From: an uncultured Oscillospiraceae bacterium | GTDB lineage: Bacteria > Bacillota > Clostridia > Oscillospirales > Oscillospiraceae | Assembly: GCA_944387205.1 (NCBI GenBank) | Contig: CALXDZ010000013.1 | Span: forward strand, 1-61,303 | Length of the DNA stretch: 61,303 nucleotides | Direction: 5' to 3' | Part shown: one piece after another, positions 1 to 61,303 of the stretch | How positions within the stretch are numbered: position 1 is the first letter of the stretch | Layout: each line of letters begins with the position of its first letter | Notes under the pieces: generated by a model | The model's input: the letters and a program-made list of their open reading frames with translations, nothing else | Databases searched by the model: none | What the model was told of the DNA's origin: nothing | Made by a program: the position numbers and the translations under genes

Positions 1-200
1 CCACGGTCTTTCTCCACTGCAAGGACAGCTGGACCGCTGACGGTATCCTTTTGGCCGCTGCCTCGGACCAGCAGGCCCGGCGGGCGGTGGAGCTGATTTC
101 AAATTGCCGGCTGACGGAGATCTCCTCTCCCCATAACATTCACCAAGCCCACCCGGATGCCTTCCTAAATGCCGTGGAACAGCTGAAAACCATGCTGTAA
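1..200 (+). CDS. C-terminal end of an alpha/beta hydrolase (partial)
   Basis: The frame is open from the window edge to TAA at 198-200 and codes for about 65 residues. The tail contains PHNIHQAHPDAFLNAV. This resembles the last part of alpha/beta-hydrolase folds, where a catalytic His is followed by a Pro and a Phe in the final helix. The N-terminus and the nucleophile lie outside the window, so the substrate cannot be inferred. A terminator hairpin follows at once. The family call rests on a short stretch and is tentative. Confidence 0.5.
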   Translation, partial: TVFLHCKDSWTADGILLAAASDQQARRAVELISNCRLTEISSPHNIHQAHPDAFLNAVEQLKTML

Positions 201-210
201 AGCCTGTCTA

Positions 211-246
211 AAAAGCCCCCCGGAGCATCGCTCCAGGGGGGCTTTC
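211..246. terminator. Rho-independent terminator between convergent genes
   Basis: A GC-rich stem of GCCCCCCGGAGC and GCTCCAGGGGGGC around a 3-nt loop is preceded by A residues and followed by T residues. It can serve both the hydrolase on the plus strand and the minus-strand operon ending at 294. Confidence 0.8.
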
Positions 247-293
247 ATACGCTTTTTACCGCGTCTAAAGTGTGGAATACTCTGCTCTGATGC

Positions 294-1292
294 TTACTTC
301 AGGCTCTCAGCCACTGCCACCGCGCAGGCCACGGTCATACCCACCATGGGGTTGTTGCCCGCGCCCAGGAAACCCATCATCTCCACATGGGCGGGGACGG
401 AGGAGGAGCCGGCGAACTGGGCGTCGGAGTGCATACGGCCCATGGTGTCGGTCATACCATAGGAGGCGGGGCCGGCGGCCATGTTGTCCGGGTGCAGGGT
501 GCGGCCGGTGCCGCCGCCGCTGGCCACGGAGAAGTACTTCTTGCCCTGCTCCACGCACTCCTTCTTATAGGTGCCGGCCACCGGGTGCTGGAACCGGGTG
601 GGGTTGGTGGAGTTGCCGGTGATGGACACGTCCACGCCCTCGTGGTGCATGATGGCCACGCCCTCACGGACGTCGTCGGCGCCGTAGCAGCGGACGTCGG
701 CCCGCTCGCCCTCGGAGTAGCGGACCTCCCGGACGATCTTCAGCTCGCCGGTGTAGTAGTCGAACTGGGTCTGAACATAGGTGAAGCCGTTGATGCGGCT
801 GATGATCTGGGCGGCGTCCTTGCCCAGACCGTTGAGGATGACCCGCAGGGGCTCCTTCCGGGCCTTGTTGGCGTTGCGGACGATGCCGATGGCGCCCTCA
901 GCGGCGGCGAAGGACTCATGGCCGGCCAGGAAGGCGAAGCACTTGGTCTCGTCCCGCAGCAGCATGGCGCCCAGGTTGCCGTGGCCCAGGCCCACCTTCC
1001 GGTCCTCGGCAACAGAACCGGGGATGCAGAAGGCCTGGAGGCCCACACCGATGCACTCGGCGGCCTCGGCGGCGGTCTTGACGCCCTTCTTCAGCGCAAT
1101 GGCCGCGCCCACGCAGTAGGCCCAGCAGGCGTTCTCAAAGCAGATGGGCTGGATACCCTTGACGATGTCGTAGGGGTCGAAGCCGGCGGCCTTGCAGATG
1201 TCGCGGCACTCCTCCACGCTGGAAATTCCGTACTGAGACAGGACGGAATTGATCTTGTCGATTCTTCTTTCGTAGCTTTCAAACAGAGCCAT
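294..1292 (-). CDS. GGGtGRT-family protein
   Basis: The product has 332 residues and carries the motif GGGTGRT near residue 265, which gives its family the name GGGtGRT protein. This family has no established biochemical function that I know of. Other visible features are several His- and Cys-containing segments (FENACWAYCVG, GHGNLGAMLL, IMHHEGVD) and no signal peptide or membrane segment, so it is probably cytosolic. It is the second gene of an operon, 19 nt downstream of a NifU-like scaffold protein, and has a good ribosome site (AGGAGGAATTG) before the ATG. The two families commonly occur side by side in anaerobic Bacillota, which suggests a shared metallocluster-related role, but that is inference. 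Length and start look complete. Confidence 0.85.
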   Translation of the reverse strand: MALFESYERRIDKINSVLSQYGISSVEECRDICKAAGFDPYDIVKGIQPICFENACWAYCVGAAIALKKGVKTAAEAAECIGVGLQAFCIPGSVAEDRKVGLGHGNLGAMLLRDETKCFAFLAGHESFAAAEGAIGIVRNANKARKEPLRVILNGLGKDAAQIISRINGFTYVQTQFDYYTGELKIVREVRYSEGERADVRCYGADDVREGVAIMHHEGVDVSITGNSTNPTRFQHPVAGTYKKECVEQGKKYFSVASGGGTGRTLHPDNMAAGPASYGMTDTMGRMHSDAQFAGSSSVPAHVEMMGFLGAGNNPMVGMTVACAVAVAESLK

Positions 1293-1311
1293 TGGTCAAT
1301 TCCTCCTTTTC

Positions 1312-2004
1312 TTACTCGTGCCGGGGGTCGATGTACTTGGCGGCGGCGTCGAACTGGCCGTAGCGGCCCTTGGCGGCCTCCATGGCCTCGTTTGCGTCGG
1401 TGCCCTTCTTGATGGCGTCCATCATCTTGCCCAGGTTGATGAACTCATAGCCGATGATCTCGTCGTTCTTGTTCAGGGCGATCCGGGTGACATAGCCCTC
1501 GGCCATCTCCAGGTACCGGGGACCCTTGGCCTTGGAGGCGAACATGGTGCCCACCTGGCTGCGCAAACCCTTGCCCAGGTCCTCCAGGGAGGCGCCGATG
1601 GGCAGTCCGCCCTCGGAGAAGGCGGTCTGGGTGCGGCCGTAGACGATCTGCAAAAACAGCTCCCGCATGGCGGTGTTGATGGCGTCGCACACCAGGTCGG
1701 TGTTCAATGCCTCCAGCAGCGTCTTGCCGATGAGGATCTCGCTGGCCATGGCGGCGGAGTGGGTCATGCCGGAACAGCCCAGAGTCTCCACCAGGGCCTC
1801 CTCGATGATGCCGTCCTTGACGTTGAGGGTCAGCTTGCAGGCGCCCTGCTGGGGTGCGCACCAGCCCACACCGTGGGTCAGACCGCTGATGTCACGGATC
1901 TCCTTGGCCTGGACCCACTTGCCCTCCTCGGGGATGGGGGCCGGGCCGTGATACGCGCCCTTGGCGACAGGGCACATATTCTGTACTTCGGTGGAATAGA
2001 TCAT
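1312..2004 (-). CDS. NifU-like iron-sulfur cluster assembly scaffold family protein
   Basis: The protein has 230 residues. The ATG at 2004 is chosen because GGAGGAG lies about 6 nt upstream; an open extension to 2190 runs across the promoter and is not coding. Three Cys sites recall NifU/IscU scaffolds: an N-terminal CPVAKG, WCAPQQGAC and LGCSGMTHS. The last corresponds to the G-C-x-x-S segment of scaffold proteins. The remainder differs from canonical IscU/SufU, and no Suf or Isc partner genes are nearby. Its only operon partner is the GGGtGRT protein. Participation in Fe-S assembly is inferred from the family and is not shown. Confidence 0.75.
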   Translation of the reverse strand: MIYSTEVQNMCPVAKGAYHGPAPIPEEGKWVQAKEIRDISGLTHGVGWCAPQQGACKLTLNVKDGIIEEALVETLGCSGMTHSAAMASEILIGKTLLEALNTDLVCDAINTAMRELFLQIVYGRTQTAFSEGGLPIGASLEDLGKGLRSQVGTMFASKAKGPRYLEMAEGYVTRIALNKNDEIIGYEFINLGKMMDAIKKGTDANEAMEAAKGRYGQFDAAAKYIDPRHE

Positions 2005-2038
2005 GAAATACTCCTCCCTTTCTTCCTTGTCTTCAGGC

Positions 2039-2097
2039 GGTCCGCCGCCGGGACGGACCGGAATCCACATGAAACGGCGGCAAAAGCCTCTGCCGCC
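2039..2097 (-). promoter_or_regulatory. Two stem-loops in the leader of the scaffold/GGGtGRT operon
   Basis: Downstream of the promoter the leader can form GGCGGC-N10-GCCGCC (2076-2097) and GGTCCG-N9-CGGACC (2039-2059), just before the ribosome site. No U tract follows and no known riboswitch core was recognised. It may be an attenuator or mRNA-stabilising structure. Confidence 0.4.
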
Positions 2098-2106
2098 TAT
2101 AAAATG

Positions 2107-2135
2107 AGTATATGCAAAACCGGGAGGGCTGTCAA
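2107..2135 (-). promoter_or_regulatory. Sigma-A type promoter of the scaffold/GGGtGRT operon
   Basis: On the minus strand TTGACA (2130-2135), a 17-nt spacer and TATACT (2107-2112) form a near-consensus promoter. Transcription would start near 2100, leaving a leader of about 95 nt. Confidence 0.8.
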
Positions 2136-2289
2136 GCGTCCAAGCCCCCCTTTCCACCCAATTCCAGCCCATTTTTGTCAAGTAGGTCAATTTTTCTTGT
2201 TGCTTTTCCTACCTAACATTTTTCCTTTTTACGTAAAGGATTACTTTCCTTAAACGAACCATTTGGAATACATTTCTGCAAAAATTCTG

Positions 2290-2318
2290 TTGCCATTTTT
2301 TCGCGGATGCAGTATAGT
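2290..2318 (+). promoter_or_regulatory. Promoter of the DUF4914 gene
   Basis: TTGCCA (2290-2295), a 17-nt spacer and TATAGT (2313-2318) lie about 75 nt before the ATG. A second TATAAT at 2324-2329 lacks a matching -35. The leader can form a small hairpin, GGGATG-N6-CATCCC. Confidence 0.55.
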
Positions 2319-2391
2319 TTCTTTATAATGGGGGGATGTCGAGAGCATCCCTATCGCATCCTGCCATGTCAGGCACAACGGAGGTCTTGTC

Positions 2392-4287
2392 ATGTATACT
2401 GACAGCTATTTTGCGCGCTTTAATCTTCCCGAGGATGTGGACGCCGCTCTGAGCAAGTGCCAGTACCTCGCTTTTGTTGAAACCAAGGAGGAGCTGGATG
2501 AGATGGTCTACGGACCCACCCACACCTCCCGGTATGACGTCACCTATCAGATCGAGGGCCGCACGGAGAAGGAGGCGGAGGTGGTCCGCTGCAAGAACGG
2601 CGCCTCGGTGAATTTTATGGAGGACTACATGCGCCGCCGGGATCCCAACTCCATGGTGGTGGGCGACGACCTGCCCAGCGACAAGCCCCGGTTCAAGGAC
2701 CGGTTTGGCTATGACTTCTCCAAGCTCAAGGCCGAGACTCTGGAGTGGCTCTCCGAGCAGACGCTGCTCCTGCTGCCCTTCCGGGCCGGCGCCAATGCCT
2801 ACGGCTATGACAGTCTGATGATCTGCCCGGTGAACGCCGCCTTCTTCGCTCTGGGCCTTGCCAATATGCAGGGCTTTGTGAGCATCAAGGACGTGGCCAA
2901 GGGCTACACCCCCCGGTCCATCATCTATGTGGCGCCTCCCTTCCGCCACACCCACTTCGGCGGCAAACAGGTGGTGGTCCACAACCGGAGCAAGGACCTT
3001 CACGAGGTCTTTTCCTACAACCTCTATCCCGGCCCCTCCGCCAAGAAGGGCGTGTTCTCCATCCTGCTGGACATCGGTGAGCAGGAGGGCTGGGTCTGCT
3101 GCCATGCCTCCGCCGCCCGGGTGGAGACCCCCTATGAGATCGAGACCGTGTTCATGCACGAAGGCGCCTCCGGCGGCGGCAAGAGCGAAATGCTTCAGGA
3201 GATGCAGCAGCACGAAAACGACCGGCTGCTGCTGGGCACCCATGTGATCACCGGCGAAAAATACTACCTGACACTGCGGGAGTCCTGCAAGATCCACCCC
3301 ATCTCCGACGACATGGCCTGCGCCTACACCCAGATCCAGGACCCGGAGAGCGGCAAGCTGTCCATTCTGGACGCCGAGGACGGCTGGTTTTTGCGCATGG
3401 ACGGCATGACCGCCTATGGCAACAGCCCCTCCTATGAAAAGATCTGCATCCACCCCAAGCGGCCTTTGGAATTTTTCAACATGGACGGTGTGGCCGGCGC
3501 CACCTGCCTGATCTGGGAGCATGTGAAGGAGTCCAACGGCCAGCCCTGCTCCAACCCCCGGGTCATCGTGCCCCGGGACCTGATCGAAAACATCGTGCCC
3601 AACACCGAGCCCCAGGAGGTGGACGTGCGCAGCTTCGGCGTGCGGATGCCGCCCTCCACCCGGGACAACCCCAACTACGGCGTCATGGGCCTTTTGCAGG
3701 TGATTCCCCAGTCCCTGGCCTGGCTGTGGCGGCTGGTGTCCCCCCGGGGCTTCAACAACCCCTCCATCGTGGACGGCAGCAGCAGCATGAAGAGCGAGGG
3801 CGTTGGCTCCTACTGGCCCTTCTGCACCGGAAGCAAGGTGACCCAGGCCAATCTGCTCCTGCGGCAGATCCACGCCTGCCCCAACACCCTCAACGTGCTC
3901 ATCCCCAACCAGCACATCGGCACCTACAACGTGGGCTTCATGGCCGAGTGGGTGGCCCGGGAGTATCTCTCCCGCCTGGGCGGCCAGGTCCGGGCCCGGC
4001 ATCTGACTCCCGCCCGGTGCCCCCTGTTCGGCTACGCGCTCCTTGATATGAAGCTGGACGGCCAGTACATCCGCCCCACCTTCCTGCGGCCGGAAAACCA
4101 GTCCAAGCTGGGCCTGGAGGGCTATGACGCCGGTGCCAAGATCCTCACCGACTTCTTCAAGGAGCAGATCCGCCCCTTCCTCACCGACGATCTGGATCCC
4201 CTGGGACGCGAGATCATCCAGTGCTGCCTCCAAGACGGCACCCTGGATGACTACCTGGCCCTGACCCCCATGAAGCTGGCCAGATAA
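2392..4287 (+). CDS. DUF4914 family P-loop protein
   Basis: The product has 631 residues and matches my recollection of the DUF4914 family, whose function is not established. The motif EGASGGGKSEM near residue 262 is a P-loop of the kind seen in the PEP carboxykinase/HPr kinase fold, so nucleotide binding is likely. A second conserved-looking block (SIVDGSSSMKSEGVG) is near residue 460. No signal peptide or membrane segment is seen. GGAGG precedes the ATG by 7 nt. The gene stands alone between its own promoter and a strong terminator, and is divergent from the NifU-like operon. A kinase or carboxykinase-like activity is inference only. Confidence 0.7.
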   Translation: MYTDSYFARFNLPEDVDAALSKCQYLAFVETKEELDEMVYGPTHTSRYDVTYQIEGRTEKEAEVVRCKNGASVNFMEDYMRRRDPNSMVVGDDLPSDKPRFKDRFGYDFSKLKAETLEWLSEQTLLLLPFRAGANAYGYDSLMICPVNAAFFALGLANMQGFVSIKDVAKGYTPRSIIYVAPPFRHTHFGGKQVVVHNRSKDLHEVFSYNLYPGPSAKKGVFSILLDIGEQEGWVCCHASAARVETPYEIETVFMHEGASGGGKSEMLQEMQQHENDRLLLGTHVITGEKYYLTLRESCKIHPISDDMACAYTQIQDPESGKLSILDAEDGWFLRMDGMTAYGNSPSYEKICIHPKRPLEFFNMDGVAGATCLIWEHVKESNGQPCSNPRVIVPRDLIENIVPNTEPQEVDVRSFGVRMPPSTRDNPNYGVMGLLQVIPQSLAWLWRLVSPRGFNNPSIVDGSSSMKSEGVGSYWPFCTGSKVTQANLLLRQIHACPNTLNVLIPNQHIGTYNVGFMAEWVAREYLSRLGGQVRARHLTPARCPLFGYALLDMKLDGQYIRPTFLRPENQSKLGLEGYDAGAKILTDFFKEQIRPFLTDDLDPLGREIIQCCLQDGTLDDYLALTPMKLAR

Positions 4288-4313
4288 GCTCTTTTCCCCC
4301 TGACAAAGCAGGC

Positions 4314-4345
4314 AAAGCGCCGCTCCTTTTGGAGCGGCGCTTTTT
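4314..4345. terminator. Rho-independent terminator after the DUF4914 gene
   Basis: A perfect 10-bp stem (GCGCCGCTCC and its complement) with a TTTT loop is flanked by A residues and five T residues. It can also act for the convergent collagen-like gene. Confidence 0.9.
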
Positions 4346-4349
4346 GAAT

Positions 4350-5378
4350 TCAGCTTAAAATGTCAGCTACCTGAAATACCGACAGGCTTCCGGTCAAATT
4401 CATGGAACGGCTGCACCGTATCTTCAATCGCAAAAACAGCGACCCGGGACAGATCTCCAAAAAGGTGCCGGACGCCCCCAGGGGCGCCTGCGCCTCAGAC
4501 GCCTGCGATGCGTCGGAGCAGGTATCCTCCTCCGACAATCCGATCACCGGGATCACCTGGAACCAATCCCCCTCAGCTGTCTCCGGCTCCTGGACGGTAT
4601 AGGCAGCGCAGTAGATGCCCCGCAACGTCAGGTGCACGGTGTTCTGATCATAGGCAGGCTGGATGGTCCCGCCGTTGAAGAGCGGGTAGAAGGCCAGAAA
4701 ATCTCCGTCGGCGTAGGTCTTAGATTGGACCGTCAACCGAGCATAGGCATTGCTCAGCTGACCTGCCGGTCCCTGGGGGCCTTGCTCACCCTGGGGACCT
4801 TGCGGGCCCTGGGGACCCTGTTCGCCCTGGGGGCCTTGCGGGCCCTGAGGACCCTGCTCGCCCTGAGGGCCTTGCGGGCCCTGGGGACCCTGTTCGCCCT
4901 GAGGGCCCTGTTCGCCCTGGGGGCCTTGCAGACCCTGGGGACCTTGCTCGCCCTGAGGACCTTGCTCGCCCTGAGGACCTTGCTCGCCCTGAGGACCTTG
5001 CTCGCCCTGGGGGCCTTGCAGACCCTGGGGCCCTTGCGGGCCCTGGGGACCCTGCTCGCCCTGGGGGCCTTGCGGGCCCTGAGGACCCTGCTCGCCCTGG
5101 GGACCTTGCGGGCCCTGAGGACCTTGCTCACCCTGAGGACCTTGCTCACCCTGGGGACCTTGCTCACCCTGAGGACCTTGCTCACCCTGGGGACCTTGCT
5201 CGCCCTGAGGGCCCTGGGGGCCAGTCAACCCCCGGAGCCCCTGAGGGCCTCTTTCGCCCTGCGGGCCCGGCTCACCCTGCGGGCCCTGTTCACCCCGGGG
5301 GCCACGAGGTCCCGGCGGCCCAGGCAGACAACAGCTGCAAGGCGGACAACCGCAGCAGCTGGGTTTATAATGTTTCAC
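4350..5378 (-). CDS. Collagen-like repeat surface protein (BclA-like architecture)
   Basis: The protein has 342 residues from a GTG start at 5378, chosen because AGGAGGG lies 7-8 nt upstream and the first residues (VKHYKPSCC) begin a Cys-rich head. Residues 8-17 contain six Cys. Residues 20 to about 205 are unbroken Gly-x-y triplets, mostly GPQGEQ and GPQGPQ, which form a collagen triple helix. The last 130 or so residues form a non-repetitive domain of the type that trimerises BclA-like spore or surface filaments. No classical signal peptide is visible, as in many exosporium collagens. Location on the spore or cell surface is inference. A longer frame to 5531 exists but lacks a ribosome site. 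Confidence 0.85.
4763..5321. repeat. Tandem repeat array encoding Gly-Pro-Gln collagen triplets
   Basis: About 560 bp of nearly identical 9- and 18-bp units (variants of ccctggggaccttgctcg on the plus strand). The array has strong strand asymmetry and keeps frames open on both strands. Such arrays change length by slippage or recombination, so copy number probably varies between strains and assembly may be unreliable here. Confidence 0.9.
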
Positions 5379-5550
5379 ACTGCATCCCTCCTGATACAAA
5401 GTGCTCTCCAGTATATGCCCGGGAGAGACACCTGGTTCAGATGACCATTGACAGACGCATACAGTTTGGGTAAGCTGATGGTAAAAGGCTGGAATGCACC
5501 CGCTGAACAGAGTCAGTGTATCCCGCCGCAAATTTCAGGAGGTAGCAGCT

Positions 5551-6825
5551 ATGAATGATTCCCGACCCATTCTCCCCGAAGCCGACCAGGCCCGCATCGA
5601 GCAGTGGATCCACGAGCTGGATCAGTTCAACGCCACTCCCGGCGAAGGCGTCACCCGTCAGTATCTCACCGATGAGGAGTGGAATGCCCGCCTTTATCTG
5701 CGGCGGGAGATGGAAGCCCTGGGGCTTCAGGTAGAAATGGACTGCATGGGCGATCTGCTGGGCACCCTGCCCGGCTCTGAGCCGGATCTTGCGCCGGTGT
5801 GGACCGGCTCCCACTTTGACACCGTTCTCCACGGCGGCAGCTTTGACGGCGCCGCCGGCGTGGTCACCGCTCTGGAGGCCGTCCGCCGGATCATCGCCTC
5901 CGGTGCGCCCCGGAAGCGGAATCTGACCGTGGTGGCCTACTCCGCCGAGGAGCCCGCCCGGTTCGGCATCGGCTGTATCGGCTCCCGGGCCATGGCGGGA
6001 ATGCTCACCGTGCCGGATCTGAAAAAATTCTGCGACAAGGACGGACTGTCCCTCTACGACGCTCTGAAGGCCCGGGGACTGAATCCTGATGACATCGAAA
6101 GCTGCCGCCGCAAGAGCGGCGATGTGTTCTGCTCTCTGGAGCTGCACATTGAGCAAAACAGCGTTCTGGAGCGCGCCGGAGTGCCCCTTGGCATCGTCAA
6201 GGCCATCTGCGCCCCCCTGAACCTGAACGTCACCGTCACCGGTCAGGCCGCCCACGCCGGCGGTATGCCCATGAGCGAGCGCAAGGACGCCTTTGCCGCC
6301 GCCTGCGAGATGTCCCTGGCCCTGGAGCGGATGACCCGGGAAAACCAGGCCAGTGAGTACTGCACCGGCACCGTGGGCTCCATCTCCATCGCCCCCAACG
6401 CCTCCAACATCATCCCCCGGGAGGCCTCCTTCACCGTGGATATCCGGGACTGCGACGCCGCCTCCAAGGACGCCCTCCTGACCCAGGTCCAGACCGAGTT
6501 CCAGGCCATTGCCCAGCGCCGGGGCGTGGGCCTTGCCATGACCCTGCAGAACAACGACACCCCCGCCGTCAGCCATCCGGCTCTCATGGAGCTGCTGGAG
6601 AAGAGCTGCCAAAGCCGGGGCATCGCCTGCCAGCAGCTCATCAGCGGCCCCTTCCATGACTCCATGATGCTGGCCTCCTTCACCCCCATCGGCATGCTCT
6701 TCGTGCCCAGCCGGGACGGACTGTCCCACTGCCCCGAGGAGTGGACCGATCCGGCCCACCTGAAAGCCGGCGCCCAGGTGCTGGGCGACGCGCTGCTGGA
6801 GCTGGTGAACCGGGACACCCTGTAA
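5551..6825 (+). CDS. M20-family Zn-dependent hydrolase (allantoate amidohydrolase / N-carbamoyl-amino-acid hydrolase type)
   Basis: The protein has 424 residues. The ATG at 5551 follows AGGAGG by 8 nt; the upstream extension is not supported. Metal-binding signatures of the AllC/HyuC group are visible: GSHFDTVLHGGSFDGAAGV, AYSAEEPARFGIGCIGSRA and ELHIEQNSVLE, plus the dimerisation-domain segment GQAAHAGGMPM. This group hydrolyses N-carbamoyl or ureido amides such as allantoate or N-carbamoyl-L-amino acids. No purine or hydantoin genes lie nearby, so the substrate is unknown. The gene is followed directly by a terminator and appears monocistronic. Confidence 0.85.
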   Translation: MNDSRPILPEADQARIEQWIHELDQFNATPGEGVTRQYLTDEEWNARLYLRREMEALGLQVEMDCMGDLLGTLPGSEPDLAPVWTGSHFDTVLHGGSFDGAAGVVTALEAVRRIIASGAPRKRNLTVVAYSAEEPARFGIGCIGSRAMAGMLTVPDLKKFCDKDGLSLYDALKARGLNPDDIESCRRKSGDVFCSLELHIEQNSVLERAGVPLGIVKAICAPLNLNVTVTGQAAHAGGMPMSERKDAFAAACEMSLALERMTRENQASEYCTGTVGSISIAPNASNIIPREASFTVDIRDCDAASKDALLTQVQTEFQAIAQRRGVGLAMTLQNNDTPAVSHPALMELLEKSCQSRGIACQQLISGPFHDSMMLASFTPIGMLFVPSRDGLSHCPEEWTDPAHLKAGAQVLGDALLELVNRDTL

Positions 6826-6851
6826 GGCATCCTCATCCCGAAAAACGTCCG

Positions 6852-6884
6852 CCGCCCGGACCTTGAAAGTCCGGGCGGTTTTTT
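6852..6884 (+). terminator. Rho-independent terminator after the M20 hydrolase
   Basis: A 10-bp stem (CCGCCCGGAC and GTCCGGGCGG) is followed by TTTTTTATTTT. Confidence 0.9.
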
Positions 6885-6994
6885 ATTTTCAGGCGTTTTT
6901 TCAAATTCTTTCCCTGTTTTTTCCGCTTTTAAGGTGCCAAAAAGGACGAATACTACACCACGGGGAAATTCCCCGCTGGAAGGAGGAAACATGG

Positions 6995-7465
6995 ATGAAA
7001 AAAGCCCTTGCGGTCTTATGTTCCGCAGCGCTGCTGGCCCTTATTTTGACGGCCTGCGGCACCGGAAAGGACAACACCACCGGCAGCAGCGCTTCCAACG
7101 GTGACTACAACACCGACAGCGCCGCCCCCGGCGACGCCGTGTTGGGTGACACCACACCTGACGCCATCCCGGACAACGGTACCACCGACAACAAGACCCC
7201 GTCCACCGATGAAGGCAACATGACCAGCGACCTGGAAAAGGACGCTAAAGACGCAGTAGACGACCTGGAGAACGGCGTGAAGGACGCAGCAAATGATGTC
7301 AAGGACGCCGTGGACGGGGCCGCACGCTCCACCGAGCCCAAGGAGGACGAGAGCCTGTTCCGGGCCGCCAGCTATGAGCAGATGGTCCGAAACGCCAAGG
7401 TCCACGACACGGACGGAATTCTCACCGACGGCGAGAATAGTCTGACCCCGGGCGTGGCACACTAA
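6995..7465 (+). CDS. Small lipoprotein with amphipathic acidic/basic repeat
   Basis: The protein has 156 residues. The second of two overlapping ATGs (6995) is chosen for spacing from AGGAGG. A typical lipoprotein signal runs to the lipobox LTAC at about residue 20. The mature chain is Gly/Ser/Thr/Asp rich. Residues of roughly 75-110 repeat a KDAVDDLENGVKDAANDV pattern that would form a charged amphipathic helix, similar to YtxH or apolipoprotein-like helices. No enzymatic motif is visible. It is probably an envelope-anchored protein of unknown role. The gene is monocistronic and ends shortly before a shared terminator. Confidence 0.75.
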   Translation: MKKALAVLCSAALLALILTACGTGKDNTTGSSASNGDYNTDSAAPGDAVLGDTTPDAIPDNGTTDNKTPSTDEGNMTSDLEKDAKDAVDDLENGVKDAANDVKDAVDGAARSTEPKEDESLFRAASYEQMVRNAKVHDTDGILTDGENSLTPGVAH

Positions 7466-7524
7466 CGCCGGAGGCAAACGCCTCTGCCGCCGAACAGGCG
7501 GGCCCGCGCCGCGGGTATCGCAAA

Positions 7525-7563
7525 AAAGAACGTCTGTGGAGTTTTCCACAGACGTTCTTTCCT
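7525..7563. terminator. Bidirectional terminator
   Basis: A 16-bp stem (AAAGAACGTCTGTGGA and its complement) around a 4-nt loop has A and T flanks on both strands. It separates the lipoprotein gene from the convergent riboswitch-controlled operon that ends at 7564. Confidence 0.9.
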
Positions 7564-8706
7564 TTATTCCAGCAGGTCCCGCAGCGTCTCCAGCAGCGTA
7601 GCGGCCTGGCCGGGGTCGGCCACCTGCTGATCCACCGGCAGCAGCAGGCAGGGGATGCCCGCCGCCTCCACCGCCGCCTTGGCCCCGGGGCTGAGCAGCT
7701 CCTCCGGGTCGCAGAACTGCTGCGCCAATATCACCACCGCCTTGGCCCCGCTGCGGCGGGCAAGAGATGCCAGGTGGGCCTCCCGGTCCCCGGGGCGAAA
7801 GCCGCCCGGGGTGCCGCCGCTCCACAAAAGAGGGTCACGGTCCAAGGCGGCAAACTGCTCCGCCAGGGCGGCGCAGCCGTCCGCCCCGTACTCCGGCGCG
7901 TCCACGGCAAAGGAGCGGGACTCGGCGGCCACGTCGTCCGCCGCCACGAAAAAGCCCAGCTCATCCAGCAGGGCCAAAATCCGGGGATGGTCGCAGAGGA
8001 TGCCCGAGGTCACCACCGGGATGCGCCCGCCGTCGCCCGCCGGCAGGGCCTCCAGACGGTCGTTGAGGGCCGTCAGGTGAGCGGTATATTCCCGGGGGTC
8101 GGCAAAGCCGGCGGCCTTGAGCACGGCGCAGCGCTCCGAGGCCGTCACCCATCTGCCCCGCCGCCCCGCCAGGGCGGTGAAGCGGCGGCGCTGGGCGCGG
8201 CTGCGGTTGTAGAGGCCGATGGCCTCTTGGAGCCGGGCCTCCTCCGGCGCATGGTCCGTGAGGGCGCACAGCTGCCCCCACAGCCGCCGGTACTCCCCGG
8301 CCAGGAAGGCCTTTCCGTAGTCCGTGGCCCGGTTCTGGGGCTGGGAATAGGTCAAAAGGGGTAGCTCCGGCACCGCCGCGCGCCAGTTCTGGCTCAGGCA
8401 CCGGAGAGAGTCGCACACCGGCGCTCCCACCGCGGCCCGAAGGCCCTGATAGACGCCTGCCAATGCCAGCTCCAGGTCCGTCTGGACCAGAGAGCACACA
8501 TAGGGCGGGAACCAGCCTCCCGCCCGGCGGGCGGTGGTGGAGGCGCCCCACAGCCGCACCGGCAGCAGTCCGGCGCTCCAAATGAGCTCCTCGGGCACAT
8601 AGTAGGGCAGGCAGCCCACCGCCTGGCCTCCCTGGGCCTGCCACTGTTTGAGGCAGGCAGAGGGCGAGGCGGCAGCCGCTTCAAACCAGCGAAGTTCATC
8701 TTGCAT
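7564..8706 (-). CDS. 2-hydroxyacyl-CoA dehydratase family subunit (HgdB/FldC-like)
   Basis: The protein has 380 residues. ATG at 8706 overlaps the upstream subunit by 11 nt; the longer frame to 8829 is inside that gene. The family hallmarks are visible in order: GCLPYYVPEELIWSAGLLPVR near the N-terminus, PYVCSLVQTDLELAL, VCDSLRCLSQNW, SGILCDHPRILALLDELG and ILAQQFCDPEEL. The Cys in these segments are candidate ligands for the [4Fe-4S] or double-cubane cluster of this family. Partners are the paralogous subunit and the activator ATPase upstream. The substrate is unknown. Control by a TPP riboswitch suggests a thiamine-related substrate rather than an amino-acid-derived acyl-CoA. A reductase of the double-cubane type is an alternative. 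Last gene of the operon. Confidence 0.85.
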   Translation of the reverse strand: MQDELRWFEAAAASPSACLKQWQAQGGQAVGCLPYYVPEELIWSAGLLPVRLWGASTTARRAGGWFPPYVCSLVQTDLELALAGVYQGLRAAVGAPVCDSLRCLSQNWRAAVPELPLLTYSQPQNRATDYGKAFLAGEYRRLWGQLCALTDHAPEEARLQEAIGLYNRSRAQRRRFTALAGRRGRWVTASERCAVLKAAGFADPREYTAHLTALNDRLEALPAGDGGRIPVVTSGILCDHPRILALLDELGFFVAADDVAAESRSFAVDAPEYGADGCAALAEQFAALDRDPLLWSGGTPGGFRPGDREAHLASLARRSGAKAVVILAQQFCDPEELLSPGAKAAVEAAGIPCLLLPVDQQVADPGQAATLLETLRDLLE

Positions 8707-9799
8707 CTTCCCGCGCCTCCATGATCTCCGCCAGGCCCTCCAGGCGGGTGGTGAACTGGGCCGGGGAAAAGGCCCGGGGGTCCCCCTGGTCGCCGCCGAA
8801 GGACACCACCGGCACTCCCAGCTCCTCACTCAGCCGCCGCTCCACCTCCGCCAGCGTGCCGCACCAGGGGCGGCAGCTGCGGTTATAGTGGACCAGAACG
8901 CCCTCCACGCCGTAGCGCCGGCAAAGCCGCACCCGCTCCCGGATGCCCGCCTCCAAAGACGAGCCGTTGACGGTGCCGCAGTAGGCCCGGATGAGACCCG
9001 GCAGGTCGGTATAGCGAAAGCCCAGAGAGGGGGACAGGGTGTCCGCCACCACCAGAAGGCCCAGGCGGTCCAGCTCCTCCACCAGGGTGGAAAGAGAGGG
9101 CCAGCAGGGCGTGCCCTCAAAGAAGATGCGTCGGGGCCTGGGGCCGGAGCGGGGCGGACGGGCCCGCAGCTCCTGAGCCAGGCGCCGAAGCGCAGGCGCC
9201 GTCTCCTCCCGGCACCGGCCCGTCACCAGTAAGGGCATATAGTCAAAGAGCTCCAGGTTCCCCAAAACCGGCCGCTCCAGGAGGGCCGTGTCCATCACCT
9301 CCTGCCAGGCAAGAGCAGTGTCGTTGGCCCGGCGGCAGACGGCGGAAAAAGCGTCCTCCCGCCAGGGCTTTCCGGTAAGCTCTTCCAGGGCGTGAATGAT
9401 GTCCTCCAGCTGGCCCCGGATGTAGGCTACCGTGGCATCAGAAACCGTCAGGCCGTCCTGATAGGGGATGTCCAGTGTCAGCAGCGGCACCGACAGCAGC
9501 CGGGCCATCTCCTGATACCACTGGAGCATATTGGAGCAGATGTTGTCGCAGCAAAGCAGCACGTCCGGCCGGGGCAGTCCGCCGCCCCCCTGCGCCGCCA
9601 GGGCAAGGCCCATGCGGGTATAGGAGCACAGATCGTCGCACCAGCCCAAGCGCCCGGCGGCCTCGCACAAAGCGCCGCTTTGCCCCTTCAGAGCCGCAGC
9701 GGCCCCGGCGCTCTCCGGGCAGACCACCTCCATGTCAAAGGCGGCGGGGAGCTCCAGAGGGAACTTGGTGGACATCCAGGCCACTTTTCTCTCACCCAT
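8696..9799 (-). CDS. 2-hydroxyacyl-CoA dehydratase family subunit (second paralogue)
   Basis: The protein has 367 residues. ATG at 9799 overlaps the end of the activator gene, and no better start is seen. Cys-rich family segments include WCDDLCSYTRMGL, LLCCDNICSNMLQWY, EGTPCWPSL and VLVHYNRSCRPWCG; the last matches the NRSC signature common in this family. It is diverged from the 7564-8706 subunit, so the pair probably forms a heterodimer as in 2-hydroxyglutaryl-CoA or phenyllactyl-CoA dehydratases. The N-terminal third is shorter in the CoA-binding part than I expect of a classical subunit, which leaves open whether a CoA ester is the substrate. Electrons would come from the HgdC-like protein. 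Confidence 0.8.
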   Translation of the reverse strand: MGERKVAWMSTKFPLELPAAFDMEVVCPESAGAAAALKGQSGALCEAAGRLGWCDDLCSYTRMGLALAAQGGGGLPRPDVLLCCDNICSNMLQWYQEMARLLSVPLLTLDIPYQDGLTVSDATVAYIRGQLEDIIHALEELTGKPWREDAFSAVCRRANDTALAWQEVMDTALLERPVLGNLELFDYMPLLVTGRCREETAPALRRLAQELRARPPRSGPRPRRIFFEGTPCWPSLSTLVEELDRLGLLVVADTLSPSLGFRYTDLPGLIRAYCGTVNGSSLEAGIRERVRLCRRYGVEGVLVHYNRSCRPWCGTLAEVERRLSEELGVPVVSFGGDQGDPRAFSPAQFTTRLEGLAEIMEAREDAR

Positions 9800-10601
9800 T
9801 CTGCGCCTCCCGCTCCTGCCGCCGGAAGCGGCGATAGGCCAGCAGGGCGGCCCCCAAAGCTCCGGCGTACACCGACAGCTCCGCCGTCTGCACCGGGCAG
9901 CCCAGCCGCCGCTCCAGGGCACGGACCAGTCCCTGGTCCCGGCTCAACCCCCCGGAGAGGAACACCGGCTCATGGACCTGCAGCCGGGCGCACAGCCCCG
10001 CGGCCCGGGCGGCGATGGAATCGTGGATGCCCCGGACGATGTCCTCCCGGGCGGCGCCGTCGGAGAGGCGGCTGATGACCTCGCTTTCGGCAAAGACAGT
10101 GCAGGTGGAGCTGATGGACACCGGATGCTGGCTGCGCTCATCCAGCTCCGCCAGCTCCCCCATGTCCGCCTCCAAAATTCGGGCCATGACCTCCAGAAAG
10201 CGGCCGGTGCCCGCGGCGCACTTGTCGTTCATGACGAAGCGCTCCAAAATCCCGGCGGCGCTCAATTGCAGCGCCTTGGTGTCCTGGCCGCCGATGTCGA
10301 TGACCGTGCGGACCCCCGGGCAGAGGAACACGGCCCCGGCGGCGTGGCAGCTGAGCTCACTGCGGCTGTCCCCGGCTCCCTCCACATGGGCCCGGCCGTA
10401 GCCGGTGGAGACGATGCAGCCCATGTCCTCCCGCCGAAGGCCGGCGGCGGAGAGCACCTCTTCCACGGCCCGGACGGGGCCGCTGGTGCCCGCCCCCAAG
10501 GGAACGAGGGAGCGGCCCGCAATGCGGGCCCCTCCCTCCAATAAAACCGTTTTTGATGCGGTGGACCCCACGTCCACCCCAAGGGTATAGACCGGCTCCA
10601 T
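9792..10601 (-). CDS. HgdC-type activator ATPase (CoA-substrate-specific enzyme activase family)
   Basis: The protein has 269 residues, the usual length. It shows the ASKHA nucleotide-binding loop DVGSTASKTVLLE at residues 10-22. NDKCAAGTGRF puts Cys128 at the position expected for one [4Fe-4S] ligand, and STCTVFAESEV supplies Cys167. In the HgdC family a homodimer holds one cluster between the subunits and uses ATP hydrolysis to push an electron into the partner enzyme. All required residues seem intact. ATG is 4 nt after the thiW stop, and the end overlaps the next gene, so the four genes are translationally coupled. Confidence 0.92.
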   Translation of the reverse strand: MEPVYTLGVDVGSTASKTVLLEGGARIAGRSLVPLGAGTSGPVRAVEEVLSAAGLRREDMGCIVSTGYGRAHVEGAGDSRSELSCHAAGAVFLCPGVRTVIDIGGQDTKALQLSAAGILERFVMNDKCAAGTGRFLEVMARILEADMGELAELDERSQHPVSISSTCTVFAESEVISRLSDGAAREDIVRGIHDSIAARAAGLCARLQVHEPVFLSGGLSRDQGLVRALERRLGCPVQTAELSVYAGALGAALLAYRRFRRQEREAQNG

Positions 10602-10605
10602 TTGC

Positions 10606-11118
10606 TCAGCCCTTCTCCGCCAGGCGCTCCATGGCGTTCATGGCGCCGGACTTCCGGAGCAGGAACACCAGCACCGAGGCGATGACCACGCCGGTGACCG
10701 CCGCGGCCATAAAGGGCACGAAGTAGGTGAAGGGGCCGCAGGCCTTGCCCAGGACGAAGATGGCAATGGGCCAGGCCAGGATGACGGAGATGACGCCGGT
10801 GCCGATCATCTCACCCAGGCAGGCCAGGCCCAGGTTGGGACGCCAGCGGTACAAAAGGCCCGCCAGCAGCGCGCCGCACATGCTGCCAGGGAAGGCCATG
10901 ATGGTGCCGGTGCCCAGGATGTTGCGCAGGAGGCTGATGCAAAAGGCGGTGCCCAGAGAGTACCAGGGCCCCAGGAAGATGGCGGCGATGACGTTGATGA
11001 CGCTCTGCATGGGGCAGCAGCGGGTAAAGCCCACGGGGACGGACAGGGTGCCGCCGATGACGCCCACGGCGGTAAGGATGCCGGCGATGGCCAGCTTTTT
11101 GACATACTGATGCTTCAT
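10606..11118 (-). CDS. thiW: ThiW, thiazole-specific S component of an ECF transporter
   Basis: The protein has 170 residues with about five to six hydrophobic segments and contains CPMQSVINVIAAIFLGPWY, the characteristic conserved block of ThiW. ThiW is predicted from comparative genomics to import hydroxyethylthiazole using the shared ECF energising module, which must be encoded elsewhere. AAGGAG lies upstream of the ATG. The gene is the first in an operon behind a TPP riboswitch, which agrees with the thiamine role. The downstream HgdC/dehydratase genes are an unusual partner set. Confidence 0.9.
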   Translation of the reverse strand: MKHQYVKKLAIAGILTAVGVIGGTLSVPVGFTRCCPMQSVINVIAAIFLGPWYSLGTAFCISLLRNILGTGTIMAFPGSMCGALLAGLLYRWRPNLGLACLGEMIGTGVISVILAWPIAIFVLGKACGPFTYFVPFMAAAVTGVVIASVLVFLLRKSGAMNAMERLAEKG

Positions 11119-11445
11119 GAAAAGGACTCCTTTTTTCTTCTTTGGTGCGGGCTCCCCTGCTGGGGGCCCAAGGCGTCCGGACAGGCCGCATACTTCCGTA
11201 CAGCGACGCCCTGCCGGGCCATCCGGGCGCGAGACGGGTACACTCCCCCTCTCTTTCTCCCGGAGCGGTCGGAGCTTACTGGCTCCCTCTCATGCCGGAA
11301 CACGGCCTCCCATCGCTGTATCGTCTGCCGGCACGGATGCAGGGCGCTCCCCCTCCGTCCGCCGCGCCCCTACTGAGCGCCGCCGGCACACGGGCGTTCC
11401 TGTCCCTCTCGCCTCCCTTTTCATGTGCTCTGATCTTTGCGGCGC
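11119..11445 (-). other. Long GC-rich leader between riboswitch terminator and thiW
   Basis: About 330 nt of transcribed sequence lie between the riboswitch expression platform and the thiW start. Open frames here (for example 11115-11303) lack ribosome sites and recognisable products. The RNA can form several GC-rich hairpins, but I recognise no second riboswitch. Its role is unknown. Confidence 0.4.
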
Positions 11446-11478
11446 AAAAAACGCCCATGCCAGGAAGGGCATGGACGC
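11446..11478 (-). terminator. Terminator of the TPP riboswitch expression platform
   Basis: On the minus strand a stem of GCGTCCATGCC and GGCATGGGCG is followed by TTTTTT, about 30 nt after the aptamer. This is the standard arrangement for transcription attenuation when TPP is bound. Confidence 0.8.
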
Positions 11479-11506
11479 AACATGAGCCGTTTGGGGCGGC
11501 GTCTAT

Positions 11507-11595
11507 TTCCCTACGTTGGCATGATCCAAATCAGGTCTCAGGTCGAAGCCTGCGCTTCCTCTCAGCCCCCCTGGGGGACTCCCTGTTTTCGTAGG
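11507..11595 (-). ncRNA. TPP riboswitch (THI element)
   Basis: Read on the minus strand, the RNA contains the conserved TPP aptamer landmarks in the right order: GGGGGGCTGAGAGG, then ACCTGATTTGGATCATGCC and the closing CGTAGGGAA. The outer P1 arms CCTACG and CGTAGG pair at 11590-11595 and 11510-11515. It precedes thiW and is followed by an intrinsic terminator, so TPP should switch the four-gene operon off. Confidence 0.95.
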
Positions 11596-11647
11596 TCAGC
11601 ATAAACTCTTTTTTCCCCTCTGTCAACTCTTTTTCGGGAATTTCTCT

Positions 11648-12595
11648 CTATTTCCCCGCCAAAACCGCCAGATAGGCCCCGTAGAGGCCCAGCAGCAGCG
11701 CCCCCTGCCAGCGGCGGTAGCGCCTCTCCAGCAGCGGCGGCACGGCAGCGAGCACGCACAGCCCCAGGCACACCGGCAGGTCCAGCCCCAGCGTCCGCCC
11801 GGAGATGGGCACACCCGACGGGGAGAGGATGGCGCACAGGGGCAAAATCAGAGACAGATCGATGAGATTGGCCCCCACCAGATTCCCCACCGACAGCGCC
11901 GTCTCCCGCCGGACCAGGGCGGAGACAGCGGTGACCAGCTCCGGCAGCGAGGTGCCCACCGCCACCAGCGTCACCCCCACCACGCCCTCGCTGACCCCCA
12001 GCAGAGCGGCTAGGGCCGTGCCCTGGCGGATCAGGAGCTGGGAGCCCAGTAAGATCCCCCCAAGGCCCAGCAGGAACCGAGGGGCAATGCGGGCGGTGCC
12101 TACCCGGCTCCGGCAGGTCTCCAGGGGAGCCTCCAGCACACTGGAGCGGGCCTCCCGAATGCTGCCCCGGACAAAAAGGGCAAAGAGGAGCAGCAACGGC
12201 AGCCCCGCCGGCCAGGTCAGGACGCCGCCCTGGCTCACAAGCCCCAGCAGCGCCGCCGCCAGCACCATGGCCAGGGCCCGGGGCGCAAAGGTGCCCCGGC
12301 GGACCGCCGGCGGAGAGACGAGCACGCACAGCCCCAAAATGAGCCCCAGGTTGGCGGTGACGGAGCCCACGGCGTTGCCCACCGCCAGGTCCGCCTTCCC
12401 CTGGAGCACCCCCAGGGCGGACACGGTGATCTCCGGCAGTGTGGTGGCCAAAGACACCACCGTGGCCCCCACCAGAAACCGGGGCACCCCCCAGGTCTCC
12501 GCCAGGTCCACCGACGCCTCCACAAAAAGTCCCCCGCCCCGGATCATCACCAGAAGGCCCACCAGGAAAAGCCCCGCCGCAGCCACTGTCTCCAT
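11648..12595 (-). CDS. Ca2+/Na+-type cation antiporter (CaCA family, YrbG-like)
   Basis: The protein has 315 residues. ATG at 12595 follows GGGAGGG by about 6 nt. It shows the inverted duplication of CaCA exchangers: the first alpha repeat is GATVVSLATTLPEITVSALG and the second is GVTLVAVGTSLPELVTAVSA, each with the acidic ion-binding residue. Each is followed by a GNxVG(S/A)N-type element (AVGNAVGSV, SVGNLVGAN). About ten membrane helices are expected. It probably exchanges Ca2+ or another divalent ion for Na+ or H+. It ends just upstream of the riboswitch but on a separate transcript. Confidence 0.85.
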   Translation of the reverse strand: METVAAAGLFLVGLLVMIRGGGLFVEASVDLAETWGVPRFLVGATVVSLATTLPEITVSALGVLQGKADLAVGNAVGSVTANLGLILGLCVLVSPPAVRRGTFAPRALAMVLAAALLGLVSQGGVLTWPAGLPLLLLFALFVRGSIREARSSVLEAPLETCRSRVGTARIAPRFLLGLGGILLGSQLLIRQGTALAALLGVSEGVVGVTLVAVGTSLPELVTAVSALVRRETALSVGNLVGANLIDLSLILPLCAILSPSGVPISGRTLGLDLPVCLGLCVLAAVPPLLERRYRRWQGALLLGLYGAYLAVLAGK

Positions 12596-12633
12596 GCCAT
12601 TCCCTCCCCGTTTTTCTCTCGGGGAAATGGTAT

Positions 12634-12665
12634 GCCCCGGCGGGCACAAATAGTCCCGCCGGGGC
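12634..12665. other. Strong hairpin between the ygiQ-like and antiporter genes
   Basis: An 11-bp GCCCCGGCGGG stem with a 10-nt loop lies between the stop of the YgiQ gene and the antiporter start. The minus strand lacks a U tract, so this may be a processing or stability element rather than a terminator. Confidence 0.5.
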
Positions 12666-12688
12666 TCTCTTTCCTGTTTTCTGCCTGT

Positions 12689-14803
12689 TTACCGGCTCCG
12701 CCTCTTGGGGGCGGAGGGCTTTGTGCCCTTGCCGCTGCGTGGAGCTTTGGGGGCGGGTCTGGCGCTCTTACCGGGCCTGGCGGTCCTGGCGGAGAACTTA
12801 CCGCTCCGGGCGGCGCCGGACTGGGGTCCTTTGCCCTTTTGCGTCCGCCCCGGGCCCTGGCCTTTGCCGTTTGCGGCCCCTTTGGCAGTCCGACCGCCCT
12901 TGCCGCCCCGGCCGCTTCCCGGAGCTTCTTTCCGGGCGGAGGCGGTCCGGCCGCCCCGGCCTTTTTGCTTCTCCTCCGCCTGCTTGCCCCGGGCGGGGCC
13001 GCCGTGGAGGGGACGGATGAGGCAGTGGGGTCCGTAGCCGATGAGATCCTCCCGGCCGCAGCGGTGGAGGGCCTCCACCACCAGCCGCCGCATCTCCGGC
13101 TTGCGCCACTGGAGCAGCGCCCGCTGGAGGGCCTTTTCATGGGGGTCCGTGGCCACATACACCGGCGTCATGTCCCGGGGGTCGATGCCGGTATAGTACA
13201 TACAGGTGGAGAGGGTCCCGGGGGTGGGATAGAAGTCCTGGACCTGCTGGGGCTGGTGGCCGGTGGAGTGGAGGAACTCCGCCAGGGCCACCGCGTCCTG
13301 CAGGGTGCAGCCCGGGTGGGAGGACATGAGGTAGGGCACCAGATACTGCTCCTTCCCCGCCTTGCGGTTATAGCGCTGGTACTTGCCCCAGAAGCGCTCA
13401 AAGACGTCGAAATGGGGCTTGCCCATATAGTCCAGCACATGGGCCACGCAGTGCTCCGGGGCCACCTTCAGCTGGCCGCTGACGTGGTACTCCACCAGCT
13501 CCCGCAGGAAATCCTCATTGTGTCCCGCCAGCAGGTAGTCATACCGGATGCCGGAGCGGACGAACACCTTCTTCACCCCCGGAATGGCCCGCAGCTCCTG
13601 GAGCAGGCGCGTGTAGTCCGAATGGTCCGGGTCGATGTTGCGGCAGGGCGTGGGGGCCAGGCAGCTGCGGTTTTTGCACATGCCGTGCTTGCGCTGCTTT
13701 TCGCAGGAGGGGTGGCGGAAATTGGCCGAGGGGCCGCCCACGTCGTGGACATAGCCCTTGAACTTGGGGTCTTGGACCATCTCCTCCACCTCCCGGATGC
13801 AGCTTTCATGGCTGCGGGAGGTGATCATGCGCCCCTGGTGGAAGGCCAGGGAGCAGAAGTTGCATCCGCCGAAGCACCCCCGGTTGTGGGTGACGGAAAA
13901 GCGCACCTCCTCAATGGCGGGGACGCCGCCGTCCTTGTCGTACATGGGGTGGACCTCCCGGACGTAGGGCAGCTCCGCCACCTCGTCCAGCTCCTGAGTG
14001 GTCAGAGGCATGGCCGGGGGATTGACGATGAGCCACTGCTCCCCGTGGCGCTGCAAAATGGCCCGGCCCCGGACGGGGTCGTGCTCCTCATACTCGATGG
14101 CCGTGGCCTGGGCGTAGGCGCGCTTGTCCGACGCCGTCTCCTCAAAGGAGGGGCAGATGACCTTGGGATAGGCGCAGGGCGCCGGAGAGGGGGCGGCATA
14201 GGCGGTGCCCCGGACGTCGGTGATCTCCTCCACCGGCGTGCCGGAGGCCAGCCGGGCGGCGATCTCTCGGGCGGCGTACTCCCCCATGCCGTAGATCAGC
14301 AGGTCGGCCTGGGCGTCGAAGAGCAGGCTCCGGCGCACCCGGTCGTCCCAGTAGTCATAGTGGGCAAAGCGGCGCAGCGACGCCTCCAGCCCGCCCACGA
14401 TCACCGGCAGGCCGGGAAAGGCCTCCCGGCAGCGGTTGGCGTAGACGATGGTGGGCCGGTCCGGCCGCAGGCCCATACGCCCGCCGGGACTGTACAGGTC
14501 CTTGCTGCGGCGCTTTTTGGCGGCGGTGTAGTGGGCCACCATGGAGTCGATGTTGCCGCCGCCGATGAACACGCCCCACCGGGGCCGGCCCATCCGGCGG
14601 AAGGCCTCGGCGCTGTGCCAGTCCGGCTGGCTCAATATGGCCACGCGCCAGCCCGCCGCCTCCAGCACCCGGGCGATGATGGTGGTGCCGAAGCTGGGGT
14701 GGTCCACATAGGCGTCCGCCGTCACCACCAGGAAGTCATAGCCGTCCCAGCCCCGCTGCTCCATCTCCTGCCGGGAGACCGGCAGAAATTCCGTGCCCCG
14801 CAT
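12689..14803 (-). CDS. YgiQ-family radical SAM protein
   Basis: The protein has 704 residues; GGAGAA precedes the ATG. The first 300 residues match the YgiQ/UPF0313 N-terminal domain (YVDHPSFGTTIIARVLEAAGW, GGLEASLRRFAHYDYWDD). NRGCFGGCNFCS near residue 310 is the CxxxCxxC [4Fe-4S]/SAM motif. A further Cys-rich block (KNRSCLAPTPCRNIDPDH) follows. The last 100 or so residues are a low-complexity Lys/Arg/Gly/Ala tail. The family's reaction is not established to my knowledge. The tail suggests nucleic-acid binding, but this is inference. Confidence 0.92.
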   Translation of the reverse strand: MRGTEFLPVSRQEMEQRGWDGYDFLVVTADAYVDHPSFGTTIIARVLEAAGWRVAILSQPDWHSAEAFRRMGRPRWGVFIGGGNIDSMVAHYTAAKKRRSKDLYSPGGRMGLRPDRPTIVYANRCREAFPGLPVIVGGLEASLRRFAHYDYWDDRVRRSLLFDAQADLLIYGMGEYAAREIAARLASGTPVEEITDVRGTAYAAPSPAPCAYPKVICPSFEETASDKRAYAQATAIEYEEHDPVRGRAILQRHGEQWLIVNPPAMPLTTQELDEVAELPYVREVHPMYDKDGGVPAIEEVRFSVTHNRGCFGGCNFCSLAFHQGRMITSRSHESCIREVEEMVQDPKFKGYVHDVGGPSANFRHPSCEKQRKHGMCKNRSCLAPTPCRNIDPDHSDYTRLLQELRAIPGVKKVFVRSGIRYDYLLAGHNEDFLRELVEYHVSGQLKVAPEHCVAHVLDYMGKPHFDVFERFWGKYQRYNRKAGKEQYLVPYLMSSHPGCTLQDAVALAEFLHSTGHQPQQVQDFYPTPGTLSTCMYYTGIDPRDMTPVYVATDPHEKALQRALLQWRKPEMRRLVVEALHRCGREDLIGYGPHCLIRPLHGGPARGKQAEEKQKGRGGRTASARKEAPGSGRGGKGGRTAKGAANGKGQGPGRTQKGKGPQSGAARSGKFSARTARPGKSARPAPKAPRSGKGTKPSAPKRRSR

Positions 14804-14820
14804 AGGCGTTCTCCTTTCTC

Positions 14821-15906
14821 TCAGGCTTCCAGCTCTCCCGTGTAGGTCTCCGGATAGCCGATGTACTTCTCATAGATCACGGTGCCGTCCTTTTCTTCCA
14901 CGGCCCGGAAGCCATAGCGCTGGGCGAACCGGCAGCCCTCCTGATCGTCCTCTGCCACGGCGCACCGCAGCTTATCCCGGCCTAAGGACCGGTAGCGCTG
15001 CACCGCCTGGCCCAGCAGCTGCACGCCATAGCCCTGGTGCCGCCACTTGGGCAGCATGGCATAGGTCTCGATCCACCCAAGGCCCAGGGCCGCATCCCGG
15101 TCGATATCCAGGCGGATGACGCCCACGGGCTCCCCCTCCAGAGAGGCCAGCAGAGCCTCCTTTCCCCCGTCGGGGGTAAAGCCGCAGTCGCCGGCGTAGA
15201 TCTCCTGGTCCTTCTCCGCCAGGGGATCGAAGGCCAGGCCCGGCTCGATGGCGTTGGGCCGCTTCCACCACTTCTGCTGGGCGAAGGTGGAGAGATTCTC
15301 CCGGATATGGCTGTTGTCGTCCCGGTAGACCACACGGATGTCGTCCCCCTCGATCTCCAGCAGGGACACGGCGGTGTTGTCCCCGTGGGGGGTCTGGCCC
15401 ATCTCCTCCAGGGTATAGCCCTGGAGCGTGCCCAGCAGGGTCCGCAGCGCCGCGCCGTGGCTGAAAGCCGCCACGGTCCGGTCAGGGTTTTCCCGGGCAA
15501 TGTCCCGCACCGCGGCCACCATCCGGTCCCGGACCTGGGCCGCCGTCTCCGCCCCGGCTACCCGCCACAGGTCCAGCCGCCGGGTGAAGTTGGTCAGCTG
15601 CTCCATGTCGGTGCGCTCGATCTCCCCCCAGGTCATCTGCTCCCACACGCCCATGTGATACTCCCGCAGGTCCCGGCGCTTATGAAGCGGCAGGTTCCGG
15701 GGCACATACAGGGCGGTGGCAGTGGTGCAGGTGCGGCACAGGTCGCTGGAATACACCGCGTCGATGTGCTCCCCCTCAAAGCGGCGGCGCAGGGCCTCCA
15801 CCTGCTCCATTCCCCGGTCGGTGAGGATGCTGTTGTACTGTCCGTGGGCAATGCGGTAGAGGTTGCCCTCCGCCTCCGCGTGGCGGATGAGATAGAGTTT
15901 CGTCAT
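14821..15906 (-). CDS. Histidine phosphatase - GNAT acetyltransferase fusion protein
   Basis: The protein has 361 residues. The N-terminal half is a phosphoglycerate-mutase-like histidine phosphatase, with LIRHAEAEGN (catalytic RHx) at residues 5-14, the SSDLCRTCTTA segment and FSHGAALR supplying the second His. Residues of about 230-350 form a GNAT domain: GEPVGVIRLD, the acetyl-CoA loop in WRHQGYGVQLL, and the terminal FAQRYGFRAVEE. The junction is in frame with no gap, so the two activities are one polypeptide. The substrates are unknown. A promoter with a palindromic -10 lies upstream. Confidence 0.88.
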   Translation of the reverse strand: MTKLYLIRHAEAEGNLYRIAHGQYNSILTDRGMEQVEALRRRFEGEHIDAVYSSDLCRTCTTATALYVPRNLPLHKRRDLREYHMGVWEQMTWGEIERTDMEQLTNFTRRLDLWRVAGAETAAQVRDRMVAAVRDIARENPDRTVAAFSHGAALRTLLGTLQGYTLEEMGQTPHGDNTAVSLLEIEGDDIRVVYRDDNSHIRENLSTFAQQKWWKRPNAIEPGLAFDPLAEKDQEIYAGDCGFTPDGGKEALLASLEGEPVGVIRLDIDRDAALGLGWIETYAMLPKWRHQGYGVQLLGQAVQRYRSLGRDKLRCAVAEDDQEGCRFAQRYGFRAVEEKDGTVIYEKYIGYPETYTGELEA

Positions 15907-16034
15907 AATTCCTCCAGGCGCTTGTGGCGCACAAAAAATTTTTTCACAGGCGAAAAGGGGCGCCGCTGCCGGGCCGCGCCTCCGCCGCCATCCTTTGCCG
16001 CTCTTGCTCTGGGCGGAAAGGGGCTTGTCTTTTC

Positions 16035-16063
16035 ATTATATAATGATGCTGCAGGTTTGGCAA
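16035..16063 (-). promoter_or_regulatory. Promoter of the phosphatase-GNAT gene with palindromic -10
   Basis: On the minus strand TTGCCA (16058-16063), 17 nt and TATAAT (16035-16040). The -10 sits inside the perfect 14-bp palindrome TCATTATATAATGA (16033-16046), which also gives TATAAT on the plus strand, towards the small YtxH-like gene. Confidence 0.65.
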
Positions 16064-16160
16064 ATGGAAATGCGTTTGGAGCGCAGACGGCAAAAAACAC
16101 CAGGGATTCTTTTCTCGCCGCCGGTCATACTAGCTCTGTGCCGAAAAGGAGGGACGAATC

Positions 16161-16337
16161 ATGAAAGGTGTTGCATTTCTCTGCGGGATCGGCCTGGGTA
16201 TGCTGGCCGGCACCGCCCTGGAGATGATGATCTATCCGGAGCCCCGGTCCATGAAAAGCTCGGTGGAGCGGACCATGCACAAGGCCGGCGCCGCCATTGA
16301 CCAGGCTGCGGATCACATCACCTCCGCCATGGGTTGA
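16161..16337 (+). CDS. YtxH-like small membrane-associated protein (58 aa)
   Basis: ATG at 16161 is preceded by AAGGAGGG with 7-nt spacing. The product starts MKGVAFLCGIGLGMLAGT, a single hydrophobic Gly-rich segment, followed by a short basic and Ala-rich amphipathic helix. This is the outline of YtxH-type proteins. It is too short to identify further. A strong hairpin follows directly. Confidence 0.7.
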   Translation: MKGVAFLCGIGLGMLAGTALEMMIYPEPRSMKSSVERTMHKAGAAIDQAADHITSAMG

Positions 16338-16344
16338 TCGTATC

Positions 16345-16370
16345 GGCGCCCCGCCAAATGGCGGGGCGCC
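16345..16370 (+). terminator. Hairpin after the small YtxH-like gene
   Basis: A perfect 11-bp stem (GGCGCCCCGCC and complement) with an AAAT loop, but without a T tract, so termination may be weak. Confidence 0.45.
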
Positions 16371-16423
16371 GGGCGCTCCCAGGGCGACATTTCCCTTTTT
16401 TTCGGGAAAGTGAAAATTTTTTC

Positions 16424-16451
16424 TTGACTTTGGGGAAAACTCTGGTATAAT
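16424..16451 (+). promoter_or_regulatory. Promoter of tRNA-Ser
   Basis: TTGACT (16424-16429), a 16-nt spacer and TATAAT (16446-16451) lie 30 nt before the tRNA. Confidence 0.75.
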
Positions 16452-16481
16452 TACCTTTGCTGTTATCGAGCGCAACGCCAT

Positions 16482-16573
16482 GGAGAGATGGCTGAGCTGG
16501 TCGAAGGCGCACGATTGGAAATCGTGTAGACCCCTAAAAGGTCTCGAGGGTTCGAATCCCTCTCTCTCCGCCA
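16482..16573 (+). tRNA. tRNA-Ser (anticodon GGA)
   Basis: The 7-bp acceptor stem GGAGAGA/TCTCTCC, the GGTTCGAATCC T arm, a long variable arm (about 18 nt, as in class II tRNAs) and an encoded CCA end are all present. The anticodon GGA is at 16517-16519 in the loop TTGGAAA. It reads UCC and UCU serine codons. Own promoter and terminator, so a single-gene unit. Confidence 0.97.
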
Positions 16574-16575
16574 GA

Positions 16576-16606
16576 AAAAGCACCTGCTTTTGCAGGTGCT
16601 TTTTTC
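16576..16606 (+). terminator. Terminator of tRNA-Ser
   Basis: An 8-bp stem GCACCTGC/GCAGGTGC with a 4-nt loop, followed by TTTTTT. Confidence 0.9.
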
Positions 16607-16915
16607 TTTTCCCCTTTGCCATCCGGCAGATCACGCCTCTCCTTTCAGTGCCAAAACACGCGCCGGGAATGCGCCATTCCAGCGGACGCCCCTCCCGGGT
16701 GGGACAGGTCTGGAGTCTCGGTGCAGTTTTGATCAAATCTTCTTTTATTTCTTGTTAAAAATGACTGCATTTTTTTGTAAGAAAAGATTTTCCTTTTTCC
16801 GTTTTTGTCGTATAATATACTTGTATGCGGAGCGGCGGACCCCTCCGTCTGTCTCTTTGTCAAAAACAAAAAATACCGGCGGAGTCTGTTTCCGCCCCGT
16901 CTGCAAGGAGCGTCT

Positions 16916-18733
16916 ATGGATATTTTTTCTATTTTCACCCTATGCGGCGGCCTGGCCTTTTTCCTCTACGGCATGAATGTCATGTCCAGCAGCCTGGAGA
17001 AGATCGCCGGCGGCCGTCTGGAGCGGACCCTGAAAAAAATGACCTCCAACCCCTTCAAGAGCCTTCTCTTGGGGGCCGGCATCACCATCGCCATCCAGTC
17101 CTCGTCGGCTATGACCGTCATGCTGGTGGGCCTGGTGAACTCCGGCGTCATGGAGCTGGGTCAGACCATCGGCGTCATTATGGGTTCCAACATCGGTACC
17201 ACCCTGACCGCCTGGATCCTGGCCCTCACCGGCATTGAGAGCGAGAGCGTATGGATGAACCTGCTCAAGCCGGAGAACTTCTCCCCCCTGCTGGCCCTGA
17301 TCGGCATTATCCTCATTATGGGCTCCAAGAAGCAGCGGCGGAGAGACATCGGCCGCATCATGGTGGGCTTTGCCGTCTTGATGTACGGCATGGAGCTGAT
17401 GAAGGACGCCGTCAGTCCCCTGGCGGACAGCCCCCAGTTCTCCAGCATCCTCACCGCCTTCAACAATCCCCTGCTGGGCGTGCTGGTGGGTGCCGTGTTT
17501 ACCGGCATCATCCAGTCCTCCGCCGCTTCCGTGGGTATTTTGCAGGCTCTGGCCCTCACCGGTTCCATCACCTACGGCATGGCCATCCCCATCATCATGG
17601 GCCAGAACATCGGCACCTGCGTCACCGCCCTTTTGAGCTCCATCGGCGTCAACCGCAACGCCAAGCGGGTGGCCGTGGTCCACATCTCCTTCAACATCAT
17701 CGGTACGGTGGTGTGCCTGATTTTGTTCTACGGCGGCGGCACCATCTTCCACTTTGCCATTATGGACCAGGCCATCAACGCCGTGAACATCGCCCTGTGC
17801 CACAGCATATTCAACATCTTCACCACTGCGCTGCTCCTGCCCTTCTCCAAGCAGCTGGAGCGCATTGCCGTGCTGCTGGTGCGCAACGACACCAAAAACG
17901 ACTCTGTGGCTTTCCTGGACTCCCGGCTGCTGCGCACCCCTGGTGTAGCCATCTCTGAGTGCGCCTCCCTGGCGGGACAGATGGCGGATCTGGCTCAGGA
18001 GAATGTAAAGCTGGCCATTGCTCAGCTGACCTCCTTCCAGCCTGCCCGGGAGTCTGAGATCGAAGCCAACGAGGAAAAGCTGGACATCTACGAGGACCAT
18101 CTGGGCCATTATCTGGTGGAGGCCTCCCGGAAGGGGCTCTCCACAGAGAACAGCAGGACCACTTCCAAGCTTCTCCACAGCATCGGCGACTTTGAGCGCA
18201 TTGGCGACCATGCCAAGAATATCCTGGACTCCGCCCGGGAGCTCCACGAGAAGGACCTGACCTTCTCCCCTGAAGCACAACAGGAGTTGGACGTGCTCAC
18301 CCGGGCCGTCACCGACATCCTCAGCACCGCCACGGAGGCCTATAAGGCCAACGATGCCGCCCTGGCCGTCACCGTGGAGCCCCTGGAGGAGACCATCGAC
18401 CAGCTCAGCGAGGAGATCCGTCTGCGTCATATCCATCGGCTCCAGCAGGGCGTGTGCACCATTCAGATGGGCTTCATCCTCAGCGACCTGCTGACCAATT
18501 ATGAGCGCATCGGCGACCATTGCTCCAACCTGGCCATCTGTGTCATTGAGACCCAGGATAAGGACCTCAACCCCCATGAATACCTCCATGACCTCAAGCG
18601 GGGCGGCAACAGTGACTTTTCCGTCTCCTTTCAGTCCGCCCTCTCCCGGTATGCACTGCCCCCCATTCCTCCGGCCGCGGCCCCGAAAGCCGAGGAGGAA
18701 GCGGTGAGCCAAGAGCCTGCTATGACCCATTGA
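16916..18733 (+). CDS. Na/Pi cotransporter family protein with C-terminal PhoU domain
   Basis: The protein has 605 residues; AAGGAG precedes the ATG at 16916. The membrane half has two inverted NptA/PhoU-type repeats marked by the QSSSAMTVM and QSSAASVGI signatures and about eight to nine membrane segments. Residues of about 340-560 form helical PhoU-like repeats. Such proteins move Na+ and phosphate or regulate phosphate uptake. The Pro/Ala/Glu tail is not conserved. A TATAAT at 16811-16816 may be the -10. The gene is monocistronic. Confidence 0.92.
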   Translation: MDIFSIFTLCGGLAFFLYGMNVMSSSLEKIAGGRLERTLKKMTSNPFKSLLLGAGITIAIQSSSAMTVMLVGLVNSGVMELGQTIGVIMGSNIGTTLTAWILALTGIESESVWMNLLKPENFSPLLALIGIILIMGSKKQRRRDIGRIMVGFAVLMYGMELMKDAVSPLADSPQFSSILTAFNNPLLGVLVGAVFTGIIQSSAASVGILQALALTGSITYGMAIPIIMGQNIGTCVTALLSSIGVNRNAKRVAVVHISFNIIGTVVCLILFYGGGTIFHFAIMDQAINAVNIALCHSIFNIFTTALLLPFSKQLERIAVLLVRNDTKNDSVAFLDSRLLRTPGVAISECASLAGQMADLAQENVKLAIAQLTSFQPARESEIEANEEKLDIYEDHLGHYLVEASRKGLSTENSRTTSKLLHSIGDFERIGDHAKNILDSARELHEKDLTFSPEAQQELDVLTRAVTDILSTATEAYKANDAALAVTVEPLEETIDQLSEEIRLRHIHRLQQGVCTIQMGFILSDLLTNYERIGDHCSNLAICVIETQDKDLNPHEYLHDLKRGGNSDFSVSFQSALSRYALPPIPPAAAPKAEEEAVSQEPAMTH

Positions 18734-18743
18734 GTTTTCCCCT

Positions 18744-18775
18744 GCGGGGACGCTGCGGCGTCCCCGCTTTTTTTA
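18744..18775 (+). terminator. Terminator after the Na/Pi cotransporter gene
   Basis: A 10-bp GCGGGGACGC stem with a 4-nt loop is followed by seven T residues. Confidence 0.92.
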
Positions 18776-18913
18776 CACAATTCGTGTGTATATTCATTTT
18801 CGTATTCCATGCAATATGCACGAAAAAAGCTGTACATCCCCTTATTTTTGTGTTTTGTCAGAGTCTATCCTGTTTTTGAAGCAAATATTTATGCATATTT
18901 TAATGAAAAACTA

Positions 18914-18942
18914 TTGACATATTCGCCAGAGAGTGGTAAGGT
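18914..18942 (+). promoter_or_regulatory. Promoter of the amino-acid ABC transporter operon
   Basis: TTGACA (18914-18919), a 17-nt spacer and TAAGGT (18937-18942). The surrounding 130 bp are markedly AT-rich. Confidence 0.55.
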
Positions 18943-18952
18943 TAGGACACCG

Positions 18953-19004
18953 TTAGAGAACAGCTCTCTAAGCAATGGGAATACACGGCAGGAAAATTCC
19001 GTGT
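18953..19004 (+). promoter_or_regulatory. Two small stem-loops in the transporter leader
   Basis: TTAGAGA-N5-TCTCTAA (18953-18971) and ACACGG-N10-CCGTGT (18983-19004) lie between promoter and ribosome site. No known riboswitch core was recognised. They could be operator half-sites or an RNA regulatory element. Confidence 0.35.
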
Positions 19005-19033
19005 GATTTCTAAATAAACTTGAAAAGGAAGAT

Positions 19034-19876
19034 ATGAGCATGAAAAAGTTACTGACTCTTGCCCTGGCCATGCTGATGGTCCTGTCTCTGGCCGCCTGCG
19101 GCAGCTCCGGCACCACCGAGCCCAGCGCAAACTCCGCCACCAGCACGGAGGAAGGCGCCGAGGCCACCGATATCACCACCGTGGAGCCCGGCAAGCTGAT
19201 CCTTGCCACCAACTGCCAGTTCCCTCCCTATGAGATGGTCGCCGACGGCGAAGGCGTCTATCAGGGCTATGAGGGCATCGACATCGAGCTGGCCACCATC
19301 ATCGCCGAGAAGCTGGGCCTGGAACTCCAGATCGACGACATGGATTTCGACTCCTCCCTGCTGGCTGTGCAGGAGGGCCGCAGCGACATCCTGCTGGCTG
19401 GCCTGACCTACACCGAGGAGCGTGACGAGGTCATGGACTTCACCACCAAGTATGCCACCGGTGTGCAGGTGGTCATCGTCAAGGAAGGCTCCGATGTGAC
19501 CATGGATAACCTGGGTGAGAAGCTCGTTGGCACCCAGCGCGGCACCACCGGTTATCAGTATGCTTCCGCTGCTCCCGAGGACGGCGGCTTCGGCGAGGAT
19601 CACGTCCTGGCCTATGACAACGGCGCCACTGCTGTCCAGGCTCTGGTCAACGGCCAGGTGGACGCGGTCATCATCGACGAGGCTCCCGCTGAGCAGTATG
19701 TGGCTGCCAACGACGGCTTGACCATTCTGCCCACCGCCTGGGTGGAGGAGGACTACTGCATCGCCGTGGATGAGGGTAACACCGCTCTGCTGGATGCCGT
19801 CCAGGCCATTCTGGACGAGATGCAGGCTGACGGCACTCTGGATGCCATCATTGCCAAGTACATCAGCGCCGACTAA
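19034..19876 (+). CDS. Amino-acid ABC transporter, substrate-binding lipoprotein
   Basis: The protein has 280 residues. The signal peptide ends in a lipobox (SLAAC), so it is anchored outside the membrane. The mature part is a family-3 solute-binding protein: ATNCQFPPYEMV, GIDIELATIIAEKLG, LLAGLTYTEERDEVMDF and AVDEGNTALLDAVQ. It captures a polar amino acid such as glutamine or cystine; the exact ligand cannot be read from sequence. ATG at 19034 and a second at 19040 are both possible starts. It is followed by a leaky hairpin and then the permease and ATPase genes. Confidence 0.92.
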   Translation: MSMKKLLTLALAMLMVLSLAACGSSGTTEPSANSATSTEEGAEATDITTVEPGKLILATNCQFPPYEMVADGEGVYQGYEGIDIELATIIAEKLGLELQIDDMDFDSSLLAVQEGRSDILLAGLTYTEERDEVMDFTTKYATGVQVVIVKEGSDVTMDNLGEKLVGTQRGTTGYQYASAAPEDGGFGEDHVLAYDNGATAVQALVNGQVDAVIIDEAPAEQYVAANDGLTILPTAWVEEDYCIAVDEGNTALLDAVQAILDEMQADGTLDAIIAKYISAD

Positions 19877-19891
19877 GTTAAGTCTACCTTC

Positions 19892-19917
19892 AAAGGGGCG
19901 GCCTTCGCCGCCCCTTT
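19892..19917 (+). terminator. Intercistronic hairpin after the binding-protein gene
   Basis: A perfect 11-bp stem (AAAGGGGCGGC and complement) with a CTTC tetraloop lacks a long T tract. It probably stabilises or partly terminates the binding-protein mRNA, so that more of it is made than of the membrane subunits. Confidence 0.65.
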
Positions 19918-19950
19918 GGTCCTTGCACAGAGAAAGAAAGGAGGGGTTTC

Positions 19951-20712
19951 ATGGACCCTACAGCCCTGTATGAGTCCTTCAAAGCCCTGGAAGATCCTGG
20001 CTTCTGGCAGGAAGCCTACATGAAATTCTACAATGCCTGGTTCTATGAGGACCGATGGGTCACCTATTTTCAGGGTCTGCTGACCACTGTGGAGGTGACG
20101 GTGATCGCCCTGATCCTGGGCGTGATATTGGGCGTGGTGGTGGCCACCATCCGCACCGCCCACGACCAGCAGCGCCTGGGCCGCAGGAATCCCGTTCTGG
20201 GCGTGGTCAACCTCTTTTGCAAGATCTATGTCACCGTGATCCGCGGCACGCCTATGATGGTCCAGCTGATGATCATGGGCTTTGTCATCTTCAAGTCCAG
20301 CCGGAACTTCACCATGGTGGGCGCCCTGTCTCTGGGCATCAACTCCGGTGCCTATGTGGCGGAGATCATCCGGGGCGGCCTCATGTCCCTGGATCCCGGC
20401 CAGAGCGAGGCCGGCCGGTCCCTGGGCCTTGGGTATCTGGACACCATGCGTTTTATCGTCATCCCCCAGGCCTTCAAGGCCATCCTCCCCTCTCTGGGCA
20501 ACGAGTTCATCACGCTGCTCAAGGACACCTCCCTCATCAGCGTTATTGCCGGCAAGGAGATCGTCTATTTCGCCAAGTCCATCGTCACCAAGACCTATGA
20601 GGCCATGTATCCCTATGTCATCACCGCCATCATGTACCTGATCCTGGTGCTGATCTTCAGCTGGCTCCAGGGCAAGCTGGAAAGGAGGCTGCGTCAAAGT
20701 GATCGACGTTAA
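19951..20712 (+). CDS. Amino-acid ABC transporter permease
   Basis: The protein has 253 residues; GGAGGGG precedes the ATG. It has about five membrane segments and the HisM/GlnP-type signature: [11 protein letters not shown], then [25 protein letters not shown], which contains the EAA loop that docks the ATPase. The first 40 residues are a soluble extension. A single permease gene suggests a homodimeric channel. The ATPase gene overlaps by 14 nt. Confidence 0.92.
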
Positions 20713-21421
20713 GCATCTGTCCAAATCCTTTGGCAAAAATCTGGTGCTGGACGATATTTCCGAACATATCAATCCCGGTGAAAAGGTGGTCATCATCGGC
20801 CCCTCCGGCTCCGGTAAGTCTACCTTCCTGCGGTGCCTGAACCTGCTGGAGACCCCCACCGCCGGCACCATCACCTTTGACGGTACGGAGATCACCGACC
20901 CCAAGTGTGACATCGACAAGATCCGCCAGCAGATGGGCATGGTGTTCCAGCACTTCAACCTCTTCCCCAACATGACCATCCGCAGGAACATCACCCTTGC
21001 CCCCGTGCGCACCAAGCTCATGAGCCCCGCTGAGGCCGACGCCGAGGCGGAAAAGCTCCTGGAGCGGGTGGGCCTCATGGACAAGATCGACGCCTATCCC
21101 GCCCAGCTCTCCGGCGGTCAGAAGCAGCGGATCGCCATCGTCCGGGCCCTGGCCATGAAGCCCAAGCTGATGCTCTTTGACGAGCCCACCTCCGCCCTGG
21201 ACCCTGAGATGGTGGGCGAGGTGCTGGACGTCATGAAGGAACTGGCCCACGAGGGCATGACCATGGTGGTGGTCACCCACGAGATGGGCTTTGCCCGGGA
21301 GGTGGGCAGCCGGGTCCTCTTTATGGACGGCGGCCACATCCTGGAGCAGAACGAGCCCCACGAGTTCTTCGCCCATCCCAAGGAGCAGCGCACCATCGAC
21401 TTTTTGTCCAAGGTGCTTTGA
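20699..21421 (+). CDS. Amino-acid ABC transporter ATP-binding protein (GlnQ type)
   Basis: The protein has 240 residues from a GTG start at 20699, placed about 10 nt after AAAGGAGG. Walker A is GPSGSGKST (residues 37-45), the signature is LSGGQKQR, and Walker B is [13 protein letters not shown], followed by the switch His in VTHEM. All motifs are intact. It powers the permease upstream and ends the operon at a terminator. Confidence 0.93.
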
Positions 21422-21450
21422 ACCGCCCCTCCCCTCTCTTAGCATAGCAA

Positions 21451-21478
21451 GGCCGCCCATTGGGGCGGCCTTTTTTTA
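21451..21478 (+). terminator. Terminator of the ABC transporter operon
   Basis: An 8-bp GGCCGCCC/GGGCGGCC stem followed by seven T residues. Confidence 0.9.
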
Positions 21479-21580
21479 CGTTCTTTTTCCGGCCTCCCCC
21501 TCCGGCGCTCTTCCCCTCCTTATCACCGCCGCCCCGGAATATGCGGTTTCCCCTGTTTACAAATCGTTTTCATTTTTACA

Positions 21581-21623
21581 CTTGACTAAGTCAAGTTTTT
21601 GTCATACACTTGACCAAGTCAAG
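21581..21623 (+). promoter_or_regulatory. Promoter with twin 15-bp operators of the bilQRS operon
   Basis: Two near-identical palindromes, CTTGACTAAGTCAAG (21581-21595) and CTTGACCAAGTCAAG (21609-21623), have centres 28 bp apart. The first supplies the -35 TTGACT (21582-21587). With a 17-nt spacer, TACACT (21605-21610) is the -10, and the second palindrome covers the start region. This is the layout expected for autorepression by the MarR protein encoded next. Confidence 0.85.
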
Positions 21624-21643
21624 AGAAAAAGGATGTGAGGAGC

Positions 21644-22072
21644 ATGTTTGACACCCTGTCTTACTACGCCACCGTATTCCACCGCAGCTTCACCGCCTAC
21701 ACCACCCGGCGGCTGGGGCAGCTGGGCCTGACCTTTGGGTCGCTGTTTCCGGTGCTGTATGTGGGCAAGCATCCGGGCTGCACCCAGGCGGAGCTGACCG
21801 CCGCCCTGGGGCTGGACTGGGGCTACTCCCAGCGCACCGTCACCCACCTGGTGGATGAGGGCTTTTTGACCCGGGAAAAGGCGGGCCGGGCCTACCGGCT
21901 GGTTCTGAGCCAGCGGGGACAGGAGGCCTTTGCCGTCAGTCACCAGGTGTTTTTTGACTGGGACCAGGAGACCCTCTCCCCCCTCACCGCCGACGAGCAG
22001 CGCCAGCTCCTTACTCTCCTGGCAAAAGTCTCCGGAAAAGGAACGAAGGAAATACCATGTACGAATCCCTGA
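21644..22072 (+). CDS. bilQ: MarR-family regulator, BilQ-like
   Basis: The protein has 142 residues. ATG at 21644 is preferred over GTG at 21635 because only the former leaves an acceptable distance from AAAGGA. It shows the winged-helix outline of MarR: a recognition region around GCTQAELTAALGLDWGYSQRTVTHLVDEGFLTREK and the wing LVLSQRGQE. It overlaps the reductase gene by 16 nt. It probably binds the twin palindromes upstream and is released by a ligand, possibly a bile pigment. The name rests on the operon match to described bilQRS loci of gut Clostridia. Confidence 0.8.
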   Translation: MFDTLSYYATVFHRSFTAYTTRRLGQLGLTFGSLFPVLYVGKHPGCTQAELTAALGLDWGYSQRTVTHLVDEGFLTREKAGRAYRLVLSQRGQEAFAVSHQVFFDWDQETLSPLTADEQRQLLTLLAKVSGKGTKEIPCTNP

Positions 22073-23169
22073 AACAGCCCGTGAACTACGGCGGGCTAAC
22101 ACTGAAAAACCCCATCCTCTTTGCCCCCACCACCTTCGGCCTGCCCCAGGAGGAGCTGGCCGCCCGGCTGGGCCGCATTGCCGCCGGCGGCTGCGCCATG
22201 ATCATTCTGGGCGACGTGCCGGTGGGCAGGCATGGCTTTGGCCCCTCCCTGTATACCAAGAAGGGCTTTGCCTATTACAAGCTCCTGGTGGACACCGTGC
22301 ACCGGGAAGGCTGCAAGATCTGCGCCCAGCTCCACCAGTCGGACTCCAACCTGAAGGCCATGGTCAAATATATCCCCGGCGTGCTCACCGGCCGCATCTC
22401 CCGGGAGGCGCTGCGGCCTCTGCTGAACCAGCAGGTGGGCCCCTACATCACCGGACTGCCCCAGCACAAGGTGGAGGAGATCACCGACTCCTTTGGCCAG
22501 GCGGCGGTGCTGGCCCGGGAGGCAGGCTTTGACATGATCCAGGTCCACGGAGACCGGATGTGCGGCAGCTTCAGCTCGGCAGTCTTCAACCACCGCACCG
22601 ACCGCTACGGCGGCGGGCCGGAGAACCGGGCCCGGTTCGCGGTGGAGGCGGTGTCCGCCGTCCGCCGCCGCCTGCCGGACATCCCCATCGACTACAAGCT
22701 GGCGGTGCGCCAGGAGGACCCCCACTACGGAAACGCCGGCGTGCTGGAGTCGGAGCTGGACGTGTTCGTGCCTTTACTTGAGCAAGCCGGTGTCACCAGC
22801 TTTCATGTGACCCTGGCCAACCACTCCGCCCTCCCCGACACCATCCCCCCGAAAACACACCCGGAGTTTGGCGCGGAGGGCTGCTTTTTGAAGTTCTGCG
22901 ACCAGGTGCGGCAGCTGACCCAGGCCCCTATCTGCGGCGTGGGCGGCCTGACCGACCCGGCCTTCGTGGATGCCCAGCTCCGCTCCGGCCGCATGGACTG
23001 CGCCGCCATGAGCCGCCAGCTCATCGCCGACCCGGACTGGCCCCGGAAGGTGGACCAGGACCGGGCGGACACCATTCACCGCTGCGTGCGCTGCAACAAG
23101 GCGTGCCTGGAGGGCCTGATGGCCCACCAGGGCGTCCACTGTATCTATGAAAGGAAGGAAACGCCATGA
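22057..23169 (+). CDS. bilR: BilR-like bilirubin reductase (OYE / 2,4-dienoyl-CoA reductase family)
   Basis: The protein has 370 residues. It has the FMN-binding TIM barrel of the OYE family (NPILFAPTTF at the start, FNHRTDRYGGGPENR in the middle). It ends with CVRCNKACLEGL plus a later HC, a C-x2-C-x3-C-x11-C arrangement for a [4Fe-4S] cluster. It stops there and lacks the FAD/NAD(P) domains of full 2,4-dienoyl-CoA reductases, so electrons must come from a partner. In place of the usual HxAHGYL catalytic segment it has HGDR at residues 164-167, the motif I recall as distinctive for the gut bilirubin reductase BilR. The neighbours bilQ and bilS support the call. The predicted reaction is reduction of bilirubin to urobilinogen. 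Confidence 0.82.
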   Translation: MYESLKQPVNYGGLTLKNPILFAPTTFGLPQEELAARLGRIAAGGCAMIILGDVPVGRHGFGPSLYTKKGFAYYKLLVDTVHREGCKICAQLHQSDSNLKAMVKYIPGVLTGRISREALRPLLNQQVGPYITGLPQHKVEEITDSFGQAAVLAREAGFDMIQVHGDRMCGSFSSAVFNHRTDRYGGGPENRARFAVEAVSAVRRRLPDIPIDYKLAVRQEDPHYGNAGVLESELDVFVPLLEQAGVTSFHVTLANHSALPDTIPPKTHPEFGAEGCFLKFCDQVRQLTQAPICGVGGLTDPAFVDAQLRSGRMDCAAMSRQLIADPDWPRKVDQDRADTIHRCVRCNKACLEGLMAHQGVHCIYERKETP

Positions 23170-23657
23170 CTTACGCCATTGTCTACGCCAGCCGAACCGG
23201 CAACACCCGCCGCTTGGGGGAGGTCATTCGGGAGGCTCTGCCTGCCGCCCAGTGCCTCCACTGCGGTGCTCCCGACCCCAAAGCCCTGGAGGCCGACGTG
23301 CTCTACGTGGGCTTTTGGACCGACAAGGGCACCTGCCCCCAGGAGATCGGCGATTTTCTGGCCCAGGTGACGGATCAGAAGGTCTTTCTCTTCGGCACCG
23401 CCGGCTTCGGCGGCGCCCCCGCCTACTTTGACCAGATCCTGGGCCGGGTCCGGTCCTGCCTGCCCCCGGAGGCGCAGGTCATCGGCACCTTCATGTGCCA
23501 GGGACAGATGCCCCAGGCGGTGAAGGAGCGGTATGAGGCCATGGAGCCCTCCCCCCGGCGGGAGGCCATGCTGGAGAATTTCCAGAAGGCCCTGGGCCAT
23601 CCCGACGACCAGGACCTGGCGGGGCTCCGGTCCGCCGTGCAGGCCGCCCTGGCGTAA
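23166..23657 (+). CDS. bilS: BilS-like flavodoxin
   Basis: The protein has 163 residues; its ATG overlaps the bilR stop by 4 nt. The FMN phosphate loop is YASRTGNTRR at residues 7-16. A second loop is GFWTDKGTCP, and LFGTAGFGG fits the flavodoxin third strand. It is the probable electron donor or accessory partner of BilR, which lacks its own NAD(P)H domain. Last gene of the operon, before a terminator. Confidence 0.82.
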   Translation: MTYAIVYASRTGNTRRLGEVIREALPAAQCLHCGAPDPKALEADVLYVGFWTDKGTCPQEIGDFLAQVTDQKVFLFGTAGFGGAPAYFDQILGRVRSCLPPEAQVIGTFMCQGQMPQAVKERYEAMEPSPRREAMLENFQKALGHPDDQDLAGLRSAVQAALA

Positions 23658-23716
23658 AAAATGCGCTCGGGGCGCCGGGCCCTTCCCGGAAAGCGCGCCC
23701 GGGCTCTTCAAAGCGC

Positions 23717-23751
23717 AAAAAGGACCACCGATCTTTCGGCGGTCCTTTTTC
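23717..23751 (+). terminator. Terminator of bilQRS
   Basis: AAAAAGGACC and GGTCCTTTTT enclose an inner CCG/CGG stem. It also works for the convergent gene at 23773. Confidence 0.85.
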
Positions 23752-23772
23752 CTTTGGCACATGGGCTGGGCT

Positions 23773-24207
23773 TTAGCTGCGGCCGTGGATCTCCTGGCCG
23801 CATTTGGGGCAGGTGATGACGATCTTTCCCTTCCCTACCGGCACCCGGCAGATGGCCTTGCAGTTTCTGCACTTGAAATATTTGTGCTCCTTGTCCGCAT
23901 GCCGGGCCCGGGCAGCGGACCGACGGCTCTTTAGACCTCCCCAGAACTCCACCCACTTGCGGTTCTCGCACTGGCGGCGATACACGTCCCGGGAGAGCAT
24001 CCGCCAGAAGATGAGGATGGCAAGGGCCAGCAGCAGCACATCGCAGATGGTTCTCACCAATCCGCTGTGGACCAGGGCCGACAATACGGCCCGCACCACA
24101 CACAGCAGCAGATATCCCACCAGCAATGCCATGTTCAGCTGGTCCACCCCGTTGCGGCCATACATGAACCGCGCCAGGCTGTTGCCCACTCTGTGCAGAA
24201 AATTCAT
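23773..24207 (-). CDS. Membrane protein with C-terminal zinc ribbon
   Basis: The protein has 144 residues. ATG at 24207 is chosen because GGGAGA lies about 7 nt upstream; the frame extends to a TTG at 24213. Two hydrophobic helices are at residues of about 28-50 and 53-72, followed by a basic linker. The end is FKCRNCKAICRVP and VITCPKCGQE, two CxxC pairs that should bind one zinc. The function is unknown. Similar small proteins are widespread in Bacillota. It is monocistronic and divergent from htpG. Confidence 0.7.
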   Translation of the reverse strand: MNFLHRVGNSLARFMYGRNGVDQLNMALLVGYLLLCVVRAVLSALVHSGLVRTICDVLLLALAILIFWRMLSRDVYRRQCENRKWVEFWGGLKSRRSAARARHADKEHKYFKCRNCKAICRVPVGKGKIVITCPKCGQEIHGRS

Positions 24208-24316
24208 AGACAAGTCTCCCTTGGTCTGTTTTTACCCATTTTACTCGCAAATCCCGCCGTGGTAAACCGCTTTGAAAAATTTTACAATTTAGTCATTTTT
24301 TCAACCGCTTGCGTGG

Positions 24317-24322
24317 TATAAT
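24317..24322 (+). promoter_or_regulatory. Probable -10 element of htpG
   Basis: TATAAT in an AT-rich divergent intergenic region, about 45 nt upstream of the start. No good -35 lies at the right distance, and no CIRCE element was found. Confidence 0.4.
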
Positions 24323-24367
24323 TTCCTCTTGAGCAGAAAAATAAAGAACAAAGGAGTGCTGTTTTTC

Positions 24368-26257
24368 ATGGCAAAGAAACAATTCAAAGCCGAATCCAAG
24401 CGGCTGCTGGACCTGATGATCAACTCCATCTACACCCACAAGGAGATCTTCCTCCGGGAGCTGATCTCCAACGCCAGCGACGCCTGCGACAAGCTGTGCT
24501 ACCGCGCCCTCACCGACGACCAGGTGGGCATGCAGCGGGAGGACTTCAAGATCGAGCTGACCATAGACAAGGATGCCCGGACCCTCACCGTGGCCGACAA
24601 CGGCATCGGCATGGACAAGGAGGACCTGGAGAACAACCTGGGCGTCATCGCCTCCTCCGGCTCCTTCCAGTTCAAGCAGGAGGCGGACCAGGCCGCGGCA
24701 GACGTGGACGTCATCGGCCAGTTCGGCGTGGGCTTCTACTCCGCCTTCATGGTGGCCGACCAGATCACCGTCACCACCAAGAAGTACGGCTGCGACCAGG
24801 CCTATCAGTGGAAGTCCTCCGGCGTGGACGGCTACACCGTCACCGAGTGCGACAAGGACACCGTGGGCACCCAGATCGTCCTCCACATCAAGCCCGACAC
24901 CGACGAGGAGCACTACGGCGAGTTCCTGGAGTCCTGGCGCATCCAGGAGCTGGTGCGCAAGTACTCCGACTACATCCGCTACCCCATCCGCATGGAGGTC
25001 AGCAAGACCCGCCAGAAGGAGGGCTCCCCTGCGGACAAGCCCGAGTATGAGACCTACACCGAGGTGGAGACCCTCAACTCCAGGGTGCCCCTGTGGCAGC
25101 GCAAAAAGTCCGAGGTCACCAAGGAGGAGTACGACAAGTTCTACCGGGACAAGTTCCAGGACTACGCCGCCCCTCAGACGGTCATCACCGCCAGCGTGGA
25201 GGGCGCCGTGACCTACAAGGCTTTGCTGTTCGTCCCCGGCGCTCCCCCCTTCAACTTCTACACCAAGGACTATGAGCCGGGCCTGCAGCTTTATTCCAAC
25301 GGCGTGCTGATCATGGACAAGTGCGCCGATCTGCTGCCGGAGTATCTGCGGTTCATCCGGGGCGTGGTGGACTCCCCGGACCTGAGCCTGAACATTTCCC
25401 GTGAGCTGCTCCAGCATGACCGCCAGCTGCAGGTCATCGCCTCCTCCCTGGAAAAGAAGGTCCGCAGCGAGCTGGAAAAGCTCCTGAAGGACGACCGGGC
25501 AGGCTATGAGACCTTCTGGAAGAACTTCGGCCGGCAGCTCAAGTACGGTGCAGTCAGCGACTACGGCGCCAACAAGGACAAGCTCCAGGATCTGCTGCTG
25601 TTCCACTCCTCCACCCAGGAGGGCCTGACCACCCTGGGCGAGTATGTGGACCGGATGCCCGAGGACCAGAAGCTCATCTACTACGCCGCCGGCGACAGCC
25701 TCACCGCCGTGGACCAGCTGCCTCAGACGGAGCTTTTGAAGCAAAAAGGCTTTGAGATGCTCTACTTCACCGACGAGGTGGACGAGTTCGTGGCCCAGAT
25801 GCTGGGCCAGTACAAGGAGAAGGCCTTCCGCTCCGTGGTCAACGGTGAGCTGGAGCTGGAGGACGAGACCGAGGAAAAGACGGAGGAGGCAGAGGACGCC
25901 CACAAGGCCGCTCTGCACTTCGTCAAGGAGACCCTGGGCGACAAGGTCAAGGAGGTGCGCTCCTCCAAGAAGCTGCTGAGCCACCCGGTGTGCCTCACCG
26001 CCGGCGAGGGTCTGAGCTTTGAGATGGAAAAGTACTTCCAGGCCATGCAGCCCGACAGCCCCATCAAGGCCGACCGCATCCTGGAGCTCAACACCTCCCA
26101 CCCCGCCTTTGCCGCCCTGGAAAAGGCCGTGACGGAGGACCCGGAGAAGGCCAAGAAGTACGCCCGCCTCTTCTACGACCAGGCGGTGCTCATCGCCGGA
26201 CTGCCTCTGGAGGATCCCTCGGCCTATGCCGACCTGGTGTGCAGTCTCATGGAGTAA
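24368..26257 (+). CDS. htpG: Hsp90-family chaperone HtpG
   Basis: The protein has 629 residues; AAAGGAG lies about 12 nt before the ATG. The N-terminal ATPase domain shows NASDACDKL, DNGIGMDKEDL and GQFGVGFYSAFMVAD. The middle domain has the usual SRELLQHDRQL segment, and the C-terminal dimerisation domain is complete. The charged linker is short, as usual in bacteria. It is a cytosolic ATP-dependent chaperone, monocistronic between its own promoter and terminator. Confidence 0.96.
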   Translation: MAKKQFKAESKRLLDLMINSIYTHKEIFLRELISNASDACDKLCYRALTDDQVGMQREDFKIELTIDKDARTLTVADNGIGMDKEDLENNLGVIASSGSFQFKQEADQAAADVDVIGQFGVGFYSAFMVADQITVTTKKYGCDQAYQWKSSGVDGYTVTECDKDTVGTQIVLHIKPDTDEEHYGEFLESWRIQELVRKYSDYIRYPIRMEVSKTRQKEGSPADKPEYETYTEVETLNSRVPLWQRKKSEVTKEEYDKFYRDKFQDYAAPQTVITASVEGAVTYKALLFVPGAPPFNFYTKDYEPGLQLYSNGVLIMDKCADLLPEYLRFIRGVVDSPDLSLNISRELLQHDRQLQVIASSLEKKVRSELEKLLKDDRAGYETFWKNFGRQLKYGAVSDYGANKDKLQDLLLFHSSTQEGLTTLGEYVDRMPEDQKLIYYAAGDSLTAVDQLPQTELLKQKGFEMLYFTDEVDEFVAQMLGQYKEKAFRSVVNGELELEDETEEKTEEAEDAHKAALHFVKETLGDKVKEVRSSKKLLSHPVCLTAGEGLSFEMEKYFQAMQPDSPIKADRILELNTSHPAFAALEKAVTEDPEKAKKYARLFYDQAVLIAGLPLEDPSAYADLVCSLME

Positions 26258-26270
26258 CCACACAACCAAT

Positions 26271-26305
26271 AAAAACCGCCGGCACACCGTGCCGGCGGTT
26301 TTTTT
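26271..26305 (+). terminator. Terminator of htpG
   Basis: A 10-bp CCGCCGGCAC stem with a 3-nt loop, A-rich before and seven T residues after. Confidence 0.92.
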
Positions 26306-26391
26306 CGCACTCGGTTTCTTTTTTGGGGCAGCTTTTCGCCTCTGCGGCCCCCCGCCGCCGGACGAAAAGAACTGTTTGGAGAGAGAAGAAG

Positions 26392-26712
26392 TTACAGCAG
26401 CTGATCCAGAGCGCCGGTGAACGCCGCAGGGGGCTGGACACCCACCCGGCGGCCCACCTCCTTGCCGTTCTGGAAAAAGACCACCGTGGGGATGCTCATG
26501 ATGCCGAAGCGGGCGGCCAGGTCCTGGCACTGGTCCACGTCCACCTTGGCGATCAGGGCCTTGCCCCCATAGCTCTCGCCGATCTTCTCGATGGTGGGGG
26601 CCAGCATCTTGCAGGGGCCGCACCAGGTGGCCCAGAAGTCCACCATGGCCACAGGGGCGGTCTGGATGGCGCTGTCAAACTCCGCAGAATTGGTAAAATG
26701 CTTCACGCTCAT
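26392..26712 (-). CDS. trxA: Thioredoxin
   Basis: The protein has 106 residues. ATG at 26712 follows GGAGAA at about 6 nt; a longer frame to 26781 is not supported. The active site WATWCGPCK and the cis-proline segment MSIPTVVFF are intact. It reduces cytosolic protein disulfides. A -10 TATAAT on the minus strand (26737-26742) may give it its own promoter. The reductase-like gene and its ArsR regulator lie immediately upstream, so the three probably work together. Confidence 0.95.
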   Translation of the reverse strand: MSVKHFTNSAEFDSAIQTAPVAMVDFWATWCGPCKMLAPTIEKIGESYGGKALIAKVDVDQCQDLAARFGIMSIPTVVFFQNGKEVGRRVGVQPPAAFTGALDQLL

Positions 26713-26803
26713 ATCAAATTCTCCTTTTTTCTTTTTATTATATGCAGTATTGTATGTGCGAAGGAAAGTCTCTATCCGCATTTCCGCCCGGAGGCGGAAG
26801 GTG

Positions 26804-27625
26804 CTATCCCTTCTTACGAGTCAGAGCGTCCACATAGGCCGCCGCCTTCTGACCCGCGATCAGGCCCTCGCCGGTGGCCTTGGCCACCTGCAACGGTCCT
26901 CCGGTGCAGTCGCCGGCGGCAAACAGGCCCGGCAGATTGGTGGCCATGGACCGGTCCACCTTGACATAGCTGCCCTGGGTCTCCACTTCCGGGAAGAGGT
27001 CCGTGGGCACCATGGACGGCCGCAGCAAAAACACCGCGTCCACCGCCAGCTCCTCCCCGTTCACTGTCACGCCGCTGACCTTGCCCTGGCCCTGGATCTC
27101 CACTTGGGCCGGGGACTGGAAAAAGCGCACGCGACAGCCGATCTCCTCCAGGAAGTCCGCCTCCCGGCGGCTCTCGGCGTCGTAGCCGATGACAGCCACG
27201 TCCTTGCCCCGGTAGAGGCCGCCGTCACAGGTGGCGCAGTAGCTGACGCCCACGCCCAGCAGCGCCTCCTCCCCAGGGAACTTCTTCCCCCGGACGATGC
27301 CCGCCGCCAGGATGAGGGCTTTTGCATCCTCCACATCGGCGCCGATGCTGACGTACCAGCTCTCGCCGTCATAGGCGGTGTTGAGCACCTTGCCCCGGCG
27401 GATCTCCGCTCCGGCCCGGGCAGCGTGGTCCTCCAGCGCCTTCAAAAGCTCCGCCCCGGTGACGCCGGGCAGGCCCGGGTAATTGTCCACAAGCTCCGAT
27501 TTCCACAGAGGATTGTCCTCCAGGTCGTTGGACACCACCAGCACGCTCTTGCCTCTGGCCCGGGCGTTGAGGGCTGCGGACAGCCCCGCCGGGCCGCCGC
27601 CGATGACCAAAATATCATAGGACAT
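26804..27625 (-). CDS. Thioredoxin reductase-like flavoprotein lacking the NADPH motif
   Basis: The protein has 273 residues, about 50 fewer than typical TrxB. The FAD site is present (VIGGGPAGLSAALNA at residues 7-21, and LPGLFAAGDCTGG near the end), as is the redox-active CATC (Cys130 and Cys133). The second nucleotide-binding region reads AVIGYDAESRREADFL rather than GxGxxA, and the usual HRRxxxRA sequence is absent. NADPH use is therefore doubtful. Known anaerobe relatives take electrons from ferredoxin instead, so a ferredoxin-dependent flavin thioredoxin reductase is the best guess. Its start overlaps the arsR gene by 11 nt. Confidence 0.82.
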   Translation of the reverse strand: MSYDILVIGGGPAGLSAALNARARGKSVLVVSNDLEDNPLWKSELVDNYPGLPGVTGAELLKALEDHAARAGAEIRRGKVLNTAYDGESWYVSIGADVEDAKALILAAGIVRGKKFPGEEALLGVGVSYCATCDGGLYRGKDVAVIGYDAESRREADFLEEIGCRVRFFQSPAQVEIQGQGKVSGVTVNGEELAVDAVFLLRPSMVPTDLFPEVETQGSYVKVDRSMATNLPGLFAAGDCTGGPLQVAKATGEGLIAGQKAAAYVDALTRKKG

Positions 27626-27911
27626 ATGTCTCGACCTCCTCTTCAAACAGCGCCGCCGCCAGCCGGGCGGCCTCCGGAGTGGCCCGGTAATATACCTCGC
27701 TGCCCGTCCGCTCCGCAGTGACGGCACCCGCTGCCTTGAGCTTTTGCAGATGCTGGGACACGCAGGACTGGGACTGCCCCGTCTTTTCCTCCATACACCG
27801 GACGTTGTGGCATCCGGTGGTCAGCAGGCCGTGGACGATCCGCAGCCGCAGCGGATGGGACAAGGCCTTGAGCAGCTCCGCTTTGCGTTCGTATTCCTGA
27901 AGCTCTCTCAT
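27615..27911 (-). CDS. ArsR/SmtB-family regulator
   Basis: The protein has 98 residues, with the winged-helix core ALSHPLRLRIVHGLL and SCVSQHLQKLKAAG. CHNVRC places two Cys (C-x4-C) before the recognition helix, where ArsR proteins may bind metals or sense redox state. It is translationally coupled to the thioredoxin reductase-like gene, so thiol or redox sensing fits better than arsenic; this is inference. The palindrome over its promoter is the likely autoregulatory site. Confidence 0.85.
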   Translation of the reverse strand: MRELQEYERKAELLKALSHPLRLRIVHGLLTTGCHNVRCMEEKTGQSQSCVSQHLQKLKAAGAVTAERTGSEVYYRATPEAARLAAALFEEEVETYVL

Positions 27912-27933
27912 GTTCTCACCTGCATTCTTGATT

Positions 27934-27971
27934 TATGATATAATAATATCATAATATTATAATTTGTCAAG
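27934..27971 (-). promoter_or_regulatory. Promoter and operator of the arsR - thioredoxin system
   Basis: On the minus strand TTGACA (27965-27970), 16 nt and TATTAT (27943-27948). The perfect inverted repeat TATGATAT-N4-ATATCATA (27934-27953) covers the -10, as expected for an ArsR repressor site. Confidence 0.8.
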
Positions 27972-28143
27972 CAGAATTTTTCGAAACTTTTCGACCTGCT
28001 CCGCCAGCGGCTCCGGGACAGCGCAAAGGGGCATGGCGCAAGCGGGTCGGGTCCGGGAGCATGGGGCCGGACATGGCAGGCGCCGTCCGCTGAAAAACAA
28101 GGCCCCAAAATAGAGCCCCCCTCTCTCCCCTGCCCCGGAAACA
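27972..28143. other. Intergenic stretch without recognisable gene
   Basis: GC-rich sequence between the arsR promoter and the terminator of the por operon. No supported open frame, tRNA or repeat is seen. Confidence 0.5.
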
Positions 28144-28177
28144 AAAAAACCAGGGAGCGCTTTTCAGCGCTCCCTGG
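28144..28177 (-). terminator. Terminator of the ilvA-por operon
   Basis: On the minus strand an 11-bp stem CCAGGGAGCGC with a 6-nt loop is followed by seven T residues, 39 nt after the porB stop. Confidence 0.9.
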
Positions 28178-28215
28178 CAGTTGCGATTGATTTGTTTGTG
28201 GGCTTGGCCTGTTTT

Positions 28216-29148
28216 TTACAGGTTGCACAGAGCCAGCAGGTTCTCCCAGCGGCGGTCGACCTCCTGCTGGAAGGCCTCGATCATCCACTCGTTGCCGGGC
28301 TTGAACATATGGGCAAAACGGCCCTGCATCTTCAGGTACTCCTCAACGGGCAGCTTGTTCTTGGGCTCATAGCTCAGATAGTACTTGCCCTCGACCACCT
28401 CGAACAGAGGCCACACGCAGGTCTCCACAGCGGCCTTGCAGACCTTCATCATATCCTCGCTGGGATAGCGCCAGCCACGGGGGCAGGGAGCCATCACGTT
28501 CAGGAAGGCAGCACCGGGAGTGTAGATGGCCTTGTGGGCCTTCTCGCAGATATCCTTGAAGTTGCCGATGAAAGTGGTCTGAGCCACATAGGGGATGCCG
28601 TGAGCCACCATGATCTTGGTCAGATCCTTCTTGTTCTGGATCTTGCCGGGGATCACAGAGCCCTGGGGAGTGGTGGTGGTGTCGGCAAAGCGGGGGGTGG
28701 AGGAGGAACGCTGGATACCGGTGTTCATGTAAGCTTCGTTATCGTAGCACACATACACCATGTCGTGGCCGCGCTCCATGGCACCGGACAGGGACTGGAA
28801 GCCGATGTCGTAGGTGCCGCCGTCGCCGCCGAAGGCGATGAACTTATAGGTGTCATCCAGCTTGCCCTGCTTCTTCAGAGCACGGTAAGCAGTCTCCACG
28901 CCGGAGCAGGTGGCAGCGGCGTTCTCGAAAGCGTTGTGGATGAAGCTCTCCTTCCAGGCGGTGTAGGGATACATGAAGGTGGAAACCTCCATGCAGCTGG
29001 TGGCGCCGGTGACCACGGCCTTATCGCCGGGCTCCAGCTGACGCAGCACAGTACGGATGGCAATGGGGGAGCCGCAGCCGGCACACATACGGTGACCGCC
29101 GGCCAGGCGCTCTTCCCGCATCAGGTTTTCTTTCAGATTGTAACTCAT
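28216..29148 (-). CDS. porB: 2-oxoacid:ferredoxin oxidoreductase, beta subunit
   Basis: The protein has 310 residues. It binds thiamine diphosphate: GGDGGTYDIG begins the TPP motif, with the Asn-containing end in YDNEAYMNTG. Cys in MCAGCGSP, GATSCMEV and APCPRGW correspond to the beta-subunit [4Fe-4S] ligands of four-subunit enzymes. Together with PorA, PorC and PorD it oxidises a 2-oxoacid with CoA to acyl-CoA, CO2 and reduced ferredoxin. Substrate choice (pyruvate or 2-oxobutyrate) cannot be read from sequence. Co-transcription with threonine ammonia-lyase favours 2-oxobutyrate and pyruvate. Confidence 0.92.
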   Translation of the reverse strand: MSYNLKENLMREERLAGGHRMCAGCGSPIAIRTVLRQLEPGDKAVVTGATSCMEVSTFMYPYTAWKESFIHNAFENAAATCSGVETAYRALKKQGKLDDTYKFIAFGGDGGTYDIGFQSLSGAMERGHDMVYVCYDNEAYMNTGIQRSSSTPRFADTTTTPQGSVIPGKIQNKKDLTKIMVAHGIPYVAQTTFIGNFKDICEKAHKAIYTPGAAFLNVMAPCPRGWRYPSEDMMKVCKAAVETCVWPLFEVVEGKYYLSYEPKNKLPVEEYLKMQGRFAHMFKPGNEWMIEAFQQEVDRRWENLLALCNL

Positions 29149-29163
29149 GTTTGTGCTCCCTCC

Positions 29164-30336
29164 TTATTCCCGCACGTCCAGATAGCGGTAGGTCTCGCCG
29201 ATGTTGCCGGTCTCCGCAATCTCCTTCAGGTCGGCGAACACGTGCTGGATGCTCTCCACACGCACGTCACGGCCGCCCAGACCATAGATGTAGCTGATGC
29301 CCTTGGGGCCGCTGACGCCGGCGGCGTACAGGGAAGCGGCGACCTCGGCGTACATGGGGCCGCAGTGGCCGTTGAAGCTGTCGTCCTTATCCATGACGGC
29401 AAAGGCCTTCACGCCCTTCAGGGCCTCCACGATCTCCTCGGAGGGGAAGGGACGGAAGGAACGGACCTTGATCATACCCACCTTACGGCCCTGAGCGCGC
29501 AGCTCCTTGATGGCCTCCTTGGCGGTACCGGCGGAGGAGCCGATGATGACGATGGCTTCCTCAGCGTCGTCCATCTCGTACTTCTCGATCAGGCCATAGG
29601 TACGGCCGGTCATGGCGCCGAACTCAGCGCCCACCTTCTTGATGACTTCCTTGGCGTCCATCATGGCCTGAGCCTGCTGACGCTTGGCTTCCATGTAGAA
29701 GGCGGGGGTGGCGTAAGCGCCCACGGCCATGGGGGCCTTCAGCAGGCCGCCCTCGGGCTTGTACTCGCCCACGAACTCGCGGACCTTCTCAGTCTCCACC
29801 AGCTCGATGTTCTCGATGGCGTGGGAGGTGATGAAGCCGTCCTGGCAGATCATGATGGGCAGACCCACGGCCTCGCCGATGCGCATGGCCTGCAGGTAGT
29901 TATCGTAAGCTTCCTGGTTGGTCTCGGCAAACAGCATCAGCCAGCCGGCATCCCGGACGCTCATGGCGTCGGAGTGGTCGTTGTTGATGTTGATGGGGCC
30001 GGACAGAGCGCGGCAGGACACAGCCAGGGTGATGGGCAGACGGTCGGAAGCAGCCACATACAGCATCTCGGCCATGTAGATCAGGCCGCAGGAGGAGGTG
30101 GCGGAAATGGCGCGGCAGCCAGCGGCCTCAGCGCCGATGCAGGTGGACATAGCGGAGTGCTCGCTCTCCACCGGGATGAACTCGGTATCGACCTCGCCGT
30201 TATCCACATAGGAGGAGAAGTACTGGGGGATCTCCGTGGAGGGCGTAATGGGATAGGCGCCCATAACGTCGGGGTTGATCTGCTTCATTGCGTAGGCGAC
30301 GGCTTCATTGCCGGAAAGTCTTTCTCTGATTCCCAT
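29164..30336 (-). CDS. porA: 2-oxoacid:ferredoxin oxidoreductase, alpha subunit
   Basis: The protein has 390 residues. It shows the substrate-binding start MGAYPITPSTEIPQ, the CRAISATSSCGL segment and the C-terminal transketolase-like domain (MIKVRSFRPFPSEEI). It is full length for the four-subunit class, in which domains fused in the large clostridial PFOR are separate proteins. AAGGAG precedes the ATG, and it lies 15 nt after porD. It pairs with PorB to form the active site. Confidence 0.93.
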   Translation of the reverse strand: MGIRERLSGNEAVAYAMKQINPDVMGAYPITPSTEIPQYFSSYVDNGEVDTEFIPVESEHSAMSTCIGAEAAGCRAISATSSCGLIYMAEMLYVAASDRLPITLAVSCRALSGPININNDHSDAMSVRDAGWLMLFAETNQEAYDNYLQAMRIGEAVGLPIMICQDGFITSHAIENIELVETEKVREFVGEYKPEGGLLKAPMAVGAYATPAFYMEAKRQQAQAMMDAKEVIKKVGAEFGAMTGRTYGLIEKYEMDDAEEAIVIIGSSAGTAKEAIKELRAQGRKVGMIKVRSFRPFPSEEIVEALKGVKAFAVMDKDDSFNGHCGPMYAEVAASLYAAGVSGPKGISYIYGLGGRDVRVESIQHVFADLKEIAETGNIGETYRYLDVRE

Positions 30337-30351
30337 ATCTCATACCCCTCC

Positions 30352-30663
30352 TTATTTCTCGTCCTTGACCATTTCGATGGCGCCGAAGGGGCAGGCCTTG
30401 GAGCAGATGCCGCAGCCCTTGCAGAAGAAGTAGTCGAACTCTCCGCGCTTGCCTTCCGCGGTCACGGGAATGGACATATCGGGACACACGGGAGCGCACA
30501 GCAGGCACTGCTTGCACTTGTCCCAGTTGATGACAGGCTTCATGGTGCGCCAGTCACCGGTCTCCACGGTGACGGAGGTACCGCCCTCATAGATGTTGCA
30601 GCCGGGGGTAATGTCTCTCCAGCCGATCTTCTCATTGATCTCGCTTGCCTTCTTGTAGCTCAT
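30352..30663 (-). CDS. porD: 2-oxoacid:ferredoxin oxidoreductase, delta subunit (2x[4Fe-4S])
   Basis: The protein has 103 residues with two ferredoxin motifs: CKQCLLCAPVCP and CKGCGICSKACP, each ending in the Pro that closes a [4Fe-4S] site. It transfers electrons from the catalytic subunits to soluble ferredoxin. Its ATG overlaps the porC stop by 4 nt. Confidence 0.95.
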   Translation of the reverse strand: MSYKKASEINEKIGWRDITPGCNIYEGGTSVTVETGDWRTMKPVINWDKCKQCLLCAPVCPDMSIPVTAEGKRGEFDYFFCKGCGICSKACPFGAIEMVKDEK

Positions 30664-31238
30664 CCTACCTGCACCTCCTCCATAGAACGCTTCAGAGCTC
30701 TCATGTTGCCCTCGATGACCTGGGGCTTGCTGGCGAACTTATGCTGGAAGGAAGCCTTCATGTCCTCGATGAAGTCGTTCTCTTCCACAACGCCGCTGAC
30801 CTTGACGATGGCGGCCAGCATGGGAGTGTTGGGGAAGTTCTTGCCCAGCTCCTCCTCGCTGATCTTGCCGGCGTCGATGGTGCAGACCTTGCCCTCATAG
30901 CCCTTGAGCAGGGGGCGCAGCTCGGCGGGGGACTTGCTGGAGTTGATGACGATGGCGCCTTCCTTCTTCAGGCCGGCGGTCACGTCCACGGCACTCAGCA
31001 GCGTCTCATCCACGACCACCACGTAGTCGGGCTCATAGATGTTGGAGTGCACGGTGCTCCGCTCGGAGCTGATGCGGTTGTAAGCCGTGATGGGGGCGCC
31101 CATGCGCTCCGGGCCGTACTCAGGGAAGCCCTGGACGTACTTGCCGGTGTTGAACGCCGCATCCGCCAGCAGCAAAGACGCGGTCTTGGCGCCCTGGCCG
31201 CCGCGGCCATGCCAACGGATTTCTACGATGTCTTTCAT
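30660..31238 (-). CDS. porC: 2-oxoacid:ferredoxin oxidoreductase, gamma subunit
   Basis: The protein has 192 residues, beginning with EIRWHGRGGQGAKTASLLLADA, the standard gamma-subunit signature. It is the first of four por genes and follows ridA by 70 nt. GGAGG is 8-9 nt before the ATG. In this class gamma contributes to CoA binding and subunit packing. Confidence 0.94.
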   Translation of the reverse strand: MKDIVEIRWHGRGGQGAKTASLLLADAAFNTGKYVQGFPEYGPERMGAPITAYNRISSERSTVHSNIYEPDYVVVVDETLLSAVDVTAGLKKEGAIVINSSKSPAELRPLLKGYEGKVCTIDAGKISEEELGKNFPNTPMLAAIVKVSGVVEENDFIEDMKASFQHKFASKPQVIEGNMRALKRSMEEVQVG

Positions 31239-31308
31239 CTGTTTACCTCCTTGTTCTGGCGCCCCTGACGGAGCGCCCGATTCTCAACCCACTTACTTGC
31301 TAAAACCC

Positions 31309-31689
31309 TTAGTTCTTAGCGGCAGCGATGATCTCGATCTCGCACAGGACCTTCTTGGGCAGCTCCTTGACAGCCACGCAGGAACGGGCGGGCTTGCTGA
31401 CGAAGAACTTCTCATACACGGCGTTGAAGGCGGCGAAATCGCCCATGTCAGCCAGGAAGCAGGTGGTCTTGACCACGTCCTCGAAGGTCAGGCCATTGGC
31501 CTCCAGGATGCCCTGGATGTTCTTGCAGGAGCGCTCAGCCTGCTCCTCGATGGTGGTGCCAACGACCTCACCACTGCCGGGCATCAGGGGCACCTGGCCG
31601 GAAGCGAACAGGAAGCCGTTGACGGTGAGAGCCTGGGAATAGGGGCCGATGGCGGCGGGAGCGTTGGGAGTAGAAGTAACCTTGAACAT
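31309..31689 (-). CDS. ridA: RidA-family enamine/imine deaminase
   Basis: The protein has 126 residues and is complete. ASGQVPLMPGSGEVVG and the Arg-containing PARSCVAVKELPK segment are the RidA signatures; that Arg is the catalytic one. RidA hydrolyses the 2-aminocrotonate or 2-aminoacrylate released by PLP-dependent threonine or serine dehydratases. Its place between the symporter and por genes, downstream of ilvA, matches this job exactly. Confidence 0.94.
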   Translation of the reverse strand: MFKVTSTPNAPAAIGPYSQALTVNGFLFASGQVPLMPGSGEVVGTTIEEQAERSCKNIQGILEANGLTFEDVVKTTCFLADMGDFAAFNAVYEKFFVSKPARSCVAVKELPKKVLCEIEIIAAAKN

Positions 31690-31741
31690 AATAAATTCCT
31701 CCTATTGATTCAAAGTCCTAAATCCTTGTGTATCCACGCAT

Positions 31742-31770
31742 GCCTGCGCCCCCCCTTGGGGAGCGCAGGC
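31742..31770 (-). other. Intercistronic hairpin between symporter and ridA genes
   Basis: GCCTGCGC-N13-GCGCAGGC pairs 8 bp and could be extended inwards. No T tract follows on the minus strand. It probably balances expression rather than ending the operon. Confidence 0.45.
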
Positions 31771-31788
31771 TGCGGCATAGGGGTCATT

Positions 31789-33003
31789 TTAGACGTTGGC
31801 CTTTTCCTTCTTCTTGCCCTTATTGGTGAGAGCATCCATGAACACGGCAATGGCGCCGTCGCCGGTGACATTGCAGGCCGTGCCGAAGGAGTCCTGAGCG
31901 ATGTACAGGGCGATCATCAGGCCGCACATGGTCTCATCAAAGCCCAGCATGGACTGCAGAATGCCCAGAGCAGCCATAACAGCGCCGCCGGGGACGCCGG
32001 GGGCAGCCACCATGGTGACGCCCAGCATCAGGATGAAGGGGAACATCTTGGCGAAGGTCACAGGCTCACCCAGCATCATCAGAACAGCGATGGAGCAGCT
32101 GGTCAGGGTGATGGTGGAGCCGGACAGGTGGATGGTGGCGCACAGGGGGCACACGAACTCGGCAATGGAGTCGCTGACGCCGTTCTTCTTGGTGCACTCA
32201 ACAGTGACAGGAATGGTGGCGGCAGAGGACTGGGTGCCGATAGCGGTGGTGTAGGCCGGGATCATGTTCTTGATCAGGCCGAAGGGGTTCTTCTTGGCGG
32301 TGGTGCCGGCCACGGTGTACTGGAAGATCAGGATCACGATGTGCAGGGCGATAACCACCACGAAGACCTTCACGAAAGAGGTCATCAGCTCCACGATGGT
32401 GCCGGCATAGGTCAGCTTGGCAAAGATGCCGTAGACGTGGAAGGGCAGCAGGGGGATGATGACACTGGCGACCAGCTTGGTGATGATCTCAGAGAAATCC
32501 TTGATGGCCAGCTTCAGGGTGTCGTTCTTGAGGAAGGACAGGCCCAGGCCCAGGATGAAGGAGATCAGCAGAGCCTCCATAACGCCCATGATGGGGGGCA
32601 TCTCGATGGTGAACAGGCCGCTCAGAGCGGTCTCCTCAGCGTTCTGGGCATCGGTGACAAACATGTCAGCATGGACCAGGCTGGGGAACAGGGCGGTATC
32701 CACCAGGAAAGCCAGGGTACCGGCGATGATGGTGGACAGATAGGCCACACCGGTGGTGGCGGCCAGGGTCTTGCCGGCGCCGTCGCCCAGATCAGCGATA
32801 CCGGGCACCACGAAGCCGATGATGATCAGAGGAATGCAGAAGTTCAGGAAGTTGCCGAAGATGCTGTTGTAGGTGGCGCCGATCTGGATGATCAGCTCGC
32901 CGGCGTCGCCGAAGTTCTGGCAGGCAAAGCCCACGATCAAGCCCAGAGCGATAGCGATGATCAGTTTAGGCAGCAGGCCTAGCTTCTTCTTTTTCTTTTC
33001 CAT
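31789..33003 (-). CDS. Dicarboxylate/amino acid:cation symporter (DAACS family)
   Basis: The protein has 404 residues from ATG at 33003 (GGAGG about 11 nt upstream); a GTG at 33030 is an alternative start. About eight membrane segments plus two hairpins are expected. Family marks are the Ser-rich GTQSSAATIPVTV hairpin, HLSGSTITLT and GVPGGAVMAAL. It is a Na+- or H+-coupled carrier. The neighbouring threonine ammonia-lyase suggests serine or threonine as substrate, as in SstT, but acidic amino acids cannot be excluded. Confidence 0.88.
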   Translation of the reverse strand: MEKKKKKLGLLPKLIIAIALGLIVGFACQNFGDAGELIIQIGATYNSIFGNFLNFCIPLIIIGFVVPGIADLGDGAGKTLAATTGVAYLSTIIAGTLAFLVDTALFPSLVHADMFVTDAQNAEETALSGLFTIEMPPIMGVMEALLISFILGLGLSFLKNDTLKLAIKDFSEIITKLVASVIIPLLPFHVYGIFAKLTYAGTIVELMTSFVKVFVVVIALHIVILIFQYTVAGTTAKKNPFGLIKNMIPAYTTAIGTQSSAATIPVTVECTKKNGVSDSIAEFVCPLCATIHLSGSTITLTSCSIAVLMMLGEPVTFAKMFPFILMLGVTMVAAPGVPGGAVMAALGILQSMLGFDETMCGLMIALYIAQDSFGTACNVTGDGAIAVFMDALTNKGKKKEKANV

Positions 33004-33068
33004 TTGTTTTTCGACCTCCGGACTCCTCACCGAAGGTCCCCCCTCCTTAAATATTTATTTTTGCCGGT

Positions 33069-34265
33069 TTATTTTTCCAGCAAAGAATAACCCTTAACAC
33101 ACATAGCTTCCTTGATCTGCTCCACATGCTCCTGGTTGCGGGTCTCCAGCACCATGGTCACCAGGCAGGCACCCACATCGGAGTCCTTGGCCTCGCGCTC
33201 ATGGTTGACGCTGAGGATGTTGGCGCCGCACTCGGACACCACCTGCAGCACCTGGATCAGGTTGCCGGGCTTGTCAGCCACCTTGGTGGTGATCTCAGCG
33301 ATCCGGCCGGACTTGGTCAGGCCCTTGGTGATGATGCGGGACAGAGTGGTCACGTCCACGTTGCCGCCGGAGACCACACACACAGTCTTCTTCTCGGAGG
33401 TATCCACCTTGCCGAATATGCAGGCGGCCACAGTGGTGGCGCCGGCGCCTTCGGCCACGGTCTTCTGGCCCTCCATCAGAGCCAGGATGGCAGCGGCGAT
33501 CTCGTCCTCGGTAACGGTGACGATCTCGTCCACATACTTCTGGCACATGTCGAAGGTCATGTCGCCGGGGGTCAGGACGTGAATGCCGTCGGCCAGAGTG
33601 TCGCCGTCGGGAACGGTGACGATCTTGCCGGACTTGCAGGACTCATACATGGAGGGAACAGTGGCAGCCTGGACGCCGATGACCTTGCAGGAGGGCTTCA
33701 GGCTCTTGATAGCCAGAGCGATGCCGCTGATCAGGCCGCCGCCGCCGATGGGGCAGACCACCTGCTCCACCTCGGGCAGCTGCTCGAGGATCTCCAGGCC
33801 GATGGTGCCCTGGCCGGCCATGACGTAAGGATCGTTGAAGGGGTGAGCAAAGGTGTAGCCGTGCTCCTTGGACAGGCGGGCAGCTTCCCGGGCAGCGTCA
33901 TCATACACGCCGGGGACCAGGACCACTTCCGCGCCGTAGTTCTTGGTGGCTTCCACCTTGCTGATGGGGGCACCAGCGGGCATGCAGATGATGGACTTGA
34001 TGCCCAGCTTGGTGGCGGACAGAGCAATGCCCTGTGCGTGGTTGCCGGCGGAGCAGGCAATGACGCCGCGGTCAGCCTCTTCCTTGGTCAGGGAGCGGAT
34101 CTTGTTGTAAGCACCGCGGATCTTGAACGCGCCGGTCAGCTGCAGGTTCTCTGCCTTGATGTAGAGATTCTTGCCGATCTTGGGAGCGGAATCCAGAGGA
34201 GTTCTTCTTGCGATCCCTTCCAGGGCCTTCTGTGCGTCTTGGATCATTTCCAGTGTCAGATTCAT
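33069..34265 (-). CDS. ilvA: Threonine ammonia-lyase with C-terminal ACT domain
   Basis: The protein has 398 residues; GAAGGAG lies 7 nt before the ATG at 34265. The PLP lysine is in TGAFKIRGAYNKI and the phosphate loop is CSAGNHAQGIA. SGGNVD, near residue 310, closes the PLP site. Residues of about 325-398 form a single ACT domain (VADKPGNLIQVLQVV). It deaminates threonine to 2-oxobutyrate and serine to pyruvate. Co-transcription with ridA and porCDAB indicates a catabolic role rather than isoleucine synthesis, so tdcB-like function is likely despite the ilvA name. Confidence 0.93.
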   Translation of the reverse strand: MNLTLEMIQDAQKALEGIARRTPLDSAPKIGKNLYIKAENLQLTGAFKIRGAYNKIRSLTKEEADRGVIACSAGNHAQGIALSATKLGIKSIICMPAGAPISKVEATKNYGAEVVLVPGVYDDAAREAARLSKEHGYTFAHPFNDPYVMAGQGTIGLEILEQLPEVEQVVCPIGGGGLISGIALAIKSLKPSCKVIGVQAATVPSMYESCKSGKIVTVPDGDTLADGIHVLTPGDMTFDMCQKYVDEIVTVTEDEIAAAILALMEGQKTVAEGAGATTVAACIFGKVDTSEKKTVCVVSGGNVDVTTLSRIITKGLTKSGRIAEITTKVADKPGNLIQVLQVVSECGANILSVNHEREAKDSDVGACLVTMVLETRNQEHVEQIKEAMCVKGYSLLEK

Positions 34266-34350
34266 GATGATTTTCTCCTTCTCTTTTAATTTGCAGGAAC
34301 CGGGTATGTCAAGGGCATCGCCCTTAGGGCCTTGTTCAGCTTTCAAGAAA

Positions 34351-34379
34351 ATCATATTCCAAAAACGCAGCAAAAACAA
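34351..34379 (-). promoter_or_regulatory. Probable promoter of the ilvA-por operon
   Basis: On the minus strand TTGTTT (34374-34379), 17 nt and TATGAT (34351-34356), about 85 nt before ilvA. The -35 is weak, so an activator may be needed. Confidence 0.5.
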
Positions 34380-34685
34380 TGCACATTCTCTCCAAATGTA
34401 CCTACCTGAAATACTAAAATATGACGAAGTGTCTTTTATAGAAGAACATTTCTACATATAATGGAAACACGTGTCGAAAACACTTGCGTTTTTTGTGCAC
34501 TTTTTCACCTGGATTACCCCGGAAGATTCCGGCTCAAACACTTATTCCAGTCTTTTTTCACGCCCCTTTCTCTTTCAGTTGTCCTCCAGTGACGGAGAAA
34601 TCATATCCCATGTGTACAGCTGCGGTTTTGGAGCCGGCAGAAGCCGGTCCAGGCACCGCATCTGACAGTCTGGCAAGTGGGGCTT
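34380..34685. other. AT-rich regulatory region between activase and ilvA
   Basis: No supported gene. On the minus strand it holds several short dyads upstream of the ilvA promoter: ACATT-N7-AATGT, TAGAA-N6-TTCTA and the perfect palindrome ACACGTGT (34467-34474). These are candidate regulator sites. A GC hairpin (GGAGCCGGC/GCCGGTCC) sits close to the activase stop but has no T tract. Confidence 0.4.
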
Positions 34686-35426
34686 TCAGCGGTAGGACAC
34701 CACGTGAATGCCGTATTCAGCAGCCCGGGCCTTCCAGGCGTCCAGCTGCTCCTGGGTGGGGGTGCCGAAGCCCTCGTCGGGCAGGTCCATCCCCAGCTCC
34801 TTATATTTATTCTCACCGTAGCGGTGATAGGGCAGGAACTCCAAAGAGGCGGTGGGGGCATTGTCCCGCAGGAAGGCAAAGGCGCCGTCCATGGCCGCGT
34901 CGTCGCAGTTGACGCCCAGAATGGAGGGGATGCGCACCACAAAGGGCACCCCCAGCTGGGACGTACGGCGGATGTTCTCCAGGATCACCGCGTTGTCCAC
35001 GCCGGTGAACTTCCGATGCTGCTCCGGGTCGATGTGCTTGAGATCCATAAAGATCAGATCCATCTTCCGCAGCACCGGCTCCAATTTTTCAAAGTTAAAC
35101 TGGCCGCAGGTCTCGATGGCCAGGGAGAACCCCTCGTCGTAAAGGGCATCCACCATCTCCCGGAGGAACTCCGGCTGGGCCGTGGCCTCGCCGCCGGAGA
35201 AGGTGACTCCGCCGCCGGAGTTGCGGTAGAAGATGGCCTGACGGCGGAGCTCCTTGAGAATATCCTCCGTCTCCATCCAGTGGACCATGGAGTTGTCCAT
35301 AGTCTGGCCCTCCGGATTGGAGCACCAGGCGCACCGCAGGGGGCACCCTGCCATGAATACGATGGTGCGGATCCCTTCTCCGTCGTTGACGGAGAAGTTT
35401 TGCAGTTGCATGATATAGCCGCCCAT
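34686..35426 (-). CDS. Glycyl radical enzyme activating protein (PflA-type radical SAM)
   Basis: The protein has 246 residues; AAGGAAGG lies 6 nt before the ATG. GCPLRCAWCSNPE contains the CxxxCxxC [4Fe-4S]/SAM motif at about residues 28-35, followed by GGGVTFSGGEATAQ. There is no ferredoxin-like insert with extra Cys after the motif, so it is the short PflA-size form. Activases of most non-PFL glycyl radical enzymes carry that insert. It should abstract a hydrogen from the Gly of the enzyme encoded upstream. A long hairpin separates the two genes. Confidence 0.92.
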   Translation of the reverse strand: MGGYIMQLQNFSVNDGEGIRTIVFMAGCPLRCAWCSNPEGQTMDNSMVHWMETEDILKELRRQAIFYRNSGGGVTFSGGEATAQPEFLREMVDALYDEGFSLAIETCGQFNFEKLEPVLRKMDLIFMDLKHIDPEQHRKFTGVDNAVILENIRRTSQLGVPFVVRIPSILGVNCDDAAMDGAFAFLRDNAPTASLEFLPYHRYGENKYKELGMDLPDEGFGTPTQEQLDAWKARAAEYGIHVVSYR

Positions 35427-35476
35427 AATCGGCCTTCCTTTCGTTTATCCTATTTGGTCAGTAGGAAATGCGGAGG

Positions 35477-35517
35477 CGGGTGCGGGGCGGGACAATGGCG
35501 GTCCCGCCCCGCACCCG
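35477..35517. other. 17-bp perfect hairpin between the GRE and activase genes
   Basis: The arms CGGGTGCGGGGCGGGAC and its complement flank a 7-nt loop. On the minus strand no T tract follows, so it is not a standard terminator. It could block 3' exonucleases and keep the enzyme mRNA more abundant than that of the activase. Confidence 0.7.
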
Positions 35518-35569
35518 TTTATGGCCTTACAAGCCTTGGACTTTCAAACCTCAAACGCTGGGGTGCAGA

Positions 35570-37945
35570 TTAAAACTCGCTGTGCTCCGTGCGGGCAATA
35601 ATGGCATCCTGCATGGACTTGGACAGGTTGACAAACTGGGTGGAGTAGCCTGCCACACGGACCAGCAGATCCTTATAGTTCTCAGGATGGGCCTGAGCGT
35701 CACGCAGCACCTTGGAGGAGATGCAGTTGAACTGGACATGGAAGGCGCCCAGAGAGAACAGGGTCTGGATCATGGCGCCCAGGTTGGCCTGGCCGCGCTT
35801 GGTGGCCACCAGGTCGTGATTCAGGCGCAGGTTCAGCAGCGTACCGCCGGAGTGGATCTCCTGGTTGACCTTGGCGGTGGAGCGCATGGCAGCCAGGGGG
35901 GTGGACTTGTCGGTACCCACGTAGGGGCTCACGCCCTCGCTGGAAGGCTCGCCGTTCTTGCGGCCGCAGGGAGTAGCGCCCAGCACACGGCCCATGGGGA
36001 TGTAGTTGGAGATGCCCATGAAAGCGGTGGTGAAGGGATTGCCGAACACGTCCTTATACTGGTGGACCTCGTGATAGTAGTGGTTGGCCACTTCATTGGC
36101 GATGCTGTCCACATAGTCGTCGTCGTTGCCGTACTTGGGGCACTCCTGGGCCTTGGCGCGCAGGTCCTCATAGCCCTCCCAGTTGGCCTGGAGCGCCTTG
36201 GCCAGGGTCTCCATATCGCAGACCTTGTCCTCGAACACCAGCTTGCGCACGGCGGCCAGGGAGTTGGCCACCACGGCCAGGCCGATACCGGTGATGACGG
36301 GGCCCACGTTGTACTTGGCGCCGCCCTGGCTCAGGTCCTTACCGGTGGCCATGCAGTTTTCGTTGCAGGAGGACAGGAAGGGACGGGGCACCATCTCCTG
36401 GTGCAGGCGCTGAGCGGTCAGCAGGGAGATGACCGCGTGGCGGCACAGGTTGTCGAACTGCTTGTAGAAGGCCTCCTTGACCTCCTCATAGGAGGTGAAG
36501 TCCTTGGCGGGCTTCTCGTCCAGGCCCATCATCTCGCCGGTCATCAGGGAGTGGCCCTGGTTCAGGGCATACTCCAGAGCGGAGCCGAAGTTCAGGTTGG
36601 CAGCGGAGGTCCACTCACCGGTCTTGCGGAAGTGGGGCACCACGCAGCCGCAGTTGTTCCAGTCACGGGCATCCTCAGGCTCATAGCCCAGGTTCAGCAG
36701 CATCTGATAGCCCACGGAATCGGAGTGGATGGCGGGGAAGCCGGTGCCCTTGGACACCAGGTGGGTCACAGCGTCCAGGAACTCCTTGGGGCAGTCGGCC
36801 TGGACACGAACGGACAGGCCGGGCTGATGGCTCTTGACCTCCTCGGTGGCCTTCAGGGCCATGTAGGTGATGGGGTTGGTACCGTCGGTGCCGTCCCGCT
36901 TCTTGCCGCCCACGGTCAGGTTCTGGAACTGGTTGTAGCCGGCGAAGTAGTCGGCGGTGTTGGAGGAGATGGTCCAGACCCACTCGGAGTACTTCAGCCA
37001 CAGAGCCTCGATGAGCTCCTGAGCAAAGTCCTCGGTGATGGCGCCCTTCTGCAGGTCGGCCTCATAGTAGGGATCCATGTACTGGTCGAACCGGCCGGGG
37101 TTCAGAGCCAGGGGGTTTTCGGACAAAATGCCGCCCAGCTGGACGAACCAGACGAACTGGATGGCCTCATAGAAGCTCTTGGGGGGATTCTCAGGCACGG
37201 CGCGGCAGTTGCGGGCGATGGCCCGGAGCTCCTCGGCGCGCTTGGGATCCTTCTCCTCGCCAGCCATGCGCTCGGCCTCGTCGGCATAGCGGTTGGCCAG
37301 GCGGATGATGCCCTTGGAGGTCCAGATGGTGGACTCGTAGAAGTCCTTCTTCTCCTCGTCGCCGGCACAGGACAGATCCAGCTGAGCAATGTGCTCCTCA
37401 GCCTCCCGGATCAGGCCGCCGAAGCCCTTCTTGAAGAGCACGTCCTGATAGTCCGGGGTGATCTCGCCCACAGCCTGACGCCACTTGGAGTCGGAGTCGA
37501 TGACGCCGGTGTCCACGCCGATCTTCTTGGTGTCCTCGGGCAGGCGGGCCAGGAAGGCCTCCTCCAGGGACTTGCCCTTCCAATAGGGGAACACCTTCTC
37601 GCGCATGAACTTGCGCTGCTCATCGGTCATCTCATAGGGGTCCTGGGGACGGCTGGAGAAGGTATCCATCTCCTTGTCCACCCACAGCCAGGAGAATTCC
37701 GGCGTCAGGATGCCGCACTTGCGGTGCTCGCCGATGGCGCCCACCACCAGCTCGCCTTCAAAGATGTGGACGTCCATCTGGTCGCAGCAGTCGTAGAAGG
37801 CCCGGGCCCGGCGGATGCACACCGGCAGCCCCTCCGTCTTCTTGTGGGACTCGGTCCACAGCCAGGCCCGCTCACAGGAAAGGGCCGGCTTTGCATTCAC
37901 ATAGTTCTGTCTGATCTTTTCGATACGCTCGGTCACCATGTTCAT
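35570..37945 (-). CDS. Glycyl radical enzyme of unknown specificity
   Basis: The protein has 791 residues. The C-terminal glycyl radical loop is VRVAGYSTQF, with Gly766. The body resembles the dehydratase/decarboxylase branch (ALNPGRFDQYMDPYYE, QNLTVGG, GGAKYNVGP) rather than pyruvate formate-lyase. The thiyl Cys should be Cys434 in WNNCGCVVPH. The residue two positions later is Val436, where glycerol, choline, hydroxyproline and arylacetate enzymes have a catalytic Glu; there is an extra Cys432 and no CC pair as in PFL. The reaction is therefore not predictable. Neighbours are its activase downstream, and an M20 hydrolase upstream separated by a hairpin. Confidence 0.9.
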   Translation of the reverse strand: MNMVTERIEKIRQNYVNAKPALSCERAWLWTESHKKTEGLPVCIRRARAFYDCCDQMDVHIFEGELVVGAIGEHRKCGILTPEFSWLWVDKEMDTFSSRPQDPYEMTDEQRKFMREKVFPYWKGKSLEEAFLARLPEDTKKIGVDTGVIDSDSKWRQAVGEITPDYQDVLFKKGFGGLIREAEEHIAQLDLSCAGDEEKKDFYESTIWTSKGIIRLANRYADEAERMAGEEKDPKRAEELRAIARNCRAVPENPPKSFYEAIQFVWFVQLGGILSENPLALNPGRFDQYMDPYYEADLQKGAITEDFAQELIEALWLKYSEWVWTISSNTADYFAGYNQFQNLTVGGKKRDGTDGTNPITYMALKATEEVKSHQPGLSVRVQADCPKEFLDAVTHLVSKGTGFPAIHSDSVGYQMLLNLGYEPEDARDWNNCGCVVPHFRKTGEWTSAANLNFGSALEYALNQGHSLMTGEMMGLDEKPAKDFTSYEEVKEAFYKQFDNLCRHAVISLLTAQRLHQEMVPRPFLSSCNENCMATGKDLSQGGAKYNVGPVITGIGLAVVANSLAAVRKLVFEDKVCDMETLAKALQANWEGYEDLRAKAQECPKYGNDDDYVDSIANEVANHYYHEVHQYKDVFGNPFTTAFMGISNYIPMGRVLGATPCGRKNGEPSSEGVSPYVGTDKSTPLAAMRSTAKVNQEIHSGGTLLNLRLNHDLVATKRGQANLGAMIQTLFSLGAFHVQFNCISSKVLRDAQAHPENYKDLLVRVAGYSTQFVNLSKSMQDAIIARTEHSEF

Positions 37946-38007
37946 ACACCCCTTATTCTCATTACGGATTTTTCTTTGTCCGTGCGTTATCTTGAATCTT
38001 TAACCTA

Positions 38008-38036
38008 ACCATAGCACATTGGCCCCGGTCTGTCAA
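38008..38036 (-). promoter_or_regulatory. Promoter of the glycyl radical enzyme gene
   Basis: On the minus strand TTGACA (38031-38036), 17 nt and TATGGT (38008-38013) with an upstream TGC that makes an extended -10. The leader is about 60 nt. Confidence 0.7.
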
Positions 38037-38184
38037 CACACAGAAAAGAATTGGACAAATCTTTTTTATTTTTGGTGTTTTGCCCTATTTCCCCGCTTCA
38101 TTTCCGTCAAAAGAGCATATAATCTCCTCTTCCGCTTCTGTTTTGTCCGAAATGCAAGGTCAAAATCGGGCGTTTTGTTGGTCA

Positions 38185-38218
38185 AAGGGCATCCCCGGCG
38201 TGCGCCGGGGATGCCCTT
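38185..38218 (-). terminator. Strong hairpin after the M20 amidohydrolase gene
   Basis: A perfect 15-bp stem (AAGGGCATCCCCGGC and complement) with a 4-nt loop lies 17 nt after the stop. Only a short T run follows, so termination may be partial. Confidence 0.7.
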
Positions 38219-38235
38219 GAAGCAGTTGGGATTCT

Positions 38236-39435
38236 TTATTTGAGGTAGTTGACCGCGGTCTGGACATGGAACGCGGTGCCGTGCCACAGAATGTCCTCGT
38301 CCACCTGGAAGGTGGGGCTGTGGACAGAGTAGTGGGTAGCGGGATCGTCGTTGGAGATGTTCAGGAAGGCCAGGACGCCGGGGACCATATCCATGAAGTA
38401 GGCAAAGTCCTCATTGCCCATGGAGGTCTGCACGTTCTGCTCCACGAACTCGTCGCCCAGGACCTCGCGGACAGCGCCCACGGCCAGGTCGACCATCTCG
38501 GGGTTGTTCATGACGGGAGGCAGACCATCCACCCAGTCCACACGGCCTTCGCAGCGCATGGCGGCGCAGATGCCCTCCACGACCTCGGTGATGCGCTTGA
38601 CATAGAAGGCGCGGGTCTTGGGATCGGTGGTGCGGATGGTGCCCTGCATGTAGGCCTGGTCGGGGATGATGTTCCAGGCGGAGCCGGAGTGGACCTGGCA
38701 GATGGACAGGACGCGGGGCTCATCGCCGGGGATCTCACGGCTGGTGATGTTCTGCAGAGCGGAGATCACCTGAGCGGCGCAGGTGATGGGGTCATGGCCC
38801 AGAGCGGGCTGGGAGCCGTGGCTGCCCTCGCCCTTGATGTAGATGTCGAACTTGTCGCCGGAGGCCATCATGCAGCCGTTCTTGATGATGAGGGCGCCGG
38901 ACTTATACTGGGGCTGGGGCCAAACGTGCATGGCAGCGCAGGCGGTGACCTTGGGGTTCTCCATGAAACCGCCCTCGATGAGCATCTTGGCGCCGGTGAT
39001 GCACTCCTCGCCGGACTGGAAGAACAGCTTCACGGAACCGTTGAGCTGATCCTTGATCTGGGACAGGACCTTGGCGGCACCCAGCAGCATAGCGCAGTGG
39101 TTGTCGTGGCCGCAGGCGTGCATCTGGCCCTCATGCTGGGACTTGTAGGGCACGTCCAGCTTCTCCAGCACAGGCAGAGCGTCCACGTCGGCACGCAGAG
39201 CGATCACCTTATCGGTGTTCTTGCCCTCGATGAAGGCCACCACGCCGGTATCCTGCACGCCGTCATGGACCACGGTGTTCTTCTGATAGGGAACGCCCAT
39301 CTTGTCCAGCTCGGCGCAGATGAAAGCCTGGGTCTGGGGATTGTTGATGCCCAGCTCGGGGATCTGATGGAGCTTACGGCGCATCTCGATGACATAGTCC
39401 TTTACTCCCATGCACTGTTCACGAATCGTTGCCAT
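38236..39435 (-). CDS. M20-family amidohydrolase (N-acyl-amino-acid / hippurate hydrolase type)
   Basis: The protein has 399 residues; AGAGGG lies about 7 nt before the ATG. Metal site residues are in MHACGHDNHCAMLLG, QSGEECITGAKMLIEGG and MHVWPQP, and the C-terminal SMGNEDFAYF and YSVHSPTFQVDE are typical. It lacks a signal peptide. The family releases free amino acids from N-acyl derivatives or peptides such as hippurate. It could feed the downstream amino-acid fermentation genes. It has its own promoter and a long structured leader. Confidence 0.9.
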   Translation of the reverse strand: MATIREQCMGVKDYVIEMRRKLHQIPELGINNPQTQAFICAELDKMGVPYQKNTVVHDGVQDTGVVAFIEGKNTDKVIALRADVDALPVLEKLDVPYKSQHEGQMHACGHDNHCAMLLGAAKVLSQIKDQLNGSVKLFFQSGEECITGAKMLIEGGFMENPKVTACAAMHVWPQPQYKSGALIIKNGCMMASGDKFDIYIKGEGSHGSQPALGHDPITCAAQVISALQNITSREIPGDEPRVLSICQVHSGSAWNIIPDQAYMQGTIRTTDPKTRAFYVKRITEVVEGICAAMRCEGRVDWVDGLPPVMNNPEMVDLAVGAVREVLGDEFVEQNVQTSMGNEDFAYFMDMVPGVLAFLNISNDDPATHYSVHSPTFQVDEDILWHGTAFHVQTAVNYLK

Positions 39436-39612
39436 TGCAATACCCTCTTTCTAAAAATTTGCAGTTAAAACGGCCGCTGCCGCCCCGCTGATCGGGAGCG
39501 GTCCGAACGGTAACTGCGCCAGCGGGAATGACGAGGGAACCCACATCTGACGCGGCGGCGGCACCGGTGCCTCCTCCGGGCTGCCAGCCTTATTCGTACG
39601 TTATAACGGCTC
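39436..39612 (-). other. GC-rich structured leader of the M20 amidohydrolase gene
   Basis: About 175 nt of predicted leader RNA, far more GC-rich than the flanking sequence, with nested dyads such as GGCACCGGTGCC and GGCTGGCAGCC. No known riboswitch core or T-box sequence was recognised. It may be an undescribed regulatory RNA. Confidence 0.4.
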
Positions 39613-39619
39613 TACTCCC

Positions 39620-39647
39620 ACTATATCCCTTTTCACAAATTTGTCAA
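39620..39647 (-). promoter_or_regulatory. Promoter of the M20 amidohydrolase gene
   Basis: On the minus strand TTGACA (39642-39647), 16 nt and TATAGT (39620-39625). Confidence 0.7.
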
Positions 39648-39810
39648 TTCCTTTTTTCCCCTCCCAAATATTTTTAGAACACTACACAAAATCAGCGCCT
39701 TTTCTTGGGTATTTTGAGCAGGAAAACTCCCTCGGGAACAGCATGTAAAATCTCGTGCGATAAAGTAGAACACATTGGTCGCCTATTTTGGTCAAAAAGG
39801 GAAAAGATGG

Positions 39811-39839
39811 TTGTCAAGGCCCGCTTCTCGTGCTACAAT
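39811..39839 (+). promoter_or_regulatory. Promoter of the XRE-cupin regulator
   Basis: TTGTCA (39811-39816), 17 nt and TACAAT (39834-39839), divergent from the hydrolase promoter. The predicted start near 39846 argues against the ATG at 39857. Confidence 0.65.
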
Positions 39840-39919
39840 GACAATAGAATTTAGGCATGGAATGTGGCATATATTGCCTATCAACGTCGAACCAGCGACA
39901 GGAAGGCTTGGGAACTATC

Positions 39920-40525
39920 GTGAACTCCTATGATCTTATGCCGGATATGAATTCGGTCATCGCGGACAATCTGAAAAATCTGCGTCGTGATATGCACCTG
40001 AGCCTCAGCGAGGCGGCGGAGCGCACCGGCGTGAGCAAGAGCATGCTGGGTCAGATCGAGCGGGGCGAGTCCAGCCCCACCATCTCCACCCTGTGGAAGA
40101 TCGCCACCGGCCTCCAGGTCTCCTTCACCTCCTTGATGGAGCGCTCGGAGCAGGGCACCCAGATCCTCAGTGAGGCGGACATGAAGCCGGTCAGCAGCGA
40201 CCACGGCCACTTCCGCCTCTACCCCATCGTGCCCGCCCACCGGGACCGGACCTTTGAGGTCATCGACCTGGAGCTGGACCCCGGCGCCGTGTCTGACTCC
40301 CGGCCCCATGCCGACGGCACCGAGGAGTTCGTTCTGGTGTACCAGGGCGAGCTGGAGGTGCGCCTGGGCGAAAAGGGCGAGGCCTGCTTCACCGTGCCCC
40401 AGGGCTCCGTCATCTCCTACCGGGCCGACTGCCGCCACACCTACCGCAACGTCTCCAAGGGCATCACCCGGGCGGCCATGATCATCAACTATGTGACCCA
40501 TATGCCCCGGCAGGACACCCTGTAA
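39920..40525 (+). CDS. XRE-family regulator with cupin domain
   Basis: The protein has about 201 residues from GTG at 39920; ATG at 39857 leaves almost no leader, so the start is uncertain. Residues of about 15-70 are a helix-turn-helix (LSLSEAAERTGVSKSMLGQIERGESSPTIS divided over two helices). The C-terminal part is a cupin barrel with PHADGTEEFVLVYQGELEV and YRADCRHTYRN, which may bind a small effector. Such XRE-cupin proteins often control amino-acid or polyamine catabolism. It is divergent from the fermentation block, so it is the likely regulator of that block. Confidence 0.85.
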   Translation: MNSYDLMPDMNSVIADNLKNLRRDMHLSLSEAAERTGVSKSMLGQIERGESSPTISTLWKIATGLQVSFTSLMERSEQGTQILSEADMKPVSSDHGHFRLYPIVPAHRDRTFEVIDLELDPGAVSDSRPHADGTEEFVLVYQGELEVRLGEKGEACFTVPQGSVISYRADCRHTYRNVSKGITRAAMIINYVTHMPRQDTL

Positions 40526-40543
40526 CCTTCGTTCAATAAAACG

Positions 40544-40582
40544 CACCCCCGATCCACCGCTGGTGGATCGGGGGTGTTTTTT
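40544..40582 (+). terminator. Terminator of the XRE-cupin gene
   Basis: A 15-bp stem (CACCCCCGATCCACC and complement) with a 3-nt loop, followed by six T residues. Confidence 0.93.
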
Positions 40583-40627
40583 CCCCGGTCAGAGGTCCTC
40601 TCCCCTGCTCCGGTATCACTTGCAGAA

Positions 40628-41293
40628 TCAATCGTCCGCCATCTTGGCCGCCACATCGGCCAGGAACTGGTCCCAGGCCTCGGGATTCTCCACATAGTAC
40701 AGCGGGCAGAGCTTGCCCGAGACGTCATAGTGTCGGATCACGTCGGCGGCGGGATCCAGACGGAAGGTCTCACACAGCCAGGCCGTCAGCTCCACCACCC
40801 GGTCATAGGTCACCGGGGCGAACTGCCCCGTCTCGTCGGGATGACAGACCTCAATGGCCACTGTATCGTCGTTGCGTGAGTTGGAGGCGTAGGCGATCTC
40901 CGTCAGGGGAATGCACTGGACCACCTCCCCTTCCAGGCCCACGATGAAGTGGGCGCTGGCATAGACCCCCTCCTCCCCGGAGGACAACGACTCAAAGTAG
41001 TTGCGGTTGGCCTGAGCAGTGGTATCGGGATTGCCCACATAGTGGATCACCACGCCGTTGATCTCCTCCAGGGGCTCCCCCGGCCGGGACCAGGGGTTGA
41101 CGGTCAGATAGTCCTTTTCCACATAGCCCGGAGTCTCCACGCCCTCCGCCGGCAGCCCGCTGCCCCGCAGCAAAAACACCACCGCCGCCGTCACCACCAG
41201 CACCGCTGCCAGTACCAGCGCCAGACCCCGCCCTCCCCCCTGCCGTCTCCGGCGAGAGCGGCGGGAGCGGTGGGCCGGGCGGCGCTGCGTCAT
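40628..41293 (-). CDS. Membrane-anchored N-acetylmuramoyl-L-alanine amidase (amidase_2)
   Basis: The protein has 221 residues from ATG at 41293; a TTG at 41308 is possible, and neither has a clear ribosome site. A very basic N-terminus (RRSRRRR) precedes one membrane helix (GLALVLAAVLVVTAAVVFLL), then an amidase_2 domain. VVIHYVGNP, IRHYDVSG and the KLCP Cys provide the His/His/Cys zinc ligands of the T7-lysozyme fold. It cleaves peptidoglycan stem peptides outside the membrane. It starts 17 nt after the ABC permease gene and may be read together with it. Confidence 0.85.
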   Translation of the reverse strand: MTQRRPAHRSRRSRRRRQGGGRGLALVLAAVLVVTAAVVFLLRGSGLPAEGVETPGYVEKDYLTVNPWSRPGEPLEEINGVVIHYVGNPDTTAQANRNYFESLSSGEEGVYASAHFIVGLEGEVVQCIPLTEIAYASNSRNDDTVAIEVCHPDETGQFAPVTYDRVVELTAWLCETFRLDPAADVIRHYDVSGKLCPLYYVENPEAWDQFLADVAAKMADD

Positions 41294-41309
41294 CTGGGTT
41301 TCGGTCAAC

Positions 41310-43334
41310 TCAGTTCACCAGCTCTCTCAGGCTCCGGGCAGGCACACCGTCTCCGATGACCGCCACGGCCGCGACTTCCTTATTCAGGGGCACCACCTCT
41401 GCCTCGGGCCCGGTGTCCGCTTCCGCGGGCATTTCATAGGTCTGCCCGCCTCCCTCCGCGTTCCACTCGGCCCAGGTGATCAGATCCGTGGACTGGATCA
41501 GCCCCAGCTCCAGCAGCGTCTCTACAGTATGGGTCATTTCCGGCCGGAGGATAATGGTGACCGTGTCGTTCCGCGCCCGGTCCTCCTCCCGGTCCTCCGT
41601 CCATCCGCCGGTGCGGATATAACGGATCTCCAGGCTGACCACATACCGGTCCTCCTCGTTTTTGCTCCAGCTGGGGCTGCCCCAGCTGCCTGCCGCGATA
41701 TCCTCCGCCAGAGCCGCCAGCACCGCGTCGGCGTCCCGGCTGGTGCCGTCCAGACCCGGGAAGTTGGTCACATCGCTGTAGATCCACAGCCCCTCTGTCT
41801 TCCAACCCTGCGCCATCTCACCGGAAGGATCCAGGTGCAGCCGCAGATATTTGAGGGCATCTGTTTCCACCAGCGCACTGAGGCGGGCGTCATAGGTATC
41901 CGGCTGGTCCATCCGGGTCTGAGACAGGGGGAGCATATAGGTCCGGGCCAGGCTCAGACCGTTGGCCAGCTGATAGCGCAGGCGCAGATAGGTGGTTTCT
42001 TCCTCCCCGGCGCCAGCGGCATACCACCTGCTCTGCCGGGACTGAATATAGTTCTTGTCCTCTACCACGGCCTGGTGCAGCTCCAGCACCTGTTTGATGA
42101 GGGCGTCATCCTCTCCGGCAATAAGGGCATAGTTGTTCTCGTCCAGATACAGCTCCACCTGCTCCACCTGGTCCAGGGCCGGAACCCGGCGCTCCACCCC
42201 GGCCACGTCAAAGCGCAGACCCAGGCACAGCACCAGCAGCACCGCCGACAGGGCCGCCAGACCCTTCCAGCTGCCCCGGAAGACCTTCAGCGACTTAGCC
42301 AGCAGCATGGAGGCCACATAATAGCCGATGACACCGGAGACGATCATGCACCCCAGCAAGGGAAGGAACTTCCAGGTCACCGCATCGTACCAGAACAGGG
42401 CGTACAGTGCCTGACCTCCTGCCAGAGCGGCAAAAAAGGCCACGCCATAGCGGAACACCGGCTTCATCCACTTCACAGCCACCACATCTCCGGCGCACTC
42501 ACTGGGCCGGCGGCGGTAGAGCAGCCAGGCGCACGCCAGCAGCACCAGGCCCACCAGGGCATAGGCGGCGATGGCCCAGCCCCGGGTCAGATCTACTGCG
42601 GACAGGATCTGGTCGGTATAGCCGCCATCGGCGATCCACACCTCCTCATAGGTCCGCTCCACATCCAGATGACCCACCAGCCACACCGTGGGGGAGAGAA
42701 AATCCACCCGTCCCATATAGGAAGTGGTGGTGCCGAAAAAGCACAGCGTCACCAAAGCGGAGAGCAGCGTCTCCAGGATCATGGCGATGAAGTGCAGCAC
42801 GAAATAAAAGGCAGGCATGGCAAAGACGTTGCCGGTGAGGAAGGCGCAGAAGGTAGCGGAGGAGAAGTAGAACACCGCCAGACCCAGCACGCACAGCACC
42901 GTTACGCCCACTCCCGCGGGGTCAAAGAGCCCAAAGGCCAGGGACACCGCCACGAACAGCATCCCGCACACCGCCCAGGGGATCAGGGTCATCACCAGTC
43001 CCGAGAGGAAGTTGGTGCAGAAAAGTCCCTTGCGGGTGATGGGCATGGCGTGGAGCATGCCCACACTGCGGCTGCCGAAGAGGTAGCCCCACACCGCCAG
43101 GGCGCACAGCACCGCGTAAAACAGCACCACCACCGGCACCGGGCCGCAAAGGGCCTCGTAATACGTCTCCGTCAGGGACAGAGGGTTTTTGTCGCCGTAG
43201 CCCCGGACCAGGGCCGTGGCCAGGGCCAGGGGCGGCAGGACAGCCAGCAGCGAGGCCATGGTCCACAGCGGCCAGAACCGAGTCAGGTTCTTGCGGAAGA
43301 GCATGGCGTTAAAGCACGATGTCACGGACCGCAT
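41310..43334 (-). CDS. ABC transporter membrane subunit of a YtrA-type operon
   Basis: The protein has 674 residues. ATG at 43334 follows GGGAGG by about 8 nt. At least six hydrophobic helices are in the first 290 residues and three to four more in residues 300-400, followed by a large non-membrane C-terminal part of about 270 residues. The fold looks like an ABC-2 type permease. It overlaps the ATPase gene by 26 nt. In the related Bacillus ytr operon such transporters respond to cell-wall antibiotics; the substrate here is unknown. Confidence 0.75.
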   Translation of the reverse strand: MRSVTSCFNAMLFRKNLTRFWPLWTMASLLAVLPPLALATALVRGYGDKNPLSLTETYYEALCGPVPVVVLFYAVLCALAVWGYLFGSRSVGMLHAMPITRKGLFCTNFLSGLVMTLIPWAVCGMLFVAVSLAFGLFDPAGVGVTVLCVLGLAVFYFSSATFCAFLTGNVFAMPAFYFVLHFIAMILETLLSALVTLCFFGTTTSYMGRVDFLSPTVWLVGHLDVERTYEEVWIADGGYTDQILSAVDLTRGWAIAAYALVGLVLLACAWLLYRRRPSECAGDVVAVKWMKPVFRYGVAFFAALAGGQALYALFWYDAVTWKFLPLLGCMIVSGVIGYYVASMLLAKSLKVFRGSWKGLAALSAVLLVLCLGLRFDVAGVERRVPALDQVEQVELYLDENNYALIAGEDDALIKQVLELHQAVVEDKNYIQSRQSRWYAAGAGEEETTYLRLRYQLANGLSLARTYMLPLSQTRMDQPDTYDARLSALVETDALKYLRLHLDPSGEMAQGWKTEGLWIYSDVTNFPGLDGTSRDADAVLAALAEDIAAGSWGSPSWSKNEEDRYVVSLEIRYIRTGGWTEDREEDRARNDTVTIILRPEMTHTVETLLELGLIQSTDLITWAEWNAEGGGQTYEMPAEADTGPEAEVVPLNKEVAAVAVIGDGVPARSLRELVN

Positions 43335-44205
43335 AGTCCACACCTCCCAGCTCATAGATAAAGATCTCCTCCAGCGTCAGGGGCACCGCGTCCACCAGCA
43401 GAGGATGACAGGGCGCCAGGCGCTCCTGGGCCTCCCGGGCGCTCATGCGCATGATGAGGGTATGGACCCTTCCCAGACGGGAGGCGTGGAGCACCGGGAT
43501 CTCATCGGGCACCGCGTCCATGCCCTCCGGCAGCACCACCTGGAGCTTGACCATGTTGTCCTGAAGCTGGGCCAGGGACCGCTCCAGCAGGATCTTCCCC
43601 CGGTCCATGATGCCCACATGGTCGCACACGTCCTCCAGCTCCCGCAGGTTGTGGGAGCTGACCAGCACGGTGGTGCCCCGCTGGGCCACGTCGTCCATCA
43701 CCAGCGACCACACCTGCCGGCGCATCACCGGGTCCAGACCGTCCACCGGCTCGTCCAGAATGAGATAGTCCGGCATGCAGCTCAGGCCCAGCCAGAAGGC
43801 GGCCTGCTTCTGCATGCCCTTGCTCAGGTGGCGGATGGCCTTCTTCCGGTCCAGCTGGAACACCTCTCCCAGCCGCTCAAACCGTTCCTGGGAAAAGGCG
43901 GGGTAAAAGCCCCGGTAAAAGCGCATCATGTCATTGATATTGGCCTGGAGGAAATAGTACCAGTCGTCGGGAATGGAGGCCACCCGGGCCTTGAGCTCCG
44001 CATCCTCCCACACCGGACGGCCGTCCAGGCACACGGTGCCTGCGTCCTGGCGGAAGATGCCCGTCAGGACGCGGATCAGCGTGGACTTGCCCGCGCCGTT
44101 GGGACCCACCAGGCCGTAGACCGAGCCGGTCTCCACCGTCAGTGACGCGCCGCTGAGAGCTGCGAATCCGTCAAAGGTCTTGACCACGTCCTTGATTTCG
44201 ATCAT
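43309..44205 (-). CDS. ABC transporter ATP-binding protein
   Basis: The protein has 298 residues; GGAGG precedes the ATG. Walker A is GPNGAGKSTLIR. The signature region is HLSKGMQKQAAFWLGL, with the family's K instead of G at one place. Walker B is DYLILDEPVDGLDP, and the switch His is in VSSHNLRE. The C-terminal extension is typical of exporters. It partners the large membrane subunit and is coupled to the GntR regulator (4-nt overlap). Confidence 0.92.
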   Translation of the reverse strand: MIEIKDVVKTFDGFAALSGASLTVETGSVYGLVGPNGAGKSTLIRVLTGIFRQDAGTVCLDGRPVWEDAELKARVASIPDDWYYFLQANINDMMRFYRGFYPAFSQERFERLGEVFQLDRKKAIRHLSKGMQKQAAFWLGLSCMPDYLILDEPVDGLDPVMRRQVWSLVMDDVAQRGTTVLVSSHNLRELEDVCDHVGIMDRGKILLERSLAQLQDNMVKLQVVLPEGMDAVPDEIPVLHASRLGRVHTLIMRMSAREAQERLAPCHPLLVDAVPLTLEEIFIYELGGVDYAVRDIVL

Positions 44206-44561
44206 GCCTGCGCCTCCTTCCACAGCCCCAGCAGCTCCGCCTGGGTCATTCCCAGGCACCGAAGCCCCGAGAGCAGTCCTTTGAGCTCCTCCAACAATGT
44301 CTCCCGCCGGGCCTGGTCCGCGCTCTGGGGCCGGCAGGCAAAGCTCCCCTTGCCGGGGACCGAATAGAGATACCCCTCCGTCTCCAGCTCGTTGTAGGCC
44401 CGCTGGATGGTATTGGGGTTGATGGCCAGCTCCGTGGCAAGCGCCCGGACCGAGGGCAGCTTGTCGTCGACGCCGATGGCGCCGGTGACGATCAGCTTCC
44501 GCAGCTCATCCCGGATCTGCTCATAGATGGGGCGGGAATCGCGGTAATTCAGACTGATCAT
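44202..44561 (-). CDS. GntR-family regulator, YtrA subfamily
   Basis: The protein has 119 residues. ATG at 44561 follows GGAGGTG by about 7 nt. The N-terminal winged helix is clear (IYEQIRDELRKLIVTGAI, LPSVRALATELAINPNTIQRAYNELETEGYL, GKGSF). The short C-terminal tail is the small YtrA dimerisation helix pair. It probably represses its own operon through the dyad at 44599-44621. Confidence 0.92.
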   Translation of the reverse strand: MISLNYRDSRPIYEQIRDELRKLIVTGAIGVDDKLPSVRALATELAINPNTIQRAYNELETEGYLYSVPGKGSFACRPQSADQARRETLLEELKGLLSGLRCLGMTQAELLGLWKEAQA

Positions 44562-44598
44562 CCAATCACCTCCCATGGTGTATCGCGGTGGTCCGCAT

Positions 44599-44621
44599 CT
44601 GTACTATGCGTATTAGTACAG
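44599..44621 (-). promoter_or_regulatory. Operator of the GntR/YtrA-type operon
   Basis: The perfect inverted repeat CTGTACTA-N7-TAGTACAG lies directly downstream of the -10, where a bound repressor would block transcription. Confidence 0.85.
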
Positions 44622-44623
44622 TT

Positions 44624-44652
44624 AATATAGCAAATCTTCTCTTCCTTGTCAA
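44624..44652 (-). promoter_or_regulatory. Promoter of the GntR/ABC operon
   Basis: On the minus strand TTGACA (44647-44652), 17 nt and TATATT (44624-44629). Confidence 0.85.
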
Positions 44653-44750
44653 GGCGGCGGAACCGCCCATGGAAGAAAAAGGAAGCGGGGCCTGCCCTTG
44701 GAGCAGGTCCCGTTCATACAGCCCCCGGAGGAGCTTTTTTGTGCGTTTTC

Positions 44751-45725
44751 TCAGCGGCAGAGGTAGGAGAACCAGCCCTCGGACTGGCGGGTCTCCAGGA
44801 TCTCCCAGCCGTTTTCCCGCAGGCCTTGGGCCACCTCTTCGGCCCGGTCGTCGATGATGCCGGAGCAGAGGAAGGCGCCGCCGGACTTGAGATACCGGCG
44901 CACCGCCGGGGCCAGGGCCAGGATCACGTCGGCCACGATGTTGGCCACCACCAGGTCGTAGCCCTCCCCCAGCCGGGCCTGGAGGGCCTCATCGGAAAGG
45001 ATGTCCCCGGCCAGGACGGTATAGCGGTCCCGGCCCACGCCGTTGAGGGCGGCGTTTTCATAGGCCACGTCCAGGCACTTGTCGTCGATATCGCAGGCGG
45101 AGGCCTCCCCGGCCCCCAGCAGCAGCGAGGCAATGGACAGGATGCCGCTGCCGCAGCCCAGGTCCAGCACCCGCTCGCCGCCCTGAACGAGACGCTCCAG
45201 GGCCTGGAGGCACAGCCGGGTGGTGGCGTGGCTGCCGGTGCCGAAGGTCAGTCCCGGGTCCAGCACCAGCTCCACCCGCCCCTGGGCCAGGGCCGAGAGC
45301 ACCTTGGGATCCTCCCGCAGCCGCTGGGGCACCACCAGCAGCCGCTCCCCGATCTCCATGGGGCGGTAGTACTGCTTCCAGTTGCTTTCCCAGTCCGCGT
45401 CGGCCACGTCCTCCATGGTCAGCAGCAGCGTGCCGCAGTCCTGGCGCCGGGCTTTCAGGTCCTCCAGGGCCAGGCGCACCTGACCCAGCAGGGCAAAGCC
45501 CTCCTCATTGCGCTCCAGATAAAAGGTGATGCGGGACTTGCCGGCCATCTGCCGACGCAGGTCCTCGTCCACATAGTCCCAGTACTGCCGGTTCTCCTCC
45601 AGGAAGGTCTCAAACTCCCCCTGGTCGTCGATGATGACCCCGTCGATGCCCAGAGTGGACAGCAGCGTCTCCACCGGCTCCAGTCCGGCGGGCGAGGTGT
45701 CGATATGCAGCTCCAGCCAATCCAT
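44751..45725 (-). CDS. prmA: Ribosomal protein L11 methyltransferase
   Basis: The protein has 324 residues. ATG at 45725 follows AAAAGGAG. The N-terminal L11-recognition domain is followed by the SAM-binding core: DPGLTFGTGSHATT, VLDLGCGSGILSI, CDIDDKCLDVAYENAALN, and NIVADVILAL near the catalytic end. It methylates ribosomal protein L11. In many Bacillota prmA is next to dnaJ or rsmE, which are absent here. Confidence 0.94.
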   Translation of the reverse strand: MDWLELHIDTSPAGLEPVETLLSTLGIDGVIIDDQGEFETFLEENRQYWDYVDEDLRRQMAGKSRITFYLERNEEGFALLGQVRLALEDLKARRQDCGTLLLTMEDVADADWESNWKQYYRPMEIGERLLVVPQRLREDPKVLSALAQGRVELVLDPGLTFGTGSHATTRLCLQALERLVQGGERVLDLGCGSGILSIASLLLGAGEASACDIDDKCLDVAYENAALNGVGRDRYTVLAGDILSDEALQARLGEGYDLVVANIVADVILALAPAVRRYLKSGGAFLCSGIIDDRAEEVAQGLRENGWEILETRQSEGWFSYLCR

Positions 45726-45869
45726 CCGCTTTGCTCCTTTTTTACCAAGTTGATCTCCGCCCCACAAAAGGCGGAGCATTTTGTCCGTGTCCACAGGATA
45801 GCACCCCCTCCCCTGCCCCGTCAAGGGTGGAAGAAGGGCAAAAAATCCCCGATTTCCACCTTTTGGGTG

Positions 45870-45900
45870 AAAAAATCCCCTCTCCGTGACCGGAGAGGGG
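45870..45900 (-). terminator. Terminator of the DUF1836-degV operon
   Basis: On the minus strand a 10-bp CCCCTCTCCG stem with a 4-nt loop is followed by six T residues. Confidence 0.85.
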
Positions 45901-45929
45901 AGCTGCGTTCTAAGGAAAAGGGGGGCGCT

Positions 45930-46802
45930 TTACCTCTCCCTGCCCAGGAAGAACAGCGCCAGGGTGCCGGGGCCGGAGTGGTTGCCGATCACCGGGCCCA
46001 CATAATTGATATAGATCTGCTGCGTGCCGAAGCGGCGGCGGATCTCGTCGGCCACGAACCGGGCGTCCCCCTCGCAGTCGCCGTGGCTGATGAACACGGT
46101 CTGGCTGGCGGGGTCGATGGCGGTCTTTTCCATGTGGTCCACCAGCTCCAGCAGAGAGGACTTGCGGCCCCGGGCCTTGCTGACGGGCACCAGATGGCCG
46201 CCGTCATCCACGTGCATCACCGGCTTGATGGACAGCATGGTGCCGAAGAAGGCGGTGGCGCCGGAGATACGTCCGCCCCGTTTGAGATGGTTCAGATCGT
46301 CCACGGTGAACCAGTGGCAGACGTTGCCCTTGGTGGTCTCAGCGAAGGTGTGGACCTCCTCCAGCGTGCGGCCCCGCTCCTTCTCCTTGGCGCACAGATA
46401 CAGCAGCAGTCCCTGGCCCAGGGAAGCGCACAGGCTGTCCACCACCAGGATCCTGGCCTGGGGGAACTCGCCCCGCAGGTCCTCGGCGGCGATGACGGCG
46501 GACTGGTAGGTGGTGGACAGGGCCGAGGAGAAGTTGATGCACAAGATGTCCTTGTCCTGGCTGAGGATCTCCCGCATCTTCTCCTCAAAGGCGCCCACGG
46601 ACACGGCGGAGGTGGTGGCCAGCTCCCCGGAGCGGATGCGGCTATAAAAGGTGTCGAATCCGATCTCGCTGCCGTCCAGCAGGTTGCGGTACTCCTGGTC
46701 TCCCATGTGGAGGCTCAGGGGCAGCACCACCAGCCCCAGCTCATGGGCCATCCGGGCGGTCATGTCACAGCAGCTGTCGGTCATGATGACAAAATCTCTC
46801 AT
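45930..46802 (-). CDS. DegV-family fatty-acid-binding protein
   Basis: The protein has 290 residues. It shows the DegV marks VIMTDSCCDMT, NFSSALSTTYQSA, KRGGRISG and the C-terminal VGPVIGNHSGPGTLALFF. DegV proteins bind a fatty acid and can act as FakB-type partners of fatty-acid kinase. Its ATG overlaps the DUF1836 stop by 4 nt. Confidence 0.93.
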   Translation of the reverse strand: MRDFVIMTDSCCDMTARMAHELGLVVLPLSLHMGDQEYRNLLDGSEIGFDTFYSRIRSGELATTSAVSVGAFEEKMREILSQDKDILCINFSSALSTTYQSAVIAAEDLRGEFPQARILVVDSLCASLGQGLLLYLCAKEKERGRTLEEVHTFAETTKGNVCHWFTVDDLNHLKRGGRISGATAFFGTMLSIKPVMHVDDGGHLVPVSKARGRKSSLLELVDHMEKTAIDPASQTVFISHGDCEGDARFVADEIRRRFGTQQIYINYVGPVIGNHSGPGTLALFFLGRER

Positions 46803-47389
46803 TCTTGCGTCTCTCCTTCCCCGGCCTCCGTGTGCCGGTTCTTCTTTTCCCGCTTTTCCCGGCGGGTGGGGGCGGGCTCCGGGCGGCTCTGGCGGAGGAT
46901 GCGCACATAGTGCCGGCTCACCAGGCCCGCGGCATAGGACAGCAGGGCAAAATGCAATGCGCCCCGGGACAAAGCCGCCTGATCCATATAGTCCTCCATC
47001 TCCCCGGCGGCGGAGTGCAGGGCCTGGTCCAGGCTCTGGCAGAACTCCTCATACAGCTCCCCCACCGGCTTGTCTCCAGCGGTCTCCTCCTCCAGCAGCA
47101 GCGCCATGTCCTTGGCAGGCATCACCTGCTTGAGGATGCAGATGGCGGTGAGATAGGCCAGGTGGTCCCGGCTGTACTTCTTGCCCGCGGCCCGGGGCAC
47201 CAGGCCGCTTTTGGTATAGTTGTTGACCATGGCGGAGGTCAGGCTGTCACTGCCGTCCACCTTGATGAGCTGACGGTCCATGTAGGTCAGCACCTGGTCC
47301 ATATATAGGGGAATGTCCGGCAGCGCCTCCCAGGCCAGAGGGCGCTTCTCCTCCAGCTCCCGGCGCAGCTGCTCCAGCTCCTGATCCAT
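46799..47389 (-). CDS. DUF1836 domain protein
   Basis: The protein has 196 residues. The segment SAMVNNYTKSGLVP followed by KKYSRDHLAYLTAICILKQV is characteristic of DUF1836, which looks like a MerR-like helix-turn-helix. The Arg/Glu/Lys-rich tail is low complexity. A regulatory role for the coupled degV gene is plausible but unproven. AAGAGAGG-type ribosome site upstream. Confidence 0.82.
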   Translation of the reverse strand: MDQELEQLRRELEEKRPLAWEALPDIPLYMDQVLTYMDRQLIKVDGSDSLTSAMVNNYTKSGLVPRAAGKKYSRDHLAYLTAICILKQVMPAKDMALLLEEETAGDKPVGELYEEFCQSLDQALHSAAGEMEDYMDQAALSRGALHFALLSYAAGLVSRHYVRILRQSRPEPAPTRREKREKKNRHTEAGEGETQE

Positions 47390-47430
47390 GTGTATGCGCC
47401 TCTCTTCCTTTATGATGTTCAGACGGAGGT

Positions 47431-47459
47431 ATCATAGCACATTCAAGCGGTTTTGTAAA
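47431..47459 (-). promoter_or_regulatory. Promoter of the DUF1836-degV operon
   Basis: On the minus strand TTTACA (47454-47459), 17 nt and TATGAT (47431-47436), with an upstream TGC. Confidence 0.7.
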
Positions 47460-47538
47460 CCACATTCCATAGAAGCGAGAACCACTTATGCCGGAAAATC
47501 CGGCCCCGCCTCCGGGGACGGATGCAGGGCCAAGGGGT

Positions 47539-48894
47539 CTATTTGCCCACACAGAAGCGGGAGAAGATGGCGCTGACGATGTCCTCTTTTGCGGTACGGC
47601 CGGTGAGCTCTCCCAGGGCGTTCATGGCGTCCTCCACATCGGAGAGCACCGCGTCTGGGGTCAGGCCGCCGGCAAAGGCGGCCCGGGCCCGCTCCACCGC
47701 TCCCAGGGCCCGGCGGGCGGCGTCCTCCTGCCGGGCGTTGGCAAGCAAGCACCCGGCGGGGGCCTCTCCGGCGGGATAGAGGGCCGCCACCGCCTGCTCC
47801 AGCTCCTCCAGCCCCTCCCCCGTCCGGGCGGAGACGGGGATGGCCTCCGGAAACCGCTCACTTACGGCGGGGCACACCGGCAGGTCCGCCTTGTTGCGCA
47901 CCACCAGCACCTTTTTACATCCTGAGGCGGCGGCAAAGGCCTCCTCATCCTCGGCGGTCAGGGGCCGGGAGCCGTCTATCACCACCAATGCCAGCTCCGC
48001 CTGGTCCGCCGCCCGGCGGGCCCGCTCCACGCCCATGGCCTCGATCTCGTCGGCGGTTTGGCGGATGCCGGCGGTGTCCGTCAGCCGCAGCACCACGCCC
48101 CCCAGCCGCACCTTCTCCTCCACCGTGTCCCGGGTGGTGCCGGCGGTGGCGGTGACCAGACAGCGGTCGGTGCCGGTGAGGGCGTTGAGGAGAGAGGACT
48201 TGCCCACGTTGGGCTTGCCCAGCAGCACCGCCGGCAATCCGGACTTGAGGATGCGGCCCCGGCGGGCGGTGGACACCAGCGCCTCCAGGTCCCGCTGCCA
48301 GACCGCCAGGTCCCCTTTGAGCTCCTCCGGCGACACGTCCTCCAGGTCCTCGTCAGGGTAGTCCACCACGGCATAGAACCGGGAGGCCACCTCCAAAAGG
48401 CCCTCGTAGATGCCCTCCACCTTCCGCCGCAGGGCGCCGCCCTCCTGGGCGGCGGCCAGACGGGCGGCCTCGGCGGTCTCGGCATCGATCAGGTCCATCA
48501 CCGCCTCCGCCTGGGTCAGGTCCATGCGGCCGCTGAGGAAGGCCCGGCGGGTGAACTCCCCGGGTCCGGCCTGCCGGGCGCCGGAGGCGAGCAGCAGCGA
48601 CAGCGTCTCCCCCAGCACCACCGGCGAGCCGTGGAGATAGAGCTCCACCGCCTCCTCCCCGGTATAGCTGTGGGCGGCGGAGAACCACACCCCCAGGCCG
48701 TGGTCCAGCAGCGTCCCCTCCGGCGTCTCCACCGCGCCGTAGACCATGGTCCGGGGGCTGTGCTCTGCGAAGTCACGGCCGTTTGCAGGGTGGAACACCC
48801 GCCCGGCCACGGCCGCGGCGCCGTCGCCGGACAGGCGCAGGATGCCGATGGCGGAGGGGGCGAGTGGGGTGGCGATGGCGGCGATGCAGTCCAT
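47539..48894 (-). CDS. mnmE: tRNA modification GTPase MnmE
   Basis: The protein has 451 residues. It has the N-terminal tetrahydrofolate-binding domain (ATPLAPSAIGILRLSG), a helical domain, and an inserted G domain with GKPNVGKSSLLNALTG, the DTAGI switch and RNKADL. It ends with FCVGK, the conserved Cys end needed for activity. With MnmG it modifies the wobble uridine of several tRNAs. mnmG and rsmG are not adjacent here, unlike in many relatives. Confidence 0.97.
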   Translation of the reverse strand: MDCIAAIATPLAPSAIGILRLSGDGAAAVAGRVFHPANGRDFAEHSPRTMVYGAVETPEGTLLDHGLGVWFSAAHSYTGEEAVELYLHGSPVVLGETLSLLLASGARQAGPGEFTRRAFLSGRMDLTQAEAVMDLIDAETAEAARLAAAQEGGALRRKVEGIYEGLLEVASRFYAVVDYPDEDLEDVSPEELKGDLAVWQRDLEALVSTARRGRILKSGLPAVLLGKPNVGKSSLLNALTGTDRCLVTATAGTTRDTVEEKVRLGGVVLRLTDTAGIRQTADEIEAMGVERARRAADQAELALVVIDGSRPLTAEDEEAFAAASGCKKVLVVRNKADLPVCPAVSERFPEAIPVSARTGEGLEELEQAVAALYPAGEAPAGCLLANARQEDAARRALGAVERARAAFAGGLTPDAVLSDVEDAMNALGELTGRTAKEDIVSAIFSRFCVGK

Positions 48895-48957
48895 AGGGGT
48901 CTCTCCTTTTTCCTGGTCTCCCCCGGCCCGGAGGGCCTTTCGGGGGAAGTTTTCCCC

Positions 48958-48966
48958 AGTATAGCA
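48958..48966 (-). promoter_or_regulatory. Extended -10 of mnmE
   Basis: On the minus strand TGCTATACT, about 65 nt upstream of mnmE; no strong -35. Confidence 0.5.
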
Positions 48967-49101
48967 GAAAACTTTCTTGATTTACAGAAGGCCTCGACTT
49001 TTTTTGTCTGCTTTTTCAGAAAAAATCCGCTACTCTGGGAGAAAAGAGGCTCCTTTTCCCCCAGATGGACAAGGGGGCCTTCCACCGGAGGAGGTGATCT
49101 T

Positions 49102-49914
49102 ATGGTACTGCGGCCCAAGGGGGCCCGGGTGGCGCTGCTGCCCATTGACCGCATCGTGCCCAACCCGGGCCAGCCCCGGCACCATTTTGACCAAACCGCC
49201 CTGGAGGAGCTGGCGGCGTCCATCCGCCGCTACGGCATTTTGCAGCCCCTCACCGTCCGGCAGACCGCCGGCGGCTGGGAGCTGGTGGCCGGCGAGCGGC
49301 GGCTGCGGGCCGCCCGGCTGGCGGGCCTGCGGGAAGTCCCCTGCCTTCTCTCCCAGGCGGACCGGCAGGAGTCGGCGGCCCTGGCCCTGGTGGAGAACCT
49401 CCAGCGCCAGGACCTGCACTACCTGGAGGAGGCGGCCGCCCTGCGGCGGCTGGTGGGGGACTACGGCCTGACCCAGGAGGAGGTGGCCCGGCGGCTGGGC
49501 AAGTCCCCCTCCGCCGTGGCCAACAAGCTGCGGCTGCTGCGGCTGAGCCCGGAGTGCGCCGCCCTTCTGGTGGAGTACGGCCTCTCCGAGCGCCACGCCC
49601 GGGCCCTGCTGCGGCTGGAGGACGAGGGCGAGCGCCTGGCGGCCCTCCGCCACATCGCCCAGCGGGGCCTCAGCGTCGCCCAGACCGACGCCTACATCGC
49701 CCAGCGGCTGGAGCAGCTCCAGCGCACGCCGCCCCGGGGGCGGAAATCCTATGTGCTCAAGGACGTGCGGCTCTTTCTCAACAGCATCGACCGGGGGCTG
49801 CGGCTCATGCGTCAGGCGGGGGTGGAGGCCGGCGTGGAGCGGCGGGAGGAGGCGGACGGCGACCTGCTTTTGACCATCCGCATTCCCGGCGCACGCCGGC
49901 AGCGCACCGGCTGA
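49102..49914 (+). CDS. ParB/Noc-family DNA-binding protein
   Basis: The protein has 270 residues; GGAGGTGATC precedes the ATG. The ParB/Srx fold shows IVPNPGQPRHHFD, LQPLTVR, LVAGERRLRAARLAG and ENLQRQDLHYLEEA. This CTPase region includes the GERR motif. The HTH follows (LTQEEVARRLGKSPSAVANKLRLLRL, in two helices). A ParB or nucleoid-occlusion role in chromosome segregation is likely. No parA gene and no 16-bp parS palindrome were seen in the window. It is divergent from mnmE. Confidence 0.9.
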   Translation: MVLRPKGARVALLPIDRIVPNPGQPRHHFDQTALEELAASIRRYGILQPLTVRQTAGGWELVAGERRLRAARLAGLREVPCLLSQADRQESAALALVENLQRQDLHYLEEAAALRRLVGDYGLTQEEVARRLGKSPSAVANKLRLLRLSPECAALLVEYGLSERHARALLRLEDEGERLAALRHIAQRGLSVAQTDAYIAQRLEQLQRTPPRGRKSYVLKDVRLFLNSIDRGLRLMRQAGVEAGVERREEADGDLLLTIRIPGARRQRTG

Positions 49915-49925
49915 GCAAGCGGGAT

Positions 49926-49980
49926 TGTAACGCCTTGTTACAAGATTGTAATGCTTTCTCCCTTCCCCGTGTGTTAGAAT
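49926..49980 (+). promoter_or_regulatory. VanW gene promoter with WalR-like direct repeats
   Basis: TGTAAC (49926-49931), TGTTAC (49936-49941) and TGTAAT (49947-49952) are spaced 4 and 5 nt apart. The last two fit the WalR/YycF consensus TGTWAH-N5-TGTWAH. The first two also make the inverted repeat TTGTAAC-N5-GTTACAA. The -10 is TAGAAT (49975-49980) without a -35, as expected at an OmpR-family activated promoter. Confidence 0.6.
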
Positions 49981-50043
49981 CAGTACCAGAGAAGGGGCTT
50001 TTGACCGGCTCTGAAACATCACACAGGCAACAGGAGGTTCCTT

Positions 50044-51963
50044 ATGGAGAAGGGAAAGCGGGAAGCCGTTGCCGAGCCCAGAAAAAAACGGGCCGGACGG
50101 AGCAAACTTCCTTTGATCATATTGGGGTGTCTGGTGGCTGCCGCGGCCGCCGGGTATGTGGGCATATGTGCCGCAGCCGCCGGCTCCGACACCATTTTCC
50201 CCAACGTCAGCGCGGTGCTGCCGGACCTGGTTGTGGGCGGCATGACCAAGGACGAGGCCCGGAGCTATCTGGAGCAGGAGCTGCCCGGGGCCATGGAGCG
50301 GTGCAGCTACTCCGCCTCTCTGGTAGATGGAAGCGGCTCCTCCGTGACTTCGGAGGCCGAGCCCCAGAGCACCGAGGAGACCGGAGACAGCGCCCAGGGG
50401 GCGGACAATCAGAGCGCCGTCACCCAGGAAGACCTGACGGAGGCGGGTATGTACTCCTTCACCCTCAGCGATCTGGGGGCCCAGGCGGACCTGGACGCCC
50501 TCACCGAACAGCTCTACCAAGTGGGCCGTACGGGCAATTTCTTCACCAACGGCTGGACCTATCTCAAGCATCTGCTGGGCCGGGACTGTCTGGTCTCGCC
50601 CCAGGACGACGATCTGACTCTGGATAATGCCAAGACCCGGGCCACGGCGGAGCGCCTGGCCGAAGAGCTGAGCTATGAGGCGGTGGACACCTCCTGGGAA
50701 ACGGGCGAGGACACCATCCTCATCACCAAGGCCAAGGACGGCCGGCAGGTGGACAGCGGCGAGCTGGAAACGGCCATCCGCGCCCTGGTCTACGACGGGG
50801 ATGAGGCGAAGCCCTGCGGCTTCACCGTGGTGCCCGCCAAGTCCATGACCGCTCAGGAGATCCACGACGCCGTGGCCGGAGAGATGAAAAACGCCGGCTA
50901 CGACTCTGCCACCGGCACCATTACCCCGGAAAAGCCGGGAGCCGAGTTCGATGTGGAGGAAGCCCAGAAGCTGCTGGATGAGGCTCAGCCCGGTGAGGCT
51001 GTGACCCTCTCCGCCCAGATTGAGGAGCCCACCGTCACCGCCGAGGAGCTGGAAAAGGTGCTCTTCCGGGACGTGCTGGGCACCTACACCACCCATGTGG
51101 GCGGCACCTCCGGCCGGGTGAACAACGTGCGGCTCTCCGCCAAGGCCATCAACGGCTATGTGCTCAACTCCGGGGACGTGTTCTCCTACAACACCGTGGT
51201 GGGCAAGCGGACCACCGCCAAGGGCTACTCCGCCGCCCCCGCCTATGTCAACGGCGAGACGGTGGATGAGATCGGCGGCGGCATCTGCCAGACCTCCTCC
51301 ACCCTCTACATGGCCACCCTTTTGTCCAACCTGGAGATCGTCACCCGGGCGGCCCACCGCTACATCCCCTCCTACATCACCCCCGGCATGGACGCCACCG
51401 TCTCCTGGGGCGGGCCGGAGTTTGAGTTCCGCAATGACACCCAGTACCCTATCCGCATCTCCGCCTCCGTTTCCTCCGGCAAGAATCTGACCGTCACCAT
51501 CTACGGCACCAAGGTGGACGACACCTATGTGAAGATGACCTATGAAAAGCTGGGCACCATCCCCTACGAGACCATCTATGAGGACGACCCCACCCTGCCC
51601 GAGGGCACCGAGAAGGTCAAGCAGACCCCCTACACCGGCTCCAAGTACCGCACCTACCGCGACGTCTACAGCGGCGACGGCAAGCTGATCTCCAGCACCT
51701 TCGAGGCCTCCAGCAACTACAAGTCCCGGGACAAGATCATCCTCCGGGGCACCAAGAAGGTGGAGCCGGAAGTGCCCGATCCCGGCACCGAAACGGAAAC
51801 GCCGGGTACTGGCACGGAAACCCCAGGCACTGGTACGGAAACGCCGGGCACCGGCACCGAGACCCCCGGCACCGGTACGGAAACTCCAGGCACCGGGACC
51901 GAGACTCCAGGCACCGGCACGGAAACGCCGGGCACCGGGACCGAGACCTCCGGCGCCGCCTGA
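50044..51963 (+). CDS. VanW-family cell-envelope protein with Thr/Pro-rich tail
   Basis: The protein has 639 residues; AGGAGG precedes the ATG. A basic start and a membrane helix (residues of about 20-42) make it a type II membrane protein. Residues of about 60-335 contain two peptidoglycan-binding-4 like regions. The VanW domain is residues of about 340-500 (LNSGDVFSYNTVVGKRT, DEIGGGICQTSSTLYMA). A G5-like segment follows, then an extracellular tail of about eight TETPGTG repeats. The role is not established. It is probably bound to the wall, and WalR-like boxes upstream fit that. Confidence 0.9.
   Translation: MEKGKREAVAEPRKKRAGRSKLPLIILGCLVAAAAAGYVGICAAAAGSDTIFPNVSAVLPDLVVGGMTKDEARSYLEQELPGAMERCSYSASLVDGSGSSVTSEAEPQSTEETGDSAQGADNQSAVTQEDLTEAGMYSFTLSDLGAQADLDALTEQLYQVGRTGNFFTNGWTYLKHLLGRDCLVSPQDDDLTLDNAKTRATAERLAEELSYEAVDTSWETGEDTILITKAKDGRQVDSGELETAIRALVYDGDEAKPCGFTVVPAKSMTAQEIHDAVAGEMKNAGYDSATGTITPEKPGAEFDVEEAQKLLDEAQPGEAVTLSAQIEEPTVTAEELEKVLFRDVLGTYTTHVGGTSGRVNNVRLSAKAINGYVLNSGDVFSYNTVVGKRTTAKGYSAAPAYVNGETVDEIGGGICQTSSTLYMATLLSNLEIVTRAAHRYIPSYITPGMDATVSWGGPEFEFRNDTQYPIRISASVSSGKNLTVTIYGTKVDDTYVKMTYEKLGTIPYETIYEDDPTLPEGTEKVKQTPYTGSKYRTYRDVYSGDGKLISSTFEASSNYKSRDKIILRGTKKVEPEVPDPGTETETPGTGTETPGTGTETPGTGTETPGTGTETPGTGTETPGTGTETPGTGTETSGAA
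51786..51947. repeat. Tandem 18- to 21-bp repeats coding for TETPGTG
   Basis: About eight imperfect units, with synonymous changes between copies. They code for a flexible Thr/Pro/Gly spacer at the end of the VanW protein. Confidence 0.85.
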
Positions 51964-51987
51964 TGTCTTCCTTTCCTCTTACGCCTG

Positions 51988-52022
51988 ACGGCGGGAAGCT
52001 GACGCTTCCCGCCGTTTTTTTT
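51988..52022 (+). terminator. Terminator of the VanW gene
   Basis: A 12-bp ACGGCGGGAAGC stem with a 4-nt loop, followed by seven T residues. Confidence 0.92.
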
Positions 52023-52214
52023 CCGCCGGCATAGGCCGGAGGACAAAGAAATTTATAAATTGTTGATTTTTTCTCCGCCGCGCCACATTATAATAAAAAA
52101 AGCGGTGCGATACCTCTCCCGGTCCCCTTTTACTCAGGTCCGGAAAGAGGCAGACCGCTTTGGTGCGCCCAGCCCTTTTCAAAGAGCGGACGTCTTTTGG
52201 AAAGGAAGAGTCTC

Positions 52215-52904
52215 ATGTGTTCTTGCAAAACCTCCTGGAGGCGGCGCCTGCTGCGGGCGGCGCCCTTTCTTCTTATGGCCGCTCTGGCTGCCGCGGCTCT
52301 GCTGGCCGGAGACCAGCTGGACCCGGAGACACTTGTATCCTACGTGCCCGCCCGGCCCTGGCTGGCGGCGGGAATGGTGGTGGCGCTCTTTGCCCTCAAG
52401 AGCCTTTCCGTGGTGTTTCCCACCTGGATCCTGGCGGTGGTCAGCGCCCGTCTTTTCCCTCTGCCTGCCGCTTTGGCGGTGTGCGCCGCAGGGGTGGCAG
52501 TGGAAGTCTCCATCCCCTACTGGATCTCCCGCCTTTCCGGTGCCCAGGCCCTGGAGCGCCTGGTGGAGAAGCACCCCAAGGCTCAGGCCATCCGCTCCTT
52601 CCGTCTGGGCGGCGACTTCTTCTTTGCCTTCCTCAGCCGCATTGTAGGGCTGTTTTCCTGCGATTTGATCTCTATGTACATGGGAGCGGCAGGACTTTCC
52701 TATCTGCCCTATCTGCCCTATCTGCTGGGGTCTGTATGCGGGTTTTTCCCCCATGTGGCGGCCTACACCCTCATGGGCAGCGCCATCGACGCCCCTTCCT
52801 CCCCTCGGTTTTGGCTGGCACTGACGGCAGTGGCGGGGCTGATCCTGTTCTCCTCCGGGGCCTGCCTGCTCTTTCGCCGCCATCACCCCAGCAAAGCCGC
52901 CTGA
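52215..52904 (+). CDS. VTT/TVP38-TMEM64 family membrane protein
   Basis: The protein has 229 residues; AAAGGAAGAG precedes the ATG at 52215. About five to six hydrophobic segments are present, with the VTT core pattern (FPTWILAVVSARLFP, then FRLGGDFFFAFLSRIVGLFSCD). Proteins of this family are related to DedA and may act as lipid scramblases or transporters. A TATAAT at 52089-52094 may be its -10. The gene appears monocistronic. Confidence 0.82.
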   Translation: MCSCKTSWRRRLLRAAPFLLMAALAAAALLAGDQLDPETLVSYVPARPWLAAGMVVALFALKSLSVVFPTWILAVVSARLFPLPAALAVCAAGVAVEVSIPYWISRLSGAQALERLVEKHPKAQAIRSFRLGGDFFFAFLSRIVGLFSCDLISMYMGAAGLSYLPYLPYLLGSVCGFFPHVAAYTLMGSAIDAPSSPRFWLALTAVAGLILFSSGACLLFRRHHPSKAA

Positions 52905-52932
52905 GCTTTCAAAACTGTCCAAAGTTTACCAA

Positions 52933-52941
52933 TTATTCACA
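52933..52941 (+). promoter_or_regulatory. DnaA box upstream of ftsH
   Basis: TTATTCACA matches the TTATNCACA consensus. It lies upstream of the -35 of ftsH. Confidence 0.55.
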
Positions 52942-52950
52942 GCTTCTGCC

Positions 52951-52980
52951 TTGACAAACCTACATTTTGTTTTTTATCCT
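52951..52980 (+). promoter_or_regulatory. Promoter of ftsH
   Basis: TTGACA (52951-52956), 18 nt and TATCCT (52975-52980) in an AT-rich intergenic region. Confidence 0.6.
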
Positions 52981-53001
52981 ATTTCACAATCATTCATTCC
53001 C

Positions 53002-53010
53002 TGTGGATAA
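53002..53010 (-). promoter_or_regulatory. Consensus DnaA box in the ftsH leader
   Basis: TGTGGATAA is an exact inverse TTATCCACA box, next to the GGAGG of ftsH. Confidence 0.6.
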
Positions 53011-53025
53011 GGAGGAAATATCATC

Positions 53026-54894
53026 ATGAAAGAGGTCAAACCCACTCCAAAGCCGCCCAAAAAACCGCTGATCTTCTATTATATCGTGGCCATGATCGTG
53101 GTGATGCTGCTCAACGCCCTGCTCTTCCCCTCCATGCTGGAGCGGCAGGTCACCGAGGTGTCCTACAGCGAGTTCCTGGACATGGTGGACCAGGGCGAGG
53201 TGGACCAGGTGGCCCTGGACGAGAGCGACGGGATGCTGGTCTTTATTTCCGGCGAGGGCAGGGACGCCCGGTACTATAAGACCGGCATCTGGCCCGATGA
53301 CGGCCAGCGGCTTCTCAATCAGCTCCGCTCCGACCCGGACATCGAGTTCAGCTCGGAGATCCCCACCCAGGCCAATCCCCTGCTCAGCGCCATCATCACC
53401 TGGGTGCTGCCCATTTTGTTCTTCATTGTCATCGGCGAGGTGCTCTCCCGCTGGATGGTGAAGAAGATGGGCGGCAAGATGCCCACCATGGGCAACGCCA
53501 TGTCCTTCGGTAAGGCCGACGCCAAGATCTATGTGGAAGCCCAGACCGGCAAGACCTTTGATGACGTGGCCGGCCAGGACGAGGCCAAGGAGTCGCTGAT
53601 GGAGGTGGTGGACTTCCTCCACGAGCCGGACAAATACGCCGCCATCGGCGCCCGGTGCCCCAAGGGCGTGCTGCTGGTGGGCCCTCCGGGCACCGGCAAG
53701 ACGCTGCTGGCCAAGGCCGTGGCCGGCGAGGCCAAGGTGCCCTTCTTCTCCATCTCCGGTTCGGAGTTCGTGGAGATGTTCGTGGGCATGGGCGCGGCCA
53801 AGGTCCGGGACCTGTTCAAGCAGGCCGGGGAAAAGGCCCCCTGCATCGTGTTCATCGATGAGATCGACACCATCGGCAAAAAGCGGGATGGCGGCGGCAT
53901 CGGCGGCAACGACGAGCGGGAGCAGACCCTCAACCAGCTGCTGGCGGAGATGGACGGCTTCGACTCCAGCCGGGGCGTGGTGCTGCTGGCGGCCACCAAC
54001 CGGCCCGAGAGTCTGGACCCAGCTCTGACCCGGCCGGGCCGGTTCGACCGGCGGGTGCCGGTGGAGCTGCCGGACCTGAAGGGCCGGGAGGCCATCCTCC
54101 GGGTCCACGCCAAGGACGTGAAGATGGACGAGAGCGCCGACTTCGCCGCCATCGCCCGGGCCACCTCCGGCGCCTCCGGCGCGGAGCTGGCCAACATCAT
54201 CAACGAGGCGGCCCTGCGGGCTGTGCGGCTGGGCCGCCGTCTGGTGACCCAGGCGGACCTGGAGGAGAGCGTGGAGACCGTCATTGCCGGCGCTCAGCGC
54301 AAAAACGCCGTCCTCTCCCCCCAGGAGAAGAAGATCGTGGCCTATCACGAGATCGGCCACGCCCTGGTGGCGGCCAAGCAGACCGACTCCGCCCCGGTGA
54401 CCAAGATCACCATTGTGCCCCGGACCTCCGGCGCCCTGGGCTACACCATGCAGGTGGACCAGGACCAGCGCAACCTGATGAGCCGGGCGGAGATCCAAAG
54501 CAAGATCGCCACCTTCACCGGCGGCCGGGCCGCCGAGGAGCTGATCTTCGGGCCGGACCACATCACCTCCGGCGCCTCCAACGACATCGAGCAGGCCACC
54601 AAGCTGGCCCGGGCCATGATCACCCGCTTCGGCATGACCCAGGAGTTCGACATGGTGGCTCTGGAGACCGTGCAGAACCAGTACCTGGGCGGCGACACCT
54701 CCCTGACCTGCTCCGCCGAGACGGCGGCCCGGGTGGACGAGCAGGTGGTGGCCGTGGTGAAGGAGGCCCACCAGAAGGCCCTTAAGCTGCTGCGGGAAAA
54801 CCAGGGCAAGCTGCGGGAGCTGGCGGAATATCTGCTGGAAAAGGAGACCATCACCGGCGAGGAGTTCATGGCCATCCTCAACCGTGAGGCCTGA
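53026..54894 (+). CDS. ftsH: ATP-dependent zinc metalloprotease FtsH
   Basis: The protein has 622 residues; AAGGAGG is upstream. Two membrane helices (residues of about 16-35 and 118-140) flank an external domain. The AAA module has [25 protein letters not shown] and [19 protein letters not shown]. The protease site is YHEIGHAL (HExxH). All are intact. It degrades membrane and short-lived cytosolic proteins as a hexamer. It stands alone, not beside tilS and hpt as in Bacillus. Confidence 0.97.
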
Positions 54895-54921
54895 TATTTC
54901 TTTTCCCCCTGTAAGCCAAAG

Positions 54922-54953
54922 GCGCCCGGGGACCCATTGGGGTCCCCGGGCGC
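54922..54953. terminator. Bidirectional terminator between ftsH and the helicase-loader gene
   Basis: A 14-bp GCGCCCGGGGACCC stem with an ATTG loop, A residues before and T residues after. Confidence 0.85.
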
Positions 54954-54964
54954 TTTGTTTTCTT

Positions 54965-55960
54965 TCAGCCCCGCTCCCGCTTGAGGCGGCGGATGTCCTC
55001 CCCGAAGAAGGCCAGGAGCTCATACTCTCCCTTCAGCCGGGAGACGATCTGGGGGGAATAGCGCTTTTCCAGGTCCGCCAGCAGCAGATTGGTGCTGATG
55101 ACCGTGGGCTTGCCCGCCAGAAGCCGGCCGTTGATGAGCTCATAGAGGGCCGACTGGGTGAAGGCGGTGGTCAGCTCCGTGCCCAGGTCGTCCAGGATCA
55201 TCAGGTCGCACCGCAGGCACCGGTCCACCGCCGCCTGGGCCTCCCCGTCCTCGTCCCGGTCAAACTTCCGGCTCTCGAACTGGGAAAAGACGTGGCCGGC
55301 GGTGTCGTAGACCACGGAAAAGCCCCGCTGGCTCACCTCCCGGGCGATGGCCGCGGACAAAAAGGTCTTGCCCAGGCCCGGCGCGCCGCTGAGCAGCAGG
55401 TTGCCGCTGCCCTTGCCGAAGTGGGAGGCGTAGTGGACGCAGGTCTCATACACCGCCTCCATATTCTCCCGGGGGGACAGGCCCCACTGGGGGTCCGGGG
55501 TCTGGGCGTACCAGTCCAGGGAGAAGGTGTCGAAGCTCTGGCTGCCCAGGTCCAGCATCTGGGACAGCTCCCGCAGCTGCTCCCTGGCGTAATACCCCCG
55601 CAGGCACCGGCAAAGGGCCGAGCCATTGTAGCCGCTGTCGCCGCAGATGGGGCACCCGGGCTTCTCCTCCAGAAAGTCCGCCGGGTAGCCGTGCTCCGTC
55701 AGCAGCCGGCGCTTTTCCTCCTGGAGGCTCAGATTGCCGTCCCGGATGCGGCGGATGGCCGGACCCGGGTCCGTTCCCCGGCGCAGGGCCGAGGACAGGA
55801 TCTGGCTCATGGTGGAGCGCAGCTCCCGGTCGATCTCCCGGATCCGGGGCACCGCCTGGTACACCGCCTCCCGCCGCCGCTGGAAGTCCTGGGCCCGGGC
55901 GGCCTTGTCCGCCTCGAACCGGTCCAGGGCCCGGCGCAGGATCTTGCCGTCATAGCCCAT
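54965..55960 (-). CDS. DnaC/DnaI-type replicative helicase loader
   Basis: The protein has 331 residues. An N-terminal coiled-coil region is followed by a zinc site (CPICGDSGYNGSALCRCL), as in DnaI. The AAA+ module follows: LLLSGAPGLGKTFLSAA (Walker A), DLMILDDLG (Walker B), and STNLLLADLEKRYSPQIVSRL (sensor and arginine finger region). It loads the replicative helicase. Its ATG overlaps the stop of the DnaD-domain gene by 1 nt, the standard primosome pairing. Confidence 0.9.
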   Translation of the reverse strand: MGYDGKILRRALDRFEADKAARAQDFQRRREAVYQAVPRIREIDRELRSTMSQILSSALRRGTDPGPAIRRIRDGNLSLQEEKRRLLTEHGYPADFLEEKPGCPICGDSGYNGSALCRCLRGYYAREQLRELSQMLDLGSQSFDTFSLDWYAQTPDPQWGLSPRENMEAVYETCVHYASHFGKGSGNLLLSGAPGLGKTFLSAAIAREVSQRGFSVVYDTAGHVFSQFESRKFDRDEDGEAQAAVDRCLRCDLMILDDLGTELTTAFTQSALYELINGRLLAGKPTVISTNLLLADLEKRYSPQIVSRLKGEYELLAFFGEDIRRLKRERG

Positions 55961-56925
55961 CAGCTCTCACCTCCCCCTCTCTTTTTCATGTACCGGCGCA
56001 TCTCGGCGATGCGGGGGTCCACCGACCCGCCGCTCTCCGCTGCCGGGGCCTGAGGCCCGGCGCTCCGGCGCTCCGGCGCGCTGTCCCCGCTCTCCACCTC
56101 TTCGGGGGTGTGGAGGCCCTTGCCGTGCCAGTTTTTCAAAATGCCGTTGAGATAGCCCCACTTGAGCTCGTGGCACCGGAGCATGGTCCGGTCGTAGGCC
56201 AGGGCCACCGTCTCCGGCGGAAAGCCCCAGTCCAGCCAGGTGAGGAGATACTTCTCCTCCGACGGGGCGGGGGCACGGTCCCCCAGCTGCAGTGCCCGCA
56301 TATACGAGGGCATCCGCTCCTGGCGCTGGGCGTACTGGCGCAGGTAGGCGGCGGCCCGCTCCTGGGTGTCCAGTCCCCGGCGGGCCCAGGCGTAGCCCTC
56401 CTTCTCGATCTGGCGCATGGTGGGCCGGCGGCCGGGGCCGTACTGGCGGGCGGTGCGCTCAGCGCAGTGGCCCACCAGCAGGAAGATCACGTCCGGCGGC
56501 AGGCCCAGATAGTCGTAAAGGCCCAGCAGCATGGAAAGGTCCGGGGTGGACAGGCGCTTGCCCAGCTTCCGCTCCACCTCCGCCGTCAGCGCCCGGAAGA
56601 TGCCGTCTTTTTCCAAACAGTCGGTGACGTCCTGGCGCTGGTAGGTGGGCGGCTCCCGGGAGGGCTGGGACTCGCCGGCCCGCTCCGGCTGGGCCGGGCC
56701 CAGCAGCTCCATCTGCCGGAGCTTGTCCTCCGCCGCGGCGGTGCGCCGGGCGTCCCAGCGGAGCTCCTGGGCCGCCTGGGCCATGGAGATAGCCCCCCGG
56801 CGGCGCAGCAGACAGATGTACAAAAGGGCCGCGTCCCCGTCCCCCTGCTCCAGCAGGCGGCGGGTCACAGGGCCGGACAGCGTGACGCCCTCGTCCTCCG
56901 GCAGACGCAAAAGGCAGCTTCCCAT
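55960..56925 (-). CDS. DnaD-domain replication initiation protein
   Basis: The protein has 321 residues. ATG at 56925 follows GGAGG by about 8 nt; the extension to 57072 runs into noncoding sequence. It has an N-terminal winged-helix region (residues of about 25-85), a Pro-rich linker, and two DnaD/DnaB-like domains. The last carries the YxxxLxNW-type element in WGYLNGILKNWHGKG. It is the likely partner of the DnaI-type loader in primosome assembly. Confidence 0.88.
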   Translation of the reverse strand: MGSCLLRLPEDEGVTLSGPVTRRLLEQGDGDAALLYICLLRRRGAISMAQAAQELRWDARRTAAAEDKLRQMELLGPAQPERAGESQPSREPPTYQRQDVTDCLEKDGIFRALTAEVERKLGKRLSTPDLSMLLGLYDYLGLPPDVIFLLVGHCAERTARQYGPGRRPTMRQIEKEGYAWARRGLDTQERAAAYLRQYAQRQERMPSYMRALQLGDRAPAPSEEKYLLTWLDWGFPPETVALAYDRTMLRCHELKWGYLNGILKNWHGKGLHTPEEVESGDSAPERRSAGPQAPAAESGGSVDPRIAEMRRYMKKRGGGES

Positions 56926-57060
56926 CTCCGCCGCCTCCTTTCTTGTTCGTTTTCGGCCTCTTCGGGCAGAGGCCGGATTCTGTATTATTTTACACGATTG
57001 TGCCCGAAAGGACAACCCGCAATCTTTTCCCCCGGCTGCTTCGTCTTTCCTGCGGGGGCA

Positions 57061-57092
57061 AAAAGAGACCACCCCGGCGCGGGATGGTCTCG
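57061..57092 (-). terminator. Terminator of the small membrane-protein genes
   Basis: On the minus strand GAGACCATCCCG pairs with CGGGGTGGTCTC (one G-T pair), followed by TTTTTG. Confidence 0.75.
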
Positions 57093-57127
57093 CCGCTTCC
57101 CTGGCCCTTGGGGACAGGGCGGCCCCA

Positions 57128-57346
57128 TCAGAAGAAATAGATGCCGCCCACCAGCATCAAAAGAAAGAGAACCCACAGGACCCAGATGCCCCGTCTCTCG
57201 ATCTCCTGTTCCTCCTCCGGCTGGTCCTCCCGGGGCCTGCCCCAGGTTTTGGCTGTCCGCCAAAACCGCAGCACCGCCACAAGGAGCAGGGCCAGGATGG
57301 CCAAACGGACGCCGTGCTCCTGGAAAAGCGCCTGAAGATCTATAAT
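57128..57346 (-). CDS. Small two-helix membrane protein with a non-standard start
   Basis: The frame codes for about 72 residues with two hydrophobic helices (LAILALLLVAVLRFW and WVLWVLFLLMLVGGIYFF) separated by an acidic linker. GGAGGAG is directly upstream, but no ATG, GTG or TTG lies in range. Translation would start at ATT (57346) or ATA (57343), or inside at a TTG. The function is unknown. It lies 30 nt downstream of another small membrane protein. Confidence 0.5.
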   Translation of the reverse strand: MIDLQALFQEHGVRLAILALLLVAVLRFWRTAKTWGRPREDQPEEEQEIERRGIWVLWVLFLLMLVGGIYFF

Positions 57347-57375
57347 CTCCTCCTTTTCCGCATCCCCGCCGGGGG

Positions 57376-57615
57376 TTACAAAAGGATTCGGGCCGCCAGG
57401 GCCAGCACTGCGCAGACCAGGAGGACCCCCAGCACCACCGCGGCCCTGCGGCCACCTGGGGGGACGCCGCCGTCAGAGGAGTCCTGGCGCTTTTTCCGCT
57501 GTTTCATCACATAGAAATTGCAAAACCAGCACAGCAAAAGGATTCCCACGGTCACTGCCAGCATCACAGTCTGGGCCTCAGGATGAAGGTGGAAATAGAG
57601 TGCTCCCGGCACCAT
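57376..57615 (-). CDS. Small two-helix membrane protein
   Basis: The protein has 79 residues; GGGGAGAGG precedes the ATG. Two membrane helices (VMLAVTVGILLLCWFCNFYV and AAVVLGVLLVCAVLALAARI) enclose a basic cytoplasmic loop. It has no recognisable family. It has its own promoter and probably shares a transcript with the next small gene. Confidence 0.6.
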   Translation of the reverse strand: MVPGALYFHLHPEAQTVMLAVTVGILLLCWFCNFYVMKQRKKRQDSSDGGVPPGGRRAAVVLGVLLVCAVLALAARILL

Positions 57616-57753
57616 AGCCTCTCCCCCCTATTCTTTTTTCACGGATCCCATTCCGGTTACATCGTCATGGCATCAAGCTGCGTTTTTCGCTGGTCCCGCC
57701 GGGGACGGGAAAGACAGCAGGAAAAATCTTGGTATACTATTTTGTTTATAATG

Positions 57754-57783
57754 ATTATACCACGTTCCCGCCGCCCGCTGCAA
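57754..57783 (-). promoter_or_regulatory. Promoter of the small membrane-protein genes
   Basis: On the minus strand TTGCAG (57778-57783), 18 nt and TATAAT (57754-57759). TGGTATA-N19-TATACCA is an inverted repeat across this region. Confidence 0.5.
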
Positions 57784-57833
57784 TCCCAAAAGGTCCCTTT
57801 CCCTTTCGCCCCTTTTCCTCCCCAGATTCCCAA

Positions 57834-57861
57834 TTTACAGGGCAGAAATTTGTGGTATAAT
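57834..57861 (+). promoter_or_regulatory. Promoter of the zapA operon
   Basis: TTTACA (57834-57839), 16 nt and TATAAT (57856-57861). The leader of about 165 nt includes the hairpin CCCCTGTGGGG and shows no other gene. Confidence 0.7.
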
Positions 57862-58034
57862 AGCTGCAAAGCAGCAATTATACATTTTAAGTCCTTTTTC
57901 CCGCCCCTGTGGGGAAAGGGAAAAATTTTGACGGAAGATACCATTTCCGGCTTTGCCGCCACGGTATCCCGAAATGCAGCATTTTACGCTCAGAGAAACA
58001 ACGGGGCCAGCAGGCCCCGGCAGGAGGTAGCGCT

Positions 58035-58370
58035 ATGGAAAATCGTGTGACCATCAACATCTGTGGGGAGGAATACACCTTCGTCGCCCAGGAGGCCCCC
58101 TCCTATATGCAGCGGGTGGGCACCTATGTGGACGAGAAGATGAACGAGGTGCTCCAGAGCGCCCATGTGGGCCGGGTGGACGCCGCCGTCCTCACCGCCG
58201 TCAACATCACCGACGAGCTGTTCAAGGCCCGGGAGGATGCCGAGCATCTGCGGGGCCAGCTCAAGAGCTATGTGGAGGAGGCCAACCGGGCCAAGAACGA
58301 GGCCTCGGAGCTCAAGCGGGAGATCTTCCGCCTCCAGACCCAGCTCAGCAAGACCGGCCATGACAACTAA
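58035..58370 (+). CDS. zapA: Cell division protein ZapA
   Basis: The protein has 111 residues; CAGGAGG precedes the ATG. The N-terminal ENRVTINICGEEYTF strand pair and the long C-terminal coiled coil (residues of about 65-108) are the ZapA outline. It crosslinks FtsZ filaments at the division site. It overlaps the U32 gene by 11 nt. Confidence 0.9.
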   Translation: MENRVTINICGEEYTFVAQEAPSYMQRVGTYVDEKMNEVLQSAHVGRVDAAVLTAVNITDELFKAREDAEHLRGQLKSYVEEANRAKNEASELKREIFRLQTQLSKTGHDN

Positions 58371-60498
58371 GCCCAGCGTACCGGAGCTGCTGGCTCCCGC
58401 CGGGTCCCCGGAGGCCCTCCAGGCCGCGGTCCAGTCCGGGGCCGGAGCGGTGTACCTGGGCTGCGGCTCCTTCAACGCCCGCCGGGGCGCCAAGAACTTC
58501 TCCCCGGAGGAATTTGAAGAGGCCGTCCGGTACTGTCACGTCCGGGGCGTGAAGGTCTATCTCACCCTCAACACCCTGGTGACGGACCGGGAGCTGCCCG
58601 CCGCCCTGGAGACTGCCCGCCTGGCCTGCCGGGCGGGCACCGACGCCATTCTGGTCCAGGACTGGGGGCTTTTTGCCGCTCTGCGTGCGGCGCTGCCGGA
58701 CCAGCCCCTCCACGCCAGCACCCAGATGAGCCTTTTCACCTCCGGCGGCGCCCGGCTGGCCGCCCAGGCCGGATGCACCCGGGTGGTGGTGGCCCGGGAG
58801 CTGTCGGGGGCCGAGGTGGCGGAGATCTGTAAGGCCTGCCCGGTGGAGGTGGAGACCTTCGTCCACGGAGCCCTTTGCATGGGCTACTCCGGCCAGTGCG
58901 CCATGAGCGCCGTGCTGGGTGGCCGCAGCGGCAACCGGGGCACCTGCGCCCAGCCCTGCCGATTGCCCTATCAGGTGCAGTGGGAGGGCATCGCCGCCCC
59001 CACCGGCCACCCCTTGAGTTTGAAGGACAACTGCCTTGCCCCCCGGCTTCAGGAGATGGCCCGGGCAGGCGTGGCCTGCTTGAAGATCGAGGGCCGCATG
59101 AAGCGGCCGGAATATGTGGCGGTGGTCACGGGCATCTACGCCCGGCTGCTGCGGGAGGGCCGGGGGCCCACGGCGGAGGAGATGGCCGATCTTACCGCCG
59201 CCTTCTCCCGCTCCGGCTTCACCGACGGCTACTGGCAGGGCAAGCGGGGCGGCGAGATGTTCGGCACCCGGCCGGAGAACGCCCCGGAGCCCCGGGAGCT
59301 CTTTGCCCGGGCCCGCAGCGGCTACGACCACGGCGAACACGGAGAGAATCCGGTGGACTTCCACCTGGTGCTCCGCCGGGGCGCTGCCGCCTGCCTCACC
59401 GGCCGCTGCCGCCGCACCGACGGGGCCTGGTCCGAGGCCCTGGCCCAGGGCCCTGTGCCTGAGGAGGCCCGAAACCGGGCCGTCACGGCGGAGGAGCTCA
59501 AGGAGCGCCTTACCAAAACCGGCGGCACTCCCTTTGCCTGCCATGACGCCCAGGTGGAGGTGGAGGAGGGCCTGGCCTTCCCCGCCGCCGCCCTGAACGC
59601 ATTGCGCCGCCAGGTGCTCGCGCAGCTGGAGGAGGAGCTCTCCGCCCCCCTGCCCCGGCGGGAGCTGCCCGCCCCCCAGGCGGAGGACGTGGCAAACGAC
59701 GGCGCCTGGGACCGGGCGCCGGGGCTCACCTGCTCCCTCTTCTGGGGCAGTCAGCTGACGGAGGAGCTGCTCTCCCAGGGCCCGGAGCGGGTATACCTGC
59801 CCCTGGAGCGGCTGGAGGAGTTCCCCTGGCAAGCCCACCTGGGCCGGACCCAGTTCTGGGCCGTGGTGCCCCGGGTGTGGCGGGACAGGGACGAGCCGGC
59901 GCTGCGGCGCCGGCTGGAGGAGGCCCGGGAGGCGGGCCTTTCCGGCGTCCTCATCGGCAACCTGGGCCACCTTTCCCTGGTGGAGGGGCTGGGACTGCCT
60001 CTGGCCGGGGACTATGGCCTGAACCTCTTCAACTCCCTGTCCCTGGACTGGGCCAGGGAGCAGGGCCTTTCCTCCGCCGCCGTGTCCTTTGAGCTGCGCC
60101 GGGCCCAGATCCGGGACCTGCGCAAGCCCCTTGCCGCCGAGGCCATCGTCTACGGGCGGCTGCCGCTGCAGATCACCGAGAACTGTCCCGCGGGCAACGC
60201 CGGGGACTGCCGGGGCAAAAAGCAGCTGTGCCGCCACGGGGCCTGCCTCAAGGACCGCACCGGCGCCCGCTTCCCCCTGCTGCCCGCCTTCGGGTGCCGC
60301 TGCGAGATCCAGAACAGCCGGCCTCTGTACCTTGCGGACCGGGAGGACTGGAAGAACCTGGGCCTCCGGTACGCCCGGCTCCGGTTTACCGACGAGTCCC
60401 CCCAGGCCTGCGCGGAGGTGTTCCGGGCCTACGCCCAGGGCGGCGGAGCGCCCCCGGAGCGCTTCACCCGGGGCCTCTTTGACAAGGGCGTGGAGTGA
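58360..60498 (+). CDS. U32-family peptidase / rRNA hydroxylase (RlhA-like)
   Basis: The protein has 712 residues from ATG at 58360 inside the zapA end. The U32 signature is ETFVHGALCMGYSGQC, followed by the Cys cluster NRGTCAQPCRLPY. A DUF3656-type region follows, and further Cys sit near the end (ENCPAGNAGDC and LCRHGACL). Long U32 proteins with this architecture include RlhA, which hydroxylates a 23S rRNA cytidine, so that is a better guess than protease. zapA-U32 pairs recur in Bacillota. Confidence 0.9.
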   Translation: MTTKPSVPELLAPAGSPEALQAAVQSGAGAVYLGCGSFNARRGAKNFSPEEFEEAVRYCHVRGVKVYLTLNTLVTDRELPAALETARLACRAGTDAILVQDWGLFAALRAALPDQPLHASTQMSLFTSGGARLAAQAGCTRVVVARELSGAEVAEICKACPVEVETFVHGALCMGYSGQCAMSAVLGGRSGNRGTCAQPCRLPYQVQWEGIAAPTGHPLSLKDNCLAPRLQEMARAGVACLKIEGRMKRPEYVAVVTGIYARLLREGRGPTAEEMADLTAAFSRSGFTDGYWQGKRGGEMFGTRPENAPEPRELFARARSGYDHGEHGENPVDFHLVLRRGAAACLTGRCRRTDGAWSEALAQGPVPEEARNRAVTAEELKERLTKTGGTPFACHDAQVEVEEGLAFPAAALNALRRQVLAQLEEELSAPLPRRELPAPQAEDVANDGAWDRAPGLTCSLFWGSQLTEELLSQGPERVYLPLERLEEFPWQAHLGRTQFWAVVPRVWRDRDEPALRRRLEEAREAGLSGVLIGNLGHLSLVEGLGLPLAGDYGLNLFNSLSLDWAREQGLSSAAVSFELRRAQIRDLRKPLAAEAIVYGRLPLQITENCPAGNAGDCRGKKQLCRHGACLKDRTGARFPLLPAFGCRCEIQNSRPLYLADREDWKNLGLRYARLRFTDESPQACAEVFRAYAQGGGAPPERFTRGLFDKGVE

Positions 60499-60569
60499 GT
60501 TTTGCCCTGATTTTTGATTCCAAATGGTATAGTATTCATTTGATATTACTAAAAGTTTAGGAGAAACCC

Positions 60570-61001
60570 ATGGAAACCATACGCATCAAGTACTTTTCCG
60601 ACGCCGTGCCGCCCCTGTGCCAGGTGGACGGCAAGTCCGACTGGATCGACCTGTACGCGGCGGAGACCATCACGCTCCGGGCCGGAGAGTCGGCGCTGAT
60701 CCCCCTGGGGGTGGCCATGGCCCTGCCGGAGGGGTACGAGGCCCATGTGGCCCCCCGCAGCTCCACCTTCAAGACCTACGGCCTGCTGCAGAGCAACGGC
60801 GTGGGCGTGGTGGACTGGTCCTACCGGGGGGACGAGGATCAGTGGAAGATGCCGGTATACGCCACCCGGGACGTGACCGTGGAGGCAGGCAGCCGCATCT
60901 GCCAGTTCCGCATCGTCCGCAACCAGCCCCCCATCTCCTTTCAGGTCTGTGAGCATCTGGACGGCCCCTCCCGCGGGGGCTTTGGCTCCACAGGCCGGTA
61001 A
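60570..61001 (+). CDS. dut: dUTP diphosphatase
   Basis: The protein has 143 residues; the start is ATG with a TTTAGGAG ribosome site. The five trimeric dUTPase motifs are visible: WIDLYAAE, APRSSTF, GVGVVDWSYRGDED, RICQFRI and GGFGSTG at the end. It removes dUTP and supplies dUMP. It is monocistronic; a TATAGT at 60528-60533 may be its -10. Confidence 0.95.
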   Translation: METIRIKYFSDAVPPLCQVDGKSDWIDLYAAETITLRAGESALIPLGVAMALPEGYEAHVAPRSSTFKTYGLLQSNGVGVVDWSYRGDEDQWKMPVYATRDVTVEAGSRICQFRIVRNQPPISFQVCEHLDGPSRGGFGSTGR

Positions 61002-61010
61002 CAGAAAAAA

Positions 61011-61046
61011 GCGGAGGCGGCCCCTCAGGGGCCGCCTCCGCTTTTT
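61011..61046 (+). terminator. Terminator of dut
   Basis: A perfect 14-bp GCGGAGGCGGCCCC stem with a 3-nt loop, A residues before and five T residues after. Confidence 0.93.
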
Positions 61047-61060
61047 CCCGCCGTGGGGAA

Positions 61061-61092
61061 GGCGGCAGATCCCGGTGTGGAGATCTGCCGCC
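61061..61092 (-). terminator. Hairpin after the metY-like gene
   Basis: GGCGGCAGATC pairs with GATCTGCCGCC over 11 bp, about 40 nt after the minus-strand stop. The T tract is poor. Confidence 0.5.
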
Positions 61093-61132
61093 CAGGGGGG
61101 GGAGAGGGTCTGCTGGGGCAGACCGAAAAAAA

Positions 61133-61303
61133 TCAGACCAGAGTATCCAGCACAGCCTTGAAGTCGGCGATGATATCCTCGGGGTCCTCCAGACCGATGC
61201 TGATGCGCACCAGGCCCTCGGAGATGCCGGCAGCCTTCAGCTCCTCGGCGCTGTAGGTGGAGTGGGTCATGGTGGCGGGGTGCTCCACCAGAGTCTCGGC
61301 GTC
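61133..61303 (-). CDS. O-acetylhomoserine sulfhydrylase-type enzyme, C-terminal end (partial)
   Basis: The last 56 residues of a Cys/Met-metabolism PLP enzyme. [16 protein letters not shown] and [12 protein letters not shown] are the standard C-terminal motifs. MetY-type or gamma-lyase function cannot be separated without the N-terminal part, which lies beyond the window. Confidence 0.8.

Follow-up and report, generated by a model that had tools for sequence, protein, structure and literature searches.

Why an enzyme of the 2-hydroxyacyl-CoA dehydratase type should be encoded under apparent thiamine control, behind a predicted TPP riboswitch and the transporter gene thiW, is the question raised by a locus on contig CALXDZ010000013.1 of assembly GCA_944387205.1 (uncultured Oscillospiraceae bacterium). 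A 61,303-nt stretch of this contig, referred to here as the window, was analyzed; ORFs in GC-rich DNA were called using GC3 weighting. The operon lies on the minus strand and consists, in order, of a promoter, a TPP aptamer, a terminator, a second structured RNA designated R1, thiW, an activase gene, and the genes for two subunits, SubA and SubB (Table 1). The original prediction of thiW followed by an HgdC-type activator and two HgdA/B-type subunits is borne out by profile scores above the cut-offs and by tight spacing, with a gap of 4 nt between thiW and the activase gene and overlaps of 8 nt (activase/SubA) and 11 nt (SubA/SubB). The single terminator anticipated at the operon end corresponds to a terminator-like hairpin that is also followed by a T-run when read on the minus strand, and which can thus serve both convergent genes. 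No report of thiW together with a 2-hydroxyacyl-CoA dehydratase was found in the open PMC literature.

Table 1. Coordinates of the operon and leader features in the window
Feature	Position	Strand	Evidence
Sigma-70-like promoter (TTGACA, 17 nt, TATGCT)	11598..11626	-	Consensus match only
TPP riboswitch aptamer	11491..11595	-	RF00059 50.9 bits, E 4.7e-9 (gathering 54.3)
Terminator-like hairpin after TPP aptamer	11451..11478	-	11 pairs, 7 GC, T-run
R1: 5' hairpin with conserved GGAGCG loop, then TPP-arm-like domain (GCGAUGGGA..UGAGAGG..GACCG)	11262..11363	-	100.1 bits and covariation
Predicted 3' strand of R1 long-range closing helix (CGCTGTA)	11199..11205	-	Pairs with TACAGCG at 11320-11314
thiW, ECF transporter S component, Ser39 replacing the usual His	10606..11118	-	TIGR02359 149.8 bits (cut-off 84.35)
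Acyl-CoA dehydratase activase, HgdC/HadI type, Cys128 and Cys167	9792..10601	-	TIGR00241 263.1 (cut-off 125.4)
SubA, HadB/HgdA-type alpha subunit, thiW-linked clade	8696..9799	-	PF06050 194.6 (cut-off 28.4)
SubB, HadC/HgdB-type beta subunit	7564..8706	-	PF06050 184.2 (cut-off 28.4)
Nearly symmetric terminator-like hairpin between convergent genes	7525..7560	.	Scored on + strand

The leader was correctly predicted to carry a TPP aptamer and a terminator ahead of thiW, found at 11595-11491 and 11478-11451, but R1 had been overlooked. The promoter lies directly upstream of the aptamer, whose score left it out of the whole-window Rfam scan at gathering (50.9 vs 54.3 bits); its alignment spans model positions 1-105 with the UGAGA, ACCUGAU, and CGUAGGGA cores, and its outer P1 pairs are mostly non-standard. 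Five relatives (L077-L081) have a TPP aptamer at the same place, scoring above gathering at 59.6-62.6 bits. In TPP riboswitches, plentiful TPP folds the aptamer and a terminator stops transcription, and the first leader aptamer with its terminator-like hairpin resembles such a system (RF00059).

R1 is located between this aptamer and thiW. The 3' arm of R1 is similar to the one that binds the pyrimidine in TPP aptamers, sharing the helix-UGAGA-helix-GACC layout, and we take it to correspond to their pyrimidine-sensing arm. A 5' hairpin with the loop GGAGCG sets R1 apart from RF00059, and the pyrophosphate-sensing arm ACCUGAU...CGUAGGGA was not found in 40 aligned R1 sequences. At E up to 1, the R1 model picks up 18 of 19 TPP aptamers that score at gathering level (13/14 when the five in loci chosen for an R1 match are set apart), and RF00059 does not report the R1 of the window at the same E limit. 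In the Rfam scan of 11100-11700 at E up to 1, TPP was the sole family reported, and scans at gathering of the five relatives and 20 further loci matched nothing but TPP; assignment of R1 to a known Rfam family was therefore rejected for the scans made. Nothing on R1 was noticed in searches of the open PMC literature on thiW, HMP-PP, and TPP variants, and the main text of the motif-discovery papers searched mentioned neither thiW nor TPP.

Folded one sequence at a time, four R1 examples gave no significant result (z -1.22 to 0.16); the evidence for this RNA is its covariation. Across the 40 sequences, drawn from several families, both sides have changed in 17 of 21 pairs, giving 143 double-change cells compared to 39.3 in shuffles, and the stretches GGAGCGC, GCGA, GGGA, GUG-UU, and UGAGAG are conserved; in 8 of the 40 leaders, the closing helix did not surpass the median shuffle. 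Tandem TPP aptamers are described at many thi genes in PMC12452182. R1, with its TPP-like 3' arm, might be a decayed tandem copy of the TPP aptamer with no ligand of its own. We regard this as very unlikely, as a decaying copy would lose the conserved stretches and double changes.

R1 is distributed over 11 families of the class and lies upstream of thiW in 21 of 29 thiW loci of the same family; among 18 strong matches in the class, 17 lie upstream of thiW and one upstream of thiM-thiE. It also precedes ordinary thiW-thiM operons, indicating that R1 is not dehydratase-specific. A simple scan considering the best match only detected no terminator-like hairpin within 230 nt 3' of R1 in 35/40 leaders and one in the other five, two of these within 60 nt, and comparison of leaders by eye revealed no common pattern of a hairpin hiding the ribosome-binding site after R1. 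The text of PMC6478431 describes an HMP-PP riboswitch, the thiS motif, as a small aptamer set within an intrinsic terminator; at thiW of Clostridium lundense it is paired in tandem with a TPP riboswitch. As far as that text describes it, this motif is like R1 in lying between a TPP riboswitch and thiW and in its concern with thiazole supply, but R1 possesses several helices and mostly lacks a terminator-like hairpin; identity of the two was rejected on architecture. The TPP-like pyrimidine arm, the placement after TPP aptamers, and the attachment to thiazole-salvage genes point to a pyrimidine-bearing precursor as the likeliest R1 ligand, with HMP-PP as the candidate.

A peptide-pattern scan of one genome per species, covering 84,980 species, was used to find further SubA-clade loci. 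The linkage is conserved in relatives: TPP, R1, thiW, and SubA are present in all five other loci, and the conserved core is TPP-R1-thiW-SubA. The full order of riboswitch, thiW, activator, and two subunits is a single variant of this core, seen in the window; the activase is missing from the operon in the other five loci and SubB from three of them, leaving SubB in three of six and SubA without either partner in 3/6. SubA is rare, occurring above 55% identity in 3/400 family genomes; Flavonifractor sp. An100 is an example of a strain with such an operon. In one of its genomes (G400, a MAG of unstated completeness), no other PF06050 match was found, and for this and the solo loci an HgdAB-like mechanism should not be taken for granted. 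When the best thiW locus per genome was taken from the 29 genomes over the cut-off among 150, thiW was followed by ThiM in 22 and by SubA in two, in the window with the activase in between. These operons share with ThiW-ThiM thiazole salvage operons thiW and a leader with TPP and often R1, but carry SubA in place of thiM. In all six SubA genomes, thiM is on another contig, and in that of the window it lies behind a TPP aptamer of 51.9 bits, beside a ThiE-like ORF. Full-length ThiG was not found in these six genomes, with matches covering at most 91 of 247 positions, suggesting that thiazole is probably imported.

The importer itself also differs from that of ThiW-ThiM operons. We defined the His of the PxxH motif as the criterion for an ordinary ThiW; this residue is absent from the ThiW of the window, which has Ser39. 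Ser39 is found in all six SubA-linked ThiWs, which fall on one side of a tree branch (95/90), and His in 41 of 42 others, as well as in 28/29 other loci and 28/28 unlinked loci in further sets. Ser39 was also detected in two ThiWs (L213 and L246) with no SubA link in the sequence examined, and a second metagenomic Ser-type group (e.g., P0243) was identified at ~50-57% identity; among metagenomic ThiWs at 60% identity or more, four of 66 have His. The best reading is that Ser39 ThiW would be an importer re-tuned to a non-standard thiazole precursor.

The subunits form their own clades beside fermentation-type enzymes. The SubA clade (40 rows, SH-aLRT 100) lies next to HadB-type alpha subunits; the SubB clade (11 rows, SH-aLRT 99) shows thiW linkage for the window, L080, and L081, and the SubA and SubB of these three fall in matching clades. 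HadB residues Ser37, Asn56, Gly226, and Lys347 are replaced in all 40 SubA-clade rows and Tyr53 in 39, at positions kept by 32 to 34 of 34 outgroup rows. Judging from these pocket residues, the usual (R)-2-hydroxyacyl-CoA substrates are less likely for SubA. The clade retains HadB Cys84, Cys117, Cys346, and Glu55 (C58, C88, C309, and E29 in the window), presumably the three cluster ligands and the active-site residue as in HadB/HgdA-type subunits, and has clade-specific cysteines at C27 and C196; in the activase, Cys128/Cys167 is taken to be the cysteine pair of the shared cluster. The system thus resembles HadBC, the (R)-2-hydroxyisocaproyl-CoA dehydratase, and its activator HadI in fold, in the three conserved cysteines per subunit, in Glu55, and in activase type, but differs in ~34% identity, the clade-wide pocket changes, the TPP/thiW linkage, and the solo forms. 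A double-cubane cluster protein (DCCP), offered as an alternative in the original prediction, was rejected, as SubB and SubA score 68.0 and 28.3 bits against the NF040772 cut-off of 350 and structure ranking places SubA, with an HGD-D fold, closest to HadB; two different subunits are also present here.

We give an even chance to the operon being one of thiamine salvage, in which the dehydratase-type enzyme converts an imported thiazole precursor to hydroxyethylthiazole (HET) or its phosphate. The original guess that the enzyme would use a thiazole precursor gains weight from the His-to-Ser change in ThiW and from the position of SubA in the usual thiM place. Under this model, plentiful TPP would fold the first aptamer and the hairpin that follows would end transcription; on read-through, R1 would fold and bind a pyrimidine-bearing precursor such as HMP-PP, making the leader a two-input switch comparable to the tandem reported for C. 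lundense. Ser39 ThiW would bring in a thiazole compound that differs from the usual one. SubA, with a predicted [4Fe-4S] cluster on Cys58/Cys88/Cys309, would receive its electron from the ATP-driven activase, encoded in the operon here and perhaps borrowed elsewhere, and with SubB as partner might alter this compound by one-electron chemistry before ThiM, encoded elsewhere, completes the thiazole phosphate. Thiazolone and thiazole-acetic acid were set aside as SubA substrates, being guesses only.

The three proteins could instead constitute an ordinary (R)-2-hydroxyacyl-CoA dehydratase of amino-acid fermentation merely co-transcribed behind thiW. This is unlikely given that SubA stays behind thiW in 6/6 loci as activase and SubB come and go, that the clade-wide changes fall at positions the outgroup keeps, and that ThiW shows a matching change. 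Likewise, no CoA-transferase-like ORF was noticed beside SubA; such ORFs, assigned to that family from their first residues, are present in four of seven sister regions (L067, L070, L071, and L072). The solo occurrence of SubA in half of the operons, the lack of another PF06050 match in G400, and the clade-specific C27 and C196 would fit a reductase or electron-transfer protein that works as a single subunit for another thiamine enzyme, with SubB and activase optional. The matching SubA and SubB clades argue against this, looking as though the two had been inherited together and SubB later lost, and we assign this explanation a low probability.

A broader form of the salvage reading is tentative and, we think, possible rather than probable. 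R1 would be a new riboswitch class derived from the TPP aptamer, with the pyrimidine-gripping arm kept and the pyrophosphate arm replaced; with HMP-PP or a different free pyrimidine precursor as its ligand, it would restrict thiazole uptake to times when a pyrimidine is waiting and TPP is low. In this lineage, SubA would be the first enzyme of B1 salvage with ketyl-radical chemistry of the 2-hydroxyacyl-CoA dehydratase type, its substrate being a new thiazole vitamer supplied by Ser39 ThiW. If true, a dehydratase-type enzyme under thiamine control would extend low-potential radical chemistry to the salvage of a vitamin and point towards a thiazole vitamer absent from present lists. A second sensor descended from the TPP aptamer would be a rare example, open to direct testing, in which one class of riboswitch gave rise to another. 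R1 is in itself a covarying RNA of 11 families of one bacterial class, unmatched by Rfam in the scans made, and both questions are open to test using synthetic RNA and a single purified enzyme. The operon with the R1 leader and SubA occurs in some gut bacteria.

The original prediction of a TPP aptamer followed by a terminator, thiW, an activase and two HgdA/B-type subunit genes at tight spacing is borne out by RNA, profile and coordinate evidence (see table), the genes lying 4 nt apart or overlapping. When the leaders of relatives were aligned, a further conserved stretch emerged downstream of the TPP hairpin and upstream of thiW; this second structured RNA is designated here as R1. The operon is real and unusual. 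The first bases of the TPP match (11595-11590, CCUACG) are complementary to the core CGUAGG at 11515-11510, a possible anti-aptamer pairing; given the predicted promoter end, these bases may fall at or before the transcript start. Elsewhere in the window, an ORF on the minus strand (4350-5531) bears a long collagen-like GPQGEQGPQ repeat.

Features of the thiW operon and its leader in the window
Feature	Position	Strand	Detail
Sigma-70-like promoter	upstream of TPP aptamer, predicted end 11598	minus	predicted
TPP aptamer	11595-11491	minus	50.9 bits, E 4.7e-9; below Rfam gathering (54.3)
Terminator-like hairpin	11478-11451	minus	
R1	11363-11262	minus	100.1 bits (R1 model)
Gene set		minus	thiW, acyl-CoA dehydratase activase, two PF06050 subunits (SubA, SubB)

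A scan of genome contigs with peptide patterns from the SubA alignment returned 11 stretches and five confirmed loci, in Pseudoflavonifractor phocaeensis An858, Flavonifractor sp. An100, Fournierella massiliensis An912, an uncultured Clostridium MAG from chicken (G400) and an Oscillospiraceae MAG. All five share the order gathering-level TPP aptamer, R1, thiW, SubA. Of the five, just Fournierella and the Oscillospiraceae MAG have SubB after SubA, and the window's activase as query matched nothing in any of them. Of the riboswitch-thiW-activator-two-subunit order, the TPP, thiW and SubA portion is thus conserved in all five, the activase in none and the second subunit in just two. G400 has a single PF06050 match genome-wide; its above-cut-off matches to the activase family fall within long reading frames (1001 and 1566 residues). 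Genomes G039 and G237 contain four and five further PF06050 matches, respectively (one of the latter below cut-off), so a SubA partner could possibly be encoded in trans there. SubA homologs above 55% identity occur in three of 400 family genomes (G000, G039 and G237), the next being at most 45% identical. Our literature search found no paper linking thiW with a 2-hydroxyacyl-CoA dehydratase, and the thiW-SubA association is new against the literature searched. The sister group of the thiW-linked SubA (L052-L064) consists of alpha subunits of ~450 aligned residues, which align in one piece only from query residue 75 on and have a beta subunit adjacent to them.

Of 150 family genomes, 29 have a thiW match that passes the cut-off (best locus per genome, leaving out a further such match in G064). 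ThiM is the next gene in 22 of these loci and SubA follows in two, directly in G039 and after the activase in the window; neither was detected within the sequence examined in the other five. SubA therefore occupies roughly the usual place of the thiazole kinase. Thiamine genes were compared in 12 genomes, six with SubA and six with thiW alone. All 12 have a PF02110 (ThiM) match, and ThiC is present in 4/6 SubA genomes versus 2/6 of the others. Full-length ThiG was found in one genome, G022, which lacks SubA; remaining hits span at most 106 of 247 positions. None of the SubA genomes shows a full-length thiazole synthase of its own, an absence that weighs little for MAGs and for G000 (86% complete), and they thus probably salvage thiazole. 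The thiM gene has its own upstream TPP aptamer in G000 (below gathering), G039, G237 and G400, and none was seen beside thiM in G401 and G402.

The six SubA-linked ThiW proteins fall together on the same side of a branch supported by a bootstrap of 95 and an SH-aLRT of 90. Position 39 separates them best, with Ser in 6/6, whereas 41 of the 42 others carry His (L213 does not). In further locus sets, which overlap in that some genomes recur, His was found in 28 of 29 other loci examined from 79 matched genomes (residue read by motif; exception L246) and in 28/28 unlinked loci examined from 69. Restricting the 120 best metagenomic ThiWs to those at least 60% identical to the window's leaves 66 (61 Ser, 4 His, 1 other). 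We would guess that this residue lines the substrate pocket. L246 (G653) has Ser in the PxQH motif and no ThiM match within the locus; its next same-strand ORF is presumably esterase-like, judging from its first residues. A second Ser-type group (RCYPMQS; P0240, P0243, P0247, P0253, P0261 and others) is ~50-57% identical to the window's ThiW, and class- and order-level searches with P0243 showed no such protein among the loci examined.

The R1 model comprises 21 pairs from 23 leaders. In the MAFFT alignment of these leaders, 95.7% of cells are paired (shuffled mean 87.1; slid controls at most 47.2%), with both-side changes in 12 pairs. The 40 full matches show such changes in 17/21 pairs and 143 double-change cells, where shuffles average 39.3; because the structure guided this second alignment, the MAFFT alignment is the fairer covariation test. 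Many leaders show a long-range closing helix in which ACAGCG pairs with CGCUGU. In 15/40 its score ranks within the top 2% of 200 mononucleotide shuffles, and in 8/40 it does not exceed the median shuffle.

R1 occurs in 21 of the 29 family thiW leaders (counting the window, G039 and L005, cut by a contig end), and the other eight lack a strong match. Of the 391 genomes of the class searched, 52 carry a match at E ≤1e-3, and just 18 matches, from 11 families, exceed 57 bits. Seventeen of these 18 lie upstream of thiW and one upstream of thiM-thiE (L209). In 14 of 17 such loci scanned (all but L200, L207 and L212), R1 lies downstream of a gathering-level TPP aptamer; the window's own aptamer scores below that threshold. 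In L209 and L215 the two RNAs are separated by an extra ORF, which we take from its first residues to be CytX-like. Weaker matches in L216, L217 and L219 coincide with TPP aptamers, part of the matches at or below 57 bits having been checked for such overlap. Two further thiW locus sets, from class and order searches, yielded R1 in 7/58, some of these in genomes already counted.

In the reading we favor, TPP would repress the operon, with R1 giving a second regulatory input; the altered ThiW would import a non-standard thiazole compound for conversion by SubA, with SubB and the ATP-driven activase where present, in a pathway that would end at ThiM. The genes, the RNAs with their covariation, the linkage and the residue changes are observed, while the regulation, ligand, imported compound and reaction are inferred from them. 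The R1 model at E ≤1 also detects 18 of 19 gathering-level TPP aptamers (exception L213), or 13/14 without the five from loci chosen for an R1 match. Several of these matches span only R1 positions 48-92, indicating that its 3' domain resembles a TPP arm; conversely, the window's R1 went undetected by the RF00059 model at E ≤1. One arm of the TPP aptamer binds the pyrimidine and the other the pyrophosphate. R1 differs in lacking the second, pyrophosphate-binding arm, and its ligand is thus likely a pyrimidine-bearing compound. The thiazole uptake and kinase genes downstream would fit HMP-PP. A validated HMP-PP riboswitch stands, like R1, in tandem with TPP at thiW, as described for C. lundense (PMC6478431). 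No description of R1 was found in the literature searched on thiW, HMP-PP and TPP variants, and it may be a class of its own. L219 and L216 each carry two gathering-level TPP aptamers in tandem, both weakly matched by the R1 model, followed by ORFs that we assume to be thiF-like and thiG-like.
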